From NCBI GenBank assembly GCA_016350165.1, contig CP066225.1:2914001-2978000 (forward strand): a stretch of DNA of 64,000 nucleotides, read 5' to 3'. The notes under the pieces are model-generated. The model ran no database searches and was not told the origin of the DNA. It saw only the letters and a list, made by a program, of their open reading frames with translations. Shown piece by piece: positions 1 to 64,000 of the stretch. Position numbers and translations under genes: made by a program. The stretch's first letter is position 1. The number at the start of each line of letters is the position of its first letter. Source of the stretch: Planctomycetota bacterium (GTDB lineage: Bacteria > Planctomycetota > Phycisphaerae > Phycisphaerales > Phycisphaeraceae).

Positions 1-2
1 TG

Positions 3-716
3 AAGGATCATGAGGCGATATTAGGTTGGTATATTGGTGATGAGCCTGAGTTAAAAGCAGGATTGGTTGAACGGTTTAAACAAGTTAATGCACTGATTAG
101 AGAGGTTGATCCGAAACATCCTACGATATTGGTGAATAATTCGACTGCGGGAATAGCGGATTATGCTGAATGCGCGGATATATTGATGCCTGATCCATAT
201 CCGTTTTTTTTGAAGAAAGGTAGTAATCGGTTTGGTATTGATGTTATGAAGCGGTTGTTGGAGGTTGCTATTTTGGAGCAGGGAAAAATGTTGGGTGAGA
301 GAAGTGTGTGGGTGACGCCTCAAGGGTTTAGTATGGCGGATTTTGGGAATTCGGATAATCGTGAGCCGAATGAAGTTGAGTTGCGAAATATGTTCTATCA
401 ATCGATTAGTTTAGGAGCAGCAGGCCAGATTTGGTGGGCATGGCGGTATGGGAAGAAGTACCCAGAAATGATGGGCGCGATGGCGAAGATTGGTGAGGAA
501 TATAAACAGATTAAGTGGGTTTTGGAGGATGAGGATGTTAAGTTCGAGAAGGTTTATGGTGAAGGATATGTTGGATGTAGGTTTATGAAGAGGGGAAGGG
601 CTGTGCTAGATGTATTGGTGAATTTGAAGGATGAAGTGAATGTGGTGCATGGAAGGCAGATGAGGGCGATGGGTGTGTGGGCTGTATTAGAAGGGCGCCA
701 ATTAAAGTCTAACTGA
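3..716 (+). CDS. C-terminal part of a TIM-barrel glycoside hydrolase-like protein (truncated by window edge)
   Basis: The reading frame is already open at the first base, so only the last 237 residues are present. The early stretch GWYIGDEPE resembles the acid/base-glutamate strand seen in clan GH-A (beta-galactosidase/GH2/GH42-like) barrels. The following helices, DPKHPTILVNN and the later QIWWAWRYG, fit strand ends lining a sugar-binding pocket. A short beta-rich tail (VLVNLKDEVNVV) follows the barrel. Role in hydrolysing a glycoside is an inference from the fold; the family and substrate cannot be fixed without the N-terminal half. Next gene is convergent, separated by a shared hairpin terminator. 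Confidence 0.6.
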   Translation, partial: KDHEAILGWYIGDEPELKAGLVERFKQVNALIREVDPKHPTILVNNSTAGIADYAECADILMPDPYPFFLKKGSNRFGIDVMKRLLEVAILEQGKMLGERSVWVTPQGFSMADFGNSDNREPNEVELRNMFYQSISLGAAGQIWWAWRYGKKYPEMMGAMAKIGEEYKQIKWVLEDEDVKFEKVYGEGYVGCRFMKRGRAVLDVLVNLKDEVNVVHGRQMRAMGVWAVLEGRQLKSN

Positions 717-742
717 TAATTAGGGCATGTGCATGAATGAAA

Positions 743-768
743 AACAACGCGCTGATAGGCGCGTTGTT
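743..768. terminator. Bidirectional hairpin terminator
   Basis: A perfect 10-bp stem (AACAACGCGC with GCGCGTTGTT) closes a 6-nt loop between two convergent genes. The minus strand has a T run directly after the stem, so it serves the gene at 808-1554 best; it may also stop the plus-strand glycosidase-like gene. Confidence 0.75.
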
Positions 769-807
769 TGCTATGGGCTTATTTTGAGTCAGTTTTAATG
801 AATATGC

Positions 808-1554
808 TTATTTTGTGGTTTTATGCTGGCGACGCAGGAGGAGGATTGGGAGTACTGAGAGGGCCATGAGTGCTGCTGCGGGGGTTGGTACAGCGATGTT
901 ACCGTTGAGGTAATCGTCGTAGCTTATGAGGCGTCCGTATGAATTGAATGCAGTTTCAGTGCCGAGATCACCGAGGACGATGCTGCTTGAGATGTTGTCT
1001 GCTGAGGTGCCGAAGCCGACAATTTGGAGGATGTATTCTTCGCCATCGATTGTGACGATGGATTCGTCGCTTATGCTTGTGTCGAATGGGATTGAGAATA
1101 CATCTGCGCCGTCTACAGCGTTGTTTTCATAGTTGGTAAAGAATGTGTAGCGAAGGTTTTCACCTGATGCGAGGTCGAGACGTACGACTGTACGTAATGT
1201 TTCGGGGGTTGTGCCGTCGGCTGTGTCTTCGCCGTTGAAATGTAGGAACTCACCAACTTGGAAAACTTCACCGACATCAACGCCGCTGAATGAAGTGTTT
1301 GAGCCAAAGCTTTGTAGTTCATCTACATTGTTTGATGCAGCAGAAGACGATTCACCGAGAGTTAACTCGCGGTAGTTGTTACGTGTGTAGGTTGAGCCTT
1401 GGTTACCATCGTAACTCGGGTTTGGGTCTAGCGATGATGTTCTGGCCTGACCTGATACTGAAGCTGCGTAGGTGGGTTGAGCTGATACAATCGAGAAGAG
1501 TGCAATAGATGAACAGGCAACTATAGCGCTGATCGTTAAACGATAACTCTTCAT
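808..1554 (-). CDS. Secreted protein with choice-of-anchor K-like domain and VPxP-CTERM sorting tail
   Basis: 248 residues. An N-terminal signal peptide (hydrophobic to about residue 29, ending AQPTYAA) is followed by a beta-rich domain. The segments VFQVGEFLHFNG, LRYTFFTNYEN and EEYILQIVGFG match the pattern I know for the choice-of-anchor K family. The C terminus has the tripartite surface-sorting layout: VPTPAA, a hydrophobic helix, then RRQHK. That tail resembles PEP-CTERM signals cut by exosortase-type enzymes, though with VPTP in place of PEP. ATG at 1554 has a GGAG Shine-Dalgarno 5 nt upstream, and a promoter-like pair lies at 1690-1717. Function unknown; surface or matrix location is inferred. 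Confidence 0.75.
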   Translation of the reverse strand: MKSYRLTISAIVACSSIALFSIVSAQPTYAASVSGQARTSSLDPNPSYDGNQGSTYTRNNYRELTLGESSSAASNNVDELQSFGSNTSFSGVDVGEVFQVGEFLHFNGEDTADGTTPETLRTVVRLDLASGENLRYTFFTNYENNAVDGADVFSIPFDTSISDESIVTIDGEEYILQIVGFGTSADNISSSIVLGDLGTETAFNSYGRLISYDDYLNGNIAVPTPAAALMALSVLPILLLRRQHKTTK

Positions 1555-1689
1555 TTCGTCTCCAATTCATATACAAGTCACATAAGCTAAGGTGCTAGCT
1601 TTATGTTGTGGTGTTGATTGCTAGATGCTGAGTCTAAGCGTAGTGTGATGCTGTTAGCTGCTGTTTGTCTTTACGTATCTGTGCGTGAA

Positions 1690-1717
1690 ATTCTAACGAC
1701 ATGTATATTCAAGTCAA
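1690..1717 (-). promoter_or_regulatory. Sigma-70-like promoter for the choice-of-anchor gene
   Basis: Read on the minus strand: TTGACT, 16-nt spacer, TAGAAT. It faces the gene starting at 1554 and would give a 5' leader of roughly 130 nt. Motif match only. Confidence 0.5.
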
Positions 1718-1758
1718 TATGATGTTTACGTGAATACTCTAGTATTGTAGTCGTTTAG

Positions 1759-3138
1759 TCATGAAATGCTGTTTTGGGTATAGTTTAATTGCAAGCAGTG
1801 GTAGATATGTTTCAGGGCGGTGTTGGCGTCTGTGATGAGAGTTGGGTCAGCTAGATCATCTGGTGCAAGAGAGTCACGATAATGGTCGTTAATGATATTG
1901 GTGAGTTGCTCATAAAGCTTGGGAGTTAAAAGAGCGTGTATGTGGACGTGTTTGAGTTGATCAGTGGTGATTGGAACACGGAGACGCAAGCAGGCAGGAC
2001 CACCACCGTTTTGCATAGATTGGCGAACATTGAGGTAATGGGCATCGGTGAGGATATTTTGCTCGAGTAGATGTTCAACGAGTGCGAATGCGTATTTATT
2101 TTGCTTTACCTCGAGTGGCGCGATGAGGATTTGGTCTTTTGGAGTTGGTGAGATGATTTGCGAATTGAAGAAGTATGATTCGACTGCATCTTTGAGGGGA
2201 AGGTGGTCGTTTGTGATTTTTCTGATGTGCAGCGATTGATTAGATAGTGCGCAGAAGTGTTCGGTGATGGTGTTGAGAATGTCGGGGTTGAGGTATGCGT
2301 TTTCGTGGTAGAGGAACAGGTTGCGGTTGCCGGTGGCGATAACATCGTTGTGAAAGACGCCTACTTCGACAGCACAAGGGTGTTGATGGATGAATAGACG
2401 TTGGTTGTGTTCGATTTGGTGTTGGTGTGCGAGGGAACGTGAAGCTTGGAAAGATTGACGGCCATCACCTTCGGGAACGTCTGGATGATGAGTGTCTGGA
2501 CTATCAGTGTCGGTTTGATTCGATTTGTTATACGTGAAGAGGTGAAGCCCAGGTGAAGAATAATCAGCACATAGGCGCGTGTGGTTGGCTGCACCTTCGT
2601 CAGAGAAGTTGCTGCTTGTAGGGAGTGGGGGGTGGTGATGAAATTGTTCTGAGTCAGGGAAAAGTTGTTTCAGAACATTAGCAGTGTGATGTGTTTCGAG
2701 AGAGCGATGCAGGTTTGATGTGAGGTTGGCGGGCGTGAAGTGGAGTTTGTTATCAGTTGCATCAGTTGATGGTGTGACGGTTGCTGCGTTGGCTGCCCAC
2801 ATTGATGAGGCTGAGTAAACAGATGCGAGCAGGTGAGGGGCTTGTTTGCATGCTGTTTTAATGATGTTTTGATTTGAACCATTGAAGCCGAGTGCGCGCA
2901 GGATATCTAAACGTGGACGTGGTTGTGGAGGGAAGATAAGAACGGGGATGCCTAACTGCGTGAGGAAGTGAGCTTTATCGAGGGCCTGAAGGGCTGCGGT
3001 TTTGGGTTTTGAGGTGAGGTTTTTGTTGTGTTGTGAGGCAAGGTTGCCGGGGGAGAGACCGGCGTAGTTATGGGTTGGGCCGACGAGGCCTTCGAGTGAT
3101 AGCTCGACGGTGTGTGTGGTGTGTTCAGGCATAGGCAT
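1759..3138 (-). CDS. astB: N-succinylarginine dihydrolase (AstB)
   Basis: 459 residues, close to the usual 440-450. AstB hydrolyses N2-succinylarginine to succinylornithine, CO2 and ammonia, the second step of the arginine succinyltransferase pathway in the cytoplasm. Diagnostic stretches are GLVGPTHNYAGLSPGN near the N terminus, SMWAANAATV, FSDEGAANHTRL (carrying the catalytic-type Glu, near residue 180) and NGGGPACLRLRVP (catalytic-type Cys, about residue 383). The start lies 11 nt after the astA stop, so the two are probably co-transcribed. The protein is unusually rich in His, Asn, Thr and Gln, matching the CA-rich coding strand in this block. Identification is secure. Confidence 0.95.
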   Translation of the reverse strand: MPMPEHTTHTVELSLEGLVGPTHNYAGLSPGNLASQHNKNLTSKPKTAALQALDKAHFLTQLGIPVLIFPPQPRPRLDILRALGFNGSNQNIIKTACKQAPHLLASVYSASSMWAANAATVTPSTDATDNKLHFTPANLTSNLHRSLETHHTANVLKQLFPDSEQFHHHPPLPTSSNFSDEGAANHTRLCADYSSPGLHLFTYNKSNQTDTDSPDTHHPDVPEGDGRQSFQASRSLAHQHQIEHNQRLFIHQHPCAVEVGVFHNDVIATGNRNLFLYHENAYLNPDILNTITEHFCALSNQSLHIRKITNDHLPLKDAVESYFFNSQIISPTPKDQILIAPLEVKQNKYAFALVEHLLEQNILTDAHYLNVRQSMQNGGGPACLRLRVPITTDQLKHVHIHALLTPKLYEQLTNIINDHYRDSLAPDDLADPTLITDANTALKHIYHCLQLNYTQNSIS

Positions 3139-3149
3139 GATCTAGTGAA

Positions 3150-4241
3150 TTAGAAGATCTTGTCCGGCTCAATATCTAATGATGAGTTAGATGGTGAGGG
3201 GTAGAGCGGAGCGACACGGATGGTGTCGTCGATTTGAACCTGTAATGCTTCAGCGGTTTGCGGTGAGATGCGTATACCACGTTTACCTTTGACGATCTGG
3301 CCGTAGCCGAGAGCGCAGCGGAAGTGTGGTTTGTACTTGGCCATGATGAGCATCATGTCTTTACGCGGTTTGTGCGGATCATCAAGCTTGCGGCCAATGA
3401 GTTCAGCTTCTTCAATCTCTGCAATTTCCTTGATGTGGTAGTGTTTTGATTCTCTAACCGTGCGGATTTCATCACGATGTGCTTGCATGGTTGCGCCGCC
3501 ATCGAAGATGTCTACGAGGTTATTGAAGCGGAAACCCTCTGAAACAAGGATTTTTTGTGCAGGTTTAGCGTCAGGGTGCACACGGCCGATGACATCACGT
3601 GCTTCTTTAGGTAGTAGCGGGATGTAGATCGGATAGATTGGCATGAGGTCAGCGATGAAGCGTTTATCAATCGCAGATTGGCGATCAGCATCATCAAAGT
3701 CGAGTTTAAAGAAGTGGCGACCGATGGCTTCCCAAAAGACGGACTCACCATTGCCGTCAGAGAGGCCACGCATTTCAGCCAAGATGTTGTTGTTGTATTG
3801 GTGTGGGAACTCAGCAACGTGCAGGAAGCGGCAAAGTGAGAGTAAACGACCAAGACCTTGTTGAGCATGTCGGTACTCAGGAAGCAGCATGAGGGTGCCG
3901 ACTTCGGTGGGGCCTTTGAATTGGTGGTTCAGGTGAAGCGTACGAACAGCGTTTTTAATGCCAAGGGTTTTGGAGTGGCGGTGAGCTGTTTCGATGCGGA
4001 AAGAATAGAAAGGCGATTTCGCTTTGCCTGCAGATTTTTTGACACCAGTGGTGCCGATCACACGTTTGCTAGAGAGTTCCTCGAGAACGAATAGAGGAGC
4101 CTGCTCGGATATGGATCGCTTGATACGGTCCATGATGTATGACTTCTTAGGCAGTAGTGAGGTAAAGCCGTAACCAGCGTCTGAGGCGAGAGCCATCATC
4201 TGGTCGAAATCGTCGTCGGTAATTGGGCGGATCACAAACAT
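3150..4241 (-). CDS. astA: Arginine N-succinyltransferase (AstA)
   Basis: 363 residues from the ATG at 4241, near the roughly 340 usual for the family. AstA transfers succinyl from succinyl-CoA to arginine, the entry step of the pathway. The protein opens with FVIRPITDDDFDQMMALA, then has the family stretches GYGFTSLLP, GTLMLLPEYRH and the long C-terminal IDTMQAHRDEIRTV-like region (here GATMQAHRDEIRTVRES). The frame stays open to a GTG at 4340, but the extra 33 residues are unlike the family, so I prefer 4241. No Shine-Dalgarno is visible; a weak TACTAT lies 7 nt before the ATG, so the mRNA may be leaderless. It is followed closely by astB. Confidence 0.92.
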   Translation of the reverse strand: MFVIRPITDDDFDQMMALASDAGYGFTSLLPKKSYIMDRIKRSISEQAPLFVLEELSSKRVIGTTGVKKSAGKAKSPFYSFRIETAHRHSKTLGIKNAVRTLHLNHQFKGPTEVGTLMLLPEYRHAQQGLGRLLSLCRFLHVAEFPHQYNNNILAEMRGLSDGNGESVFWEAIGRHFFKLDFDDADRQSAIDKRFIADLMPIYPIYIPLLPKEARDVIGRVHPDAKPAQKILVSEGFRFNNLVDIFDGGATMQAHRDEIRTVRESKHYHIKEIAEIEEAELIGRKLDDPHKPRKDMMLIMAKYKPHFRCALGYGQIVKGKRGIRISPQTAEALQVQIDDTIRVAPLYPSPSNSSLDIEPDKIF

Positions 4242-4397
4242 GTAAGAAATAGTATCGGTTTTAAGTGCCCTGAGAAGTGATAAAGAAGGGCATTGAAGAG
4301 GCGCGAAAGGCGATTCTGGGTTTAAATCCAATAGGTTCACATAGCTAAGGGAAAATACTTAGAGGTTCAAAAAACGATGTGGATAAGGGGTTGAAAA

Positions 4398-4423
4398 AAA
4401 GACGCCCTTGAAAGAGCGTCTTT
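4398..4423 (-). terminator. Intrinsic terminator after the class III aminotransferase gene
   Basis: Stem AAAGACGC / GCGTCTTT with a T tract on the minus strand. It sits between the aminotransferase stop (4471) and astA start, which suggests that astAB has its own promoter rather than being read only from upstream. Confidence 0.7.
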
Positions 4424-4470
4424 GTGCGTTTTTGTGCTGAATTTTAGTAGTTTTGTGATCTAACCATAAG

Positions 4471-5883
4471 TTAGTCGATGCGAGTGATAGCTTTTTCGAT
4501 CATCTCAGCAGCGAGTTCAATATGGGACTCATCAATCGCTGGGATTGGTGGGAGCATTCTTAGACGAAAGACGGGGTTGCCGCCTGCGATGAAACAGAGG
4601 AAGCCGTCATCGTAGAGGTCCATCATCAGCTTCTTGACCTTCTCAAGCGAGCCGTCGAAAGGTGTGAAAGCGATCATGCCACCGAGGCCGTAAGGGCCGG
4701 AGATTTTGCCCGGATGCTTTTCAGCAATGGCTTGAAGCTTTTCACGCATGAGGTTTGAGAGTTTCATGATTTTGCCGTTGTCGCCGAAGAGGTTGCCGTT
4801 GAGGAACTCATCAGCGATGCGGATACCTGCACGGATCTGAGTACCAGATGAGGTGAAGGTCTGTGAGATCAGGCCTGGCTTTGGTTTGTACTCTTCGGTG
4901 AAGAAAGTCGCGCAAACTTGTGAGAGCTTGCCGATGTTGACCAGATCGATGTATTCATCAAGTTTGTAGTGCTGGAAAGCAAACGGCATGGTTGTACGGC
5001 CGAAGCTTTGAATCTCATCGGCCATGACCGCGATGTTATTTTCCTTACAGATGCTCATGAGCTGCACGAAGAAATCACGTGACGCGAGGTTGTAACCACC
5101 TTCGCCTTGAATGATTTCAAACTTCATCAATGCGTATCGATCAGGGTAACGCTTGATTAGACGCTTAAGTGCATCGACAGCTTTCTTGGTTGAACCTTCT
5201 GGATCAGCTTCATCAAAGTAAGGCACGTAATCGACATTGAGTGCGGTTGGGATACCAACACGGTAGGCTGCTTTGTCGGTGACGGAAGCCATTGCGATAG
5301 TTCTGCCGCAGAAATTGTGCTCAAAAGCGATGATTCTGTCTGCAGGATGATTGTGCTGTAATGCGAGTTTGAAAGCGTTGTCGTTAGCCATTGAACCGGA
5401 TGAAGTGAGGAAGCAGTGCTGAAGTTTTGATTCAGGATTAATCTTCGCAAGCTGAATCATCAGATCAAGCAATGTGCGTGTATCGAGATTCTGCTGAAGG
5501 TTGCCTTGCATGATGGTGTCTTGCAGTGCTGCATCAACAGAAGTATCGAGTAGGTCAGGATGGTTATGGCCATAGAAGTGAACGCCGATGCCTGTAATGA
5601 AGTCGAGCTTCACTGAGCCGTCACCGAGTTCGACGAATGGGCCGCTGCCAAGACCTGAGCCAAGGTATGGGAAGAACAAGCCGCCGCCGCGTAGTGCAGC
5701 AGTGTGCTCGAGTGCTTGTTGGTAAGGGACTTTGAGTTCTTCGATAGCCGGGCGTACTTGATTCAGAGGCTCCATATGCTCAAGCATTGCTTCACGGAGA
5801 AGTGCTTTAGCCTGAGTGATACGTGGGTCAAGCATGAGCTTGTTGGCGGCTGTTGAAGCAGGTTTATTTGCTGTATCTGTCAT
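4471..5883 (-). CDS. Class III PLP aminotransferase, probable succinylornithine transaminase of the AST pathway
   Basis: 470 residues. PLP-dependent class III features are present: SSGSMANDNAFKLA, DEIQSFGRT and a lysine at about residue 319 in NIGKLSQVC, which fits the Schiff-base position. LTSSGS and GEGGYN also agree with the family. Lying between an M20 hydrolase and astA/astB, it most plausibly acts as AstC, moving the amino group of succinylornithine to 2-oxoglutarate. Acetylornithine or ornithine as substrate cannot be excluded from sequence. It has a private terminator at 4398-4423. The family call is secure; the substrate is inferred from context. Confidence 0.85.
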   Translation of the reverse strand: MTDTANKPASTAANKLMLDPRITQAKALLREAMLEHMEPLNQVRPAIEELKVPYQQALEHTAALRGGGLFFPYLGSGLGSGPFVELGDGSVKLDFITGIGVHFYGHNHPDLLDTSVDAALQDTIMQGNLQQNLDTRTLLDLMIQLAKINPESKLQHCFLTSSGSMANDNAFKLALQHNHPADRIIAFEHNFCGRTIAMASVTDKAAYRVGIPTALNVDYVPYFDEADPEGSTKKAVDALKRLIKRYPDRYALMKFEIIQGEGGYNLASRDFFVQLMSICKENNIAVMADEIQSFGRTTMPFAFQHYKLDEYIDLVNIGKLSQVCATFFTEEYKPKPGLISQTFTSSGTQIRAGIRIADEFLNGNLFGDNGKIMKLSNLMREKLQAIAEKHPGKISGPYGLGGMIAFTPFDGSLEKVKKLMMDLYDDGFLCFIAGGNPVFRLRMLPPIPAIDESHIELAAEMIEKAITRID

Positions 5884-5991
5884 GGTAAATACCTCTAATC
5901 AATGAATAGTGGTTACAGGCGTTGTTAAGATTGCCAGTTTCATAGCGGAAGCTGGAAATGTTTCAGTTTTCGACGTGAGATATGTTCACGT

Positions 5992-7218
5992 TCAGTGGCC
6001 GGGGATTGGGAGTTGGCCAGAGGCGTAAGCGGAGAGCAAGGCGGCAGTGATTTTCGTGCGTTGAGGCAAAGAATCAACCAGCACGAACTCATTAGGATTG
6101 TGCATGTAGTTGCCGCGTGGTCCAAGTGTGTCAATGACAGGCGTGCCGACCGAGGCAATCTTATTGCCATCGCAGACGCCGCCCGAAGGTTGGTATTGTA
6201 TGTCCATGCCGAGGTCTTTGCTCAAAAGCTGAATATGCTCCATCAATTGAGACAGGGCAGGGGTCAGAACCTTCGGCGGATTATAGAACGAACCATGAAG
6301 CTGGGCACCATACCCTTCAGTTTGGTCCAGTTCTTCAGTCAAAGCTTTAAGCTGTTGATAAATAGATACTTGAGCATCAGCATCGAACAAGCGGATATTA
6401 AATTTTAATACTGCTTTGTCAGGGACGACGTTGACCGGCCCACCGCCATGGATGTAGCCAATGTTGCAGGTCGTGCCCGAATCAGCGTTCGTGATTTTGT
6501 TGAGTTCTTGTGTAAGACTCGCCACTGCATTGAGAGCGTTCTTCCCTTTGAAGAAGTCACGACCCGCATGAGCAGCTTGACCCTGCACGGTGATTGCAAA
6601 ATTACCCGAGCCTTTTCGAGTCGAGACGATGTCGCCATTAGGCATCGCTGGTTCGTAAACCAACGCCAAATGCACATCCTTCGCATGCTCTTTAATCATA
6701 TTCACCGATGAAGGCGAGCCGATCTCTTCATCTGTATTAAAGATGATCGTGTACCCAAGTTCCGATGCATGTGGCGATTGCTCAAATGCCTGCAATGCTG
6801 TGAGCATTGTGATGATCCCACCCTTCGCATCCAAAACGCCCGGCCCATTCAACGTATTATCATCAATCCAATTCAAAGATTGGAACGGATGATCGATTGG
6901 ATAAACCGTATCCATATGAATCATCAGCAAAACTTGAATCGGTGCATTCGGCCGCTTCGTGAACTTTAACGCAGGTGCAATCGGATTCTCAATCACATTG
7001 CCCAAATCATCAACATTCGGGGCAGCAGGCATCTCGATCGTTTCAGTTAAATCTGGATTTAATACTGCTGCAAATTCAGTGACCAACTTCGCAACGTCAC
7101 AAATACCCTTCGTATTCAGGGTATGTGAGTTGATCTCAGCAAGTGCACATACATGTTTGATCATCTCGGATTGCTGCGCATCAATCCATGCAGTCATATC
7201 TGAACTTAGCGTTTGCAT
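5992..7218 (-). CDS. M20 family metallohydrolase, candidate succinylglutamate desuccinylase substitute
   Basis: 408 residues. The M20 (ArgE/DapE/carboxypeptidase G2) metal ligands can be followed in order: HMDTVYP, GPGVLDAKGG, NTDEEIGS, the VYEP region, and a late His in GNYMHNPNEF. The dimerisation domain sits in the middle (VQGQAAHAGRDFFKGKNAL). This superfamily cleaves N-acyl or peptide bonds with two zinc ions. The usual last AST enzyme, AstE, belongs to a different fold and is absent here, so this protein could hydrolyse N-succinylglutamate; that is inference. It begins the minus-strand cluster, 108 nt ahead of the aminotransferase. Base composition shifts from CA-rich to GT-rich inside this gene. 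Confidence 0.82.
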   Translation of the reverse strand: MQTLSSDMTAWIDAQQSEMIKHVCALAEINSHTLNTKGICDVAKLVTEFAAVLNPDLTETIEMPAAPNVDDLGNVIENPIAPALKFTKRPNAPIQVLLMIHMDTVYPIDHPFQSLNWIDDNTLNGPGVLDAKGGIITMLTALQAFEQSPHASELGYTIIFNTDEEIGSPSSVNMIKEHAKDVHLALVYEPAMPNGDIVSTRKGSGNFAITVQGQAAHAGRDFFKGKNALNAVASLTQELNKITNADSGTTCNIGYIHGGGPVNVVPDKAVLKFNIRLFDADAQVSIYQQLKALTEELDQTEGYGAQLHGSFYNPPKVLTPALSQLMEHIQLLSKDLGMDIQYQPSGGVCDGNKIASVGTPVIDTLGPRGNYMHNPNEFVLVDSLPQRTKITAALLSAYASGQLPIPGH

Positions 7219-7323
7219 CCGATGATTATAAGAAGCCTGAACTTAAGGTCTAGGGATTTTGGCATAAGACATGAATAAGATTTTGGTCACGACTGTTACA
7301 AACCGTTATGCGAAATTAACAAA

Positions 7324-8805
7324 TCAGTACGCACCGCGCCCTAATAAAACAGTCGAAAAGGTCTTTATTAATAGATGTAAATCCAACCACACCGACCAAT
7401 TCTGTACGTAATAAACATCAAGCTGCACGCGTTCCGGATGTGTTAACGTGTTACGTCCATGCGTTTGCCACATCCCCGTGATGCCTGGCCTCACTTGTTT
7501 ATAAATCACAAAATTCTGCTGATAGTGTTTGATGTCTTTTGTGAAAATAGGTCGAGGCCCAACAAGAGCCATGTCTCCGAAGATCACGTTATATAGTTGT
7601 GGCAATTCATCCAAAGACGATTTTCGTAACAGCTTCCCAACGCGTGTAATCCTTGGATCATTCTTGAGCTTATGTGTTCGCATCCACTCCATGCGCTGCG
7701 CAGGATTCTCTTCAAGATACGAATCAAGTAACGCATCAGCGTTCGTACGCATCGTTCTGAATTTGATCATGTTGAACAACTTGCCGTTCTTACCCACGCG
7801 CGGTTGAAGATAAAACACCGGGCCGCGCGAATCTAATTTGATCAAAACACATATCAACGTGAACAGCGGAATCACAATCGGACACATCGCCAAAATTAAA
7901 AACGTCTCAAGCGCGTACTTGATCATTCGTTTGTAACGGTTCAGCAGATGATGTTGTATCTTTAATGATAGCTGCCCATCAATGTCCGTCGTCCTGATCC
8001 AAAGTGATGGATAGCTGCCAAGGGCTGGAAGTACAAGCGTCGCGCGAAAATGATTAGCAGTTTTCTTCAGCAGCAACTCTGCTTCATCCGCATCAAAATC
8101 AGTTGTCGCAATAATCGCATACGCTGAGTGAGTAAACCCCTCATTTGGGGCAATGGTGTTCAGATCATCAATAATCGGAATGCCTTGTATTTTTGATCGC
8201 GCTGAAAACGAGTAAGGTGATCTTACAATCGCAATCGGCTTGATCCCCAACTCAGGTCGCTGCAACAATGAACGTAAGATCGCTCTTGATGAGCTGCCTG
8301 ATCCAATAATGATCGCATTGTGTCCCCACCAAGGCTTCGTCGAAAAAAGCGTTCGCACCATCGACCGTCCAATCGGCACCAGCACGATCGCCAATGCCCA
8401 CGACCCAATCAGCACCGCCCTCGAATAAGATGGCCCTTCCTTTAATAAGTAAGTCAACGTCGCCAATGACAATGCGAACAGTGTAATGATCATCGTCATC
8501 GTTCTTAGTTCACGTGCCGGCGTCAGCGGAATATTCGGATACAAATGCGCACAAGCAAAGCACGGTATACAAACCAATATCACAGGCAGTAGTGGCAGGT
8601 AATCAATCCAATACACTCCTCCCTCAAACTGTACCCTCACCAATAACGCAATTACCGCAGCACTCAACAGCATCACCGCATCGACACTAATCAGTATCGT
8701 GCTTGTCAGTTTTGGTTTCGTGATCGGCGACAGCGTCACGGACTCTGCTGTCGGCTCGACATTCGAGGTCGTCAGCGACAACACAGAGTTAGGATTCGTT
8801 GACAT
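7324..8805 (-). CDS. Undecaprenyl-phosphate sugar phosphotransferase (WbaP/exopolysaccharide initiating transferase)
   Basis: 493 residues. An N-terminal block of four to five membrane helices (to about residue 150) is followed by a nucleotide-binding-like domain (AIIIGSGSSSRAILR) and one further helix. The C-terminal bacterial sugar transferase domain has FRTMRTNADALL, DPRITRVGKLLRKSSLDELPQL and MALVGPRP. Such proteins load the first sugar-1-phosphate onto undecaprenyl phosphate at the inner face of the membrane to start exopolysaccharide or O-antigen repeat synthesis. Exosortase/PEP-CTERM systems commonly occur with exopolysaccharide loci, but no other EPS genes are adjacent here. The domain call is secure. 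Confidence 0.92.
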   Translation of the reverse strand: MSTNPNSVLSLTTSNVEPTAESVTLSPITKPKLTSTILISVDAVMLLSAAVIALLVRVQFEGGVYWIDYLPLLPVILVCIPCFACAHLYPNIPLTPARELRTMTMIITLFALSLATLTYLLKEGPSYSRAVLIGSWALAIVLVPIGRSMVRTLFSTKPWWGHNAIIIGSGSSSRAILRSLLQRPELGIKPIAIVRSPYSFSARSKIQGIPIIDDLNTIAPNEGFTHSAYAIIATTDFDADEAELLLKKTANHFRATLVLPALGSYPSLWIRTTDIDGQLSLKIQHHLLNRYKRMIKYALETFLILAMCPIVIPLFTLICVLIKLDSRGPVFYLQPRVGKNGKLFNMIKFRTMRTNADALLDSYLEENPAQRMEWMRTHKLKNDPRITRVGKLLRKSSLDELPQLYNVIFGDMALVGPRPIFTKDIKHYQQNFVIYKQVRPGITGMWQTHGRNTLTHPERVQLDVYYVQNWSVWLDLHLLIKTFSTVLLGRGAY

Positions 8806-9249
8806 GCCAGCAGCTCCGTCTGTTACCCATTTCCCTTAGCCACTCTTATTCCGCAAACAGGGCGGACATTTGGCCTCTCAATACCCACTCAGACCTCTTG
8901 CACCTCAATCAAAAAACAGCACGACAACACCCGCTAACGCAAAATCCTCACGCAGCAAAACCTAAAGCATCAAGTGCAGCTCATTCTTCTCTTCAGGTGC
9001 ATCCCTTCCCTCTGATCGCCCAGTCTCCTTATGGGATCGATTTCAGTCTGATTCGTTCCAAGGTGCGCAATATCGTCTGCACCCATCATAAACCGCCTGC
9101 TTAACGTGTAACATAACTGTTTACATGCAACATACTTAGTGAAATTGCTGTTAACAGTACGGAATCACACCTATTTGTAGAAATGTTCCACCCATACCTG
9201 CCCGCCTGATACAGATCTTGTATCACCACTCAGTCTGCGCATTAAAAAA
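8806..9249. other. Intergenic spacer, no gene seen
   Basis: CA-rich leader region of the sugar transferase gene. A 101-residue plus-strand frame here lacks any recognisable signal and looks like a product of base composition. A 10-bp palindrome CTGTTAACAG lies near 9148-9157; its meaning is unknown. Confidence 0.5.
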
Positions 9250-9273
9250 AACGCCACTCGTTTGAGCAGCGTT
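9250..9273 (-). terminator. Terminator downstream of tRNA-Met
   Basis: On the minus strand, a hairpin AACGC...GCGTT with an inner CTC/GAG helix is followed by a run of eight T, 7 nt after the tRNA 3' end. Confidence 0.75.
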
Positions 9274-9279
9274 CTTGAA

Positions 9280-9352
9280 TGGCGACGACAGGACTTGAAC
9301 CTGTGACCTAGGGCTTATGAATCCCCCGCTCTACCGACTGAGCTACGTCGCC
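9280..9352 (-). tRNA. tRNA-Met (anticodon CAU), elongator type
   Basis: A full cloverleaf reads on the minus strand: acceptor GGCGACG pairing with CGTCGCC, D arm GCTCAGTCGGTAGAGC, anticodon loop TTCATAA and T arm ACAGGTTCAAGTCCTGT, with A as discriminator. CCA is not encoded. The anticodon is CAT. Acceptor and D-arm similarity to E. coli elongator tRNA-Met favours that type over tRNA-Ile2 or the initiator. The last pair of the anticodon stem (A31/G39) is mismatched. Confidence 0.95.
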
Positions 9353-9708
9353 GTAATGGGGTGCCAAACTTTTCCCAATGCCAAAAGCACCGGGGCCCCG
9401 TTTGGTCGAGATATTGTAAAGGACTTTCTCTGCCGATCAAGCCGTACACGCACCACCCTCCCACATTCTTGCTTATCCACGATTCCATATCATATCTGTG
9501 GATAACTGACGCTACTCCAAGAGGATAGAACAGCCACCCCAGTTTAACACTAAACCAGCAGCTTCCCCATATCACTTGATAAAAAAATGACTATTTTGTC
9601 CCTTAAACAGCATATTTCTTGCACGTTAGTCACCTCAAATAATAATTCAGGTTATCACCTCATAATTACCGATAATTACCTCTGGTTTAATACAGGCAGA
9701 ATGGAGTC
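9353..9708. other. Intergenic spacer upstream of tRNA-Met and the recombinase gene
   Basis: About 350 nt without a convincing gene. It should hold the divergent promoters of the tRNA (minus) and the small ORF/xerD unit (plus); I see no strong consensus pair. Confidence 0.4.
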
Positions 9709-10020
9709 ATGCCAAGATCCACGGAAGAATCAATGCAGTGCCCCTTTATTAACGCCAAAGACTCGCGTTGTGCGTCACGCTTTAATCTCGCGCATCTCAG
9801 CGAAGCTTTTCATGTGTGTTTGAACAACCCCATGACATGCCCGACCTATCAAAAAATGATAGCCGAGCAGAACCGTAAGGAGTTGCAGCCCGTTGAGGTC
9901 CGCACCCAATCCATCACGGTACATGGCAAATCCTTCGGCGAATACCGAGAGGCACGCTTCTCTTGCACTTCAGACAGATTCGCCTCCTCATACACCTCCC
10001 TTCGAGCAACCGGTACGTGA
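9709..10020 (+). CDS. Small Cys-containing protein of unknown function overlapping xerD
   Basis: 103 residues from ATG at 9709; a second ATG at 9733 is possible. The first 50 residues carry a spaced cysteine pattern, CPF-x6-C-x14-C-x6-C, ending CPTYQKMI, with a short helix-like LAHLSEAFHVC between. That arrangement looks selected, possibly metal-binding, but I do not recognise the family. The C-terminal 33 residues lie on top of the xerD start in another frame, and their composition looks random, so the functional part may be only the N-terminal half. It is probably translated with xerD. Moderately sure that it is a gene. Confidence 0.5.
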   Translation: MPRSTEESMQCPFINAKDSRCASRFNLAHLSEAFHVCLNNPMTCPTYQKMIAEQNRKELQPVEVRTQSITVHGKSFGEYREARFSCTSDRFASSYTSLRATGT

Positions 10021-10891
10021 TTTCCTCGAATACTGTCGCCTCGAATGCGGCTTCGCCCAGGCAACCATCACTGCCTACGGCGCCGATCTCTACGACCTGC
10101 AAAACTGGATGATCGACCACAATGTACGTTCGTGGCCGTCCCTCTCTCTCGAGCGCATCGCCGAACACATCCAGTGGCTTCACAAATCACAAAAACTCAT
10201 CGATTCCTCAGTCGCACGACACGTCGCGACCATACGTGTTTTCACGCGCTTCCTCACCGTTCGTGGTTACGTTGAAAACGACCCCGCTGAAAAAATCGTC
10301 CAACCCAAAGTATGGCGCCGCCTCCCAAACGTACTTTCGCAAGAACAAGTTGAAGCACTCCTCAACGCGCCCGACCGATCCGATCCACTCGGCCTTCGTG
10401 ATGTCGCACTACTAGAACTCCTCTACGCCTCAGGCCTCCGCGCCTCCGAAATCGCCAATCTTAAAGAACGTGATATTCACTGGGACATGGGCGCCGCCCG
10501 TGTGCTCGGCAAAGGTAACAAAGAACGTGTCGTCCCCATCGGCGATGCTGCCATGCGCGCCCTCGGTGAGTACATCAATAACGCACGCCCTCGTCTTCTC
10601 GAAAACCGCAAACATCAACGCCATGTCTTCCTCTCACGAACAGGCCAACCCATCACGCGCATCGTCGTGTGGCAGATCATCAAACGCCAAGCAAAAACTG
10701 CTGGCCTCTCCGACGTGCACCCACACACACTCCGTCACTCCTTCGCAACACACCTTCTCGTCGGCGGCGCAGACCTTCGCGTTGTTCAGGAACTCCTCGG
10801 CCACTCCGACATCAAAACCACCGAGCTCTACACGCACATCGATCGTTCAAGGCTCAAAGATGTTCTCACACGTTTCCACCCACGCGCATAA
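9923..10891 (+). CDS. xerD: Site-specific tyrosine recombinase, XerD type
   Basis: 322 residues from ATG 9923; a TTG at 9893 would add ten. The N-terminal SAM-like core-binding domain (VRDFLEYCRLECGF...) is followed by the catalytic domain. Catalytic residues can be followed: Arg in ASGLRASEI, Lys in GKGNKERVVP, HTLRHSFATHLL, LGHSDIKTT and the nucleophile Tyr in ELYTHID. Xer enzymes resolve chromosome dimers at dif. The stretch GADLRVVQELLGHSD is more like XerD than XerC, but the two are hard to tell apart alone. There are no nearby att-like repeats or mobile genes, so a housekeeping role is likely. The start overlaps the small Cys protein by 98 nt. Confidence 0.9.
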   Translation: MANPSANTERHASLALQTDSPPHTPPFEQPVRDFLEYCRLECGFAQATITAYGADLYDLQNWMIDHNVRSWPSLSLERIAEHIQWLHKSQKLIDSSVARHVATIRVFTRFLTVRGYVENDPAEKIVQPKVWRRLPNVLSQEQVEALLNAPDRSDPLGLRDVALLELLYASGLRASEIANLKERDIHWDMGAARVLGKGNKERVVPIGDAAMRALGEYINNARPRLLENRKHQRHVFLSRTGQPITRIVVWQIIKRQAKTAGLSDVHPHTLRHSFATHLLVGGADLRVVQELLGHSDIKTTELYTHIDRSRLKDVLTRFHPRA

Positions 10892-11014
10892 AAATACATC
10901 TACTCAAAAGCAATACGCGGCAACCAATCGGTCAACGCGTTAGTTCTAATCGGACATACTTAAAAGCATCTATCCATTGATTAGATTTTATATTCCTGTA
11001 CCCACACCCGAAAT

Positions 11015-11042
11015 GGTTCAGAACATCACTCTGAATCCTTTT
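11015..11042 (+). terminator. Possible xerD terminator embedded in the end of the convergent lipoprotein gene
   Basis: An 8-bp stem GGTTCAGA / TCTGAATCC with one bulged base, then TTTT. It overlaps the stop codon of the opposing gene. Weak. Confidence 0.35.
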
Positions 11043-11409
11043 GACTTTCATACGCCTCTTCTTCAGCCTCAAGACGCAATTCTTCTTCACGTTTCATCGG
11101 ATCTTCAAGATCACTATCAGACGTCGGTCCATTATAAAGCTCATAATAACCCAACGGCTCACTCGGCCTCGCTCTGAACGCATTGTTAAACACTTCATAT
11201 TCAATAGCCAAGCCCGGCAAGTTCGCATACTCATAGCGATCATAGCGATGCTTCTGTTCTTCACGAATCTCCGCAATACGCTTCTCAGCATCTGCATATT
11301 CAACGGACTCTGGATGATTCGTCGCACACCCACCTGAAAATACAACCATAGACGCACCTATCACAGGTAATGCAACAAGCCTCATTGTCTTGGTTTTAAG
11401 CATATTCAT
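11026..11409 (-). CDS. Small predicted lipoprotein with acidic coiled C terminus
   Basis: 127 residues from ATG 11409, chosen because GGAGG lies 7 nt upstream; the frame extends to a TTG at 11427. A signal sequence ends in the lipobox-like VVFSGGC, predicting lipidation and membrane anchoring. The mature part is rich in Glu, Arg and Tyr (EKRIAEIREEQKHRYDRYEY) and ends in a very acidic helix (KREEELRLEAEEEA). I do not recognise the family. The next gene upstream on the same strand is 93 nt away. Confidence 0.7.
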   Translation of the reverse strand: MNMLKTKTMRLVALPVIGASMVVFSGGCATNHPESVEYADAEKRIAEIREEQKHRYDRYEYANLPGLAIEYEVFNNAFRARPSEPLGYYELYNGPTSDSDLEDPMKREEELRLEAEEEAYESQKDSE

Positions 11410-11502
11410 AATCTTGCCTCCACCCAATAATAGGCACGCAATACCAAAAGGCTCTGATTATAAATATCGCGATTTGAGACCCTTTTTCCCCACTACACAC
11501 AC

Positions 11503-12486
11503 TTACTCAGCATCACCTTCCTTAATTCGTAGGATCTGCCCCTGATGCTTAATCTGGAATTCCTGTACGATCGCCCCATTCGGCGTCGTCACCGTCACCA
11601 CAAATGTCTCATTCTGAGTCGTATTGCGACCGACCGCTTCATGTCGCAGCAAATCAAACAGAATCTGCGTCTGCGTATGGCTATCCGTCATCCGAATATC
11701 AATCGGTGGCATCCCCGCTGGCACATCCTCCATATCCACTTCCAAACGCATCGGCCCCGTCCCATCAATCGTCGCAACCGGTATCCCCTCAATGTTCTCA
11801 ACACTGGTTAACGTATAGTCAATATCGTAATTGATAAACATTTTAATCGGGTCCAAGCCAATATCTGTCGTCCAGCGGAATTCATGATTCCACGATCCAC
11901 CAACAGCCAACATCGGAGGCGGCCCAATCAACTGTGCCAAATCACTACCTGTCTCTTTAAAATCCAACTCCGAAGGGATATCCTCTGGATCATCCACCAA
12001 AGTTTTCATCGCTTCCATCCCCGTCACCTTTGTCACCTCACCATTCGCCGCAATATCAAGCGTCAACCATCCCGATGCCATCGCTTTCAAAATCTTACCC
12101 AACGCCTCAAATCGCCCTGTATTATCCTTCCGACTGTCAATCACGATCTCTTCCCCATCAGGTCCCTTCACCGTCAACGCAATCCAATCCACCTTCATCC
12201 GGCAAACACTCGAACCATCCGTATTCACCTGATCCACCACCCACGTCGTCTCACCCTCACTCACATACGAATCAGCTCGCTCCTGATTGTTACCATTAAA
12301 ACTCATCGAGATATTGCGGTCGCGCTTGTTCCAAAACTCATACGTCGTCTCCTGCCCAGCTTCCCACAACGGACGCAGATCATACTCAACCTCTTCTTCT
12401 TGCCCCATCACCAGCGACGCACTAAACAACATCACAAGCAGCAACACCGGAAGCATCAATATCTTTTTCATCGATAACACTTTCAT
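11503..12486 (-). CDS. Secreted protein of unknown function (beta-rich, DUF6263-like in style)
   Basis: 327 residues. The signal peptide (MKKILMLPVLLLVMLFSASLVMG) may begin at ATG 12486 or 12471. The mature protein starts with acidic EEEVEYDLRPLWEAGQETTYEF, a pattern seen in planctomycete secreted proteins that begin with a 'growing beta-sandwich' unit, then alternates short beta strands (TWVVDQV, SSVCRMKVDWI, GTGPMRLEVDME). No catalytic motif is visible. Its coding strand is GT-rich, matching the block. Weak resemblance to DUF6263-type proteins is from memory and uncertain. Confidence 0.7.
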   Translation of the reverse strand: MKVLSMKKILMLPVLLLVMLFSASLVMGQEEEVEYDLRPLWEAGQETTYEFWNKRDRNISMSFNGNNQERADSYVSEGETTWVVDQVNTDGSSVCRMKVDWIALTVKGPDGEEIVIDSRKDNTGRFEALGKILKAMASGWLTLDIAANGEVTKVTGMEAMKTLVDDPEDIPSELDFKETGSDLAQLIGPPPMLAVGGSWNHEFRWTTDIGLDPIKMFINYDIDYTLTSVENIEGIPVATIDGTGPMRLEVDMEDVPAGMPPIDIRMTDSHTQTQILFDLLRHEAVGRNTTQNETFVVTVTTPNGAIVQEFQIKHQGQILRIKEGDAE

Positions 12487-12581
12487 ATCTCATCTAACCA
12501 TCAGTTAGTGATAGCAGTCAATCTTATTCATGATTATCACACCCGCCCACTATTCTATCCCCCAGTTTATCGTCAAAATAC

Positions 12582-12614
12582 AAGCTCCGGTAGCATCATT
12601 TACTACCGGAGCTT
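12582..12614 (-). terminator. Strong hairpin terminator
   Basis: A perfect 12-bp stem (AAGCTCCGGTAG with CTACCGGAGCTT, 9-nt loop) lies after the minus-strand gene ending at 12664. The minus-strand tail is GTATTTTG, only partly T-rich. Confidence 0.65.
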
Positions 12615-12663
12615 CCGATTAACTCAAATTAACCATCCCCTCACTCATCCCCAAGCATCCAAA

Positions 12664-13263
12664 CTACTGATTCCAAAGCCCTTCCGTCGGCGTCTTTCCT
12701 TGGAACTTTGTCCACTCAATCTCAATCACCCGCCACGTCCCATCAGGCCGCTTATCCCACACCAGCCGCCAATCCGTTCGCACAGGAAAACCTTCACCAA
12801 TTTTCGTGCTCAGCCCAAACCAGCTCTCAATACGCGTCTCATTCAAAACCCGCGCATTCAACTGCCGAATCGTCTGTTCCTTAATCCCATGCCGTCCCAC
12901 AACGCTCGGTAAAATCTTCTGTATCTGTGCATAATCTAGCCACGCACCACCTCCCGGCCCATACAGCACCGCAAACGGCTCAATATACGCATCAACCTTA
13001 TTCATCTCCAAAGGCGATGTCGCCGCAACCAACTTCTCAGTATCCGCAAGCACCGTCTCGCGATCTGTCGTAATAAAGATTGACAACAAAATCACAATAA
13101 TGCTCAGCACAAACGCCGTGATCCCCGTACTCAAATACCGCTTATTCCCCTGTCTTCCACCCATCACCAGAAACGCAAAACCACACACACACATCGCCGC
13201 TACCAAAGGCCACGGATTCTCTAAAAACATCGTCTTAACGGTGACACCTAGCGTCGCAATCAT
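12664..13263 (-). CDS. Membrane-anchored protein of unknown function with a nuclear-transport-factor-2-like C-terminal part
   Basis: 199 residues. Two N-terminal membrane helices (about 15-35 and 45-67) are followed by an extracytoplasmic domain of about 130 residues. Its layout (helical segment, then strands such as VRTDWRLVWDKRPDGTWRVIEIEW) resembles SnoaL/NTF2-like folds; this is a structural guess. ATG 13263 has AAGGAG 7 nt upstream. A hairpin terminator follows. The 72-nt-long spacers on both sides show no link to neighbours. Confidence 0.65.
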   Translation of the reverse strand: MIATLGVTVKTMFLENPWPLVAAMCVCGFAFLVMGGRQGNKRYLSTGITAFVLSIIVILLSIFITTDRETVLADTEKLVAATSPLEMNKVDAYIEPFAVLYGPGGGAWLDYAQIQKILPSVVGRHGIKEQTIRQLNARVLNETRIESWFGLSTKIGEGFPVRTDWRLVWDKRPDGTWRVIEIEWTKFQGKTPTEGLWNQ

Positions 13264-13623
13264 GTTGTTACTCCTTTTGTCCCAATACAGCGCCTTATGT
13301 GAATACTTTCCGATCTAACAAAAAATCATTTTCATCAGCAGCCCAGCGTTATTCGTTCTTCTGTCGTAACGTTCAACCGGCCAACAAGGAAATATCATCG
13401 TAAAATGCATTCATCGATCGCGCACAACCATCATACCCGATCGGTTGCCTGCGTCGCTTTTTACTATTCAAGGAATTCAAAAAAGGCAGGTTATTCAGTC
13501 ATTTTCCTTCTGTCTTCTATATATAAGACGAACCCATAACCATTTCATTTCAAAGATTTACATCAATCTACATTTTTCAATCATTCTTCACAAAACTTGC
13601 TCTACCAACCTTTACCACACAAC
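13264..13623. other. Intergenic spacer, divergent promoter region
   Basis: AT- and CA-rich spacer between divergent genes. No gene is seen, although the frame of the M28 gene stays open leftwards to 13445. Confidence 0.45.
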
Positions 13624-13632
13624 TGTTATAAT
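13624..13632 (+). promoter_or_regulatory. Extended -10 promoter, probably giving a leaderless mRNA
   Basis: TGTTATAAT matches the extended -10 consensus exactly. Its last base is 7 nt before the ATG of the M28 peptidase (13640), so transcription would begin at or next to the start codon. No convincing -35 lies 16-18 nt upstream. Confidence 0.6.
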
Positions 13633-13639
13633 CAGCCAC

Positions 13640-15682
13640 ATGAAAAATCATGCTGCAAGAAGATGCCTCACCCACCTAAGCAAACCCCATAAATTTGCTT
13701 TATTTTTCGCAGCATTATTGCTAACCGCACTCACCGCCTGCACCACAACTGAAACCACATCGCCACAAACACTCAAGCAGCCCACCATCACAAAACCGCA
13801 AACCTCTGATGCGCAAACCTATAATCAACTCATCGACACACTCGCCGCCGACGACATGCAAGGTCGAGGTGTCGGTTACGAAGGTCTCATCAAAGCACGT
13901 AACTTCATCATCACCAACTTCAAAGCTTCCAACCTTCAGCCCGGCTTCAAACTTACATCCGAAGACGAAACTAATCATCAGTTAGACTATCAGCAACCTT
14001 TCAGCATCCGCATGCCCTTGCAGGTTGATAAAAAAATGCTCGCCTTCACATTCGAAGAAGACGGCGTACAAAAAACTGAATTCTTCTCAAAGAAAAACTT
14101 CGAACTGCTCGGCATTACTGCCAACAGTAACTTCACAAACAAACGCATCATTCTCGCAGGTTACGGCATCAATGCCCCCGAACACAACTACAACTCCTAC
14201 GAAGGCATCGACCCTCAACTCATCAAAGATTCAGTCGTCGTTGTATACCGCTATGAACCCGTTGAAGATCTCAAAAGTAAATGGGCTAAAGACCTCGCCA
14301 TCAAATTGCCTTGGACTAAACACGCACACCTCGTCAGCAAAGTAAAACTCGCTGAGCAGCACGGCGCCGCCGCCGTCATCGTCGTCAACCCGCCATCATT
14401 TGCTCTCACATCTCTCATGCCCGCCACCAGCTCGTACGACAAGAACAACATCGCCACCATCCCCGCTTATCACGCACGTACCTCATTCCTCAACCGCCTC
14501 TACGAACTCATAGGCAAGAAGCCGCACGAGACCAAGCTCGCACAAAACGCTGCAAACAAAGGTACTTTCAAACCGATTATCATTGAAAACGTCACTATTT
14601 CAGGCAACGCAGCCGTACGCAAACCAAGTGGCGATGTTCAAAACGTCGCGGGTATCGTCCCCGGCTCCGGCGCACTCAAAAACCAAATCGTCTTCGTCGG
14701 TGCTCACTACGATCACATCGGTTACGGCGAAATCGCTTCACGCTCAGGCATCCACGCCATTCACAACGGCGCTGACGACAACGCGTCAGGCACCGCCCTC
14801 GTCATCATGCTCGCTCAACAATACAAACAGTACGTCGATGCAAACCCAACTCAGGATCGCAGAACTGTCTTCTTCACACTCTTCTCCGCTGAAGAGCGTG
14901 GCCTTCTCGGTTCTCGTTTCATGGTTAATCACTTCGATCAACTCAATCTCTCCGCAGGTTCACATTACGCAGCAATGCTCAATTACGATATGGTCGGCCG
15001 CATCCGCGATAACAAAATCGATATCTTCGAAGTTAAAACTTCAAACGATTGGCTCTCCATCATCGAAAAAGCTAATCAACAGATAGACTTTGCAATCAAC
15101 ACGCCCGATCGCGCACCCGGCGGCTCCGACCACATGATGTTCATCTCAAAAAACATCCCCGCCATCCACTTCTTCAGCGGCCTCCACCCCGACTACCATA
15201 AACACACAGACACATCCGACAAAATCAACTCAGTAGGTGCAGCAAAATTATGCAAACTTTCAATGAACATTTTGAAAAACCTCACCGAACGCGAACAAAC
15301 TTTATCGTTCGCTTCTTCACATCAAATGCGCCGCAATAGAAACGTCCAACGAGAGATCGAAACTTACCAAGCCAACCTCACCGCAATCCGCAGGCACCCC
15401 GTCAAAGATTCAGACAAAAAACAACGTGGCTATATGCTCCGCTCTGAAACCCAAGGCCTTTTCAAAGACCTGCAACTTCAGCAAGGCGATAAACTCCTCG
15501 CATGGAATGATAAAAAAGTTCTCTCACTCACCATGCTCCGCAATTTCATTCGTAGCGCCAAATCCGATGACCACAACACACTCCGCATCATGCGAGGCGA
15601 CGAAATTCTTGGAGTGAAGTTTTATATCACACAAAAATCAGCAAAAACAAAGCAAAAAACAAAAGATGCCGATATCGAATGA
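13640..15682 (+). CDS. M28 family zinc peptidase lipoprotein with PA-like insert and C-terminal PDZ-like domain
   Basis: 680 residues from ATG 13640, chosen over the open frame back to 13445 because a signal peptide with lipobox (LLTALTAC) begins here. A protease-associated-type insert occupies roughly residues 180-330. The M28 zinc ligands follow in order: GAHYDHIG, GADDNASG, EERGLLGS, NYDMVGR and a final His in LHPDYHKHTDT. The last 80 residues (RSETQGLFKDLQLQQGDKLL...) look like a PDZ domain. Such proteins are extracytoplasmic aminopeptidases. cbiX begins 64 nt downstream. Family and metal site are clear; the natural substrate is unknown. Confidence 0.9.
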   Translation: MKNHAARRCLTHLSKPHKFALFFAALLLTALTACTTTETTSPQTLKQPTITKPQTSDAQTYNQLIDTLAADDMQGRGVGYEGLIKARNFIITNFKASNLQPGFKLTSEDETNHQLDYQQPFSIRMPLQVDKKMLAFTFEEDGVQKTEFFSKKNFELLGITANSNFTNKRIILAGYGINAPEHNYNSYEGIDPQLIKDSVVVVYRYEPVEDLKSKWAKDLAIKLPWTKHAHLVSKVKLAEQHGAAAVIVVNPPSFALTSLMPATSSYDKNNIATIPAYHARTSFLNRLYELIGKKPHETKLAQNAANKGTFKPIIIENVTISGNAAVRKPSGDVQNVAGIVPGSGALKNQIVFVGAHYDHIGYGEIASRSGIHAIHNGADDNASGTALVIMLAQQYKQYVDANPTQDRRTVFFTLFSAEERGLLGSRFMVNHFDQLNLSAGSHYAAMLNYDMVGRIRDNKIDIFEVKTSNDWLSIIEKANQQIDFAINTPDRAPGGSDHMMFISKNIPAIHFFSGLHPDYHKHTDTSDKINSVGAAKLCKLSMNILKNLTEREQTLSFASSHQMRRNRNVQREIETYQANLTAIRRHPVKDSDKKQRGYMLRSETQGLFKDLQLQQGDKLLAWNDKKVLSLTMLRNFIRSAKSDDHNTLRIMRGDEILGVKFYITQKSAKTKQKTKDADIE

Positions 15683-15746
15683 TGTGGGCAAGTGGATATA
15701 CAACTTACAATTCGAACCAGCAAGCAAATCAATCTAAAATATACTC

Positions 15747-16238
15747 ATGAATCAAGCGCCTAAAAACAACCAAGCAACTGATGCACACGACCTCGCACAC
15801 ACCGGCATCATCATTGTCGATCACGGCTCGCGTCGTGAAAAATCAAATGAAATGCTCGAAGCATTCGTTCATTCCTTCGTCGGCGACAGCGAGTATCAAA
15901 TCATTGAACCCGCGCACATGGAACTCGCCGAGCCTTCCATCAAGACAGCGTTTGATAAATGTGTTGCACGCGGTGCTAAAAAAGTCATCGTCTGCCCATA
16001 CTTCCTCCTCCCCGGCAAACACTGGGATGAAGATATCCCTCAACTCACCGCCGCCGCCGCAAAAAAGCACCCAAACGTTCAGTTTGTCGTCACTGCCCCC
16101 ATCGGCCTTCATCCCATGATGCGCGATGTCATTGCATCACGTATCGATCACTGCCTCTCGCACATCGAAGGCAACGTTGATGAATGCGAATCCTGCAAAG
16201 GTACCGGCCGCTGCCGCCTCCGCAACGCCGAGCAATGA
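15747..16238 (+). CDS. cbiX: Sirohydrochlorin chelatase, CbiX/SirB type
   Basis: 163 residues. The start IIIVDHGSRREKSN holds the metal-site His typical of CbiX/SirB, and VCPYFLLPGKHWDEDIP carries the second conserved His. These enzymes insert cobalt (cobalamin pathway) or iron (siroheme pathway) into sirohydrochlorin in the cytoplasm. The single short domain is the CbiX-S/SirB-like form. The C terminus CESCKGTGRCRLR contains four Cys-type positions and may bind an iron-sulphur cluster or metal, as seen in some CbiX proteins. TAAAAT lies 6 nt before ATG, so a leaderless transcript is possible. Metal choice cannot be told from sequence. Confidence 0.88.
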   Translation: MNQAPKNNQATDAHDLAHTGIIIVDHGSRREKSNEMLEAFVHSFVGDSEYQIIEPAHMELAEPSIKTAFDKCVARGAKKVIVCPYFLLPGKHWDEDIPQLTAAAAKKHPNVQFVVTAPIGLHPMMRDVIASRIDHCLSHIEGNVDECESCKGTGRCRLRNAEQ

Positions 16239-16251
16239 TATCTACGTTAAC

Positions 16252-18549
16252 TTATTCTTCAACTTCATTTTTCTGACTCAATTGGCGAAGCATATCAGCT
16301 AACTGTGTATGTTTATATTTTTCCGCAATATCAATGGCCGATAGTCCATGCGAACCTTTTTCATATGGATTCGCGCCACCATTTATGAGCATCCGAGCGC
16401 ATGTACTCATATTCTGTGCAGTAGCAACATCCAAAAGCCGCGCACCATGTACATCAGGATCAGTTACTGATGCTCCTGCATTAAGCAGGTGTGGGATAAT
16501 CGAAGGCTGATTCTTATAAATCGCATAACGGATCGCCGATTCATCATAATCATTTCGCTTATTCACATCCGCCCCATAATCCAAAAGCATCTTCACCACG
16601 CGCACATGTCCTTTACTCGCAGCAAATATCAACGGCGTTAAATTCTTCGTCGTCGCTTGATCTACAGGTACGCCCGCATCAAGCAATGTTTTAATAACAT
16701 CATAATGCCCCTCGATCGAAGCATAATGAATCGATGCGAGTGAACCCATAGCTGGATTCATTTTTCCTGTTCGTGTTAATGGGTCAGCACCAGCGTTAAG
16801 TAACATGACAACCGCATCAGTGCGTCCATTATGTGATGCGATCATCAATGGCGTAATCCATTCATCAGTCCTTGGCTGATTGACAGCTCCAGATGGTAGG
16901 TGATCCAATGCAAGTTGAATCAGCTTCGTGTTGCCACCAATAGCTGCATAATGCAGCGAAGTTGATTTTTCTTTCGTAGTCTGATCAATCTTAGCGCCAT
17001 TGGTTAGCAGTACATTGACCATTTCCTCGCTACCTTTTGCCATCGCGCCAAATATTGGTGGCATGTCTGCATCTGGGGGATTTGGATTAGCGCCCGCCTC
17101 AAGAAGTAATTTGGCCATAGGGATATTGATTGGATCTTGGCAAGCATTTATGACATTACGCCCAGTTTTATCCGTGGCATGAATATCCGCACCACGTTCA
17201 ATCAATAAGCGGGCCATCTCACTTTCATTCAAAGCTACCGCTAACATGAATGGTGTCGCACGGTCACTTCGCGCAGCATTTACATCAGGACCGTTTTCCG
17301 CATCAAGTAAAAGCTTAAAAATCTCGAACTTACCACTAATGACTGCTGTATGAAGAAGGTTTGATTCACCTTCGTATAACCCATCGAGTGGTGCACCGAT
17401 TTCAATTAACTGCTTGAGCACATCCACATCAGCAAATCTCACAGCAGTCTCAAGAGGCGTACAGTCTATGAAATTTTTCTCATGAATATCATCTTCATGA
17501 ATCGCCGGTAATTTCGTCGGCATGACATAAAGTTGATGATTCGCTAAATCAAAGGTGAGCCGGTAATCCCTCAAAATCAGACTACCAATATTACAAGCTC
17601 GATCAGTAATGTCTTCTAACTTACTTGCTTGTTCAGGTGTAATCGATGTTACCGTGTTAAATGTGCAAGGTATTTCTTTGCCGAATAATTCTAGTGCTTC
17701 AATTTTATACTGATGTCTAAAAGCTAATTCGTCCCCAAACGTTGTTGGGCTTCGCAGCATATGTGATGGCAAGCCAATGTATTCAGGTTTCTTTGCAGCA
17801 ACTTTAGATGAAATGAATAACGCTGTGTTGTTACCAGTATCAAGCAGGCAGTTGGCTTGTATACCATTTACCTTCCCCTGAATGATCGGCCTTATATGCA
17901 GATGGTTGTTATCACTTGGAATGGGTTCATGATCCAATAACTCAAACACTTTGGCCTTAGGGTTTGGAACCAGATGTTTGGGATCATGAAGGGTGAGTGT
18001 TGCATGGCGGATATCAATCGTAAACGGAATTTGATCAAGTAAATCAGTTCCGATGATACCTGCTAACGGTTTGGTAAACTGCTGAAACGATTTCAGATCT
18101 AAAAGTGAAAGGTCAGCATTGTCAATCTTCATCGGGCCAAGTTCAATATTAACAAACGCGCACTTATTAATGCTCTGATTATTGATTGAACTTATGCGAT
18201 CACTGAGCGGCAATCTAAAAACTTTTGCGATACGCTCATCAACTACGCTGACATTTGAGCCGGTATCGATGAGGAAATAACCAACACGATGTCCATTGAT
18301 ACGAATCGCATCTGTAAACAATAAGTATGAGCCAGTCTTAAGCGGTATCTCAACAGATGGTTGGTCGCTTTGATAAGTTACCTTGTACTTAGTTGCAGAC
18401 GATTGATCAGCCACTTTCGTGGTTGATTGATCACTGACAGCTTGCGCGGATATGACATGCGAACATACAAGTAATAGGCTTAATGTAAAAACGATAAGGA
18501 TATTTTTGATAAAGGTATGTTGCTTGCTGCCGGAAATATAACTGAGCAT
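16252..18549 (-). CDS. Secreted retropepsin-like aspartic protease fused to ankyrin repeats
   Basis: 765 residues from ATG 18549 (GGAG upstream); the frame runs on to 18645. A signal peptide ends near VISAQA. Two retropepsin-like halves follow: FLIDTGSNVSVVD (about residue 100) and CLLDTGNNTALFI (about residue 240), each with the DTG catalytic triplet. From about residue 365 to the end there are about eleven ankyrin repeats (TPLMIASHNGRTDAVVMLLNAGAD and relatives). Bacterial secreted aspartyl-protease domains with DTGS are known, but the fusion to a long ankyrin array is unusual. Predicted to act in the periplasm, with ankyrins as protein-binding platform. Convergent with cbiX, 13 nt apart. 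Confidence 0.85.
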   Translation of the reverse strand: MLSYISGSKQHTFIKNILIVFTLSLLLVCSHVISAQAVSDQSTTKVADQSSATKYKVTYQSDQPSVEIPLKTGSYLLFTDAIRINGHRVGYFLIDTGSNVSVVDERIAKVFRLPLSDRISSINNQSINKCAFVNIELGPMKIDNADLSLLDLKSFQQFTKPLAGIIGTDLLDQIPFTIDIRHATLTLHDPKHLVPNPKAKVFELLDHEPIPSDNNHLHIRPIIQGKVNGIQANCLLDTGNNTALFISSKVAAKKPEYIGLPSHMLRSPTTFGDELAFRHQYKIEALELFGKEIPCTFNTVTSITPEQASKLEDITDRACNIGSLILRDYRLTFDLANHQLYVMPTKLPAIHEDDIHEKNFIDCTPLETAVRFADVDVLKQLIEIGAPLDGLYEGESNLLHTAVISGKFEIFKLLLDAENGPDVNAARSDRATPFMLAVALNESEMARLLIERGADIHATDKTGRNVINACQDPINIPMAKLLLEAGANPNPPDADMPPIFGAMAKGSEEMVNVLLTNGAKIDQTTKEKSTSLHYAAIGGNTKLIQLALDHLPSGAVNQPRTDEWITPLMIASHNGRTDAVVMLLNAGADPLTRTGKMNPAMGSLASIHYASIEGHYDVIKTLLDAGVPVDQATTKNLTPLIFAASKGHVRVVKMLLDYGADVNKRNDYDESAIRYAIYKNQPSIIPHLLNAGASVTDPDVHGARLLDVATAQNMSTCARMLINGGANPYEKGSHGLSAIDIAEKYKHTQLADMLRQLSQKNEVEE

Positions 18550-18672
18550 TAGAGGCTCCGTATTTATTAATTCTCTTAGGTCAAAAACGCTATGACTTAT
18601 ATGCGTAGTGATATCATATAAAAACCAATCAACATTCACTGGCAAAATGAGTTGTCACATATGATCGAGGTA

Positions 18673-19140
18673 TTACCAGAGTCTTGGGCCTTGGTTGTCG
18701 GGGTTATCCGGGTTTTCAGGATCGTCGGGATCTTCGAGATTACCTGAATCTGGATTTTCTGAATCGTCGGACCAGTTGCCATCTGCCCAGGTCTGCTCGT
18801 CGTAATCAGCTTCGAGCGCGTTGTCGATTTCGCTGCCGTCAGTCAGTTCATCAACTTCAGAGTATTCAGCAAGTACTTGTTTGGTATCAAGGCGATCGGC
18901 AGCGGACTCCCATGCAGAGGCGAGCGGAGTTGAATTCTCGCGACGATCTTCAATCGTGGCTTGGAGCTTTTTGATGCGTTTGCGGTATCGGTGCCAAATG
19001 AAAGTGACAGCAACAATAGAGACGATGCCGAAGACACCGAGCGTGATGATGTAAAAGATGAGAACGCTGTAGTTGTTTGCAACCTCGATGGATTGGCTGG
19101 GATCGAGTTGTTTTGCTGATTGTGCGAGTGTGTTAATCAT
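18673..19140 (-). CDS. Small single-pass membrane protein with very acidic C terminus
   Basis: 155 residues from ATG 19140; a TTG at 19197 would add 19. One membrane helix (about residues 26-48, VLIFYIITLGVFGIVSIV...) is followed by a basic helix RYRKRIKKLQATIEDRR and a long acidic tail with the repeated element NPDN/DDPEN. The tail is probably disordered and cytoplasmic. No family recognised. 123 nt upstream of the ankyrin gene's start on the same strand, so possibly the first gene of a shared unit. Confidence 0.6.
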   Translation of the reverse strand: MINTLAQSAKQLDPSQSIEVANNYSVLIFYIITLGVFGIVSIVAVTFIWHRYRKRIKKLQATIEDRRENSTPLASAWESAADRLDTKQVLAEYSEVDELTDGSEIDNALEADYDEQTWADGNWSDDSENPDSGNLEDPDDPENPDNPDNQGPRLW

Positions 19141-19638
19141 GGTGGTGTATTTTAACGCGCGGTTGTGAATAGATGGAAGAGTAATTTTGTGTGGCAATGC
19201 GGAATAGGAGGAAATTTAGTCTGTTGATGGTATCGGGAAATGATAATTGGGGAAAGGAATATTGCGACATGAGTGAGGGGATAGCGGATTGGGAAATTCG
19301 GATTGCAGAATGAAGGTGTTAGTGAGGTATGTGGGGGCTATTGTTGTACTCACGCGTATCGCTGGTTGTAGAAAATGGGAGAGGGTATGAATGGTAATCC
19401 TCACCGACATGCTCAACCGGTTATTAATACACGTGTAAGGCATTAGGTTGCCCTGTCTGTGATCTTCTATTGTTACTAACATACTGCTTGCAAACATGAG
19501 ATAGCTATTTATACTCAATAGCAATACGGTAGAACCTTATTCGTTTATTTTGTGATGATTGGTATTTGGGGCAAAATTCCTGTCTGCATTTTTGATGTAA
19601 AACTAAATCTAGTACTACACCTTTTGAAAGGTTAAGTT
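19141..19638. other. Intergenic spacer with one copy of the GCGTATCG repeat
   Basis: About 500 nt upstream of the beta-helix gene. A 102-residue minus frame (19216-19524) has no signal, motif or ribosome site, and I do not accept it. A copy of the short repeat family lies at 19341-19368. Confidence 0.5.
19341..19368 (+). repeat. Isolated copy of the GCGTATCG short repeat
   Basis: TTGTTGTACTCACGCGTATC followed by GCTGGTTG; it matches the family clustered at 22.86-23.66 kb. A degenerate copy (GTAGCGTGTCGTTGGTTG) lies near 21215-21232. Confidence 0.6.
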
Positions 19639-21042
19639 ATGCTATTTCGGATTTCTAGCTGTGTATTAATTGTATTCATACTAACACTGAGTAACAGACT
19701 GCTTATAGCGCAAAATGTCAATCCAGTGGGCAATTTTCAAGTCATCAATGTTAAAAATTATGGTGCTGTTGGTAATGGTGGGCATGATGATACCTCTGCA
19801 ATACGAGCGGCTTTTGATGTAGCTTGTGGTTTGAAAAATCCAAACGAACCTACTTGGCCGGAACTTACTGATGCTCCACGTGTCGTGTATTTTCCTCCGG
19901 GCAGATATTACATTACGGAAACAATTGAATTAACACCTGACCATAACCGTCTTAAGATTATTGGCGTTGGTGGCACAAACACTGATTCGTCAAGGAAAGT
20001 CGATGGTAATTTTATAGTTAAGAAAAGTAAGCTTGTTTGGAATGGTAACAATACCGATCCCATGATTCATATTTTTGGTGCTAAAAGTTTGGTTTTCCAA
20101 GATCTTTCGTTAGACGGCAACAATGGGCATGGAGATTTTAATTACAGTGAAGACAAAGCTAATATTCTCATTGCCTATGATTCTATTGACGCAACAACAT
20201 CTCCAGCGATGTCCTCAACATTTGGGGCCAGTGGCTCTGCTGGTATTCAGTTTAATCGGGTTCAGTTTTTGAGTGCTAAAACAGGATTCGAATGCAGTGT
20301 TGTTTCGCCTATATGTGGAGCAGATGTGACCTTTATCGACACGCAATTTCATCATTTGAATACTGGGTTTAAAACCAACAGTGATCAGAACGTAAACTAC
20401 ATGTTTTTACGTTGTGGTATTGGTTGGTGTGATGTTGGTTTTCATTTTGAAACTGGTGGTAGTGCAATCTTCAATTTACTTGGGGGGCATCATACAAATA
20501 CAGTCTTGAAAATTGATGATGGAGATAAAAATATTGGTAATTACGCTATACATGGCCTAAAAGTCGAAACCAATATTAATGATGGTAATAGTAACCCCGG
20601 CAGCTCGGAGAATAATTCTAAGCGTACCGTATTGGTGGATGCAACGGGTTGGGTTACGATCAATATTGATGGCCTTACATCTGGTTGTGGTGGATGTCTT
20701 CAGTCAGATGGTACCGGTGACACGGAAACAGCCTTATTTAAGCTTAGAGATGGAGCTCAACTATCAGTTAATGCTTCTCAAATGTCAGGAAAAACGGCAG
20801 ATATTTCAAGCGGTAATGACAAAGCACCTTGCGTATTAACGTACAATAATTGCCGCTTCATATATTTCTCTGACCCTACAGAGAATGCTTCAGTTGGTAA
20901 CAATTCTGTTATGCATCTTAGAGATTGTGTAGTGGCAAATGACGAATTTAATACATATAACAACCATGCGATTACAAGTTGGACATACCACAAAGATTAC
21001 ATAATGGGATATGGTTTGCAGAATGGCAATGACAGTGAATAA
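19639..21042 (+). CDS. Secreted right-handed beta-helix protein, pectate-lyase-3/GH28-like
   Basis: 467 residues. Signal peptide to about residue 24, then VKNYGAVGNGGHDDTSAIRAA and VYFPPGRYYITETIEL, the N-terminal cap signature of the pectate lyase superfamily 3 (polygalacturonase-like) beta-helix. Short Asn/Gly/Asp-rich coils follow to the end (QDLSLDGNNGHGD, GIQFNRVQFLS). It probably binds or cleaves a polysaccharide outside the cell. I cannot see an unambiguous GH28 catalytic Asp set, so enzyme activity is uncertain. It has its own terminator at 21066-21097 and stands alone as a transcription unit. Confidence 0.8.
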   Translation: MLFRISSCVLIVFILTLSNRLLIAQNVNPVGNFQVINVKNYGAVGNGGHDDTSAIRAAFDVACGLKNPNEPTWPELTDAPRVVYFPPGRYYITETIELTPDHNRLKIIGVGGTNTDSSRKVDGNFIVKKSKLVWNGNNTDPMIHIFGAKSLVFQDLSLDGNNGHGDFNYSEDKANILIAYDSIDATTSPAMSSTFGASGSAGIQFNRVQFLSAKTGFECSVVSPICGADVTFIDTQFHHLNTGFKTNSDQNVNYMFLRCGIGWCDVGFHFETGGSAIFNLLGGHHTNTVLKIDDGDKNIGNYAIHGLKVETNINDGNSNPGSSENNSKRTVLVDATGWVTINIDGLTSGCGGCLQSDGTGDTETALFKLRDGAQLSVNASQMSGKTADISSGNDKAPCVLTYNNCRFIYFSDPTENASVGNNSVMHLRDCVVANDEFNTYNNHAITSWTYHKDYIMGYGLQNGNDSE

Positions 21043-21065
21043 TGCTTAATAAAGATGTTTATTAC

Positions 21066-21097
21066 AAAGCTCAAAGGTAAAACTTTGAGCTTTTTTT
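21066..21097 (+). terminator. Intrinsic terminator of the beta-helix gene
   Basis: 11-bp stem AAAGCTCAAAG / CTTTGAGCTTT with a 6-nt loop, then a T tract. Confidence 0.85.
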
Positions 21098-21260
21098 GTA
21101 ACAAATATTAGCATTGAATCAACAGACAAGTGGCTGTGAAAAGATGTGTTCGCTCTCTTTTAAAAGGCGATTTGATCTTAGCGATACCTCTTTATGGAGA
21201 GGAATTTTGTGACTGTAGCGTGTCGTTGGTTGAGGCGTGGGGGGAAGTGGTGGGGGATGA

Positions 21261-22085
21261 TTAGCCTTTGTAGGTACAGGCGGTTTTTTGGGTTTCCCAG
21301 AGTTTGATTTCAACGAGTTCGGAGCCGGGCATGGAGCCGAGGTCGTCGACTTTGGGGGCTAGCTTTTCGTAGATGACCTTGGAGATGTTCTCGACGGTTG
21401 GGTTGAGGTCGGCGAACTCGGGGGTGTCTTTATTTAGATGTTTGTGGTCAAAGGGTTTGATGACGGTGGTGTCGATGAGTTCGTCGAGCTCTTCGACGGT
21501 TGCGATTTCGCCCATTGGGTCGACGGGGAGTGAGATCGCGACTTCGAGGACGTAGTTGTGGCCGTGCCCTTCGGGGTTGTTGCATTTGCCGAAGATTTTG
21601 ATGTTTTGCTCGTCGGAGAGGTCGGCGCAGTGGAGTCTGTGTGCGGCGGAGAATTCGTATTGGTGTCGGATGATGACTCGGTCCATGTGCTCGCTCTCCA
21701 TGCCTAGGGACAACATTGGCGTGAGGTTGAGTCGCGCTTCGGCGACGGTTTCATTAAGTAACGGTTGCAGATTATTAATAATTCCACGCATGACTTCGCC
21801 GAGTGGGATGGATGCAGGGTCGATGGGGCCTGAGATCATGTCTTGGAGGTATGGGAGTACTTCTTCGCGGACGGCGTTGTCGATTTCGGTGATGTTGATG
21901 AAGTAGCCGGTGTTGTCGGGTTCGCCTTTGCAGATGACTTCGAGTTCATACCACCGGGAGAGGCCGCGCATTGCGGGCCAACCGCCCCAGGTGTTGAATT
22001 TTTCGGTTGCTTCGGGAGGTAGGGTTCCGCCGGCGGTGGAGCCGTCGGTGACACACATTCTGACTTTGCGGTGCAATTCGAGCAT
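21261..22085 (-). CDS. Two-domain 6-pyruvoyl/6-carboxytetrahydropterin synthase-like protein (QueD/PTPS)
   Basis: 274 residues, about twice a normal QueD. The C-terminal half has the full PTPS/QueD set: EFSAAHRLH, GKCNNPEGHGHNY (zinc His pair and catalytic-type Cys), FDHKHLN, PTVENISKVIYE and a final Glu in IKLWET. The N-terminal half keeps the scaffold (SRWYELEVICKGEPDNTGYFINI, TEIDNAV) but has lost the zinc-binding His residues. QueD makes 6-carboxy-tetrahydropterin for queuosine; related enzymes make pterins. The fold is secure, while the exact product is not. ATG 22085; no partner queuosine genes adjoin. Confidence 0.85.
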   Translation of the reverse strand: MLELHRKVRMCVTDGSTAGGTLPPEATEKFNTWGGWPAMRGLSRWYELEVICKGEPDNTGYFINITEIDNAVREEVLPYLQDMISGPIDPASIPLGEVMRGIINNLQPLLNETVAEARLNLTPMLSLGMESEHMDRVIIRHQYEFSAAHRLHCADLSDEQNIKIFGKCNNPEGHGHNYVLEVAISLPVDPMGEIATVEELDELIDTTVIKPFDHKHLNKDTPEFADLNPTVENISKVIYEKLAPKVDDLGSMPGSELVEIKLWETQKTACTYKG

Positions 22086-22170
22086 GGGGGTATTTTAGTA
22101 GAAAAGGAGAGGAGTGGGGATGAGAAAGTTGTGAGGTGCGTGTGAATGTTGATGTTGGGCGATGCGGTTT

Positions 22171-22478
22171 TGTGCGCACGTTTTGAATTGAAGTTGGTTT
22201 TTGAGATGGTTTTAAAAAAGGGGTTTTGAAATTGAGTAGTGCGCGTTGGTGTCAAAATGATGAGCGGTATTGTTAAGTTCTGAGATAAATAAAGGAGTTA
22301 TGAGTGGGGGGAGGCGCGTTTGTGCGCACGGATGTGAAAGTTGATCGATTTTTGGTGACTTTCCCTGATAAGGAAATGGGCTGAAATGGTCAGTTTTGGG
22401 TTGGAATGGGTGAGTTTTGGGATGGTTTGGGTTGGAAATGGATTGGTTTGGAGAGGGGGAATGCGTGTTTGTGCGCGC
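22171..22478. repeat. Three TGTGCGCAC-type palindromic repeats
   Basis: TTTGTGCGCACG-like units at 22171-22179, 22321-22329 and 22470-22478 (last one TGTGCGCGC). The same word, inverted, recurs at 47567-47607, the other large spacer. Confidence 0.55.
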
Positions 22479-22626
22479 GGATGGGTTGGGGGTTGGGTTT
22501 GGTATGTGGTTTGCTGTGCGCTTGATGAAGTGAAGATTTAGTTGGTGTATCCTCAATGAGGCCGGATGGGCCTTTGAGGTTGTGAGCGAAGGATTTGGTT
22601 AATTCTGGGGTGGAGGGTTGAGGCTT

Positions 22627-22647
22627 CCGCGGCCCGAAGGTCCGCGG
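22627..22647. repeat. CCGCGG hairpin element
   Basis: CCGCGG / CCGCGG around CCCGAAGGT, followed by CTAATGG. REP-like appearance; single copy here. Confidence 0.4.
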
Positions 22648-22824
22648 CTAATGGTGAGTTGTTTCACTTTATCGTTCGCTGAATTGGTGAGTGGTTGTTA
22701 ATGGGAAATTAGCGCAAAAAAGATTTGTGATTGTGAGGGTTGGCTTAGATGATTGGGTTTGGTATGGCGCTTGCTATAGGGGAGGGGAAATTGTGAGCAA
22801 AAGATAGGTATGAGGGGTGAGCAC

Positions 22825-22841
22825 GGCGAGCGTGGCTCGCC
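22825..22841. repeat. GGCGAGC-GTG-GCTCGCC hairpin repeat, copy 1
   Basis: Perfect 7-bp stem with GTG loop inside a longer shared context (GCACGGCGAGCGTGGCTCG...GGCTATT). Second copy at 23349. Confidence 0.6.
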
Positions 22842-22852
22842 GGCTATTGGGG

Positions 22853-23655
22853 AGGGTGTTTCACTGCAGCGTATCGCTAGTTGGAGGTGTGGGTGAGTTG
22901 GTGGATGCGATTTCACTTGAGCGTATCGTTGGTTCGGGGGTGTTGTTGTTGGGGTGGGAATGGAGTTTATTGATGAAGATGATGAGATATGGCTTGGTGG
23001 TTTATTTATTGATGTTGTTGGGTGGTGCGCTGCCGAGCGGGGTTGTGGTTGAGGGGGGTGAGATTGATGAGGTGAGTGAGGTTGTGGTGGTTGAAGATGT
23101 GGTTTTGCGGTGAGGTTGGGGTGTGTTCCACTAAAGCGTACCGTTGGTTGATTAATGAGAATGTGAGTTTGTTGGATTTTGGCGCAATCGCTTCGTTCGT
23201 GAGCGTTGTTTTGTGGGTGGGTTGTTGCACTCAAGCGTGTCGCTAAATGAAAGTGCGAATGTTTGGTGGGGTTTTTGTTTTACTTGAGCGTATCGTTGGT
23301 TTTGGGGTGTGGCATTGTGAGTAATGGATGGGTGTGAGGGATGGGCACGGCGAGCGTGGCTCGTTGGCTATTTTGGTGGGTTGTTGCACTCAAGCGTATC
23401 GCTAAATGAAAGTGCGATTGTTTGGTCGTGTTTTTTGTTTCACTTGAGCGTATCGTTGAAGGTGAGTGTGGTTATATGCGTGGATGGATTGTTTGGTTGG
23501 TGTGTCATCGTAAGGTGGGATTGCGATTGTTTGGTGGGGAGTTGTTACACTAAAGCGTATCGTTAGATGAGGAATGGGAGTGGGAATGAGGAATGGGGGA
23601 TGGGGATGGGGGTTGGGTGAGGTGTTACACTCAAATGTATGGTTGTTTGGGGGGA
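22853..23655 (+). repeat. Array of nine short GCGTATCG repeats
   Basis: Cores start at 22869, 22921, 23136, 23235, 23288, 23394, 23448 and 23555, with a degraded ninth near 23636. Consensus about TTG-TTNCAC-TYRAGCGTATCGYTRG. Two forms alternate: CACTTGAGCGTATCGTTGG and CACTCAAGCGTATCGCTAAA. A block of about 85 nt (23216-23300) recurs at 23375-23460, so part of the array grew by duplication. Confidence 0.75.
23349..23365. repeat. GGCGAGC hairpin repeat, copy 2
   Basis: Matches copy 1 at 22825 over about 25 nt, with two changes weakening the right arm (GCTCGTT). Confidence 0.55.
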
Positions 23656-23816
23656 GAGGGGCTGAGAGATTTGGATTTTGGTCAGGAAGATGAAGCTAAT
23701 GGGGGGAATGTCGGGTTTGGGGGGTGAAAAATGGGTATGCTTTTGGAGATGCGAGAGAACTCGGGTGGGGGGATGGGCGTCTTACTGGGAGTTAGTTGAA
23801 ATCAGTAACGGGGGGC

Positions 23817-24866
23817 ATGGAAATAATGATGGCAGAAGACAGTAACAAGAAAACAGTCATTGCGGCGGTCGTGATCTTTATTGCGGTGCTTGCGATGTTT
23901 TTGGGTGTTTATGTGGCTTTGCTGGATGAAGGTGAGCCTACGGCTGAGGATATTGCGGCGGAGCAGGTTGAAGCTGAAACGGAATTGGAGCGGCTGCAGA
24001 ACAGTTTTTCGTTGGCGATGGATAATCGGCGGCCTGCACCTGAGTTGATTGATGAGATTAAGGTTTATGCGGAAGCGCATCCTGAGTCGGTGTATGCGGA
24101 GTTGTTGTATGCACAGTCGCAGTTGTATGTGAGGAACTATCAGGTTGCTTACGATGCGTTTGAGCGTGCGTTGGTTTTGGACCCGAATCAGTATCAGACT
24201 GAGATGCTGACGGGGACGATTGCGTATGACCACTTGAAGAATTTTGATGGTGCGGTGAAGCACTTTGAGTTGGCGGCGGCGTTGAATGATAAAGATCCTC
24301 AGCCTTGGTTGTATATTGCTCAGATTAAGGCGAAGCAGGATAAGCCTGAGGAGGCATTTGAGAGTCTGACGAAGGCGATTGAGATCGATAGGAATTTGCC
24401 ACAGGCGCATGCGTCGCTTGCGGAGTTGTATCAGCAACGGGGGATGTTCGATGCGGCGGGTCGTGAGTATGAGTTGGCATTGGAACAGTCGAAGTCATCG
24501 AAACAGCAACGACAACATGCGGTGTATCTGTTTAAGTATGCGAAGATGTTGGCAGGTGAGGGGAAGCCAGAGGAGGCGCTGCCGCTGTTGGCGGATATGC
24601 CTTTGACGGCGCGGACGCAGCCTGAAGTGTTGGTTGAGATTGGTGAGGTTTGGGATGCATTGGGTGAGCCAAGTCAGGCGGCGAAGTATTTCAGTCAGGT
24701 CTTGAGGGCTGATCCTGCGAATGAGAAGGCGGCTGAGCTTACGGTGAAGTACTACATCATTGCAGGTGATAAGGTTGCAGCGGCGGAGGCGATGAATGAT
24801 TTAAGGATGTTGAATCCGGGGTCTGAGAAGCTGCAAGGGTTTGCGGATGAGATTGCGGGGATGTAG
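23817..24866 (+). CDS. Membrane-anchored TPR protein
   Basis: 349 residues from ATG 23817 (GGGGGG just upstream; ATG 23826 or 23829 also possible). One N-terminal membrane helix (about 13-37, IAAVVIFIAVLAMFLGVYVAL) is followed by a series of tetratricopeptide repeats, for example VAYDAFERALVLDPN, AVKHFELAAALNDKDPQPW, AFESLTKAIEIDRN and AAKYFSQVLRADPANEKA. TPRs bind other proteins, so a scaffolding role at the outer face of the cytoplasmic membrane is likely. The gene lies alone between the repeat spacer and a terminator. No further function can be read. Confidence 0.85.
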   Translation: MEIMMAEDSNKKTVIAAVVIFIAVLAMFLGVYVALLDEGEPTAEDIAAEQVEAETELERLQNSFSLAMDNRRPAPELIDEIKVYAEAHPESVYAELLYAQSQLYVRNYQVAYDAFERALVLDPNQYQTEMLTGTIAYDHLKNFDGAVKHFELAAALNDKDPQPWLYIAQIKAKQDKPEEAFESLTKAIEIDRNLPQAHASLAELYQQRGMFDAAGREYELALEQSKSSKQQRQHAVYLFKYAKMLAGEGKPEEALPLLADMPLTARTQPEVLVEIGEVWDALGEPSQAAKYFSQVLRADPANEKAAELTVKYYIIAGDKVAAAEAMNDLRMLNPGSEKLQGFADEIAGM

Positions 24867-24896
24867 TTGGTTGGGTTGAGAAAAATGGATATGAAA

Positions 24897-24924
24897 AAAC
24901 CGCTCGAATGTGAGCGGTTTTTTT
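24897..24924. terminator. Bidirectional intrinsic terminator
   Basis: Stem AAACCGCTC / GAGCGGTTT, 6-nt loop, T tract on the plus side and A tract on the left. Sits between the convergent TPR and Dabb genes. Confidence 0.85.
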
Positions 24925-24946
24925 GTTTTGTGTGTGGGGGGAGGAT

Positions 24947-25237
24947 TTAGAATTCGTAGTCGAGGGCCATGAGTTCTGCGTTTGCTTTGAGTTGGGTTGC
25001 GACTTTGACGTGCTCGGGGTGATTTGCGTAGACGGCGAGCGCTTCTTTTGATTCGAGCGTGACGACGAAGCCTACCTGACAGCCTTTGGCGCGGTCGGTG
25101 AAGTTATCGCCGATGGTGAAGCGTGTGATGCCGGGGACTTTAGATTCGAGAGACTTGAGCGCTTGGACGAGCTCGTTTTTCTTTTCGGTGGTGACGTCGT
25201 CGTTGAATTTGACCCAGACGATGTGTTCAACAGCCAT
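24947..25237 (-). CDS. Dabb (stress-responsive alpha/beta barrel) domain protein
   Basis: 96 residues from ATG 25237 with GGAG upstream; the open frame to 25399 is not supported. EHIVWVKFNDDVT at the N terminus, PGITRFTIGDNFTDRAKGCQVGFVVTLES in the middle and YANHPEHVKVA near the end match the Dabb family, small dimeric ferredoxin-like barrels. Known members range from stress proteins to polyketide cyclases; this stand-alone copy gives no hint of substrate. Short, single domain and cytoplasmic. Confidence 0.85.
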   Translation of the reverse strand: MAVEHIVWVKFNDDVTTEKKNELVQALKSLESKVPGITRFTIGDNFTDRAKGCQVGFVVTLESKEALAVYANHPEHVKVATQLKANAELMALDYEF

Positions 25238-25647
25238 GCGTGATCTCCAAAAACAGGGGTGTGGGATGCATAAGGGATGATGAAATCCTGTGAGAGAATG
25301 ATACAGGAATGGTCTTGATCTGTAATGTTGGGGGTTGATGTGAGGTTTGAGGTGTTGCTTAGGGGTGTCGTGATTATTGGTCGTTGGTCGAGTAGTCAAT
25401 GGGTTAGGCTATTTCGCCCGATAGCTAAATATGAGAATCACATGAAATAGTAAGTGATTATTGGGAAAGTGAAATGCGGTTGGTAGGTTAGGCTGCCATC
25501 GTGGATTACAACAGTTTGTGAATAATTGCTTTTCAAGTGTGATAGTTTGGGGCATAATGGTGTTTGTAATATGGCTGTGGCTGTATTACCGGACGATTAG
25601 ATGCTTGCGACTCCTACCAAATGCAAGCACAAGGGAGATTAGGGACT
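25238..25647. other. Intergenic spacer
   Basis: About 400 nt between divergent genes. A possible -10 CATAAT lies near 25553 with a weak -35 TTTTCA 17 nt upstream. Nothing else is seen. Confidence 0.4.
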
Positions 25648-26370
25648 ATGACTTCGCACTTAGCTAAGACGCTATTGTTATTGATTGGGTTGGTTGCAGG
25701 GGCAAATGCACAGGCATCCTTTATGACGTTGGACGAACTGTATCTGGATTTTGATACGGATGGATTTGGCGCGTCGATTGGTGCGGGACAGGTGATTGAT
25801 GATGAGTATGTGACGCTGGGGACGTGGGTAGATGTGACGAACCATAATAAGGCATTGGATCAGGGGATGGCGTTTGATACGTCGAATCCTGTGGGTGATC
25901 CGGATTTGGCGAATCCTGGTTATGGCGTTGGGAATACAGCGTCGAATTTGCTGGGGAATGTGTTGGTTGTAGCGGCGGATGGAGGGAGTGTGCCGAATGA
26001 TGAGGAGGCGGTGAATGTGGGGATGACGTACAGTTCGTATGTTGATTTCTACTTTACGGAGACGTATTTGCAGGGGACGGTGGATTTACTGGATATTGAA
26101 GGAGCTGCGGCGAGTGTGTTGCATGGAGCGCGGCTTGACCTGATTGATGATTCGTCTGTTGTGATGAGTTATGAGGTTGCGTCGCTGGGTGACAATGGAT
26201 TGCAGACGTTTGCGTTTGGTGGCGTTGAATTTGATTCGATTCGGATCAACCTGACGCGTGGTGGTGGGATTGATAATCTGCATTTGTTTACGGTGCCTGA
26301 GCCGGGGGCGTTGACGCTGCTGACGCTGGGGGCGTTGGTGTTTACGACACGGCCTAAACGGCAAGCGTGA
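25648..26370 (+). CDS. PEP-CTERM secreted protein
   Basis: 240 residues from ATG 25648 (the frame opens at 25621). Signal peptide MTSHLAKTLLLLIGLVAGANA, a beta-rich domain (YVDFYFTETYLQGTVDLLDI, GLQTFAFGGVEFDSIRINL) and a C-terminal PEP-CTERM sorting signal: VPEPGAL, hydrophobic stretch, RPKRQA. Proteins of this class are sorted and anchored by exosortase, with possible links to extracellular polysaccharide. The central domain resembles DUF4465/cohesin-like 'DNLHLFTVPEP' proteins. Own terminator follows. Confidence 0.85.
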   Translation: MTSHLAKTLLLLIGLVAGANAQASFMTLDELYLDFDTDGFGASIGAGQVIDDEYVTLGTWVDVTNHNKALDQGMAFDTSNPVGDPDLANPGYGVGNTASNLLGNVLVVAADGGSVPNDEEAVNVGMTYSSYVDFYFTETYLQGTVDLLDIEGAAASVLHGARLDLIDDSSVVMSYEVASLGDNGLQTFAFGGVEFDSIRINLTRGGGIDNLHLFTVPEPGALTLLTLGALVFTTRPKRQA

Positions 26371-26400
26371 AGTGAATGAGAAAATGAAAATGAAGAAAAG

Positions 26401-26427
26401 CACCTGCGGCAACGTGGGTGTTTTTTT
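26401..26427 (+). terminator. Terminator of the PEP-CTERM gene
   Basis: CACCTGCG / CGTGGGTG stem with a GCAA tetraloop and two wobble pairs, then seven T. Confidence 0.75.
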
Positions 26428-26535
26428 GTGGCGAGAATGTGTCAATTGAGTCTAATGGAGCGGAAGAGCGTTGGATGGGTGATGTTACCGGAAGTATTTG
26501 AGTTTGAGTGGGTTTGAGTTTCAAGCGAGAGGTGT

Positions 26536-28476
26536 GTGGTGCCCGATAATCTCCCTTGTAGTACGATGCAAGAAGACAAAAATACACTAGCGTTAAACAT
26601 CTCTCTGCTGTCGCGTCATAACCGTGAGTTAGCGTCTGAGCTTTCACAATTGGATGCGAATGCTGATTTTGTTGTGAGTGAATCGAAGACCGGATTGGCA
26701 GCGGCGACGTTGGAGTTTGAAGGTAAGGCGCTTGCGCTTTGCTCGAAATATGATCCTGAGAAGGAGGCGTCGCGGATCGCTGATCAGGTGAATTATGCGG
26801 ATGCAGCGACGGTGTTTGTGATGGGTGTTGGGATGGGGTATCACGTTGCTGAGGTGTCGAAGCGTATGGGGCCGAAGGGGCTGCTGGTGGTGTGGGAGCC
26901 TGATGCGGAGAATTTGCGGGCGTCACTTGAAGCGGTGGATCATACGGCTTGGCTGGCGCGGAATCATTTGGTTGTGATGACAGGTGAGATGACGCGATCA
27001 TCGGTGCAGGCAACGCTTGATCCTCACTCGGCGATGATTACGCAGGGGCTGCATTTGCTTGAACATCCGACGTATCGACGGTTGTATGGTGAGCGGATCG
27101 GTGAGTTGAATGAATATATTAAGGATACGGTGACGTATGCGCGGACGTGTGTTGCGACGGCTTTAGTGAACAATGCGAGGACGTGTGAGAATCTGACAGC
27201 GAATCTGCCTCGGTATGCGGCTGGTGCGTCTATTAATGCGTTGAAGGATTTTGCGAAGGGGTATCCGGCGGTGTGTGTGGCGGCGGGGCCGTCGCTTGTG
27301 AAGAATGTGCATTTGCTGCAAGATCCTGCGATACGTGAGAAGGTGATTGTGATTGCTGTGCAGACGGCGCTTAGGCCGCTATTGGATCGGGGGATCATGC
27401 CTGATTTTGTGACGGCGCTAGACTATTCGCAGATTAGCTCGCGGTTTTATGAGAATCTGCCGGCGTTGCCGAGTGTGACACTGGTTGCGGAGCCGAAGGC
27501 GCACTGTACGATTCTGGATCAATATCCGGGGCCGATTCGAACGCTTGCAAATGGGTTTAATAATACGCTGTTGGGAGATTTGGCTGAGGAGAAGGATGCA
27601 CTACCAGCTGGTGGGACGGTTGCGCATCTGTCGTTTTATCTGGCTCAATATATTGGGTGCGATCCGATCATGTTTATTGGTCAGGATTTGGCGTTTTCGG
27701 ATGGGCTTTATTATGCACCGGGAACGGCTGTGCATCAGGTGTGGTCATCGGAGATCAATCAGCATAATACGATTGAGATGATGGAGTATATTCGCGTGAT
27801 GCGGATGCGATCGCATTTGCGGCCGGCGGAGGATCATCAGGGGCGGAAGATTTATACCGATGAACAGATGGCGACGTACCACAAACAATTCGAACGCGAT
27901 TTTGCGCAAGCTGAGCAGCATGTGATTGATGCGACTGAAGGTGGGTTGCCAAAGGCACATACGACGGTGATGAGTTTTGTTGAGGCGATTGAGAAATATG
28001 CAACGAGGGTGACGCCTGCAACACCGATGCCTGAGGATGAATTGGATTTGGAGCGGTTGTATGCGGCGAAAGATCAAGTTGTGAGTTGTGTGGATGGGGT
28101 GAATGAATTGCGTCAGGTGACTGTGCAGACGGTTGAGATTATTCAGAAGATGATGAAGCATCAGAAGAACAAGCAGAAGATGTCACAGTTGTTTGATGAA
28201 CTGACGGAGAAACGCGAGTATGCGATGAATGAGTTGGGGTATGCGTTCAATCTAGTGACGAAGCTGAACATTATGGGGGCGTTTAAACGGCAGAAGTTGG
28301 ATCGGCAGTTGGAGATAAAGACGGATGATCCATATGAGCGGCAGTACTTGCAGCTTGAGCGTGATGCGGAGAATTTGGATTGGATTATTCAGTCGTGTGA
28401 TGCTGCGACAGAGATTTTGTTGCAGGCAAAAGAACGTTTAGGTTTGTCGATTGATCAGACATCGGTTGGCGTCTAA
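26536..28476 (+). CDS. Maf-type motility-associated glycosyltransferase (MptE-like domain)
   Basis: 646 residues from GTG 26536; ATG 26566 is a plausible alternative. The central domain matches the MptE-like/DUF115 fold of Maf proteins: FVMGVGMGYHV, VCVAAGPSLVKN, PDFVTALDYSQIS and PIMFIGQDLAFSDG. The C-terminal third is helical (ELRQVTVQTVEIIQKMMKHQKN). Maf proteins transfer nonulosonic acids (pseudaminic or legionaminic type) to flagellin in several bacteria. The two sugar-activation genes downstream support that donor. First gene of the plus-strand operon; 28 nt before the SPASM gene. Acceptor protein not in window. Confidence 0.85.
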   Translation: MVPDNLPCSTMQEDKNTLALNISLLSRHNRELASELSQLDANADFVVSESKTGLAAATLEFEGKALALCSKYDPEKEASRIADQVNYADAATVFVMGVGMGYHVAEVSKRMGPKGLLVVWEPDAENLRASLEAVDHTAWLARNHLVVMTGEMTRSSVQATLDPHSAMITQGLHLLEHPTYRRLYGERIGELNEYIKDTVTYARTCVATALVNNARTCENLTANLPRYAAGASINALKDFAKGYPAVCVAAGPSLVKNVHLLQDPAIREKVIVIAVQTALRPLLDRGIMPDFVTALDYSQISSRFYENLPALPSVTLVAEPKAHCTILDQYPGPIRTLANGFNNTLLGDLAEEKDALPAGGTVAHLSFYLAQYIGCDPIMFIGQDLAFSDGLYYAPGTAVHQVWSSEINQHNTIEMMEYIRVMRMRSHLRPAEDHQGRKIYTDEQMATYHKQFERDFAQAEQHVIDATEGGLPKAHTTVMSFVEAIEKYATRVTPATPMPEDELDLERLYAAKDQVVSCVDGVNELRQVTVQTVEIIQKMMKHQKNKQKMSQLFDELTEKREYAMNELGYAFNLVTKLNIMGAFKRQKLDRQLEIKTDDPYERQYLQLERDAENLDWIIQSCDAATEILLQAKERLGLSIDQTSVGV

Positions 28477-28504
28477 CAGTAAGTTAGGATGGAGTAACGA
28501 TTCA

Positions 28505-30169
28505 ATGTCAATTCCAGCACTTGTTATTGCTGATACTGAAAAATCCTTTTTTGGATTGCCTTCACGTTTGGGGGAGAAGTTGTGCGGGTTGAGTGTATTA
28601 GAATTCACGTTGAAGCGTTTAGCATCTATTCAAGAAATAGACAGAATATATGTATTACATCCTGAAGGGCAGAAGCCAGGGGAATTGGTGAGTGGTGAGG
28701 TTGACGCTGATGTTGAGTATGTGTCGCATGCTTATGGCTATGATGCGAAGTTACGGACATGGCAGTCGGGGCGTAAATGGGCGATGACTGGTTGGCGAGG
28801 TGGTTTAGGGTGGACATCGATTTATGATGAAGTGTTGCCAGCGAAGCCGATTGCGGAAGTGATGGGTGAATTGGGTGTCGATGCTGCGTTTTTTGTGCGT
28901 GGTGATTGGGTGTTGTTTGATAAACAGTCAGCATCGGAGATGATTAAAACACATATGCAAGCTCCGGATAGTTTTCGGTTTTGCTTTACGCAATCACCTC
29001 CGGGCTTGTCGGGGTTTGTTGCTTCGCGTACGACGTTTGAACAGTTTGAAGAAAATGGTGCTTCGTTTGGAAAAGTGCTTGGATATTCGCATCAGCAACC
29101 GATGCTTGATCCGATTTCCAGTGATGCAAATATTGCGATTAGTCCGTCAGTTCGAGATTGTAACCGCAGGTTTGTGTATGACACGTACCGATCGAAATGT
29201 TTGATTGATCAACTTGCGGAGAAGATGGAGGAGGGGCTTGTTGATGCGAGCGCTGAAGAGATTGCGGAAGCTGTGTATGCGTATGAAGCTGAAAACCCTG
29301 AGTATGTGTATGAGATGTTACCTCAGCAGATTACGATTGAGTTGACACCTAACCGTAAGTTAGATGGGCCGTTGACGCCTCAGCACTATTTGTCGTTTGA
29401 ACGTGAAGCGATGGATGTTGAATCAGTGAAGCAGTTGATTGATCAGATTGCAGCAGATGATGCGGATGATGTTGTGATTACTTTTGCAGGGATGGGTGAT
29501 CAGCTTGAGTATGATGCGTATGGGGAAATGATTCGTTATGCGGATGAAGCGGGTGTGCTGGGGATTGCTCTGGAGACAGATTTACTGGTTGAAGATGATG
29601 ATCAGTTGTGTGGACTGAATGATTTGCCGTTGGATTTGCTTTTGGTGAATTTGAATGCTGATACTGCGAAGACATATGAAAAAGTGATGGGGACGGTGAA
29701 TTATAAGTTGCCGTTATCAAATCTTGAAAAACTATTTAATAATCGGATTGCGCGGTATAAGGATGGTGATGGCGAATGGATTTCATGGATTATTCCGGAG
29801 ATGATGAAGACGACATTAAATCTGGATGATATGGAAACATTCTTTGCAAGATGGATGACATATGCGGGGCATGCAATTATTAAGCCGTTCCAAACGGGTT
29901 TGGGATTGTTGCCTGATTTGTCGCCTGTTCCAATGCAGCCACCTTATCGCCAGATTTGTAAGCAGCTTGGTCGTAGGTTGAGTGTGTTGTCAGATGGGTC
30001 GGTGTTGCAGTGTGATCAGGATATTATGGGGGAATTGCCCTTGGGGAATGCGGATGAAGTTTCGTTACTTGAATTATGGGGTAGACAGGAAGATGTCTAT
30101 GCGAAGCATAGAGCGTGTGATTTTAGTTGTGAGATGTGTGCGGGTTGTGGTGAGTGGTTTAGGCCGTGA
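28505..30169 (+). CDS. Fusion of a nucleotidyltransferase-like domain with a cysteine-less radical-SAM-like/SPASM domain (spiro-SPASM-like)
   Basis: 554 residues from ATG 28505 (GGATGGAG upstream). Residues 1-250 resemble a GT-A nucleotidyltransferase of the SpsF/NeuA kind (PSRLGEKLCGLSVLEFTLKRL). From about 275 there is a barrel that aligns by eye with radical SAM enzymes, but where CxxxCxxC is expected the sequence is TIELTPNRKLDGPLTP, with no cysteine. The C terminus is a complete SPASM-type cluster region: CKQLGR, LSDGSVLQCDQD, GNADEVSLLELW, then CDFSCEMCAGC. This architecture recalls the spirochaete spiro-SPASM family as I remember it. Located between Maf and CMP-sugar synthetase genes, so a role in nonulosonate glycosylation is inferred. 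Confidence 0.75.
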   Translation: MSIPALVIADTEKSFFGLPSRLGEKLCGLSVLEFTLKRLASIQEIDRIYVLHPEGQKPGELVSGEVDADVEYVSHAYGYDAKLRTWQSGRKWAMTGWRGGLGWTSIYDEVLPAKPIAEVMGELGVDAAFFVRGDWVLFDKQSASEMIKTHMQAPDSFRFCFTQSPPGLSGFVASRTTFEQFEENGASFGKVLGYSHQQPMLDPISSDANIAISPSVRDCNRRFVYDTYRSKCLIDQLAEKMEEGLVDASAEEIAEAVYAYEAENPEYVYEMLPQQITIELTPNRKLDGPLTPQHYLSFEREAMDVESVKQLIDQIAADDADDVVITFAGMGDQLEYDAYGEMIRYADEAGVLGIALETDLLVEDDDQLCGLNDLPLDLLLVNLNADTAKTYEKVMGTVNYKLPLSNLEKLFNNRIARYKDGDGEWISWIIPEMMKTTLNLDDMETFFARWMTYAGHAIIKPFQTGLGLLPDLSPVPMQPPYRQICKQLGRRLSVLSDGSVLQCDQDIMGELPLGNADEVSLLELWGRQEDVYAKHRACDFSCEMCAGCGEWFRP

Positions 30170-30190
30170 ATCAGGGAAGAGGAATTTAAA

Positions 30191-30904
30191 ATGAAAACAC
30201 TTGCGGTCATATTAGCTCGCGCGGGTTCACAAGGTTTGCCGAACAAGAATGGTTTGATGTTACTTGGCAAGCCGATGTTGCAGTATACGGTGGAGCATGC
30301 ACATAATTCTATTTCGCTTGACTATACGATTTTATCGACTGATGGAGGTCATTTAGCTGAGATTGCTCAGGATTTGAATGTTCCTACGGTTTTAAGGCCT
30401 GAAGCTTTGGCAACGTCAACAGCAACAGTCGATTCTGCTGTCCGTCATGCGGTGTTGGAGTTTGAAAGGCAAACGGGTTTTGAGTTTGAACGGATTGTTG
30501 TTTTGTATGGCAATGTGCCGGTGCGTCCGATGGACTTAACTGATCGTGCGATTGCGAAGTTGGAAGAGACGGGTTGTGATTCGGTGCAATCGGTTTATTC
30601 GGTGGAGAAGAATCATCCGTACTGGATGAAACGTGTGGATGATGAAGATCGATTGCTGATGTATGAGGAGAATCATATTTATCGAAGGCAGGAGTTGCCG
30701 CCGGTGTATATGTTGGATGGTGGAATCATTGCATTGAAGCGTGAAGCTTTATTTATACAAAAAGAAAATGAGCCTCATGCTTTTTTGGGTGTGGATCGCC
30801 GAGCGGTTATGACGAACCCTCATGATGTTGTTGATATCGATTCTGCACTTGATTTGAAGATTGCAGAGGCGATATTGAAAGAAAACATGCAAACAGCAAA
30901 CTGA
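30191..30904 (+). CDS. CMP-nonulosonic acid (acylneuraminate) cytidylyltransferase
   Basis: 237 residues. The N-terminal CTP-binding signature LARAGSQGLPNKN, then STDGGHLAEIA, RPEALAT, and the C-terminal VDIDSALDLKIAEAIL match the NeuA/PseF/LegF family. These enzymes couple CTP with a nonulosonic acid to give the CMP-activated donor used by Maf-type or sialyl-type transferases. Which sugar (Neu5Ac, legionaminic or pseudaminic acid) cannot be told from sequence alone. 21 nt after the SPASM gene and 8 nt before the epimerase gene, clearly in one operon. Confidence 0.9.
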   Translation: MKTLAVILARAGSQGLPNKNGLMLLGKPMLQYTVEHAHNSISLDYTILSTDGGHLAEIAQDLNVPTVLRPEALATSTATVDSAVRHAVLEFERQTGFEFERIVVLYGNVPVRPMDLTDRAIAKLEETGCDSVQSVYSVEKNHPYWMKRVDDEDRLLMYEENHIYRRQELPPVYMLDGGIIALKREALFIQKENEPHAFLGVDRRAVMTNPHDVVDIDSALDLKIAEAILKENMQTAN

Positions 30905-30912
30905 TTATTGGG

Positions 30913-32064
30913 ATGAATGACATGTCTTATCCAAAATCAAAGCAAGTTAAACATGTTACAGTTGTAACGGGTACGCGCGCGGAGTTTGGAATATTGAGGT
31001 CGGTCATTGAAGCGATATTAAAGCAGCCGAGATTAAAGCTTCGCTTGGTTGTAAGCGGACTGCACCTGACGATGGGAACGTATAAAGATATTGTTAAGAG
31101 TGGTTTTCAGATTGATGGAAAAGTGAAAATGCAAAAGAAGGGGGTGATCGGACGGAAGGAAGATGCATTAGCTTTTTCACGTGGTGTGACTGGGTTTGCG
31201 AAGGAATTTACGGATAATCAAACTGATGTTGTACTTGTACTGGGCGATCGCATCGAAGCGTTCGCGGCTGCGACGGCAGCAGCTTTGAGCGGTGTACATC
31301 TTGCGCATATTCATGGTGGTGATCGCGCGGAGGGTGTGGCTGACGAATCAATGCGCCATGCGATTACAAAGCTTGCGAATATACATTTTCCAGCTTCAAA
31401 GCAGTCAGCAAAACGAATTGAAAAGATGGGTGAAACTAAAGCTTCGATTTTTCAACATGGTTCACCATCTATTGATGATTTAGAATTGTCTATTAGACGG
31501 ATAGAAAATGTCGCTGGTGTTATCGTTTTGCAACACCCAACAGGGCAAAGTAATCACGCAGAATGCAAGTACATGAAGCAAACTCTTCGTGCGGCAATGG
31601 AAATTTCGAAGCAAGGGGAGAAGCCTTTATTGGTGTTGTATCCGAATCATGATGCTGGGGCAGAGGGAATTGTTGAAGCGATCGAAGCATTTGAATCGAC
31701 GCATCGCAGTAAAGCAACAGTTAAAGTATGTGAGCATTTACCACGTGAAGTATTTTTAGATTATCTTTGGAATGCAAATATTGTGATTGGTAATTCGTCT
31801 GCAGGTTTGATTGAAGCGGCTGCACTGAAGACACCTGTTGTGAATGTGGGCCCAAGACAGAATGGTCGTGAAAAACCTCGATCGGTTGTTGATTCAGATT
31901 ATGGCGTAAATGCGATCTTAGAGGCTGCTGAGCGTGCAGTTGAGATAGATTTATCACGTATGAAGCATCCGTATGGTGAAGGTGATGCTGGCGTAAAAAT
32001 TGCAAATACGTTGGGACAAATGAATTTACAAGGCGTATCGCTTAAAAAGCAAAATACATATTGA
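30913..32064 (+). CDS. UDP-N-acetylglucosamine 2-epimerase, hydrolysing (NeuC/LegG type)
   Basis: 383 residues; ATG 30913 or 30922. GT-B fold with the family's TGTRAEFGIL, VLGDRIEAFAAA, HIHGGDRAEG, DESMRHAITKLA and the C-terminal IGNSSAGLIEAA / PVVNVGPRQNGRE. The hydrolysing type releases N-acetylmannosamine (sialic acid route) or the 2,4-diacetamido sugar used for legionaminic acid. HGGDRAEG differs from the commoner HGGExTxG by an Asp at the Glu position. Last gene of the operon. The synthase (NeuB/LegI) that would condense the product with phosphoenolpyruvate is not in the window. Confidence 0.9.
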   Translation: MNDMSYPKSKQVKHVTVVTGTRAEFGILRSVIEAILKQPRLKLRLVVSGLHLTMGTYKDIVKSGFQIDGKVKMQKKGVIGRKEDALAFSRGVTGFAKEFTDNQTDVVLVLGDRIEAFAAATAAALSGVHLAHIHGGDRAEGVADESMRHAITKLANIHFPASKQSAKRIEKMGETKASIFQHGSPSIDDLELSIRRIENVAGVIVLQHPTGQSNHAECKYMKQTLRAAMEISKQGEKPLLVLYPNHDAGAEGIVEAIEAFESTHRSKATVKVCEHLPREVFLDYLWNANIVIGNSSAGLIEAAALKTPVVNVGPRQNGREKPRSVVDSDYGVNAILEAAERAVEIDLSRMKHPYGEGDAGVKIANTLGQMNLQGVSLKKQNTY

Positions 32065-32112
32065 TCGTGATTTTCGGCTAAAAACTAACATAATTATCAC
32101 ACATTAAAAAAA

Positions 32113-32131
32113 AGTTCTCATTTAGGGAACT
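32113..32131. terminator. Possible weak terminator
   Basis: 7-bp stem AGTTCTC / GGGAACT after the epimerase gene. The poly-A/T tract is on the minus-strand side, so its use for the plus-strand operon is doubtful. Confidence 0.35.
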
Positions 32132-32196
32132 ATTTGTCATATCAGCGCGTCTGAAAGAGTAAAGCAGTTAAAACTTAAACATCGAAAGGCAGCACT

Positions 32197-33447
32197 ATGA
32201 GGCGAGCAGCGATACTATTGCCTGTATTGTCAATACTTTTAGTTGGTTTGGTATTCGGGCAGACGCAAAAGCGTGTGATTCCGATTAATGCGGCGGATGC
32301 AGAGTCGATTGAAATTACGATTGAGGTGAAGCCGACACCACCGTCAAAGGATCGGCCGAATATGCAGTTGGCGATTTTGTTAGATACATCGAATTCTATG
32401 GATGGCTTGATCAATCAGGCGAAGTCACAGTTGTGGACGATTATTAATCAATGTTCTAAGGCATCGTATAACGGGCAGGTGCCTAATTTAACGATTGCTG
32501 TCTTTGAGTATGGGAATGATCGTTTACCTGCAACCGAGGGTTATATTCGACAGGTGTTGCCGTTCACAAATGATTTGGATGCGGTATCGAAAGAGCTGTT
32601 TTCACTTACGACGAATGGTGGTGAAGAGTATTGTGGTACGGTAATTGAAAAAGCTATTAAGCGCTTAGATTGGTCAGATAACCCGAATGACTATAAAGCA
32701 ATCTATATTGCGGGGAATGAACCGTTTACGCAGGGACAGTTTTCATATAAAGAAGCTTGTTCACTGGCGAGATCAAATAATATTATTGTAAATACGATTC
32801 ACTGTGGAGCTTATGATACGGGGATTCAAGGGATGTGGCAGCATGGTGCATCCCTTGCGAGTGGTCAGTATTTAAATATTAATCAGGATCGTAAGGTGGT
32901 GCATATTGCGACGCCCTATGATGATGATTTAACGCGATTGGGTAGTGAGATCAATGAGACATATGTATGGTACGGAACAGCTCGGGAGCAAAATCATTAT
33001 AGGCAGAATCAAATCGCTCAAGATAGAAATGCGGGGATGATGGGTGGTATGGCACGATTAAGTCGTAGTTCTGCAAAAGCTTCGAAGTCATATCGCAATA
33101 CAAAGAACGATTTGGTAGACGCAATTGAAGAAGAAGGTGTTAAGAAGTTAGGGGAGGTTAAATCAGAAGAGTTGCCAAAAGCAATGCAAGGCATGGACCA
33201 AGATGAGCAAGTCAAATTCGTTAAAGAACAGAAAGCTAAAAGAGAAAGTATTAGAAACGAAATTGCAAATCTAGAAACAAAAAGACAGGCATTTCTAGCT
33301 AAAAAACGTAAAGATCAGGCAAAAGATACGTTAGGTGATGCGATCACGATAACAATTATTGATCAGTTGAAGATTAATGGTTTTAAAATTGAGGTGCCTG
33401 TTGAAGTAAATAATGATAAAGATAAGCAGGAACAGGCTTCCGAATAA
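32197..33447 (+). CDS. Secreted VWA-domain protein
   Basis: 416 residues. A signal peptide (RRAAILLPVLSILLVGLVFGQ) precedes a von Willebrand factor A domain. MIDAS-type residues are seen in LLDTSNSM (DxSxS), with later positions such as FEYGND and YIAGNE in place of the commoner TDG. The C-terminal 150 residues are rich in Lys, Glu, Ala and Gln (EQKAKRESIRNEIANLETKRQ) and probably form a coiled coil, ending EVPVEVNNDKDKQEQ. Likely binds another protein at the cell surface. Isolated transcription unit with own terminator. Confidence 0.85.
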   Translation: MRRAAILLPVLSILLVGLVFGQTQKRVIPINAADAESIEITIEVKPTPPSKDRPNMQLAILLDTSNSMDGLINQAKSQLWTIINQCSKASYNGQVPNLTIAVFEYGNDRLPATEGYIRQVLPFTNDLDAVSKELFSLTTNGGEEYCGTVIEKAIKRLDWSDNPNDYKAIYIAGNEPFTQGQFSYKEACSLARSNNIIVNTIHCGAYDTGIQGMWQHGASLASGQYLNINQDRKVVHIATPYDDDLTRLGSEINETYVWYGTAREQNHYRQNQIAQDRNAGMMGGMARLSRSSAKASKSYRNTKNDLVDAIEEEGVKKLGEVKSEELPKAMQGMDQDEQVKFVKEQKAKRESIRNEIANLETKRQAFLAKKRKDQAKDTLGDAITITIIDQLKINGFKIEVPVEVNNDKDKQEQASE

Positions 33448-33478
33448 CTGACAGTCCGGGTATCGGGTTCGGAATGCA

Positions 33479-33514
33479 AAAAGCCGTCTATTGATGAGAT
33501 AGACGGCTTTTTTA
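33479..33514. terminator. Bidirectional terminator
   Basis: 13-bp stem AAAAGCCGTCTAT / ATAGACGGCTTTT, 7-nt loop, T run on the plus side and A run on the left. Serves convergent VWA and sulfatase genes. Confidence 0.88.
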
Positions 33515-33528
33515 TTTGTTTTTTGGCA

Positions 33529-35034
33529 TTAAGATACTAGGTTGTTTAAGCCCAAGCGTTCATATTGATCTTCAGGGGCATTGAGTTTCTGCATGTGTTT
33601 GAGTATTTCAAGTTTTAGCTGTGATTCAATTTTGTCATCCTGTAATGCTTGTGTTTGCAAGGGGTCTTGTTCGAGATTGAATAACATTGAACCACGTTCT
33701 TGCTCGCTGATTTCATCGTGATCCCAGTGCGTTGCTGGAATTTTGAGTAGCTTGCAGTTTTTAGTGAAATTGAATCTTTCATGAATTTTAGCTTGTGAAA
33801 GTGATTCGCAACTGAATGGGCCTCGCATGTGAGTGGGCATGAGTGTGTAGTTGAAAAGTGGCTGATTGTTTGGTTTTGCAGCACCATGCATGTAGACATA
33901 CTGGCCATCGGTGATGTTGAGATGCCCGCCATGTATGCCGAAGATTACCGTGTTTCTAACTTGTTTATTATGGTCAATTGCATCAGCAAGATTTTTGCCG
34001 GTCATGTGCTCGGTAGGTTGTAAGTTGAAGAAATTTAGCAGAGTAGGGCCGAGATCAATGGCGGGTTGCACGAGCGTATCACGTCGCTCATTTTTCTTTT
34101 TCGTTCTTGGATCCCAGACGAAAAATGGTGTGTGTGATACTTCCTCATAGAACGGCATCCAACATTTTGCCCACATATCACGTTCGCCAAGCAGGAAACC
34201 ATGATCGGTCCAGACGACCAGCATCGTGTCTTCCCAAAGATTATGCTCATCAAATAAATCGAGTACCTGCCCGAGTCGTTTATCGCACATGCTGATAAGT
34301 GATGCGTATTCAAAGCGGCAGTGATCGACTTCGTCTTGTGTTTCTCTAACCTTGCGATAGTCAGGCCAATCGAAATGGGGGCCGTGATAGTTTTCGTAGT
34401 GATCTTTATAAAGTTCGCGATATTCATCTAAAACATGAAACGGCTCATGCGGATCAAAAGTTTCGATTGTAAGGCACCAATTGTCTTCATCAACATTACG
34501 CTGAACGAAATCGACACCATCTGCAAAGGTTTTGTATTGAGGCCAATCCTTTTCGTCTTTCATGAAAGAGCTGTTCACAAGATGCTGCCGGCTGTGAACA
34601 TTGTCAGCATCTTGTCGCCCTAATACTTGATTAGGCTTCTGCGGATTTGCAATTTGGCCCCACCACAGGTCGCCCTCTTGGCCACGATTGAATTGGTATG
34701 AGCTGTATCGATTGTGATATGTAGCACCGCCATCTTCGAAGTAGTGATAATGATCTGTACATAGATGTGTGTACACGCCAGCTTCTTTAAGCATTTCAGG
34801 GACGGAATCATCAAACGGTTCAAGCGGGCCCCAGCTGCGATGCAGAAAATTTGGGCGGGCTGTATGGAAATCACGCCTTGCTGGCATGCATGGCATGGAG
34901 CAAACATAACTCTTTTCGAAAGTAACTGTTTGTCTCCCCAAACGCTCAAAATTTGGTGCTTTGATCCAATCGCATCCATAGTTAGGGAGATGCCTGCGAT
35001 TCAACGTGTCAAACATCACAATTACGCACTTCAC
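33529..35034 (-). CDS. Type I sulfatase
   Basis: 501 residues. The start KCVIVMFDTLNRRHLPNYG has the metal-binding Asp. The modification motif CMPAR (C-x-P-x-R, about residues 49-53) would carry the formylglycine, and VVWTDHGFLLGE supplies further metal ligands. Sulfatases of this kind remove sulfate esters from sulfated polysaccharides, common in marine planctomycetes. No signal peptide is seen, so it may act in the cytoplasm or be exported by another route. ATG 35034. No formylglycine-generating enzyme is in the window. Substrate unknown. Confidence 0.92.
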   Translation of the reverse strand: MKCVIVMFDTLNRRHLPNYGCDWIKAPNFERLGRQTVTFEKSYVCSMPCMPARRDFHTARPNFLHRSWGPLEPFDDSVPEMLKEAGVYTHLCTDHYHYFEDGGATYHNRYSSYQFNRGQEGDLWWGQIANPQKPNQVLGRQDADNVHSRQHLVNSSFMKDEKDWPQYKTFADGVDFVQRNVDEDNWCLTIETFDPHEPFHVLDEYRELYKDHYENYHGPHFDWPDYRKVRETQDEVDHCRFEYASLISMCDKRLGQVLDLFDEHNLWEDTMLVVWTDHGFLLGERDMWAKCWMPFYEEVSHTPFFVWDPRTKKKNERRDTLVQPAIDLGPTLLNFFNLQPTEHMTGKNLADAIDHNKQVRNTVIFGIHGGHLNITDGQYVYMHGAAKPNNQPLFNYTLMPTHMRGPFSCESLSQAKIHERFNFTKNCKLLKIPATHWDHDEISEQERGSMLFNLEQDPLQTQALQDDKIESQLKLEILKHMQKLNAPEDQYERLGLNNLVS

Positions 35035-35390
35035 TGTCCGATCCTTTCAACCTTTTCCATCCATCAAGATCATGGCCCCACACTACCTTGGCCACGTTTG
35101 TTTTTGAGATTGCTACGATTGTAATGATTCAATATTGACTAAGAAACATTCATTTGCAGTTAAGCTGACTTTTGTGCGTGCTTTCATAGGTTAAAAGCAA
35201 AAACTCGCTTTTCTTACAAACAATGCCGCAAATCTCCACGTAGAGCTAACAACTCCTCAGCTCATCTTACTCAATAACTATTTACCGTATATATGGTGGT
35301 CTGACTTTCTTTCCATCATGATATTGGTATCGGTACTCATCAAACATGCCTGTTGTGTGTGAGCGGCTTGCCGTTTTCTGAGATAGTGAT
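35035..35390. other. Divergent intergenic spacer
   Basis: Between the sulfatase and EamA starts. Contains TATATATGG-like AT stretches near 35288, but no gene. Confidence 0.4.
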
Positions 35391-35418
35391 TTCGCAAAAC
35401 CTATTAAATCGGTACAAT
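35391..35418 (+). promoter_or_regulatory. Promoter giving a probable leaderless EamA mRNA
   Basis: TTCGCA, 16-nt spacer, TACAAT; the -10 ends 9 nt before ATG 35428. No Shine-Dalgarno upstream of that ATG. Confidence 0.5.
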
Positions 35419-35427
35419 TGCTCCGCT

Positions 35428-36435
35428 ATGCTCTATTTGGTCTTCAACATTATCGCTACTGTGTTATTCTTCCAGGCTCTTCGTTTCGGCCAGGTTCGCA
35501 AACTCTCCGAAATGACCGTTTCTGCAGTCAATTATGCAGTCGGTGCAATCGTTACGATTGCAATCCTGCTTATCACACACTTCTTTTTTAGAGAACAGCA
35601 TCTTACGCAGGTCGCTTTCATTGGCGGTGCTGTGATGGGTGTCGTCTTTTATGCATATCTGTTTGTTCTCTTCAGAGCTTACAATTTCTTCGGCGTTGGC
35701 ATCACGTCCGCGCTGATTCAAATTGGTGTTACGCTTGCTGCGATCTTTGCATGGTTTGCTTATGACGAGCCAATTTCACGTATCCAGTGGATCGGCCTCG
35801 CTTTCATTCCTGTTGCACTCATGCTCATGCGTCCTTCTGAAACCAATGAAGAACCAAATGAAGAATCAGATACTGATGAATTCGTTAGTGATTCATCTAA
35901 CGTTGCAACAGCAACTGAAACGAAAACACAAATTGCATCTAAAACACTCAAGAAAGCAAACCCATTTTTTGTTCTCTTTATTTTAGTCGTCACTGCACTA
36001 ACACAAACACTCTTTGCGATCATTCACGATGCCGTGCCACGTTTTGATGATAACGTGCAAGACGGCTTCCTTGCTTACACCGCAGTAATCTTCGTCTTTG
36101 GTGCAATCTGCAATGTTGCACACGTTCTGATCTTTGAACGTAAACGCCATAAGCTAGCAACTTACACCGTTGGCTCCGTCGCAGGTCTTGCTAACATCGG
36201 CATCGTCTTCCTGCTAGTGTTAGCGCTTGATAACCTGTCGCCAACCGTCGTTTTACCTACGATTTCAGTCGCAATTATCGCAGTTAATATTCTCATTGCT
36301 CGTGCATATTGGAAAGAGCCGATCTCTAAGATCCAGTACATCGGGCTCGCAAGCACTTTCCTTGTGATATTGCTCATGAACTATGAAGCGATCCAGAATA
36401 TTATTTTCCCGGTCACTGAAGTTGCTGCTCAATAG
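35428..36435 (+). CDS. EamA/DMT-superfamily transporter
   Basis: 335 residues from ATG 35428 (the frame opens at 35353, but a promoter lies in between). About ten membrane helices in two EamA-like halves. The first half ends ISRIQWIGLAFIPVALMLM and the second ends ISKIQYIGLASTFLVILLM, an internal repeat typical of the drug/metabolite transporter superfamily. A charged, disordered loop of about 45 residues (EEPNEESDTDEF...) separates the halves and would be cytoplasmic. Substrate unknown. Its last 23 nt overlap the end of the convergent gene at 36413. Confidence 0.85.
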   Translation: MLYLVFNIIATVLFFQALRFGQVRKLSEMTVSAVNYAVGAIVTIAILLITHFFFREQHLTQVAFIGGAVMGVVFYAYLFVLFRAYNFFGVGITSALIQIGVTLAAIFAWFAYDEPISRIQWIGLAFIPVALMLMRPSETNEEPNEESDTDEFVSDSSNVATATETKTQIASKTLKKANPFFVLFILVVTALTQTLFAIIHDAVPRFDDNVQDGFLAYTAVIFVFGAICNVAHVLIFERKRHKLATYTVGSVAGLANIGIVFLLVLALDNLSPTVVLPTISVAIIAVNILIARAYWKEPISKIQYIGLASTFLVILLMNYEAIQNIIFPVTEVAAQ

Positions 36436-37693
36436 CTTTGCGATATTCTTCTTGACTCGCTTTTGTTAACTCATAATAACTCACGCTTTGTCCACCCTCT
36501 GTTTGAGTATGACGAAGCTGCAATATACCAAAGGCCTGAACTGCAAATTGCTCCGGCCATTGTTCTAAATCATCAACTTCCATAATGACGTTATGAATCG
36601 AGATCAAATTCTTCTTACCTGATGGATGATCCACCACATGAATTGGCCTGCCAGTTAGCTCAACTATGTGGCCAACATTCGCAGCTAATTCCTTCTCAGT
36701 TCTAACATACTCACTTTGATACAAGTCGATGTAGTCATCAAGATATACATTCATCGCCCCGCTACGCTTCTTGCGTTTGTTCGTGTAGTTAAAACTCAGT
36801 TCAAGAATACCCGTTGCTTCAGTTACCCCCTTTGGATTGATTGACGTTAATTTGTCATACATCGACATACCAAGCAACGATCGAGATTTATCCTCCGATG
36901 TTTTGCCAAGTAGCGTGACGACTTCGCCAATGTTATCAAGCAGCTGATCTTCAGAAATGATGATGACAGGTTCATTTTTTCGCTGATAAAATTTCACCAC
37001 CGCTTTCTTGCCCGTCTCAATATTCGTCAGGCTATATTCACTCCGCTTCGTTTGCGGTGCTCGGACATCTCCAAAAACATATTTCTTCAAAACGCCGATC
37101 GCTCTGACTTGCTTTCCTATGAGTTCATCGTCCACTTCAACATGCACGCCGCAAAGTAGATCATCCTCAGCAATGCCTTTGATAATCACGACATCATCAA
37201 GCCTCGTTTCAAGGCTCTCTCCTTTCTTGAGCACACGCGTTTTCTTTCTGGGTGTCTGCATCATTACATGCGTTCGGTGGTCGCTATTTTCTGGAGACAG
37301 TGTATAGACCCAGTATTGTTTTGTAGGCGAATATCGATGTTGCGTTTTCAGATTGGGGTCAGCATTAACCGCATACCCATCCAGCACACCCCAAGCGAGC
37401 ACTTCCTTACCAATTAGATGCATCGCGACATCCACCTGAACCCCAGCAACCATAGGTGCCTTGTCTCGCCCATAAAAACCTTTTACGCAGACGTACTGCC
37501 CAAGGTACTGACTCCGATCTTCCGTATCAATCGTAATCACCGGCACAGGCTTGTACCCAGGGTCCCACTCATAACTAAAGACATCGCCAAGATGCACAAT
37601 ATCAGGCATCTCAGCATGCACATTCACGCTCACGCTCATTATCATCCCAACTAGCACCCAGCCACACATCCAGAATTTTGCGCCCATCATCAT
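36413..37693 (-). CDS. Secreted protein with four internal OB-like repeats, unknown function
   Basis: 426 residues from ATG 37693, chosen for the strong AAGGAAGG upstream; longer starts at 37714 or 37720 (GTG) exist. After a signal peptide ending VNVHA come four related units of roughly 60-90 residues. Each begins like LGQYVCVKGF / LDDVVIIKGIA / IGEVVTLLGK / VGHIVELTGR and ends like LAWGVLDGY / RAIGVLKKY / EATGILEL / QAFGILQL. The pattern suggests small beta-barrels of the OB type. No enzyme motif seen. The 3' end overlaps the EamA gene by 23 nt, so the two mRNAs are complementary at their ends. Confidence 0.7.
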   Translation of the reverse strand: MMMGAKFWMCGWVLVGMIMSVSVNVHAEMPDIVHLGDVFSYEWDPGYKPVPVITIDTEDRSQYLGQYVCVKGFYGRDKAPMVAGVQVDVAMHLIGKEVLAWGVLDGYAVNADPNLKTQHRYSPTKQYWVYTLSPENSDHRTHVMMQTPRKKTRVLKKGESLETRLDDVVIIKGIAEDDLLCGVHVEVDDELIGKQVRAIGVLKKYVFGDVRAPQTKRSEYSLTNIETGKKAVVKFYQRKNEPVIIISEDQLLDNIGEVVTLLGKTSEDKSRSLLGMSMYDKLTSINPKGVTEATGILELSFNYTNKRKKRSGAMNVYLDDYIDLYQSEYVRTEKELAANVGHIVELTGRPIHVVDHPSGKKNLISIHNVIMEVDDLEQWPEQFAVQAFGILQLRHTQTEGGQSVSYYELTKASQEEYRKAIEQQLQ

Positions 37694-37949
37694 TGCCTTC
37701 CTTTCGATCCTCATTGTCACTTTTCACAATAGCATCGCAAGATTTTCCTAAAAAACCCTGAATTTCCCCTCCCGATTTATCACATCTCCTCCACACGCAA
37801 TTTCCCTCTTAACCATCTTCACAGATCGTGTATCATGAAGCACATCTATATAGGTGTGCCACGTTATAACTGGTGCGGTATCAACGGATTGATCACGAAA
37901 CCTTGCCATAGGCTGACCGTCATCACCCAAGGCGAGGGGAAGCACAAAC

Positions 37950-39161
37950 ATGATTTACCTGCTCTATTCATTCTTCAGAGATTTCATCAACTCCTCCTCC
38001 ATTCTCGGGCCACTCAACGTGTTCCAGTGGATCGAGTTCCGTGCTGTCGCTTCGATCGTCCTCTCATTCCTAATCGTTGTCACCTTCGGCAAACGCACCA
38101 TCCTTTGGCTCGTCAAACAAAAAGTCGGCGACAACCCAGAGTTCTATCACAAAGACCTCAATCAGCTCATGAAACAGAAGGCCAATACCCCCACTATGGG
38201 CGGCCTCCTCATCGTCATCTCAATCTTCGCCACTGTACTCATCCTCGCTGATCTTTCATCCTTCTACATTCGCATGGCTCTCATCGCCACCATCGCATTC
38301 GCCACCATCGGTTTCTTCGACGATTGGCTCAAGCTCACCTCAGCTCACCGCAAGCCCGGCTCACGTGAAGGCCTCTACTCACACGAAAAATTTCTCTGCC
38401 AAATCGGACTCGCTGTCGTACTCGGTATCTTCATTCATCACCACGGTTTCTCCAAGTACACCGTCGATCCTGAAAACACGCAGATTATGTCCCATGCCCT
38501 CAACCTTCCCTTCTTTAAAACATGGATCAAAGAAGCAGGCGAGTTCATTCCCAATCCAAACATGATTACCCTAGGCGGCGCTTCGTTTGTTGCCGTTGCT
38601 GTCATTATGATTACTGGCTTTTCAAATGCTGTGAATCTCACCGACGGTATGGATGGCCTCGCCTCTGGCACCATGGTCATCGTCGCTTCATCCTTCATGA
38701 TCCTCGCGATCATCGCAGGCTACCAACACCAGGACTTCGTACTCTCACAACACCTGCTCGTCCCATACATACCAAAAGCTGACGAACTCGCAGTCCTCGC
38801 CGGAGCCATGGCCGGAGCCTGTCTCGGTTTTATGTGGTTCAATTGTCACCCCGCTCAAGTCTTCATGGGCGACACCGGCTCACTCACCCTCGGCGGTCTC
38901 ATCGCCTTCATTGCTGTCGTTATCAGGCAGGAATTTCTCCTCCTCATCATCGGTGGCATCTTCGTCCTCGAAGCAGCTTCTGTCATCATCCAAGTCGGCA
39001 CATTCAAACTTACCAAAGGTAAACGTCGCGTCTTCAAATGTGCTCCCATCCATCACCATTTCCACCTTCTCGGATGGACCGAGCAGCAAGTCGTCGTCCG
39101 CTTCTGGCTCCTCACAGCCCTCTTCGTCGCCTGCGCCCTCGCAACTATCAAACTTCGCTAA
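37950..39161 (+). CDS. mraY: Phospho-N-acetylmuramoyl-pentapeptide-transferase (MraY)
   Basis: 403 residues, a little above the usual 360. MraY joins UDP-MurNAc-pentapeptide to undecaprenyl phosphate, the first membrane step of peptidoglycan synthesis. About ten membrane helices. Signature stretches: TPTMGGLLI, GFFDDWLKL, NAVNLTDGMDGLASG, VFMGDTGSLTLGG and PIHHHFHLLGW, which hold the Mg-binding Asp residues and the His cluster. A GAGGGG lies about 11 nt upstream of ATG 37950. None of its usual dcw neighbours (murF, murD, ftsW) is adjacent. The presence of an intact mraY supports a peptidoglycan wall. Confidence 0.95.
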   Translation: MIYLLYSFFRDFINSSSILGPLNVFQWIEFRAVASIVLSFLIVVTFGKRTILWLVKQKVGDNPEFYHKDLNQLMKQKANTPTMGGLLIVISIFATVLILADLSSFYIRMALIATIAFATIGFFDDWLKLTSAHRKPGSREGLYSHEKFLCQIGLAVVLGIFIHHHGFSKYTVDPENTQIMSHALNLPFFKTWIKEAGEFIPNPNMITLGGASFVAVAVIMITGFSNAVNLTDGMDGLASGTMVIVASSFMILAIIAGYQHQDFVLSQHLLVPYIPKADELAVLAGAMAGACLGFMWFNCHPAQVFMGDTGSLTLGGLIAFIAVVIRQEFLLLIIGGIFVLEAASVIIQVGTFKLTKGKRRVFKCAPIHHHFHLLGWTEQQVVVRFWLLTALFVACALATIKLR

Positions 39162-39286
39162 ACAGATCTCAATAACAAGTAATACTATTGACCCTCGTCT
39201 TCCCAATCCTTTACACTATTCTTGCGCCTGTACACGACTGTGTTGTGTCACATTTCAAATCGTACACATTAAGAATTGGGTAAGTG

Positions 39287-41383
39287 ATGATGAAACAATG
39301 TTTTTTATTATGTCTCGTGTTTGTCTTAATATTGTGCACTCGGAGCGTTCCGCTTAATGCGATTCAGCCAACAAGCCTTACCCTCCATTCTCCCGATAAA
39401 CGCATCGCAGTTAACGTAAACACAACCCAAAACCAGCGCGTTACCTACAGCGTTGTCTTCAAAAGCCAGCCGATCATCACACCATCTTCACTCGGCTTCG
39501 AAACCGACAATAATCATCTCAATTCACTCATGCCAGTCGCAAATACCACGATCACTGCTCACGACGAATCCTACAAACCTACATGGGGCAAACGCAGCTT
39601 CATCGAAAATAAATTCAACCAGTTCACGCTTTCAACCGTTAGCAGTAACAACCCATACAATAAAGTTGACATCGTATTTCGTGCCTACAACAACGGCATC
39701 GCCTTTCGCTACATCATTCAATCTGTCAACGATACAAACACCATTACGCTCAACAACGACAACACGGAATTTAACTTTACACAAGATCTGAGCGTCTATT
39801 TCACCGCAGGCGAGCACGCTCCTAAAGGCCCATACCCATTTTCATCATTAGAAAAACGAACTCGCCCAATAACCCGCATAGATAAGCATGGCAAAACGCG
39901 TACACGCATCAATCCTCTTCACTCCCCAGTCCTCATTGACGCTTCGCCTCTCGCTTTCATTTCCATTCACGAAGCCGACCTGATCAACATTGCGCCACTT
40001 AAATATCGAGCCAACCCGGATAAACCCAACAGCATGCGTGCTAATATTGAAGCATCCACTGTTACTGTTCCTTTCACTTCACCTTGGCGTGTCATCACCA
40101 TCACTCCTAATCTCAATCAGCAACTTGAATCTACTCTCATCGAACAACTCAATCCACCTTGTGCTATCGATGACACAACATGGATAAAGACAGGTGTTGC
40201 CAATACAGAAAATCGTAACTGGGGAGCTATTATCCCACCCAACGACCAGTTTCCCGAGGGTTACCGTTACGGCAAAACGATGGATTCATATAAGCGCCTA
40301 ATAGATCACCTCTCACGCAACAATCACCCTTTCTTCATGGTCGACTCAGGTTGGTACGGCAATCAACGCGATATCGAATCTGATCCTCTTACACCCAAAC
40401 AAGTGAACGATCACGAAACAGCAGCAAAATTCTATCGCTCAACACCCGAACTTATGAAAATGTATCGTGGTCAAATCGATATGCCCGCTCTCATCAAATA
40501 CGGTAAAGAATGCAATGTCGGCATCATCATCTATATCAACGATCTCATCCGTCGCGAACGGGGTATGGACGGATTACGCCAAGTCTTTGAAACCTACAAG
40601 CAATGGGGCGCTGCTGGCATCAAATACGGTTTCATGAAAGAATCTCCACTGCAATCAAAAGTCAACATTACGCGTCAGATTGTTCAAATATGCGCTGACT
40701 TACAACTCTATATTAACTTCCACGACGGACCCATTCACCCCTCCGGCGAGCAGCGAACATATCCCAACTTCCTTACACGCGAATATTGCCACGCTCAAGG
40801 CGATGCTTCTCGTTGTTATAAGCCCAATGAATTTCTCCGCACCATTTTCGTCAACATGCTGGCTGGTCCGCTCGATATGCAAAACGGCTTTTTCGATCTT
40901 TCATCCAATCTCGTCGCTGAACGTTTCCAAGTTCGTCAACCAGTCTATTCTACCGTTGTATCTGAAGCTGCGCGTTGTATGATCGTCGATTCAGGTATGA
41001 TTATTCTCACTGATCACGATATTGCATACGACAAAAAAACGGACCTATTTCAATTTATTAATCACCTCACCGGTAAGTGGGATCAAACAAAAATCCTACA
41101 AGCCCAATACGGCAAACTTATCACTACAGCACGTAAAATCAACAATACCTGGCTCATTGCTTCTGTCTCCGATGAGCAAGGTTCAACCAATACAATCAAT
41201 CTTGATTTTCTTGACCCAAATAAAACATACACCGCAACTCTATTCGAAGATGCAAACGATGCTCACTACATCGATAACCCCGAGGCTTATACTGTTAAAA
41301 CTACAACTGTTAAAGCAAACGACTCGCTTACCTTCACTGCAGCACCGGGTGGAGGCTTTGCAGCAATTTTCAAACCAAATTAG
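39287..41383 (+). CDS. Glycoside hydrolase family 97
   Basis: 698 residues from ATG 39287. A signal peptide (CFLLCLVFVLILCTRSVPLNA) precedes the GH97 N-terminal beta-sandwich (SLTLHSPDKRIAVNV...), the TIM-barrel (FMVDSGWYGN, GIKYGFMK, LYINFHDGP, QRTYPNFLTRE) and a small beta C-terminal domain ending PGGGFAAIFKPN. GH97 enzymes hydrolyse alpha-glucosides or alpha-galactosides, some inverting and some retaining; the acid here is probably in LTREYCHAQGD. Predicted to be exported and to act on algal or bacterial glycans. The gene stands alone and its strong Asn/Thr/His content follows the CA-rich block. Confidence 0.9.
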   Translation: MMKQCFLLCLVFVLILCTRSVPLNAIQPTSLTLHSPDKRIAVNVNTTQNQRVTYSVVFKSQPIITPSSLGFETDNNHLNSLMPVANTTITAHDESYKPTWGKRSFIENKFNQFTLSTVSSNNPYNKVDIVFRAYNNGIAFRYIIQSVNDTNTITLNNDNTEFNFTQDLSVYFTAGEHAPKGPYPFSSLEKRTRPITRIDKHGKTRTRINPLHSPVLIDASPLAFISIHEADLINIAPLKYRANPDKPNSMRANIEASTVTVPFTSPWRVITITPNLNQQLESTLIEQLNPPCAIDDTTWIKTGVANTENRNWGAIIPPNDQFPEGYRYGKTMDSYKRLIDHLSRNNHPFFMVDSGWYGNQRDIESDPLTPKQVNDHETAAKFYRSTPELMKMYRGQIDMPALIKYGKECNVGIIIYINDLIRRERGMDGLRQVFETYKQWGAAGIKYGFMKESPLQSKVNITRQIVQICADLQLYINFHDGPIHPSGEQRTYPNFLTREYCHAQGDASRCYKPNEFLRTIFVNMLAGPLDMQNGFFDLSSNLVAERFQVRQPVYSTVVSEAARCMIVDSGMIILTDHDIAYDKKTDLFQFINHLTGKWDQTKILQAQYGKLITTARKINNTWLIASVSDEQGSTNTINLDFLDPNKTYTATLFEDANDAHYIDNPEAYTVKTTTVKANDSLTFTAAPGGGFAAIFKPN

Positions 41384-41390
41384 TAATAAA

Positions 41391-43037
41391 CTACTTCATC
41401 CCAAGCGCATCACCAATCTTTTTCGCAAGTGGTGGTATCGCCATCTGATCCACCACAATCTCAACGTACGCAGCATGACCATTCTCATTGATCTTCTTTA
41501 ATACCGTATCTAACTCACCATTAGTCGTTACTCTTGCCGTGATCCAATCCTCACACCCCATCGCCTTTGGTAACTCATCGTACTTCCATACCGTCACATC
41601 GTTATACTCATACTCACCTCGCCTGCACAGCAACCGTTCAATCGTATAACCATCATTATTTAGCACAAAGATCACAGGCTTCACACCATACCTCGCAAAC
41701 TGTCCCACTTCAGTTGCCGTCATCTGATGCGCACCTTCACCCGTCATCAAAACAACGCGCCGACCACTTCCTCCCATCGCCACGCCAAATGCCGCAGGCG
41801 TCGCCCAACCAATTGAACACCACAACGTTTGATTACAGAACACTGCCCCCTTCGGCATCTTCGCAAAACCCATTCCCATTGAAACTGTGCCCGTCTCACA
41901 AACCAGCAAATCATCTTTTCTCAAAAACTGTTCCCACCTCGGATATAAATATTCAGCCGAAATTTTCTCATCAGGATCACCCACCGCATCGCCCAATCCC
42001 TCCGCTTTCAATTCATAAACATAATCCTGACCACTTACTCGATCCGCCAATGCGCTGATTAGATCTTTCATATAAACTTGTTCATACACAGCAAAACCAA
42101 CCTGCGCATAATCCAGATAAATATCAATCGTTTTATGCCCATCAAGATTCGAAGTAAACATCCCTGTATTAAAATCACCCCACAACGCCCCCACATTAAT
42201 CAGCAAATCGGCCTCCTCAACATACTCCCTCACCTGTTGATTCATTAACTGCCCATCATACATCCCAACATACTGTTTATGCGTTTCATCAAGCACTGAC
42301 TTGTCATGGAACATCGTTGCAAACCCAAACCCCGTCTTCTCAATCAATCTCTGCAGCACTTCCATAACACCTGTTCTGTACGCCATCATCCCCGGCAAAA
42401 ACACACCTCTACCCTTCACATCTCTAATTCGCGCTAAGATATCATCCACTGCTGCCTTCAATCGATCCGGATCACTCTGCATCTCAACCTCACCATCACC
42501 GCCACTCCCCACAATCTTCATCTCTGCACAATCCTTCGGGATCGCAATATACACCGGCCGCCTTTCTCTAACAGCACAACCCATCACACGTTCCATCTCA
42601 TTCACACAATTCTCAGGCGTTAAAATCGTCCGCGCACAAACCACAGGTTTCGTCATGTGATAATAAAAATCAAACTCACCACTGCCCAGCGAATGATGAA
42701 TGACCCGTTTACCTGCTTGTGTCTTCATCCCCGGCATGCCTACCAAATGCACAATCGGCAAATACTCACTATACGCTCCCGCGATCCCATTGATCGCGCT
42801 CAATTCCCCAACACCATACGTCGTACACAGTGCACTCATCCCTCTAATACGCGCATAGCCATCCGCAGCATACGCAGCATTCAATTCATTCGTACAACCC
42901 ACCCATTTCAAATCCTTATCCTCAATGATCGCATCCGTCACCGGAAATGAAAAATCGCCCGGCACACCAAATACATCAACAATTCCAACCTGCTTCAACC
43001 ACCACATCACATGCTCAATCACTGTCTGTGCCATCAT
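41391..43037 (-). CDS. ThDP-dependent 2-keto-acid decarboxylase (pyruvate/indolepyruvate decarboxylase-like)
   Basis: 548 residues from ATG 43037 (GGAG upstream; ATG 43034 also possible). The N-terminal PYR domain has CTNELNAAYAADGYAR with the catalytic Glu, the middle domain FLPGMMAYR, and the C-terminal PP domain GEGAHQMTATEVGQ...LNNDGYTIER. The ThDP motif usually reads GDG; here it reads GEG. Members decarboxylate pyruvate, indolepyruvate, phenylpyruvate or branched keto-acids to aldehydes. Substrate not clear. Convergent with GH97 (7 nt between stops) and divergent from the 43231 gene. Confidence 0.88.
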   Translation of the reverse strand: MMAQTVIEHVMWWLKQVGIVDVFGVPGDFSFPVTDAIIEDKDLKWVGCTNELNAAYAADGYARIRGMSALCTTYGVGELSAINGIAGAYSEYLPIVHLVGMPGMKTQAGKRVIHHSLGSGEFDFYYHMTKPVVCARTILTPENCVNEMERVMGCAVRERRPVYIAIPKDCAEMKIVGSGGDGEVEMQSDPDRLKAAVDDILARIRDVKGRGVFLPGMMAYRTGVMEVLQRLIEKTGFGFATMFHDKSVLDETHKQYVGMYDGQLMNQQVREYVEEADLLINVGALWGDFNTGMFTSNLDGHKTIDIYLDYAQVGFAVYEQVYMKDLISALADRVSGQDYVYELKAEGLGDAVGDPDEKISAEYLYPRWEQFLRKDDLLVCETGTVSMGMGFAKMPKGAVFCNQTLWCSIGWATPAAFGVAMGGSGRRVVLMTGEGAHQMTATEVGQFARYGVKPVIFVLNNDGYTIERLLCRRGEYEYNDVTVWKYDELPKAMGCEDWITARVTTNGELDTVLKKINENGHAAYVEIVVDQMAIPPLAKKIGDALGMK

Positions 43038-43193
43038 ACATCTCCATTCAGCAATCACCCCAACATCGCATCCATACGTTTCAGTCAATTCGTCCCAATA
43101 ACCGCGAATAATCCTTCAATCATAGCGCATACCAACCGCAAGATTGCTCCTAACCTTTATCGCCAACTTCTCTTCTTTTGCCCAATACCCAAC

Positions 43194-43223
43194 TTCCCCA
43201 CACCCTTCTTCACTTTGTATAAT
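43194..43223 (+). promoter_or_regulatory. Promoter of the 43231 gene, probable leaderless start
   Basis: Perfect TATAAT at 43218-43223 ends 7 nt before ATG 43231, the same distance as at the M28 gene. The -35 (TTCCCC at 43194) is poor. Confidence 0.5.
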
Positions 43224-43230
43224 CACACAC

Positions 43231-43764
43231 ATGAATCCCTTTGATCTAAAACTCCTAACGATCCTCATCATCGCAATCGCGATTTATCGCTTTTCTCGCA
43301 TGATCTACAACAAGTACATCGCAACTCCAATCGCGCCCATCGACAGCTCCCCAAAAAAATCCTTTAGCCAGGGTGCCGCTAAACGATATGTCAAAAAAAT
43401 TCCTGACCTCGCATACTACGCAGTACGCTCCGCCAAAAAACAATTTGATATCAATCTTGATTATTCAAAAGACTCTATACATCGCTTAGACGACCTTCTC
43501 GATCAGATCAACCATCACTATCACGAAGGCAATATTCCGCAGGCCGAACTCAACACCATCATCCCTTACTGGGCAGCTTACCTCGGACAGACCGTCATCA
43601 AAACCAATTCAACCCTTCATCTCAAATGGTCTTTTACTCCCGACAAAAAGAACAATCCTATCTATGCCATCATCATCGCTGAAAACAAAACCATTCACCC
43701 ATTCCACATCATAGAAAAAAGAATTGTTTCCAAAAACCACAAGCCAATTTATGATGTGATATAG
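43231..43764 (+). CDS. Small membrane-anchored protein of unknown function
   Basis: 177 residues from ATG 43231 (the frame opens at 43144). One N-terminal helix (about 7-22) is followed by a basic, soluble domain (SPKKSFSQGAAKRYVKKIPDLAYYAV) and a C-terminal beta segment (LHLKWSFTPDKKNNPIYAIIIAEN). No family recognised. It lies 39 nt ahead of the first of four small membrane-anchored paralogues and may be transcribed with them, but it is not clearly related to them. Confidence 0.6.
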   Translation: MNPFDLKLLTILIIAIAIYRFSRMIYNKYIATPIAPIDSSPKKSFSQGAAKRYVKKIPDLAYYAVRSAKKQFDINLDYSKDSIHRLDDLLDQINHHYHEGNIPQAELNTIIPYWAAYLGQTVIKTNSTLHLKWSFTPDKKNNPIYAIIIAENKTIHPFHIIEKRIVSKNHKPIYDVI

Positions 43765-43803
43765 ACAGATTAATTCTTCGCCATCCATCTTCCGAGGCGC
43801 GGC

Positions 43804-44277
43804 ATGAAGATTACGAAACTCAAATTAGCTATCGTCACCTTCCTCTTTATGCTCCTTATCCTTATCACCATCCATTTCATCGATCAAGTCACCTATTTCG
43901 ATACCAATTCTGGTCGTCTCAAAAAATCTTACCGCATCTTCAATCTGGAATTCGACATCACTACTCAAGAGACATTCGTTTCAGACTTCTATCTCAAACA
44001 TGTTCCGGAGCCTCAGCAACCAAACTGGTGCACATTCTCAAGTGAACCCGTCAACCCACTCATATCAATGTGTGTTTACACATACGCTTTGCATAATTTT
44101 TCAGAACTTCGAACGCTCAACGTATACACTGAATACATGAAACAAGACGGCCAACCATTTCCACTTGAAAAGAAACTCGACCTCGTTAAAAAAGTTCTAC
44201 AAGCAACCAACGACCAAAAACTTGTAAGCTTCGAATTTAATCTCGATGAACATCAAATCACTCTGAAAATTGATTAA
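43804..44277 (+). CDS. Tandem-array membrane-anchored protein, paralogue 1
   Basis: 157 residues. Short N-terminal membrane helix (about 8-26), then a small extracytoplasmic domain shared by four neighbours: FDTNSGRLKKSY, ETFVSDFYLKH, PQQPNWCTF, YTYALHNFSELR, YMKQDGQPFPLEKKLDLVKK and a short final strand. This copy is the most divergent. The pattern (D/N-SGR, W, HN-aromatic, QP-aromatic-P, terminal strand) resembles an uncharacterised family I have seen in planctomycete genomes. No function can be given. The following copies are on the same strand with gaps of 57, 8 and -139 nt. Confidence 0.65.
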   Translation: MKITKLKLAIVTFLFMLLILITIHFIDQVTYFDTNSGRLKKSYRIFNLEFDITTQETFVSDFYLKHVPEPQQPNWCTFSSEPVNPLISMCVYTYALHNFSELRTLNVYTEYMKQDGQPFPLEKKLDLVKKVLQATNDQKLVSFEFNLDEHQITLKID

Positions 44278-44334
44278 CTAACCTCATGCCAAAGCAAAGT
44301 TCACAATCATTTCACGATCAGTTAAACTAAGTTT

Positions 44335-44832
44335 ATGAGTAAACCAAAGGGCAAATCCAAAACCATAAAGATTTTGTTAGCGATAGGTTTTTGCATCTTT
44401 TCACTTTACATTCTCATCGGCGAAGCAACCCATCACACCGTCGGCATCGACATCAATTCAGGACGCACCTACACCCTCTACACATTCTTCGGGATGCGCA
44501 TCAGCCAAACAATCCACAACAATGCTGTCTCTGATATTTACCTCGATAGCCTCCCAACACAACCGCAACCAGATTGGCATTCAGTTCGCAGTACGAGCTA
44601 CTCACCACTGACCGGTTCTGGCTACTGCCGATGCTACAATACGCACAACTACTTCACTGTGCGTGAACTAGCCGACACATTCAAACAATACCAAATTGAT
44701 AACAATCAGCCATACCCCAAAGACCAAAAACTCAGTCTTGCAAAAGAAGCAGTCGAAATCTATATCAGACACACCAAGGGCTTCAACGTCCTCTATCAAA
44801 ACAATATCATCACACTCGAATCCTGTGAATAG
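44335..44832 (+). CDS. Tandem-array membrane-anchored protein, paralogue 2
   Basis: 165 residues. N-terminal helix about residues 12-28 (ILLAIGFCIFSLYILIGEA), then DINSGRTYTLYTFFG, AVSDIYLDSLP, PDWHSVRSTSYSPLTGSGYCRCYNTHNYF, NNQPYPKDQKLSLAKEAVEIY and the final NIITLES. Best-kept copy of the family. Two cysteines (CRC) lie just before the HNY motif and recur in paralogue 3. A TAAACT sequence lies 6 nt ahead of ATG 44335, which may give it a leaderless transcript. Function unknown. Confidence 0.68.
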   Translation: MSKPKGKSKTIKILLAIGFCIFSLYILIGEATHHTVGIDINSGRTYTLYTFFGMRISQTIHNNAVSDIYLDSLPTQPQPDWHSVRSTSYSPLTGSGYCRCYNTHNYFTVRELADTFKQYQIDNNQPYPKDQKLSLAKEAVEIYIRHTKGFNVLYQNNIITLESCE

Positions 44833-44840
44833 TAAGCATT

Positions 44841-45548
44841 ATGAGTAAGCCCAAACGCAAATTACTTCGCCGTGCTTTGTTCACATTCGCACTCTTATTC
44901 CTAATCATCATCCTAGGTGAAGCGATACGCTATTACATCAAAATCGACACGCAAACAGCACGCACGCTTACAGGCTATTCCTTCTTCGGCTACCCCATCT
45001 CACAAACCGAACACGACACACAAATATCAAAAATCTACTTGAAAAACCATGATGCCCCAGCAGACATTCATTGGCACATCGTTACCTCTACAGGCTTCAT
45101 CCCAATCACCGGTTCATTCAGCTGTCGTTGTTACAGCTCTCATAATTACAATCAACTCATGGTGCTCGAAGAAATCTTTAAGCAATACAACTTAAAATAC
45201 AAGCAGCCATACCCAAAAAACAAACAACGCATCATCGCAGAAGAATTGATCAATACATACCTCAAAGAACTCAAACCAGTAAAAGTTAGCTATACCAACG
45301 ATCAGATAACGATCGAGCCGCTATACAATCGCGTTATTACTGAAGAAACTGAAGAAGTATCAAAACCCTCAAACACCAACCCACATGCCTTCTCAAGCGA
45401 GCAGCACACATGGCTAAAAATGAAAAACACAAAACCAGTTTCGTATCATGGTGCGTTCTCTCCATCATCATCATTCTCTTCGCATCCGAAGCTATCAGAT
45501 TCGATGATTACTATGACGCATACTCTGCCAGAACAAGCTGCGCATTAA
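44841..45548 (+). CDS. Tandem-array membrane-anchored protein, paralogue 3, with C-terminal extension over the next gene
   Basis: 235 residues, about 70 more than its relatives. The first 160 follow paralogue 2 closely: helix, IDTQTARTLTGYSFFGYPIS, ISKIYLKNH, HWHIVTSTGFIPITG, CRCYSSHNY, KQPYPKNKQ and DQITIEP. Where the others stop, this frame continues through an acidic linker (EETEEVSKPS) and then 139 nt into the start of paralogue 4 in another frame. The overlapping part looks like random Ser/His/Pro-rich sequence, so a lost stop codon is likely. 8 nt after paralogue 2. Confidence 0.62.
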   Translation: MSKPKRKLLRRALFTFALLFLIIILGEAIRYYIKIDTQTARTLTGYSFFGYPISQTEHDTQISKIYLKNHDAPADIHWHIVTSTGFIPITGSFSCRCYSSHNYNQLMVLEEIFKQYNLKYKQPYPKNKQRIIAEELINTYLKELKPVKVSYTNDQITIEPLYNRVITEETEEVSKPSNTNPHAFSSEQHTWLKMKNTKPVSYHGAFSPSSSFSSHPKLSDSMITMTHTLPEQAAH

Positions 45549-45892
45549 CTTTCCTCAGTTTGCCTATCTTTCGATCAGTTAAGGAAACTCACGCCTCGAA
45601 AATCTACCTCGCCAATCACCCAGAACCCGAATATATTCAATGGAAGTTTTTGCGATCAGAATCCATTTCGCCGCTCACCACCTCCGGATACAATCGTTCC
45701 TACACTGCACATAACTACCACGAAATAACCAGCCTCATAGAAACCTTTCAAAAATATGAGCAGCAACACAATCAACCTTATCCGCCCAAACAACAATCCC
45801 AACTAGTCGCCGAAGCACTGCAATACGAACAAGACAAGATTATGTTTGATATCAATGTAGAGAATGACATAATATCTTTAAAGCAGCATTAA
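45410..45892 (+). CDS. Tandem-array membrane-anchored protein, paralogue 4
   Basis: 160 residues. Helix (about 12-26, SWCVLSIIIILFASEA), then YDAYSARTSCALTFLS, ASKIYLANHPEPEYIQW, ISPLTTSGYNRSYTAHNYHE, HNQPYPPKQQSQLVAEAL and a last strand NDIISLKQH. The CRC cysteines of copies 2 and 3 are replaced (NRS). ATG 45410 lies inside the extended paralogue 3 frame. The membrane gene at 45895 begins 2 nt after its stop, so translation is probably coupled. Confidence 0.65.
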   Translation: MAKNEKHKTSFVSWCVLSIIIILFASEAIRFDDYYDAYSARTSCALTFLSLPIFRSVKETHASKIYLANHPEPEYIQWKFLRSESISPLTTSGYNRSYTAHNYHEITSLIETFQKYEQQHNQPYPPKQQSQLVAEALQYEQDKIMFDINVENDIISLKQH

Positions 45893-45894
45893 CC

Positions 45895-46308
45895 ATGTTT
45901 ATCCGCATCCCACTAGCGCTGTTCACTTCATGGGTCATCTATATGATTGCCATGGCCATGACCGTTTACGATGGTCTACCCTCACTTATCCTGCAGCCTT
46001 TTGTCGGTGCCATCTTTTCTTTTATTACGGTATTTGGCCTTTTCGCTCTCGGTTCCCCATTACTTCTACCAAAAATCTGGAGCCTATGGAAAAAGCTCTG
46101 GCTCCCTCTCTTCTTTATCATCCCTATCTGTTGGCTCCTCATGGTCCTCTCCTGGTTCCCATACCGCATCACTGTCTACGATCACATATTCCAAATGAAC
46201 GTAGAAACCTTTCAGCCAACCCTCGCTATAACTGGCTACCTGCTACTCCTATTCGCAATCATCTATCAACCCAAAATCGCAATCTCAAAATCCAAACGTT
46301 GGTTTTAA
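45895..46308 (+). CDS. Small integral membrane protein, unknown
   Basis: 137 residues with four predicted membrane helices (about 5-25, 32-57, 70-92, 108-124) joined by short loops, and a basic C terminus KSKRWF. The ATG follows the stop of paralogue 4 by 2 nt, so it belongs to that unit. It could be the membrane partner of the four anchored paralogues; this is a guess from position. No family recognised. Confidence 0.65.
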   Translation: MFIRIPLALFTSWVIYMIAMAMTVYDGLPSLILQPFVGAIFSFITVFGLFALGSPLLLPKIWSLWKKLWLPLFFIIPICWLLMVLSWFPYRITVYDHIFQMNVETFQPTLAITGYLLLLFAIIYQPKIAISKSKRWF

Positions 46309-46861
46309 TCAACGAATAGATATAGCATTTACAAATAATATAATCCTGAATACCTCTGCAGATTCACTAAGTCAACGCTAATTAGCCTAAGCATAGATTG
46401 ATACACCTATAAACAAGATTTCTTCAACCAAGACAATTGAATACCGGTCCCAACTCACACCGATCGTTGCCATTCAATACGATAACTATTTCAACTTTCA
46501 ACTTTCAACTTTTAGTATAAAAATATTTGAGTTATACAGTCAGCAAGCTAACTAATGATTAGATAGTTAAAAGTTCAATAAGTGAATGATGTAAATCCAT
46601 GTTAATTGTTTGAGTAGAGTATTCAGCGTTGAAGTAATCATGGTGTACTGGCCAATGCATGTGCTTTGATGTTATTTCTCATGGCTTAGGTTCTTGATGT
46701 TATATGCAGCTAATTTAGATGACTGGGTGTCATTTATTTTTAATTTTCATAACCCGGTTTTATTTTTAGTAAGGTTTGTAGAGACGTAAGTGTAGGTTGT
46801 AAAAGAGATTATGTGTCGGCATGTTCGGAGTTGGATTCGTTAGAAAATGTAAGTAAATGGG
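46309..46861. other. AT-rich spacer, no gene seen
   Basis: About 550 nt, markedly AT-rich with stops in every frame. Forms the left part of the second large gene-poor region. Confidence 0.55.
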
Positions 46862-46890
46862 TTGACTTCTAATTTCGTACGGTGTACGAT
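46862..46890 (+). promoter_or_regulatory. Sigma-70-like promoter overlapped by GTAC palindromes
   Basis: TTGACT (46862-46867), 17-nt spacer, TACGAT (46885-46890). The predicted start is near 46897. The -10 lies inside a palindrome, so binding of a regulator there should block transcription. Confidence 0.55.
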
Positions 46891-46908
46891 ATGGCCGTAC
46901 AATGTACG
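46875..46908. promoter_or_regulatory. Paired operator-like palindromes
   Basis: TCGTAC-GGT-GTACGA (46875-46889) and CGTAC-AAT-GTACG (46896-46908). Their centres are 20 nt apart, about two helical turns, so one dimer could sit on each along the same face. Spacing and shape fit TetR- or GntR-like sites, but no regulator gene is nearby. Confidence 0.55.
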
Positions 46909-47284
46909 AAGTGGTCAAGGAAGGCTGTATTTCAGTACGACGATCCGGTACCCATGCTGTTCGAGTACTCGTTACTTTTACTGACCTCTTTACGACATAC
47001 TGCTTCGTAACATTTGATGATATAACGTCTTAGCTCGCACTTGGAGTGTGAGCAGGGAGACAGGTTTGATGCATCAGAACGGATGACCGTGCTGCTTGAT
47101 TGTGGAGTTTGGGCTGTATTCCACGGCATCCGTTTTGATGTACTTTGACTTCTGACAGGAGCTAGGTGTTGCCCGAGAAACAGCTTATAAACTGAACAAC
47201 GCGAAATTTGATTCCTAGGTCAACCCATATGCCCTGACCTTATTTGTAAGGCTCGAAGTCGATCCCAAGCTTCGAGCCTTTTTA
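46897..47284 (+). ncRNA. Candidate structured non-coding RNA of about 390 nt, unknown class
   Basis: A promoter and a strong intrinsic terminator bracket a stretch with no long frame. Stems visible in it: GCTCGCAC / GTGTGAGC (47033-47053); AACGGATGACCGTG / CACGGCATCCGTT (47078-47091 with 47122-47134, one bulge); CTAGG / CCTAG (near 47163 and 47214); AGGTCA / TGACCT (47217-47238); terminator stem 47248-47280. I compared it with tmRNA, RNase P, 6S and SRP RNA from memory and found no match. A leaderless 43-codon frame (46902-47033) is an alternative reading. Transcription is unproven. Confidence 0.45.
47248..47283 (+). terminator. Strong intrinsic terminator
   Basis: Perfect 11-bp stem AAGGCTCGAAG / CTTCGAGCCTT with an 11-nt loop, followed by TTTTT (counting the stem's last two T). 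No protein gene ends just upstream, which supports a non-coding transcript. Confidence 0.8.
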
Positions 47285-47741
47285 ATTTATCCGTTCACGC
47301 GGCAACGCATTGCTTTCCTTTCAAACATACTTTCTTCAGGGAGCGCGCACGAAAGTGAATGAAGTTGGTTTGAGAGCAGTTCCGAACTTGCACGTTTTGG
47401 CTCAAAACTCAACAAAACTGACTCAAACTTGTTCGTTTCTGCTCGTTTGTCTTCAAAACTGCTTCGTTTTGTATATTTGAGATTCAAAGCGTGTGCGCAA
47501 AATGGCTCGCGCAACTTAATAGGTTTTATTCATTTATAAATTCTGTGTATGTGATCCGAATTTTTCGTGCGCACAAACGTATCCATTTCGGAAAAACAGC
47601 GCGCACAAAATAAAATAATTTCAAACAAAAATCCGCGTATGAAAAAGATGTAAACATAAACGCTATAAAATATTAGTTGTTATGGATAGTTCTACCATAA
47701 TGATAAACGTAGAGAAGTGGTCCAGTGGTTTTCGGCTACTC
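47285..47741. other. Spacer with low-complexity CAAAAC/TTCGTTT stretches and GTGCGCACA palindromes
   Basis: Repeated words such as GCTCAAAACT, CTTCAAAACTGCTTCG and TCGTTTTG occupy 47380-47470. A 75-residue minus frame across it is rejected. The last 130 nt are AT-rich and form the far side of the gene at 47742. Confidence 0.5.
47567..47607. repeat. GTGCGCACA palindromic repeats
   Basis: CGTGCGCACAAACG at 47566-47579 and GCGCGCACAAAA at 47599-47610; related GTGTGCGCAA at 47491 and GCGCGCAC at 47343. Same word as at 22171-22478 in the opposite direction. Confidence 0.5.
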
Positions 47742-48419
47742 TTAGTAAGAGTATTCGGCCATTACTATGACGGGCGATCCCCAGATCTTTTCGAGTCTGC
47801 TCGTGAGATTTTTAAAGTATGAATCTTCCGTGATCATTGATACGAGTAGATCAAGATCACCGTAGTTTTTCGCATTTAAGAAATCTTCATTACCGTTGAG
47901 AAATTCTGTTTTATAAACTGAGGCGTAACCAGATAAGCCGATTCGAAAATTGCCCTGCCAGGCAGTTTCTTCATGGCTATAGTCTGGGAAGGAGTGTTCG
48001 CCTGCTGACAAGCATAGTTCATGCGGGCGCCATAATTGATTATTTTCTGTGCTTTCGCCAAATGTTGTGTAGTAAGAGTTTGCGACGCGAATGAGTTCAG
48101 GCAATATGTTTGATTTAGATATTGCTGTTAGGAGGTGTTCATTGTTTTTTATGTAAAAATCAGCGATATCTTCAATGGTAGCATTTTTAGGTATATTACC
48201 AAGGCGACTAACATCGATTGGTATAATTACAGTTTCGAGTAATTCTTCGTCCTCGAAGTCATCTATAAAATGTGCATCCCAGAAATCAGGTGCTTTATGG
48301 AGTCCACCAGCCCAAAAGTCGTGTGCTTGGAAGAGCTCAAGTGTTTGAATGATTACTTTACGATTAATATCTATGTAATTATTTTCGGGAACGAAGACGA
48401 TCATTGTTTCTTGTGACAT
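47742..48419 (-). CDS. Conserved-looking protein of unknown function
   Basis: 225 residues, no signal peptide or membrane helix, acidic. Starts SQETMIVFVPENNYIDINRKVIIQTLE and contains the aromatic stretch HDFWAGGLHKAPDFWDAHFID, then a region of charged helices and WRPHELCLSAGEHSFPDYSHEE. It looks like a compact cytoplasmic domain, but I do not recognise it. ATG 48419 has a weak AGGG upstream. It stands alone between the RNA-candidate spacer and atpD on the same strand, separated from atpD by a terminator. Confidence 0.6.
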   Translation of the reverse strand: MSQETMIVFVPENNYIDINRKVIIQTLELFQAHDFWAGGLHKAPDFWDAHFIDDFEDEELLETVIIPIDVSRLGNIPKNATIEDIADFYIKNNEHLLTAISKSNILPELIRVANSYYTTFGESTENNQLWRPHELCLSAGEHSFPDYSHEETAWQGNFRIGLSGYASVYKTEFLNGNEDFLNAKNYGDLDLLVSMITEDSYFKNLTSRLEKIWGSPVIVMAEYSY

Positions 48420-48527
48420 GATTTGCCCTGCAATACTGTGGGTTACTGAATTGAGATAAGCATAATGGTGGTGGGGTAGGGTGACAAGCGAAATTTATTG
48501 GTTGTTGGTGCGGATGTGAAATAGAAT

Positions 48528-48556
48528 AAAGGTCGCGGCTTTTGGCTGCGACCTTT
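48528..48556. terminator. Terminator downstream of atpD
   Basis: AAAGGTCGC / GCGACCTTT stem with inner GGC-TTTT-GGC loop. T-rich on both sides. Ends the atpD transcript and shows that atpC does not follow. Confidence 0.75.
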
Positions 48557-48588
48557 TTATTAGTTTTGATTTTGAGTCTAATGATTGA

Positions 48589-50518
<1,930 letters not shown>

Positions 50519-51883
50519 GTGACCGACCAGCAGACGAATCAATCAGCGTATGAGAATGAGGTTAATGAGGGGGCAGTTGGGGGTGAGGGTATGGGTGCGT
50601 CTGGGGCTGGTGGGAGCTGGTCGATTCCTGCGCGTGAAGAAGTGGTGAAGGAAGAGCAGCAGGTTGCGAGTGGCGGCGAAGTCTGGGGGATTGGGGCGGT
50701 GAGTGTTGGCGCGGAAGAAGTGACTGGTGATGAAGAGGTGGCATTGATGGAAGAGATGCCACGGCGTGAGGAGGTTGTGAAGGAGGAAACGGTGGTGGTG
50801 CAAGGGATCAGTGTGGATGAGGTTGAGGTGAATGTGGTATCTAATCATGCAATAGAGCGTGAGGGGGACGTGGTTGCGGAGAAGGTTGAAGAGAAAATTG
50901 AAGAGGTTGTGGTTGATGATGGGGGGTTGCTGGAGTCGCTTGAGGAGGTGGTGAAGGAAGAAGCGGTTGTGAATGTTGAAGAGATGAAGGTTGAGGTTGA
51001 TGGTGGTGAGCCGGTGAAGCCAGTGGTTAAGGAGGTGAAGGAGAGGCCGCGATTGAAGTCGCCTCGCGTGGTGGCGTTGATGAACCAGAAGGGGGGTGTT
51101 GGTAAAACGACAACGGCTGTGAATCTTGGGGCAGCACTTGGGCGGATGGGTTATCGTGTGCTGCTTTTGGACTTGGACCCACAGGCGCATCTGACGTTGT
51201 ACTTGGGCGTTGATCCTGAGGAGTTGGAAGCGACGATTTATGATTTGCTGGTTGATGATGAGGTGAAGGCTGAGGATATTCGGCAGAATATTGAGGGGTA
51301 CGATAAGTTGGATGTTCTGCCTGCGGATGTGAGTCTGGCTGGTGTGGAGAGTGAGTTAGCGGATAAGGTTGTGACGGGTGCGGCACAGTCGGTGTTAAGG
51401 ACGAAGGTAAGGCCGATTGCGAAAGAGTATGATTTTATATTGTTAGATTGCCCACCTTCATTGGGGCTGCTGACGATTAATGCATTGACACTTGCGAAAG
51501 AAGTGATTGTGCCGATGCAGGCGCACTTCCTGGCGCTGCAGGGTATGGGTAAATTGTTTGAAACGATTACGATGCTAAGACAAGGTTTTAACCCGAGCTT
51601 GTTGGTTGCTGGAATTGTTCTTTGTATGCATGAAGGGCAGACGATTCTGGCGGGTGAAGTGATTGGTGATTTGGAAGGGTTTTTGGAGGGGGCGAGAGGG
51701 ACGGATGAGCCTTGGGCGCAGGCGAAGATTTTTGAGCCTCCGATTCGCAGGAACATTAAGTTGGCGGAGTCGCCTTCGTTTGGGCAGTCGATCTTTGATT
51801 ACGATGGCGGATGCAATGGGGCGCAAGATTATATGAAGCTTGCGGAGAGTGTGGCTAATCATGAATTAGTCTGGGATATTTAG
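50519..51883 (+). CDS. ParA/Soj-like ATPase with long acidic N-terminal extension
   Basis: 454 residues from GTG 50519 (GGGAGG upstream). Residues 1-180 are acidic and probably disordered, with the element EEVVKEE three times (about residues 40, 82 and 141). The ATPase domain follows: deviant Walker A NQKGGVGKTTTAV, LDLDPQAHLT, DFILLDCPPSLGLLT and PMQAHFLALQGM. ParA proteins position chromosomes or other cargo on the nucleoid by ATP-dependent binding. ParB normally lies next door but is absent, so this may move something else. Terminator at 51916. Confidence 0.88.
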   Translation: MTDQQTNQSAYENEVNEGAVGGEGMGASGAGGSWSIPAREEVVKEEQQVASGGEVWGIGAVSVGAEEVTGDEEVALMEEMPRREEVVKEETVVVQGISVDEVEVNVVSNHAIEREGDVVAEKVEEKIEEVVVDDGGLLESLEEVVKEEAVVNVEEMKVEVDGGEPVKPVVKEVKERPRLKSPRVVALMNQKGGVGKTTTAVNLGAALGRMGYRVLLLDLDPQAHLTLYLGVDPEELEATIYDLLVDDEVKAEDIRQNIEGYDKLDVLPADVSLAGVESELADKVVTGAAQSVLRTKVRPIAKEYDFILLDCPPSLGLLTINALTLAKEVIVPMQAHFLALQGMGKLFETITMLRQGFNPSLLVAGIVLCMHEGQTILAGEVIGDLEGFLEGARGTDEPWAQAKIFEPPIRRNIKLAESPSFGQSIFDYDGGCNGAQDYMKLAESVANHELVWDI

Positions 51884-51915
51884 GTTGGGATGAATTGTTA
51901 GATTGAATCTGAATG

Positions 51916-51943
51916 AAAGCTCGTCAGTTGGCGAGCTTTTTTT
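51916..51943 (+). terminator. Terminator of the ParA-like gene
   Basis: AAAGCTCG / CGAGCTTT stem, 8-nt loop, T tract. Confidence 0.82.
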
Positions 51944-51994
51944 GTTAGTTGTATTCGCTCATATAAATTTGTTGTAATGTTTTTGTAAATAGTA

Positions 51995-52024
51995 TTGACT
52001 TGTCTCTATATTTGTTTTTATGAT
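51995..52024 (+). promoter_or_regulatory. Promoter of the first NxxGxxAF PEP-CTERM gene
   Basis: TTGACT, 18-nt AT-rich spacer, TATGAT; predicted leader about 68 nt to ATG 52100. Confidence 0.6.
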
Positions 52025-52099
52025 TAATGTTCAGACGTGTGAATTTCTTGTTTTGTGTTACATATAACGATTGAGCATTTCATTTAGCAGGGCATAACG

Positions 52100-53797
52100 A
52101 TGACTGGTATGAACTTTCGGATAGCCTTGAAGGCTATGGTTGCGCTTGGGCTTTGCGGGTTTGTGAGTATGAGTGTTTATGGGGAGGTGGCTGATTGGGA
52201 TTTACGGGCGTATGAGGGGGTTGCATCGGATTTTGATATAACGGATTTAGAGCAGGTGCAGAGTTGTGTTGCGCTGGATGAGCTTGGAAATATCGGTTGG
52301 TCGCAGATCAGGAATAAGGTTCCATTTGCAATCGAGCAGGGTGAGTTGGATGTGATGTGGTTGGGCGCGGACGGGGTTGATCATGAGGTGTATTCGCATG
52401 ATATGGTGAACGTAGGGTATACGAAGCGGATGGCGATTGAAGGTGGAGCTTTGTTTTGGCATGCGGAGGAATGGGAGCCGATAGGCGATAGCACTAACTA
52501 TTTTACGGTTAGAGATAAATGTTTTGTTTCAAGAGGTGATCAGGTCGTTAAGGCATTGGATATTTATTCGGAAGGTTATTTGCAGAGTGGTAAGCGTGCT
52601 AACGCGACGCAGTGGTTGCGCGGCGTGAAGGGGTTGCGCGAGGATGGCAGTTTTGTTGCGTATGTGCGAGAGGCTGCGGAGGGTGGTTTTACGGATGGGT
52701 ATTACCGGTTGCATTACAGTGATGGCCGAGATCCGGTTGATCTGATTGGGTGGGGTTCGCATGAAGTTGAGGTTGATGGACAGACGATGGGTGTCAGCTT
52801 TGATCATTCGTCTCATGGAAGTAGCATGCTTGGGATGTTAGCTTTGCCTGACGGTGGATATGCTTTTACGTCAGCGGTTGATTCCTACAGTATGAATGAT
52901 CAGCAGGTTTTGTTGTTTAGGGTTGATGTTGAGAATGGGATTAGTGAGCGGACGGCTTTGGTGAGTTGGGAAGATATGGATGCGAAGTTGCCGAATGCAG
53001 GTGCGGGATCTCATTTGTTTAATTATTTTAACAGCACGCCGATGGGGATGAATAGTTCGGGGGATATTGCGCTGATCAGTTATTCGTTTGGTACGACACA
53101 AACAGAAAATCCTGTGTTGGAGTATTTGTTCACGACTTCTGGTAATAAGATTGAGTTGGCAACGGGGTTGGATCCAGATAGTTCGGTACGGTATGCGGCC
53201 TATAATGCAACGGCTTATGATTCAATGATATACACGGATCAAGGACGGATCGCATTTATGGGTAAGGTGCTGACGATCCTTCCATCGTTCTATGTTTATG
53301 AAGATGGTGAGGTGATTACCGCGGGGACGACGGGGGAGGTTTATGAGGGGGTTAATGGTCGGGTGTTTGAGTATGTTGGTCATAAGCATCTTTACACGCC
53401 GCCGATACCGAATGATTCATCGAACCCGTCGGCATTTCAGCAGCCTGCGGAAGATGGTGTGGAACTGATGAATGATGCTGCGGGCAATATCGTTTTTAAC
53501 ACGGTTGTGAAAGTAGATGGTGAAAATGGAATGGGGTTGCTGCTTTATGATGTTGATGGTGTGTTGTCGCTGCTGATTAAGGAGGGGGATGAGTTGATGG
53601 TGGATGGTGAGATGAAGCAGATCTATGATATTGATTATCAGGGATTTGAGCTTAATCGTGATGGTTTGCTTGCAGTGGGTGTTGTGTTTGATGATGGGTC
53701 GCAGGGTGTTTATACGATGATGATTCCGGAGCCGAGTGGGTTGGTGCTGCTGGGATTGGGTGGGTTGATGATGATGCGTAAACGTGAGATTGCGTGA
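52100..53797 (+). CDS. PEP-CTERM protein with NxxGxxAF-type repeats, paralogue 1
   Basis: 565 residues. Signal peptide to about residue 30, then a long beta-rich region with recurring units of the form DELGNIGWS, NSSGDIALIS, DQGRIAFMG, DAAGNIVFNT and NRDGLLAVGV. These match the choice-of-anchor tandem repeat NxxGxxAF pattern (DUF7453-like). The end is a PEP-CTERM signal: IPEPSG, hydrophobic LVLLGLGGLMMM, RKREIA. Surface protein, probably a beta-propeller; ligand unknown. AGGG 10 nt before ATG 52100. Related to the two genes that follow. Confidence 0.85.
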   Translation: MTGMNFRIALKAMVALGLCGFVSMSVYGEVADWDLRAYEGVASDFDITDLEQVQSCVALDELGNIGWSQIRNKVPFAIEQGELDVMWLGADGVDHEVYSHDMVNVGYTKRMAIEGGALFWHAEEWEPIGDSTNYFTVRDKCFVSRGDQVVKALDIYSEGYLQSGKRANATQWLRGVKGLREDGSFVAYVREAAEGGFTDGYYRLHYSDGRDPVDLIGWGSHEVEVDGQTMGVSFDHSSHGSSMLGMLALPDGGYAFTSAVDSYSMNDQQVLLFRVDVENGISERTALVSWEDMDAKLPNAGAGSHLFNYFNSTPMGMNSSGDIALISYSFGTTQTENPVLEYLFTTSGNKIELATGLDPDSSVRYAAYNATAYDSMIYTDQGRIAFMGKVLTILPSFYVYEDGEVITAGTTGEVYEGVNGRVFEYVGHKHLYTPPIPNDSSNPSAFQQPAEDGVELMNDAAGNIVFNTVVKVDGENGMGLLLYDVDGVLSLLIKEGDELMVDGEMKQIYDIDYQGFELNRDGLLAVGVVFDDGSQGVYTMMIPEPSGLVLLGLGGLMMMRKREIA

Positions 53798-53867
53798 TTA
53801 ATGTTTAAAGGTTGGATCGGTTTGGGATGTTTGGGGGAGATGGTTATTCATGATTGTGAAATTAGAG

Positions 53868-53900
53868 AAGAAGGCGACTGTGGGTTGTCTTCTTTTTTTT
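53868..53900 (+). terminator. Terminator between PEP-CTERM paralogues 1 and 2
   Basis: 11-bp stem (two wobble pairs) AAGAAGGCGAC / GTTGTCTTCTT and a run of eight T. Confidence 0.75.
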
Positions 53901-54025
53901 ATAATAGAGGCCTGAAAGATCTATAAGAGCTATGTTCAGATGATGGGGTATGGTATGATTTTGTAATAAATAGAGAGACTAGTGTGGGCGATTAATTTTA
54001 CATTGCCAAACGAGGGTAAAAGAAG

Positions 54026-55585
54026 ATGACATGCAAATTCAATTTCGGGCTGGCTATAGGTCTATTTACGTGTAGCGTATCAAGCGGAGCGATGGGGCAG
54101 TGGAACACGTTGGATCATCATGAAGCGGTGATGAATTATGAGGATTCGGATCACTATGCGGTGGTGACGATTGATGATGATGGACGTGTTGGTTATGCGG
54201 AAACGATTAAAGCATATAACACGTCTTTTGGCCATCGATATTACTTGAAGCAATTTGATGGGAATGGGGATTTGTCGGGACAGTATACGTCCTCGCTTGC
54301 TTATCTATGGCGTCAAACGAAATTGCAATGGGTTGATGATAATTTGTATTTCGGAACAGAGACGGAAGAAGGGCTGCGAAAATATTTCCGGTGGAGTGAT
54401 ACTGGGATTGAGCAGACTTATTTTCATGATTCTCGTAAGAATAATCAGCAGGAAGGTGCAGCGAAAGCGATTTTTCAAACGCCTTTGGGATCTGTGCGGC
54501 AGGTATACAGCCATAATTCATCGGCTGAAATGTATGTATTTCGGTCGTATGAAGATGGAAGTGACACGGTCATCGCTTACGAGCAGGGTGGGTATAATGG
54601 GGGGAATGAAAATGCGATACAGCTAGAGTATGTATTGCGTATGCCTGATAATGGGATGTTTGATAATTTCCATTTGAATAAAGATGGAAGCTTGTTGATG
54701 CCGCTTAGGACGATGTATGGGGGTGGCATTTATAACTTTAATGGGCAGAAGTTAGAGTCGGTGATTACTACTGAAGATGTGGCTGAGGTGTTGAATGGTG
54801 AGATAACATCGACGGTTGCGGGGACGATAAAGCCGCTACCTTTTGGAGCGAATGACAAAGGTGATTGTGCATTTATTGCGTTTTCATCTTCTTCAGATAA
54901 AAACATTTTGGCTAGTTACGATCTGATGGTGAAGCGTGATGGTGTGTTGACACATGCTGCCAGGGTATCACAGTATGAAGGTAGCTGGAGCAACTTGGTG
55001 GGTGGCCCTGATTTTCGATTTCAGGATGAGATGGTGATTTCGGAGAATGGTCGCGTTGGTTATCTTGGCTATGTACACAACAGCTTCCCTGTAAGAGATT
55101 TTGAGTTGTTTGTTTGGGAGGGTGATGATGTTATTAAAGCGGCTGAAGCTGATCAAACGTATGTAGGTAAAGATGGACGCGAGTTCGTGTACCTTGCATC
55201 AAGATTTGATACTTATTCTCACTGGGAAGAGGAACAGATGGAATTGTTTACTGATGCGGTCGGTAACATGGTATTCAATTCAAGTGTAGAGGCGGATGGT
55301 GAAGTTGGGCATGGTGTATTGCTTTATGATACGGATGGCGTTTTGTCTTTGCTGGTGAAAGAAGGGGACTTGTTTGATGTTGATGGTGGTGAAGGTGAAG
55401 ACTTGCGTGAGATTCAGATGATTGATGAACGCAGTTTCTGGTTGAATGATGATGGTGTGTTGGCACTTGGGTTGGTGTTTACAGATGGATCAAGTGGCGT
55501 GTTTACGATGCAGATTCCTGAGCCAAGCATGTTGGGGCTGCTGGGATTGGGCGGAATGATGTTGTTGCGTAGAAGAAACGCTTGA
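54026..55585 (+). CDS. PEP-CTERM protein with NxxGxxAF-type repeats, paralogue 2
   Basis: 519 residues. Signal peptide (LAIGLFTCSVSSGAMG), then repeat units DDDGRVGYAE, NDKGDCAFIAF, SENGRVGYLG, DAVGNMVFNS and NDDGVLALGL. The long segment DGVLSLLVKEGD is shared with paralogue 1. The C-terminal signal is IPEPSML, hydrophobic stretch, RRRNA, with a sequence distinct from those of paralogues 1 and 3. 47 nt ahead of paralogue 3, so the two are likely co-transcribed. Function as for its relatives: surface beta-propeller-like protein of unknown role. Confidence 0.85.
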   Translation: MTCKFNFGLAIGLFTCSVSSGAMGQWNTLDHHEAVMNYEDSDHYAVVTIDDDGRVGYAETIKAYNTSFGHRYYLKQFDGNGDLSGQYTSSLAYLWRQTKLQWVDDNLYFGTETEEGLRKYFRWSDTGIEQTYFHDSRKNNQQEGAAKAIFQTPLGSVRQVYSHNSSAEMYVFRSYEDGSDTVIAYEQGGYNGGNENAIQLEYVLRMPDNGMFDNFHLNKDGSLLMPLRTMYGGGIYNFNGQKLESVITTEDVAEVLNGEITSTVAGTIKPLPFGANDKGDCAFIAFSSSSDKNILASYDLMVKRDGVLTHAARVSQYEGSWSNLVGGPDFRFQDEMVISENGRVGYLGYVHNSFPVRDFELFVWEGDDVIKAAEADQTYVGKDGREFVYLASRFDTYSHWEEEQMELFTDAVGNMVFNSSVEADGEVGHGVLLYDTDGVLSLLVKEGDLFDVDGGEGEDLREIQMIDERSFWLNDDGVLALGLVFTDGSSGVFTMQIPEPSMLGLLGLGGMMLLRRRNA

Positions 55586-55632
55586 TCTGTTTTTATTAGT
55601 TGAAATAATCCGAGATTTCGGAGGGTATAAAT

Positions 55633-57297
55633 ATGAGACATCAGATTTTTGGTTTAACAATTGGTGCGCTTTGTGCATGTGGTTTGGTGGGTGATGCTTT
55701 TGGAGCTTATACAGTAGAAGCATGGGAAACGATTAAGTATGAAGATCAAGTGGGTGATGATAATTACGACTTTAGTTCGTACTACATGATCGACTCGGAC
55801 GAGTTGGGGAACTTGGCATATGCTCATGTGAGGTATAAAGATTACTCTGAAAATCTATCAGAAATTGATCTAGAGTGGTTAGATACTGATCGGCAGTTGA
55901 AGTTTAAGCATACTGAAAGTTATCCGCATTTATGGGATAAAGGGCGCATTGAAGCGGTGAATGGGCGTGTTGCGTTTGGAACATCTTATACCAGTTTCCA
56001 TAACAGCTATTACGCAAGTGTTAACACGATGAAAAAGCTGACTGAGAATGGTGTTGAAGATATCTATTTTCAGTTTAAAGATGAGGATGTTCCATTTAGC
56101 CCTTATGAAGAAGTTCATCGGTTCTATGGATTAGATCAATTTGGTGGTTGTGTATTGGCTGTTGATGAACGTGATGGTTATAGATCGTTTGTTTATCGAA
56201 CGGCAGAGGGTGAGGATATTACTATTGCCAACAGTACAAGTGATTCGGCGTTGGGGATGCCGTTGAAGCCTTTTACGTTGGAATACACTAACTATATGCG
56301 TTATGGTTCACAGGTTGCATATGGGCCGGATGGAGCGGTTTATATTGGGTTGCGTGCAGATGGTGATTATTCAAGCGTATACCGTTTTGCTGACGGAGCT
56401 ATGGAGAAAGTGCTATCGGATGCGGAGATGAAGGGTGAGAATGAATTTAATGACGACGATCCAAATGCATATCCTAAAGTAGTCGTTGATGATCTTTATC
56501 GAAGCTATTTGACTGGTTTGATTCCAAGTTACCCATTGATCTTCAATGATCAAGGGGATATGGCAGTGTTAGCGTATAACGTTCTGAAGAATGAAGTAGG
56601 TCAATATTCACGTAGCTTGGATGTGATTACTAAGATTGATGGTCAGTTAAATTTGGCTGGACGGCTTGGTCAAACTGAGTTTGGTGCATCTCATGAATTT
56701 ATGTATGGGACTGGTATTGCCCATTCACGTAATACGATGCTTATGACGAATGATGGTCGCATTGTATTTTGGGGTGGTGAGCTAGGGATGGAAACCCTTG
56801 ATGATAGCTTATATGTATTGAAGGATGGTGAGTTGAGTGTTGTAGCTGCGTCGGGTGAAGAATTTACCGATGTGAATGGTCGAACTTTTACATACTGGGG
56901 TGAAGATGATTATTATCTAAATGCTGCTGTATCACATTCGATAGATAATACGCTGCTTTGTGATGATGCGGGGAATGTTGTTTTCTTTGGGGATTTGAGT
57001 GAGGATGATGATTTAGAAGGTATTTTCCTTTTTGATGTGAGTGGTGAGTTGACGTTGCTACTTGCAGAGTTGGATTATTTTTGGGTTGGGCCTCAGACAA
57101 CGATTGAGAATCGTAAGCAGATTCGTGATTTAGATTGGCGCGGCTTGACGATGACGGATGAGGGTGAATTGATTGTGGGTATGACCTTTATGGATGATAC
57201 GCATGGTGTGTTTACGATGATGATTCCGGAGCCGAGTGGGTTGGTGTTGTTGGGATTGGGTGGATTGATGATGATGCGTAAACGAAGAATTGCATGA
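55633..57297 (+). CDS. PEP-CTERM protein with NxxGxxAF-type repeats, paralogue 3
   Basis: 554 residues. Signal peptide (FGLTIGALCACGLVGDAFGA), then units DELGNLAYAH, DQFGGCVLAV, NDQGDMAVLAY, TNDGRIVFWG, DDAGNVVFFG and TDEGELIVGM. Ends IPEPSG with the hydrophobic segment and RKRRIA. The last 70 nt or so of coding DNA are almost identical to those of paralogue 1, while the rest has diverged. GGAGG lies 9 nt before ATG 55633. Confidence 0.85.
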   Translation: MRHQIFGLTIGALCACGLVGDAFGAYTVEAWETIKYEDQVGDDNYDFSSYYMIDSDELGNLAYAHVRYKDYSENLSEIDLEWLDTDRQLKFKHTESYPHLWDKGRIEAVNGRVAFGTSYTSFHNSYYASVNTMKKLTENGVEDIYFQFKDEDVPFSPYEEVHRFYGLDQFGGCVLAVDERDGYRSFVYRTAEGEDITIANSTSDSALGMPLKPFTLEYTNYMRYGSQVAYGPDGAVYIGLRADGDYSSVYRFADGAMEKVLSDAEMKGENEFNDDDPNAYPKVVVDDLYRSYLTGLIPSYPLIFNDQGDMAVLAYNVLKNEVGQYSRSLDVITKIDGQLNLAGRLGQTEFGASHEFMYGTGIAHSRNTMLMTNDGRIVFWGGELGMETLDDSLYVLKDGELSVVAASGEEFTDVNGRTFTYWGEDDYYLNAAVSHSIDNTLLCDDAGNVVFFGDLSEDDDLEGIFLFDVSGELTLLLAELDYFWVGPQTTIENRKQIRDLDWRGLTMTDEGELIVGMTFMDDTHGVFTMMIPEPSGLVLLGLGGLMMMRKRRIA

Positions 57298-57320
57298 TTT
57301 GTGATTTAACGAAAAAATGA

Positions 57321-57347
57321 AAACCCGCTAGAAAATAGCGGGTTTTT
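57321..57347. terminator. Bidirectional terminator
   Basis: 10-bp stem AAACCCGCTA / TAGCGGGTTT, 5-nt loop; T run on the plus side, A run on the minus side. Lies between convergent genes. Confidence 0.88.
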
Positions 57348-57374
57348 CTTTATTTTGAGATATGGAACAGAGGC

Positions 57375-58457
57375 TTATTGAGTGGTTTTCTTTGCTTTCT
57401 CGAGATTTTCAAGCGCTTTCTGGAGAGCAACATTGGCATCCGCTTCGGCTTTTTCCATGGCATTGCGAACGGCATCTTCAGCTGCTTTTAGATCAGCTTT
57501 TGAGACAGGTGCCTCGGCTGCTTTCATGGCTGCATTGATTGCTGCTTGGATTTCAGCTTCCTTAACACGCAGATCCTGCTCATCTTTTAATTTGAGGTAA
57601 GCGTTTGAGAGGTTAGTGCCGAGAGTGAAGTATGAGTCGGCGGTGAAGTGAGCGCCATCTTTGAGAAGTGTGAGATCGGTAGATGGGATCATAATGGCAT
57701 TTATGTCTTTAGCAGCGACGGCTGCTTGAGCGGAGTGAACGGGTGGTGCGTATTTGACGCCGATGTTTGGATTGATTTGTGAAAAGACGATTGGGAGGGT
57801 TGGGTTATTGAAATCACGACGAACATATTCGAAAAGTTGTGTGAGGTTTGCTTCATATGCATCTGCTGATTCTTGTGAGACGAATGCGTCGGTCCAGCCA
57901 TGGACCCAGATGAATGCTTTGATGTCTGGCTCGTAACCTTCCGCTTCGAGCATGCCAAGTGCGCGATTGGCTTTGCGGATCATCCATGAGTAGAGACGTG
58001 GGCCTTGCTTCTCTTCAGCGTTGATGATGGGGCAGAAATCTTTGAAGAGGGATGCACCACCTTGTGAGAGTTTGAGGATTGCTATCTGTTGATTAGGGAA
58101 TTGTTTTGCGATGTTTCTGCCGAAGGTGATTTCAGGGCCGAATTGTTGCTTGTCCCAACGGTTGGTGAAGTCTTGAAGAGGATGCCAATCGGGACCAGCG
58201 ACTTCAGCATAATCGAGGCCTGGCATGAGATGGTAGAAGTAGCGAACTTGTGGGAATGGTTTGATCAGGTCGAGTTGTTCTTGGGTGAGGCCTTCGAGTT
58301 TGCCGCGACCGTCCATGTTGGATTGACCTGAGAGGATGAATACAGGGATTTTGCCTTTTGGACGTTTGGCGAATGTACGTGGTGCCGCTGAGGCAGTAGT
58401 TGAGATCAGCAATAACAGGCAGACGAAGGTGGGTAGGATATGGCGTAAGCGCAGCAT
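57375..58457 (-). CDS. Secreted sialate O-acetylesterase-like (SASA/CE6) protein
   Basis: 360 residues. Signal peptide (HILPTFVCLLLLISTTASA), then the SGNH-type block I motif FILSGQSNMDG with the nucleophile Ser, KLSQGGASLF, and WVHGWTDAF. The late DGAHFTADS supplies the Asp-x-x-His pair. SASA/CE6 esterases remove acetyl groups from sugars such as xylan or sialic acid. The last 75 residues are an Ala/Glu/Lys-rich coiled coil (AAIQAAINAAMKAAEAPVSK-like). The substrate is not clear; a link to the nonulosonate genes 25 kb away is not shown. Confidence 0.85.
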   Translation of the reverse strand: MLRLRHILPTFVCLLLLISTTASAAPRTFAKRPKGKIPVFILSGQSNMDGRGKLEGLTQEQLDLIKPFPQVRYFYHLMPGLDYAEVAGPDWHPLQDFTNRWDKQQFGPEITFGRNIAKQFPNQQIAILKLSQGGASLFKDFCPIINAEEKQGPRLYSWMIRKANRALGMLEAEGYEPDIKAFIWVHGWTDAFVSQESADAYEANLTQLFEYVRRDFNNPTLPIVFSQINPNIGVKYAPPVHSAQAAVAAKDINAIMIPSTDLTLLKDGAHFTADSYFTLGTNLSNAYLKLKDEQDLRVKEAEIQAAINAAMKAAEAPVSKADLKAAEDAVRNAMEKAEADANVALQKALENLEKAKKTTQ

Positions 58458-58557
58458 AAAAATCTGTCCTTGTAATACAGTTTCACGAGATTACGGTACC
58501 CACTGAGTAACTAGTTTAACACAAGCGAGTTGGTGTTGGAATGAAGGGATGCAAATG

Positions 58558-59484
58558 TCATGATTGGCGTGCAAAGAGGTGAGGTTCATGGTCCGTTTTT
58601 GCATGTGCAATTTGAGCTTGTCTATCACGGAATCGGGTTTTTTGCTCGTCGGTAGTTTTGTCGTAGCAGTGAGAGCATGTGACGCCGGGCTCATAGTGTG
58701 GGTGTGATAGATCGGATTGAGAGATGGGGAGTCCGCAAGCGTAACACATTTTGTAATCACCGGGGATGAGATTGTGCTTGACGGTGACGCGGTTATCGAA
58801 GACGTAGCAATCACCTTCCCATGTGGATTGGTTTTCTGGAACGGTTTCGAGATATTTGAGTATGCCGCCTTTGAGGTGGAAGACATTATCGAAGCCTAGC
58901 TGTTTCATGTAGGCCGTTGCTTTTTCACAGCGGATGCCACCGGTGCAGAACATGGCAATGTTTTTATCCTTGTACTCTTCTGGATTGAGATTGTCCTTAA
59001 CCCAATCTGGGAATTGGCGGAATGATTCGGTTTGCGGATCAATAGCATTTTTGAAGGTACCCACTTCATATTCGTAATCGTTGCGTGTATCGATCACGAT
59101 TGTATTTGGGTTGGTAATGAGGTTGTTCCAGTCTTCAGGCTGAACGTATGTGCCAACGGTTTGATTGGGATCAATATCAGGAACGCCCATTGTGACAATT
59201 TCTTTTTTAAGACGAACCTTAAGGCGATTGAATGGTTGTTTATTGTCGGTTGATGTCTTGTACTCAAGATCAGCAAAACGTGAGTCGGATTGTAAGTATC
59301 TAATCAGCGCATTGATGGCTGGGAGTGAACCGGCGACTGTGCCGTTGATGCCTTCTGCTGCGAGAAGGAGTGATCCTTTAATATGATTGGTACGACAGAC
59401 GGCGAGTAATGGATCGCGCATCTGCTTGTAATCGGGCAGGGCGGTGAAATGGTATAGCGCAGCAATGGTATATGTTTCTTGCAT
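58558..59484 (-). CDS. trhO: tRNA uridine(34) hydroxylase, rhodanese family (TrhO)
   Basis: 308 residues, normal length for TrhO/YceA. An N-terminal ferredoxin-like domain ([32 protein letters not shown]) is followed by a rhodanese domain with [15 protein letters not shown] and the active-site Cys in [12 protein letters not shown]. The C-terminal zinc-like part has CYACGLP and CSHCYD. TrhO introduces 5-hydroxyuridine at the wobble position of several tRNAs using oxygen. The gene stands alone between the esterase and the YjbR-like gene on the same strand. Confidence 0.93.
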
Positions 59485-59527
59485 TAGTCAACTCACAGGC
59501 AAAGTTGGTTCATCGAGATGAGATATC

Positions 59528-60055
59528 TTATAAAGAATCGAAGGCTTCGTCATCGTCTGGCAGAGTTATGTTCTCCATAACACGATCGATTTTACGTGCG
59601 ATGGGTGACGAAATGTCTGTATTTGTGGCTTTTTTGGACTTTGAACGTGATACTTTGGACGGAGATGTCTTTTGTTCGCTAATTGGTTTTGGAAGTGATT
59701 CGTATGTGATTGCGAACAGTTTGTGGAGAGCGTTGAGTTGACGTTTGTTGCGAACGCGAGCTGAACACCAGCCGTTCTTAGCCCAGGTACCAAAGGTGGA
59801 GAAGCCTAGCCAATCGTATTTTTCGACGGCATTATTCGCTTGCTCAAGTGGGAGTTTGAATTCCGCGTGGAGGTATTCGCCCTGATCATCTTTGTCGAGT
59901 GTTGAGAAAATGAAGAGTTTGGGTTTTGATTTTTTGCCTTTGGCATCGGGAAGTTTGTATGCTTTGCCGCCCCATTGGATCGTTGCGAAAACGTGCTCCA
60001 GCGAGAAGAGATACGACTCCATATGTTCAAGCAGTTGTCCGGTGTTGGTGGGCAT
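59528..60055 (-). CDS. MmcQ/YjbR-like small protein
   Basis: 175 residues from ATG 60055; an open frame to 60247 overlaps the phosphoribosyltransferase and is rejected. Residues 15-120 look like the YjbR fold: LFSLEHVFATIQWGGKAY, PKLFIFSTLDKDDQGEYLHAEFKLP and WLGFSTFGTWAKNGWCSARV, followed by helix LNALHKLFAITYESLP. The tail is basic then acidic (SRSKSKKATNT, LPDDDEAFDSL) and probably disordered. YjbR proteins have a CyaY-like fold; their job is not well known. Call is tentative. Confidence 0.5.
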   Translation of the reverse strand: MPTNTGQLLEHMESYLFSLEHVFATIQWGGKAYKLPDAKGKKSKPKLFIFSTLDKDDQGEYLHAEFKLPLEQANNAVEKYDWLGFSTFGTWAKNGWCSARVRNKRQLNALHKLFAITYESLPKPISEQKTSPSKVSRSKSKKATNTDISSPIARKIDRVMENITLPDDDEAFDSL

Positions 60056-60107
60056 GTGCGCATTATACGAGATGCGAGTGCGTGTGTGGAATTTTTGTGT
60101 GTAGAGT

Positions 60108-60749
60108 TTAACCAACGTGCTGAAGGATTTTTTTGACCTCTTCATCACTGGTTTGATCGAAGTTTTTGTAGAACTGACCGACCGCAGAAAAATCATTTGG
60201 TTGCAAGGGACAAATGACTTGATCGGCATAAGATCTAATTGTTTCAATTGTATCGGGTGGTGCGACAGGAATAGCGATGAGTATCTTGCTTGGATGAGTT
60301 GTTTTTACGGCTTCGATTGCAGCAAGCATGGTCGAACCAGTTGCGAGGCCATCATCAATCAAGATCACATTTTGCTGATATAGATCGGGGTGCGGTCTAT
60401 CTTCAACATAAATGCGGCGACGATGATTGAGTTCCGTTGTTTCAGATGCTATTAAATTTTCAATGGTTCTATGAGTTAAACCAAGATTTTTAATCACTGT
60501 TTTGTTGAGGTAAGTGATGTTGTCACTAGCGATGGCACCGATCGCGAGTTCGGGTTGAAGAGGTGCACCAAGTTTTCGAACGATCATCACATCAAGGGGT
60601 AGTTGTAGTTCTCGTGCGACTTCATATGCAACCGGTACACCGCCACGCGGAAGGCCTAAAACAATGGCATTCGATTCACAGTGACAACCTGATCGTCTTA
60701 TCTCGTCAGCTAAAATAATGCCAGCATGTGTTCTGTTGTTGTATTGCAT
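60108..60749 (-). CDS. Type I phosphoribosyltransferase-fold protein
   Basis: 213 residues. VLGLPRGGVPVAYEVA near the N terminus and the PRPP-binding loop VILIDDGLATGSTM (about residues 127-140) place it in the type I PRTase group. The sequence RKLGAPLQPELAIGAI is common in stand-alone members sometimes fused to hydrolases (dienelactone hydrolase-like). The base or substrate cannot be told. ATG 60749. It is 52 nt upstream of the YjbR-like start on the same strand; both may be one unit. Confidence 0.85.
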   Translation of the reverse strand: MQYNNRTHAGIILADEIRRSGCHCESNAIVLGLPRGGVPVAYEVARELQLPLDVMIVRKLGAPLQPELAIGAIASDNITYLNKTVIKNLGLTHRTIENLIASETTELNHRRRIYVEDRPHPDLYQQNVILIDDGLATGSTMLAAIEAVKTTHPSKILIAIPVAPPDTIETIRSYADQVICPLQPNDFSAVGQFYKNFDQTSDEEVKKILQHVG

Positions 60750-60792
60750 TGCTATAAGTGATTATAGGTTCGATTAGGTTTGAACATGAAAA

Positions 60793-60818
60793 AACCGGAG
60801 ATCAGGTAATCTCCGGTT
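60793..60818 (-). terminator. Terminator of gcvP
   Basis: 10-bp stem AACCGGAGAT / ATCTCCGGTT, 6-nt loop, T tract on the minus strand, 28 nt after the gcvP stop. Confidence 0.85.
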
Positions 60819-60845
60819 CGTGTTATACCTTATAAATAAGCTTAA

Positions 60846-63800
60846 TTACGCATCCGCGTAAGCTTCGACGGAAGGGCATGAACATTGCAGGTTGCGGTCG
60901 CCATAGGCGTTGTCGATGCGAGAAACAGGTGGCCAATATTTCCATGCATTGGAAGCGCCCACGATGTTATCGTCTTGCCATGCAGCGGGGTAAGCAGCTT
61001 GCTTACGGCTGTATGGGTGTTTCCATTCGTCATCTGAAACCATCATCGCAGTATGTGGTGCATTACGAAGTGGGTTGTTTTCTTTGTCAGTCACGCCTGC
61101 TTCAATGTCTGCAATTTCTTTACGGATGGTGATCATCGTGTCGCAGAAACGATCTAGTTCAGCTTTGGATTCAGACTCGGTTGGCTCGATCATGAGTGTG
61201 CCACTGACGGGGAATGACATTGTTGGTGCATGGAATCCAAAGTCTATTAAGCGCTTAGCAATATCTTCGACAGATACGTCAGCGGACTTCTGGAACTCGC
61301 GGCAATCAACGATGCCTTCGTGTGCAACCGTGTTATTTGGGCCCGTGTAAAGAATGCTGTAATGATCTTTGAGTCTGGCAGTGATGTAGTTTGCGTTTAA
61401 GATCGCGACCTTAGTTGCTTTCGCAAGACCTTGTGGGCCGAGCAATGCAATGTACATCCAAGAAATTGGAAGAACGGATGCAGAGCCGAACGGAGCTGCA
61501 GAGACAGGGTGTGTGAAGTTTTCATTTGGATCTGGCTCAAGTCCCCAGATTTCAGTTGATGCATACTTTGATTGTGCATCACCAACAATCGGGTTACCCG
61601 GGAGATATGGTGCAAGCTTCTTATTGCAGCAGATCGGACCCATACCAGGGCCGCCGCCGCCGTGAGGAATGGCGAAAGTTTTGTGCAAGTTGAGGTGACA
61701 TACATCAGCCCCGATCATGCCGGGATTAGTAAGCCCGACCTGTGCGTTCATGTTAGCGCCGTCCATGTATACAAGTCCGCCGTTATCGTGAATGATTTGG
61801 CAGATTTGTTTGATCGGTGTTTCGTAAACGCCGTGCGTTGATGGGTAAGTGATCATGGTTGCAGCAAGGTTATCTTTATGCTTCTCAGCTTTCGCTTTGA
61901 GGTCCTCAAGATCAACGTTGCCGTCATCATCACATTTTACGCCAACAACCTTTAAGCCTGCGATGACTGAAGATGCAGGGTTCGTACCGTGTGCGGAAAG
62001 TGGAATAAGACAGATGTTACGATCAATATTGTTTTTTGCATGGTGATAGCGTCGGATCGCCATGAGGCCTGCGTACTCACCGTTCGCACCTGAGTTTGGT
62101 TGCAATGAAACAGCTTCAAATCCAGTAATCGTTGCGAGCCATGATTGTAGTGTTGCAAACAATTCACGGTAACCACGTGTTTGATCTGCTGGTGCGTATG
62201 GATGCAGCTTCGAAAATTCAGGCCACGTGATTGGGATCATTTCCACAGCAGCATTGAGCTTCATCGTACATGAACCCAACGGAATCATACTGTTTGCTAG
62301 TGAGATATCTTTGCCGAGCAAACGTGTCATGTAACGCAATATTTCATGTTCTGAGTGATAACGATTAAATACATCATGTGTTAAGAATGCTGTATCCCTT
62401 GCGTATGGTTCGTCATACGCAGTTTTAATTGTATCAGCGATCGTTTTTGCATTCGGTGTCGTTGAATTTTTAGCCTCAGCAAAGATATTGATCAGCGTTT
62501 GGATTTCAGTCAGCGTCGTTGTTTCATCAAGGTTGATACAGATGGATGTGTCGCTGTACTTACGCAGGTTGATCAAATGTTCGCGAGCAGCAAACAGAAT
62601 CTGATTCACTTGATCCGCTGGCAGATCAATCCGCACATTATCAAAGACATTTTTGTGAGGTAGATTGTAGCCAATAGACTTCAATGCGTGAGATAAAATC
62701 AATGCAAGTGAATGAACACGTTTTGCGATCTTCGTAATCCCATCGGGGCCATGATATACAGCATAAAAACCTGCAATTGTGGCTAGAAGTACCTGCGCTG
62801 TGCAGATGTTTGATGTCGCACGGTCACGCTTAATGTGCTGTTCACGTGTTTGAATCGTCAGGCGGTAAGCCTTATTACCTTCAGTATCGACAGATACACC
62901 AACAATACGGCCAGGCATCTTGCGTACATATTTTTCATGAGTGGCCATATAAGCAGCATGTGGACCACCAAAGCCCATCGGTACGCCAAAGCGTTGCGTG
63001 TTGCCAATGACAATATCAGCACCAAACTCACCCGGTGCACGCAGAAGTGTTAACGCAAGGATATCAGCAGCGACAACAAGTAGGCTGCCTGTATTATGAA
63101 TTTTATCACTAATCGTTGAATAGTCTTCAACATTACCATCAGTTGTCGGATACTGAACAAGTACGCCTGCAAGTGATTTTGCTTGTTCACTTTCAAAATC
63201 GTATTTCCAAATATCATCAACAATCAACTCGATACCCATAGATTGAGCACGTGTTTTCATGAGTGCAATTGTTTGTGGATGTGCAGAAGATGAACAAAGG
63301 AATGCAGTCTTTTTTGCTCTTGCAACTGCCACAGCCATCGCCATCGCTTCAGCTGCTGCTGTTGCTTCGTCAAGCAGTGATGCATTTGCAAGTTCCATGC
63401 CTGTTAGGTCAGACACCATAGTTTGGAAGTTAAGCAGTGCTTCAAGGCGGCCTTGTGAAATCTCAGCTTGATACGGTGTGTATGGTGTGTACCAACGCGC
63501 ATTCTCAAGAACGTTACGAAGAATAACAGCTGGTGTATTTGTATCGTGATAACCCATCCCGATCATGTTGCGGAACACGCGGTTCTTCTTGGCAATGCCC
63601 TGCAAGTGATTAAGGATGCTAGCTTCGGACAGTGTCTCAGGCATGTCCTTCAGATCCATCAGTGATTGCAAACGGATATCGCTAGGCACTGTTGCATCAA
63701 TTAACGCATCCAATGATTCATAGCCAACCTCTTTCAGCATTGCTTCAAGCTCTGCCTCTGAGTGGCCAATATGTCGTGCTTCAAACGTATCGCTTGGCTT

Positions 63801-63854
63801 CAGGAATTCCGCAGCCGTCAACTCACCAATATTGGGGGTATGATTTGAACTCAT
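60846..63854 (-). CDS. gcvP: Glycine dehydrogenase (decarboxylating), P-protein of the glycine cleavage system
   Basis: 1002 residues from ATG 63854, full length for the single-chain P-protein (about 950); the frame runs on to 63929. N-terminal half: FEARHIGHSEAELEAML, DTNTPAVILRNVLENARWYTPYTPYQAEI, GVPMGFGGPHAAYMA. C-terminal half: SMIPLGSCTMKLNAA, PNSGANGEYAGL and the PLP lysine in LHKTFAIPHGGGGPGMGP. It decarboxylates glycine and passes the aminomethyl group to lipoyl-GcvH. GcvT and GcvH genes are not adjacent, and no glycine riboswitch is visible upstream. Confidence 0.96.
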   Translation of the reverse strand: MSSNHTPNIGELTAAEFLKPSDTFEARHIGHSEAELEAMLKEVGYESLDALIDATVPSDIRLQSLMDLKDMPETLSEASILNHLQGIAKKNRVFRNMIGMGYHDTNTPAVILRNVLENARWYTPYTPYQAEISQGRLEALLNFQTMVSDLTGMELANASLLDEATAAAEAMAMAVAVARAKKTAFLCSSSAHPQTIALMKTRAQSMGIELIVDDIWKYDFESEQAKSLAGVLVQYPTTDGNVEDYSTISDKIHNTGSLLVVAADILALTLLRAPGEFGADIVIGNTQRFGVPMGFGGPHAAYMATHEKYVRKMPGRIVGVSVDTEGNKAYRLTIQTREQHIKRDRATSNICTAQVLLATIAGFYAVYHGPDGITKIAKRVHSLALILSHALKSIGYNLPHKNVFDNVRIDLPADQVNQILFAAREHLINLRKYSDTSICINLDETTTLTEIQTLINIFAEAKNSTTPNAKTIADTIKTAYDEPYARDTAFLTHDVFNRYHSEHEILRYMTRLLGKDISLANSMIPLGSCTMKLNAAVEMIPITWPEFSKLHPYAPADQTRGYRELFATLQSWLATITGFEAVSLQPNSGANGEYAGLMAIRRYHHAKNNIDRNICLIPLSAHGTNPASSVIAGLKVVGVKCDDDGNVDLEDLKAKAEKHKDNLAATMITYPSTHGVYETPIKQICQIIHDNGGLVYMDGANMNAQVGLTNPGMIGADVCHLNLHKTFAIPHGGGGPGMGPICCNKKLAPYLPGNPIVGDAQSKYASTEIWGLEPDPNENFTHPVSAAPFGSASVLPISWMYIALLGPQGLAKATKVAILNANYITARLKDHYSILYTGPNNTVAHEGIVDCREFQKSADVSVEDIAKRLIDFGFHAPTMSFPVSGTLMIEPTESESKAELDRFCDTMITIRKEIADIEAGVTDKENNPLRNAPHTAMMVSDDEWKHPYSRKQAAYPAAWQDDNIVGASNAWKYWPPVSRIDNAYGDRNLQCSCPSVEAYADA

Positions 63855-64000
63855 TTTTTCTCTCAATATTTCCACGCCGGGAGGGTCAATTAGGTAACTA
63901 AGTCTAGACTTACATCCACCAACTGGCAATTCATGATCACACGCAATTTATTACATTTAAATCGCTCCAAACCGCACCGAATACAACACCCCATTCGCAC

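Follow-up and report, generated by a model that had tools for sequence, protein, structure and literature searches.

SPX (the label used here for the subject gene and its product, a pseudo-cytidylyltransferase/pseudo-radical-SAM protein) probably assists Maf-dependent flagellin glycosylation as an accessory subunit without radical chemistry, as suggested by its sequence, its predicted structure and its genomic context. That SPX is a partner of Maf is likely, and we hold this with good confidence; that it carries out no radical chemistry is very likely. Adjacency to Maf, co-inheritance with it and at least two gene fusions point to a protein that acts together with Maf; moreover, since the catalytic cluster is gone everywhere and the auxiliary cluster is gone in the Phycisphaerales fusions, the shared function would need no Fe–S chemistry. 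The new observations are the distribution in Phycisphaerae, the conserved gene order, the co-occurrence with Maf, and the Maf fusions with their loss of cysteines.

The ORF lies exactly where the original prediction had placed it, with the claimed length of 554 residues (Table 1), and is present in one copy in the 5.23-Mb single-contig genome. In the window, i.e., the whole 64,000-nucleotide stretch of DNA that was analysed, it belongs to a tight run on the + strand, namely, maf, SPX, the CMP-synthetase gene and neuC, with gaps of 28, 21, and 8 nt.

Table 1. Features of the SPX locus (positions in the window)
Feature	Position	Strand	Details
Maf-type flagellin glycosyltransferase, 646 aa	26536..28476	+	PF01973 E 8.6e-38, PF20157 E 5e-7
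SPX, 554 aa	28505..30169	+	ATG at 28505, stop codon ends at 30169
N-terminal half, residues 1–264	28505..29296	+	SpsF/KdsB-type cytidylyltransferase fold; ARxxSSRLPGK loop missing
WRGG motif, residues 97–100	28793..28804	+	Invariant among aligned unfused members
Radical-SAM-like barrel, residues 267–480	29303..29944	+	VIA-align to BtrN; PF04055 weak
ELTPNRKLDGPLTP in place of the CxxxCxxC loop	29339..29380	+	Arg284 = Cys1, Gly288 = Cys2, Thr291 = Cys3
SPASM/twitch region, residues 481–554	29945..30166	+	PF13186, conserved columns, sequence match to the BtrN auxiliary-cluster region
CMP-nonulosonate synthetase (PseF/NeuA type), 237 aa	30191..30904	+	PF02348 E 4.3e-18
NeuC/NnaA-type UDP-GlcNAc 2-epimerase, 383 aa	30913..32064	+	TIGR03568 312.8 bits vs. 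cut-off 235.9

A scan of the genome contigs with the single SPX sequence recovered no relatives, and the single sequence had no matches in the PDB; the alignment-based scan of the contigs yielded 28 SPX loci. The N-terminal domain was found in 166 of 297 Phycisphaerae genomes and, at E<1e-10, in 33 of 294 sampled Planctomycetota genomes; SPX is common within Planctomycetota and is no curiosity. Relatives were found neither in plasmids nor in viral contigs. In Nitrospirota the only matches were to NeuB joined to an ordinary SpsF domain, so no homologue was found there; at the two Nitrospirota loci (L140, L141) the SpsF-type cytidylyltransferase part of this NeuB fusion has an intact signature loop.

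All 33 genomes with SPX also have Maf (PF01973), which is present in 52 of the 294 genomes (Fisher p 1.5e-30, a value that overstates the association because related genomes are not independent); no SPX homologue was detected in 19 of these 52 planctomycete genomes with Maf. Flagellin is encoded in 32 of the 33 SPX genomes, the exception (G308) having a degenerate fused copy. In this genome, 97% complete and with undetectable flagellin, the 1071-aa Maf–SPX fusion (L135/L146) matches Maf weakly (42.9 bits) and reads WGGG in place of WRGG, as if the fusion were decaying after loss of the flagellum.

The order Maf, SPX, CMP-nonulosonate synthetase, NeuC is strongly conserved. It had been asked whether homologues always sit beside Maf and NeuA-type genes, and the association is supported: at all 25 loci of the genome collection having upstream sequence, Maf either immediately precedes SPX on the same strand or is fused to it, and the CMP-synthetase follows SPX at 23 of them. 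Maf and the homologue lie on separate contigs in five genomes (G069, G093, G110, G203, and G309).

Direct checks showed that a single frame encodes Maf together with both SPX halves, synthetase-like and barrel, in 11 sampled genomes from three families (f2, f4, and f5) of Phycisphaerales, the order to which the SPX genome belongs, as well as at loci L081 and L086. ORFs of 1,071–1,474 aa occupy 39 of the 40 listed places in these families, the remaining one being near a contig end. One long ORF (in G043) was dropped as a fusion, as Maf is in a different frame, and another (in G675) was left out of the count. The four-cysteine auxiliary set is absent from all inspected Phycisphaerales fusions, some of which end before that region. 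A second, independent fusion, in a genome of another family (G214), retains the cysteines and has lost WRGG, so that no single element is universally retained. In the predicted structure of the fused L081 protein, one chain matches in succession Maf (5mu5, Z 22.6), the cytidylyltransferase 6oew (Z 20.0), and radical-SAM barrels (Z 17–21); the AlphaFold model (pTM 0.64, disordered linker 637–653) gives no confident arrangement of Maf relative to SPX. Maf itself (5mu5) is not a homologue of SPX, being instead its probable partner, encoded adjacent to it and fused to it in Phycisphaerales.

The AlphaFold model of SPX (25-row alignment; mean pLDDT 90.6, pTM 0.91) bears out the two-part architecture that had been read from the sequence, that is, an SpsF/CMP-sugar-synthetase-like half followed by a radical-SAM-like barrel, and a TIM barrel is predicted in the second half. 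In genus g16, dN/dS of 0.07–0.20 for both halves corresponds to purifying selection, which argues against SPX being a decaying pseudogene. Both halves look like pseudo-enzymes, judging by the alignments and the model.

Residues 1–270 superpose on the Leptospira cytidylyltransferase 6oew (VIA-align Z 21.6, rmsd 2.8, 214 aa). With the SpsF-type and KdsB/CMP-Pse synthetases (6oew, 1gqc, 9ftc) SPX shares the GD..D and R...DT positions, GD, R222, and D226 being mostly retained in the SPX family, and it differs from them in the lost ARxxSSRLPGK signature, in the WRGG motif, gained by the SPX family, and in the inserted segment that precedes this motif. Where the triphosphate-binding signature is expected, SPX has ADTEKSFFGLPSR, which is unconserved in the family; the R/K loop of intact SpsF domains has given way to a stretch two residues longer. 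Thus, of the SpsF/NeuA-type assignment made originally, the SpsF/KdsB-like fold stands, with the correction that the triphosphate-binding signature is gone as well, and SPX has the cytidylyltransferase fold of the SpsF/CMP-sugar synthetases without their signature. SpsF has been assigned, as a putative cytidylyltransferase, to the legionaminic acid pathway of Bacillus subtilis (PMC7439481), so that the fold from which the N-terminal half derives is part of the same sugar chemistry.

The very strong conservation of R90, WRGG, DE108–109, PPG, D202, R222, and D226, together with purifying selection and the retention in most members of the acidic GD and DT positions, equivalent to the SpsF metal sites, could also mean that this half is still an active glycosyltransferase or nucleotidyltransferase with a changed specificity, which adds or activates a second sugar of the flagellin glycan and for which the barrel is merely a carrier. 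We regard this as unlikely, given the replaced and lengthened triphosphate-binding loop, the lack of conservation of D134 in the wider family, and the presence in the next gene of a dedicated CMP-synthetase, in which the ARAGSxGLPxKN signature is intact (TIGR03584 E 2.9e-26, below the cut-off).

Residues 267–554 align with both the barrel and the twitch region of BtrN (4m7t; VIA-align Z 22.1, rmsd 2.6, 232 residues), a radical-SAM dehydrogenase with one auxiliary cluster, whose auxiliary-cluster region resembles the SPX tail in sequence too; BtrN has the catalytic CxxxCxxC cluster, whereas SPX does not. The SPX barrel also matches many other radical-SAM enzymes.

The tail is a SPASM domain by Pfam (PF13186, residues 485–548, 32.4 bits vs. 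the gathering cut-off of 21.5). Cys485, Cys503, Cys545, and Cys548 are predicted to be the four-ligand set of one [4Fe-4S] cluster, like that of BtrN, and the C-x17-C and C-x2-C spacing is common to the SPX family and its CxxxCxxC relatives. Both the score and the ligands for one auxiliary cluster are those of PF13186. The original prediction of a complete SPASM cysteine set proves to be right as to the domain and wrong as to the set: a two-cluster SPASM domain has seven or eight cysteines, while the tail of SPX has six, four of them conserved in the family as a twitch-type set and the other two (538 and 542) unconserved beyond the SPX genus.

In spite of the missing catalytic cluster, these four cysteines persist in most unfused members, which suggests that the auxiliary cluster still matters there, and this counts against the accessory-subunit reading. 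The cluster could then sense oxygen or redox state and so gate the activity of Maf. Such a role is quite improbable, as the ligands are lost stepwise: the first of the four is gone in a subclade of family f1 (L022, L025, L027, L028, and L029), and the whole set is gone in the inspected Phycisphaerales fusions. For an accessory subunit of Maf, the cluster, where the four cysteines persist, would be structural and dispensable.

The absence of CxxxCxxC from the radical-SAM-like barrel, claimed originally for this protein, is borne out and extends to the whole family. At the catalytic-cluster position SPX reads IELTPNRKLDGPLTP, without a cysteine; Arg284, Gly288, and Thr291 align with the three cysteines of stand-alone radical-SAM homologues (e.g., EVTSACQLHCVFCPR in L054). 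The only CxxxCxxC string in SPX, CDFSCEMC at residues 538–545, is in the SPASM tail, away from the radical-SAM site. The Pfam Radical_SAM profile gives a sub-threshold match (23.6 bits, residues 300–415 corresponding to profile positions 25–141), and SPX has the partial TIM barrel fold of this superfamily (PF04055) without its CxxxCxxC motif. In two alignments (20 and 25 rows) every homologue lacks cysteine at all three cluster positions, and CxxxCxxC was found at the radical-SAM site in none of approximately 50 examined rows of full-length homologues. In family f1, to which SPX belongs, the replacement is kept as ELTPxRxxxGPxxP, and across the entire family the former ligand positions are occupied by R/D/F/G/Q/S, mostly G, and mostly T/V/I/L, respectively. 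The conservation in relatives excludes a sequencing error near position 29340 that would hide a cysteine. The motif is retained in stand-alone homologues of about 340 aa, and the homologues that have it all lie to one side of a branch supported at 100/99, which is consistent with a single loss. Judging by these alignments, the loss of the catalytic cluster is real and old. An unorthodox radical-SAM enzyme, with a cluster bound by other ligands or borrowed, is hardly credible: the barrel fold persists and a GGxGD stretch occupies the SAM-binding GGE position, whereas no substitute ligand is conserved family-wide at the three former positions, and every CxxxCxxC homologue falls on one side of the 100/99 branch.

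Two proteins, L054 and L042, were considered as full-length intermediates bearing CxxxCxxC and were dropped because their N-terminal parts are unrelated. The whole ORF of L054 (G077, 565 aa) combines an N-terminal domain, WbqC-like by its N-terminal motif, with a radical-SAM/SPASM part with intact CxxxCxxC, and is another glycan-linked fusion.

One of the closest described families is the NCBIfam subfamily spiro-SPASM (TIGR04321): SPX residues 124–552 are collinear with positions 88–506 of the 510-position model (E 2.3e-45), at a score of 155.2 bits, which is 95 below the 250-bit cut-off. The model matches 24 of the 25 members of the planctomycete alignment, and its cut-off is reached in none of the 294 Planctomycetota genomes. 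Hence, the predicted link to spiro-SPASM holds as a near-full alignment to the model and fails as membership (155 vs. 250 bits); by sequence, SPX is a relative of spiro-SPASM and not a filed member. Our literature search found no text on what spiro-SPASM proteins do. The pseudo-SAM/SPASM family TIGR04347, likewise named as a radical-SAM-like SPASM family without radical function, weakly matches one alignment member and differs in having no match to SPX itself.

The suggestion that SPX has become a binding or scaffold protein of the glycosylation system is supported, and it is strengthened by the Maf fusions and by the loss of all Fe–S ligands in those of Phycisphaerales. In this role SPX would be complexed with Maf in the cytoplasm prior to flagellin export. 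Maf is known to modify flagellin in the cytoplasm, ahead of chaperone binding and export (PMC4065374), which fits a cytoplasmic partner. The synthetase-like half may dock or hand over CMP-activated nonulosonic acid coming from the product of the next gene, a specific job that fold and context would allow and that we consider doubtful. The barrel might help to hold flagellin at the place where active relatives hold their peptide substrates; this too is argued from fold and context, and is rather unlikely. The Maf of Clostridium botulinum glycosylates co-expressed flagellin in E. coli producing CMP-Neu5Ac (PMC11339370), that is, it works without such a partner, and so a partner of the SPX type would be lineage-specific.

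As for the origin of SPX, we tentatively propose, as plausible rather than probable, that dead relatives of CMP-nonulosonate synthetases and of radical-SAM enzymes were joined as a dedicated delivery subunit of Maf; in one order this subunit came to form the tail of Maf itself, after which the Fe–S ligands still left in it disappeared. On this view the spirochaete spiro-SPASM proteins would be Maf partners as well. Through the fusions, the relatives of spiro-SPASM acquire a concrete role in flagellin glycosylation that can be tested, and SPX appears to be a case of a radical-SAM domain kept after its chemistry was lost. If this is true, an accessory subunit missing from current descriptions of the pathway operates in the Maf systems of a large bacterial class, and the stepwise loss of Fe–S ligands forms a natural series from enzyme to scaffold.

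The same genome encodes a NeuB-type synthase elsewhere, as well as flagellins. Thus, with NeuB, NeuC, the CMP-synthetase, Maf, and flagellin all encoded, a complete pathway is plausible. The NeuB-type synthase gene (L142 6867–10484, G000:C1 near 3,902,500) is far from the Maf operon and adjoins a gene for a methyl-accepting chemotaxis protein. Within the window, neuC is followed by a gene for a VWA-domain protein (32197–33447), which is found in the same place in several Phycisphaeraceae.
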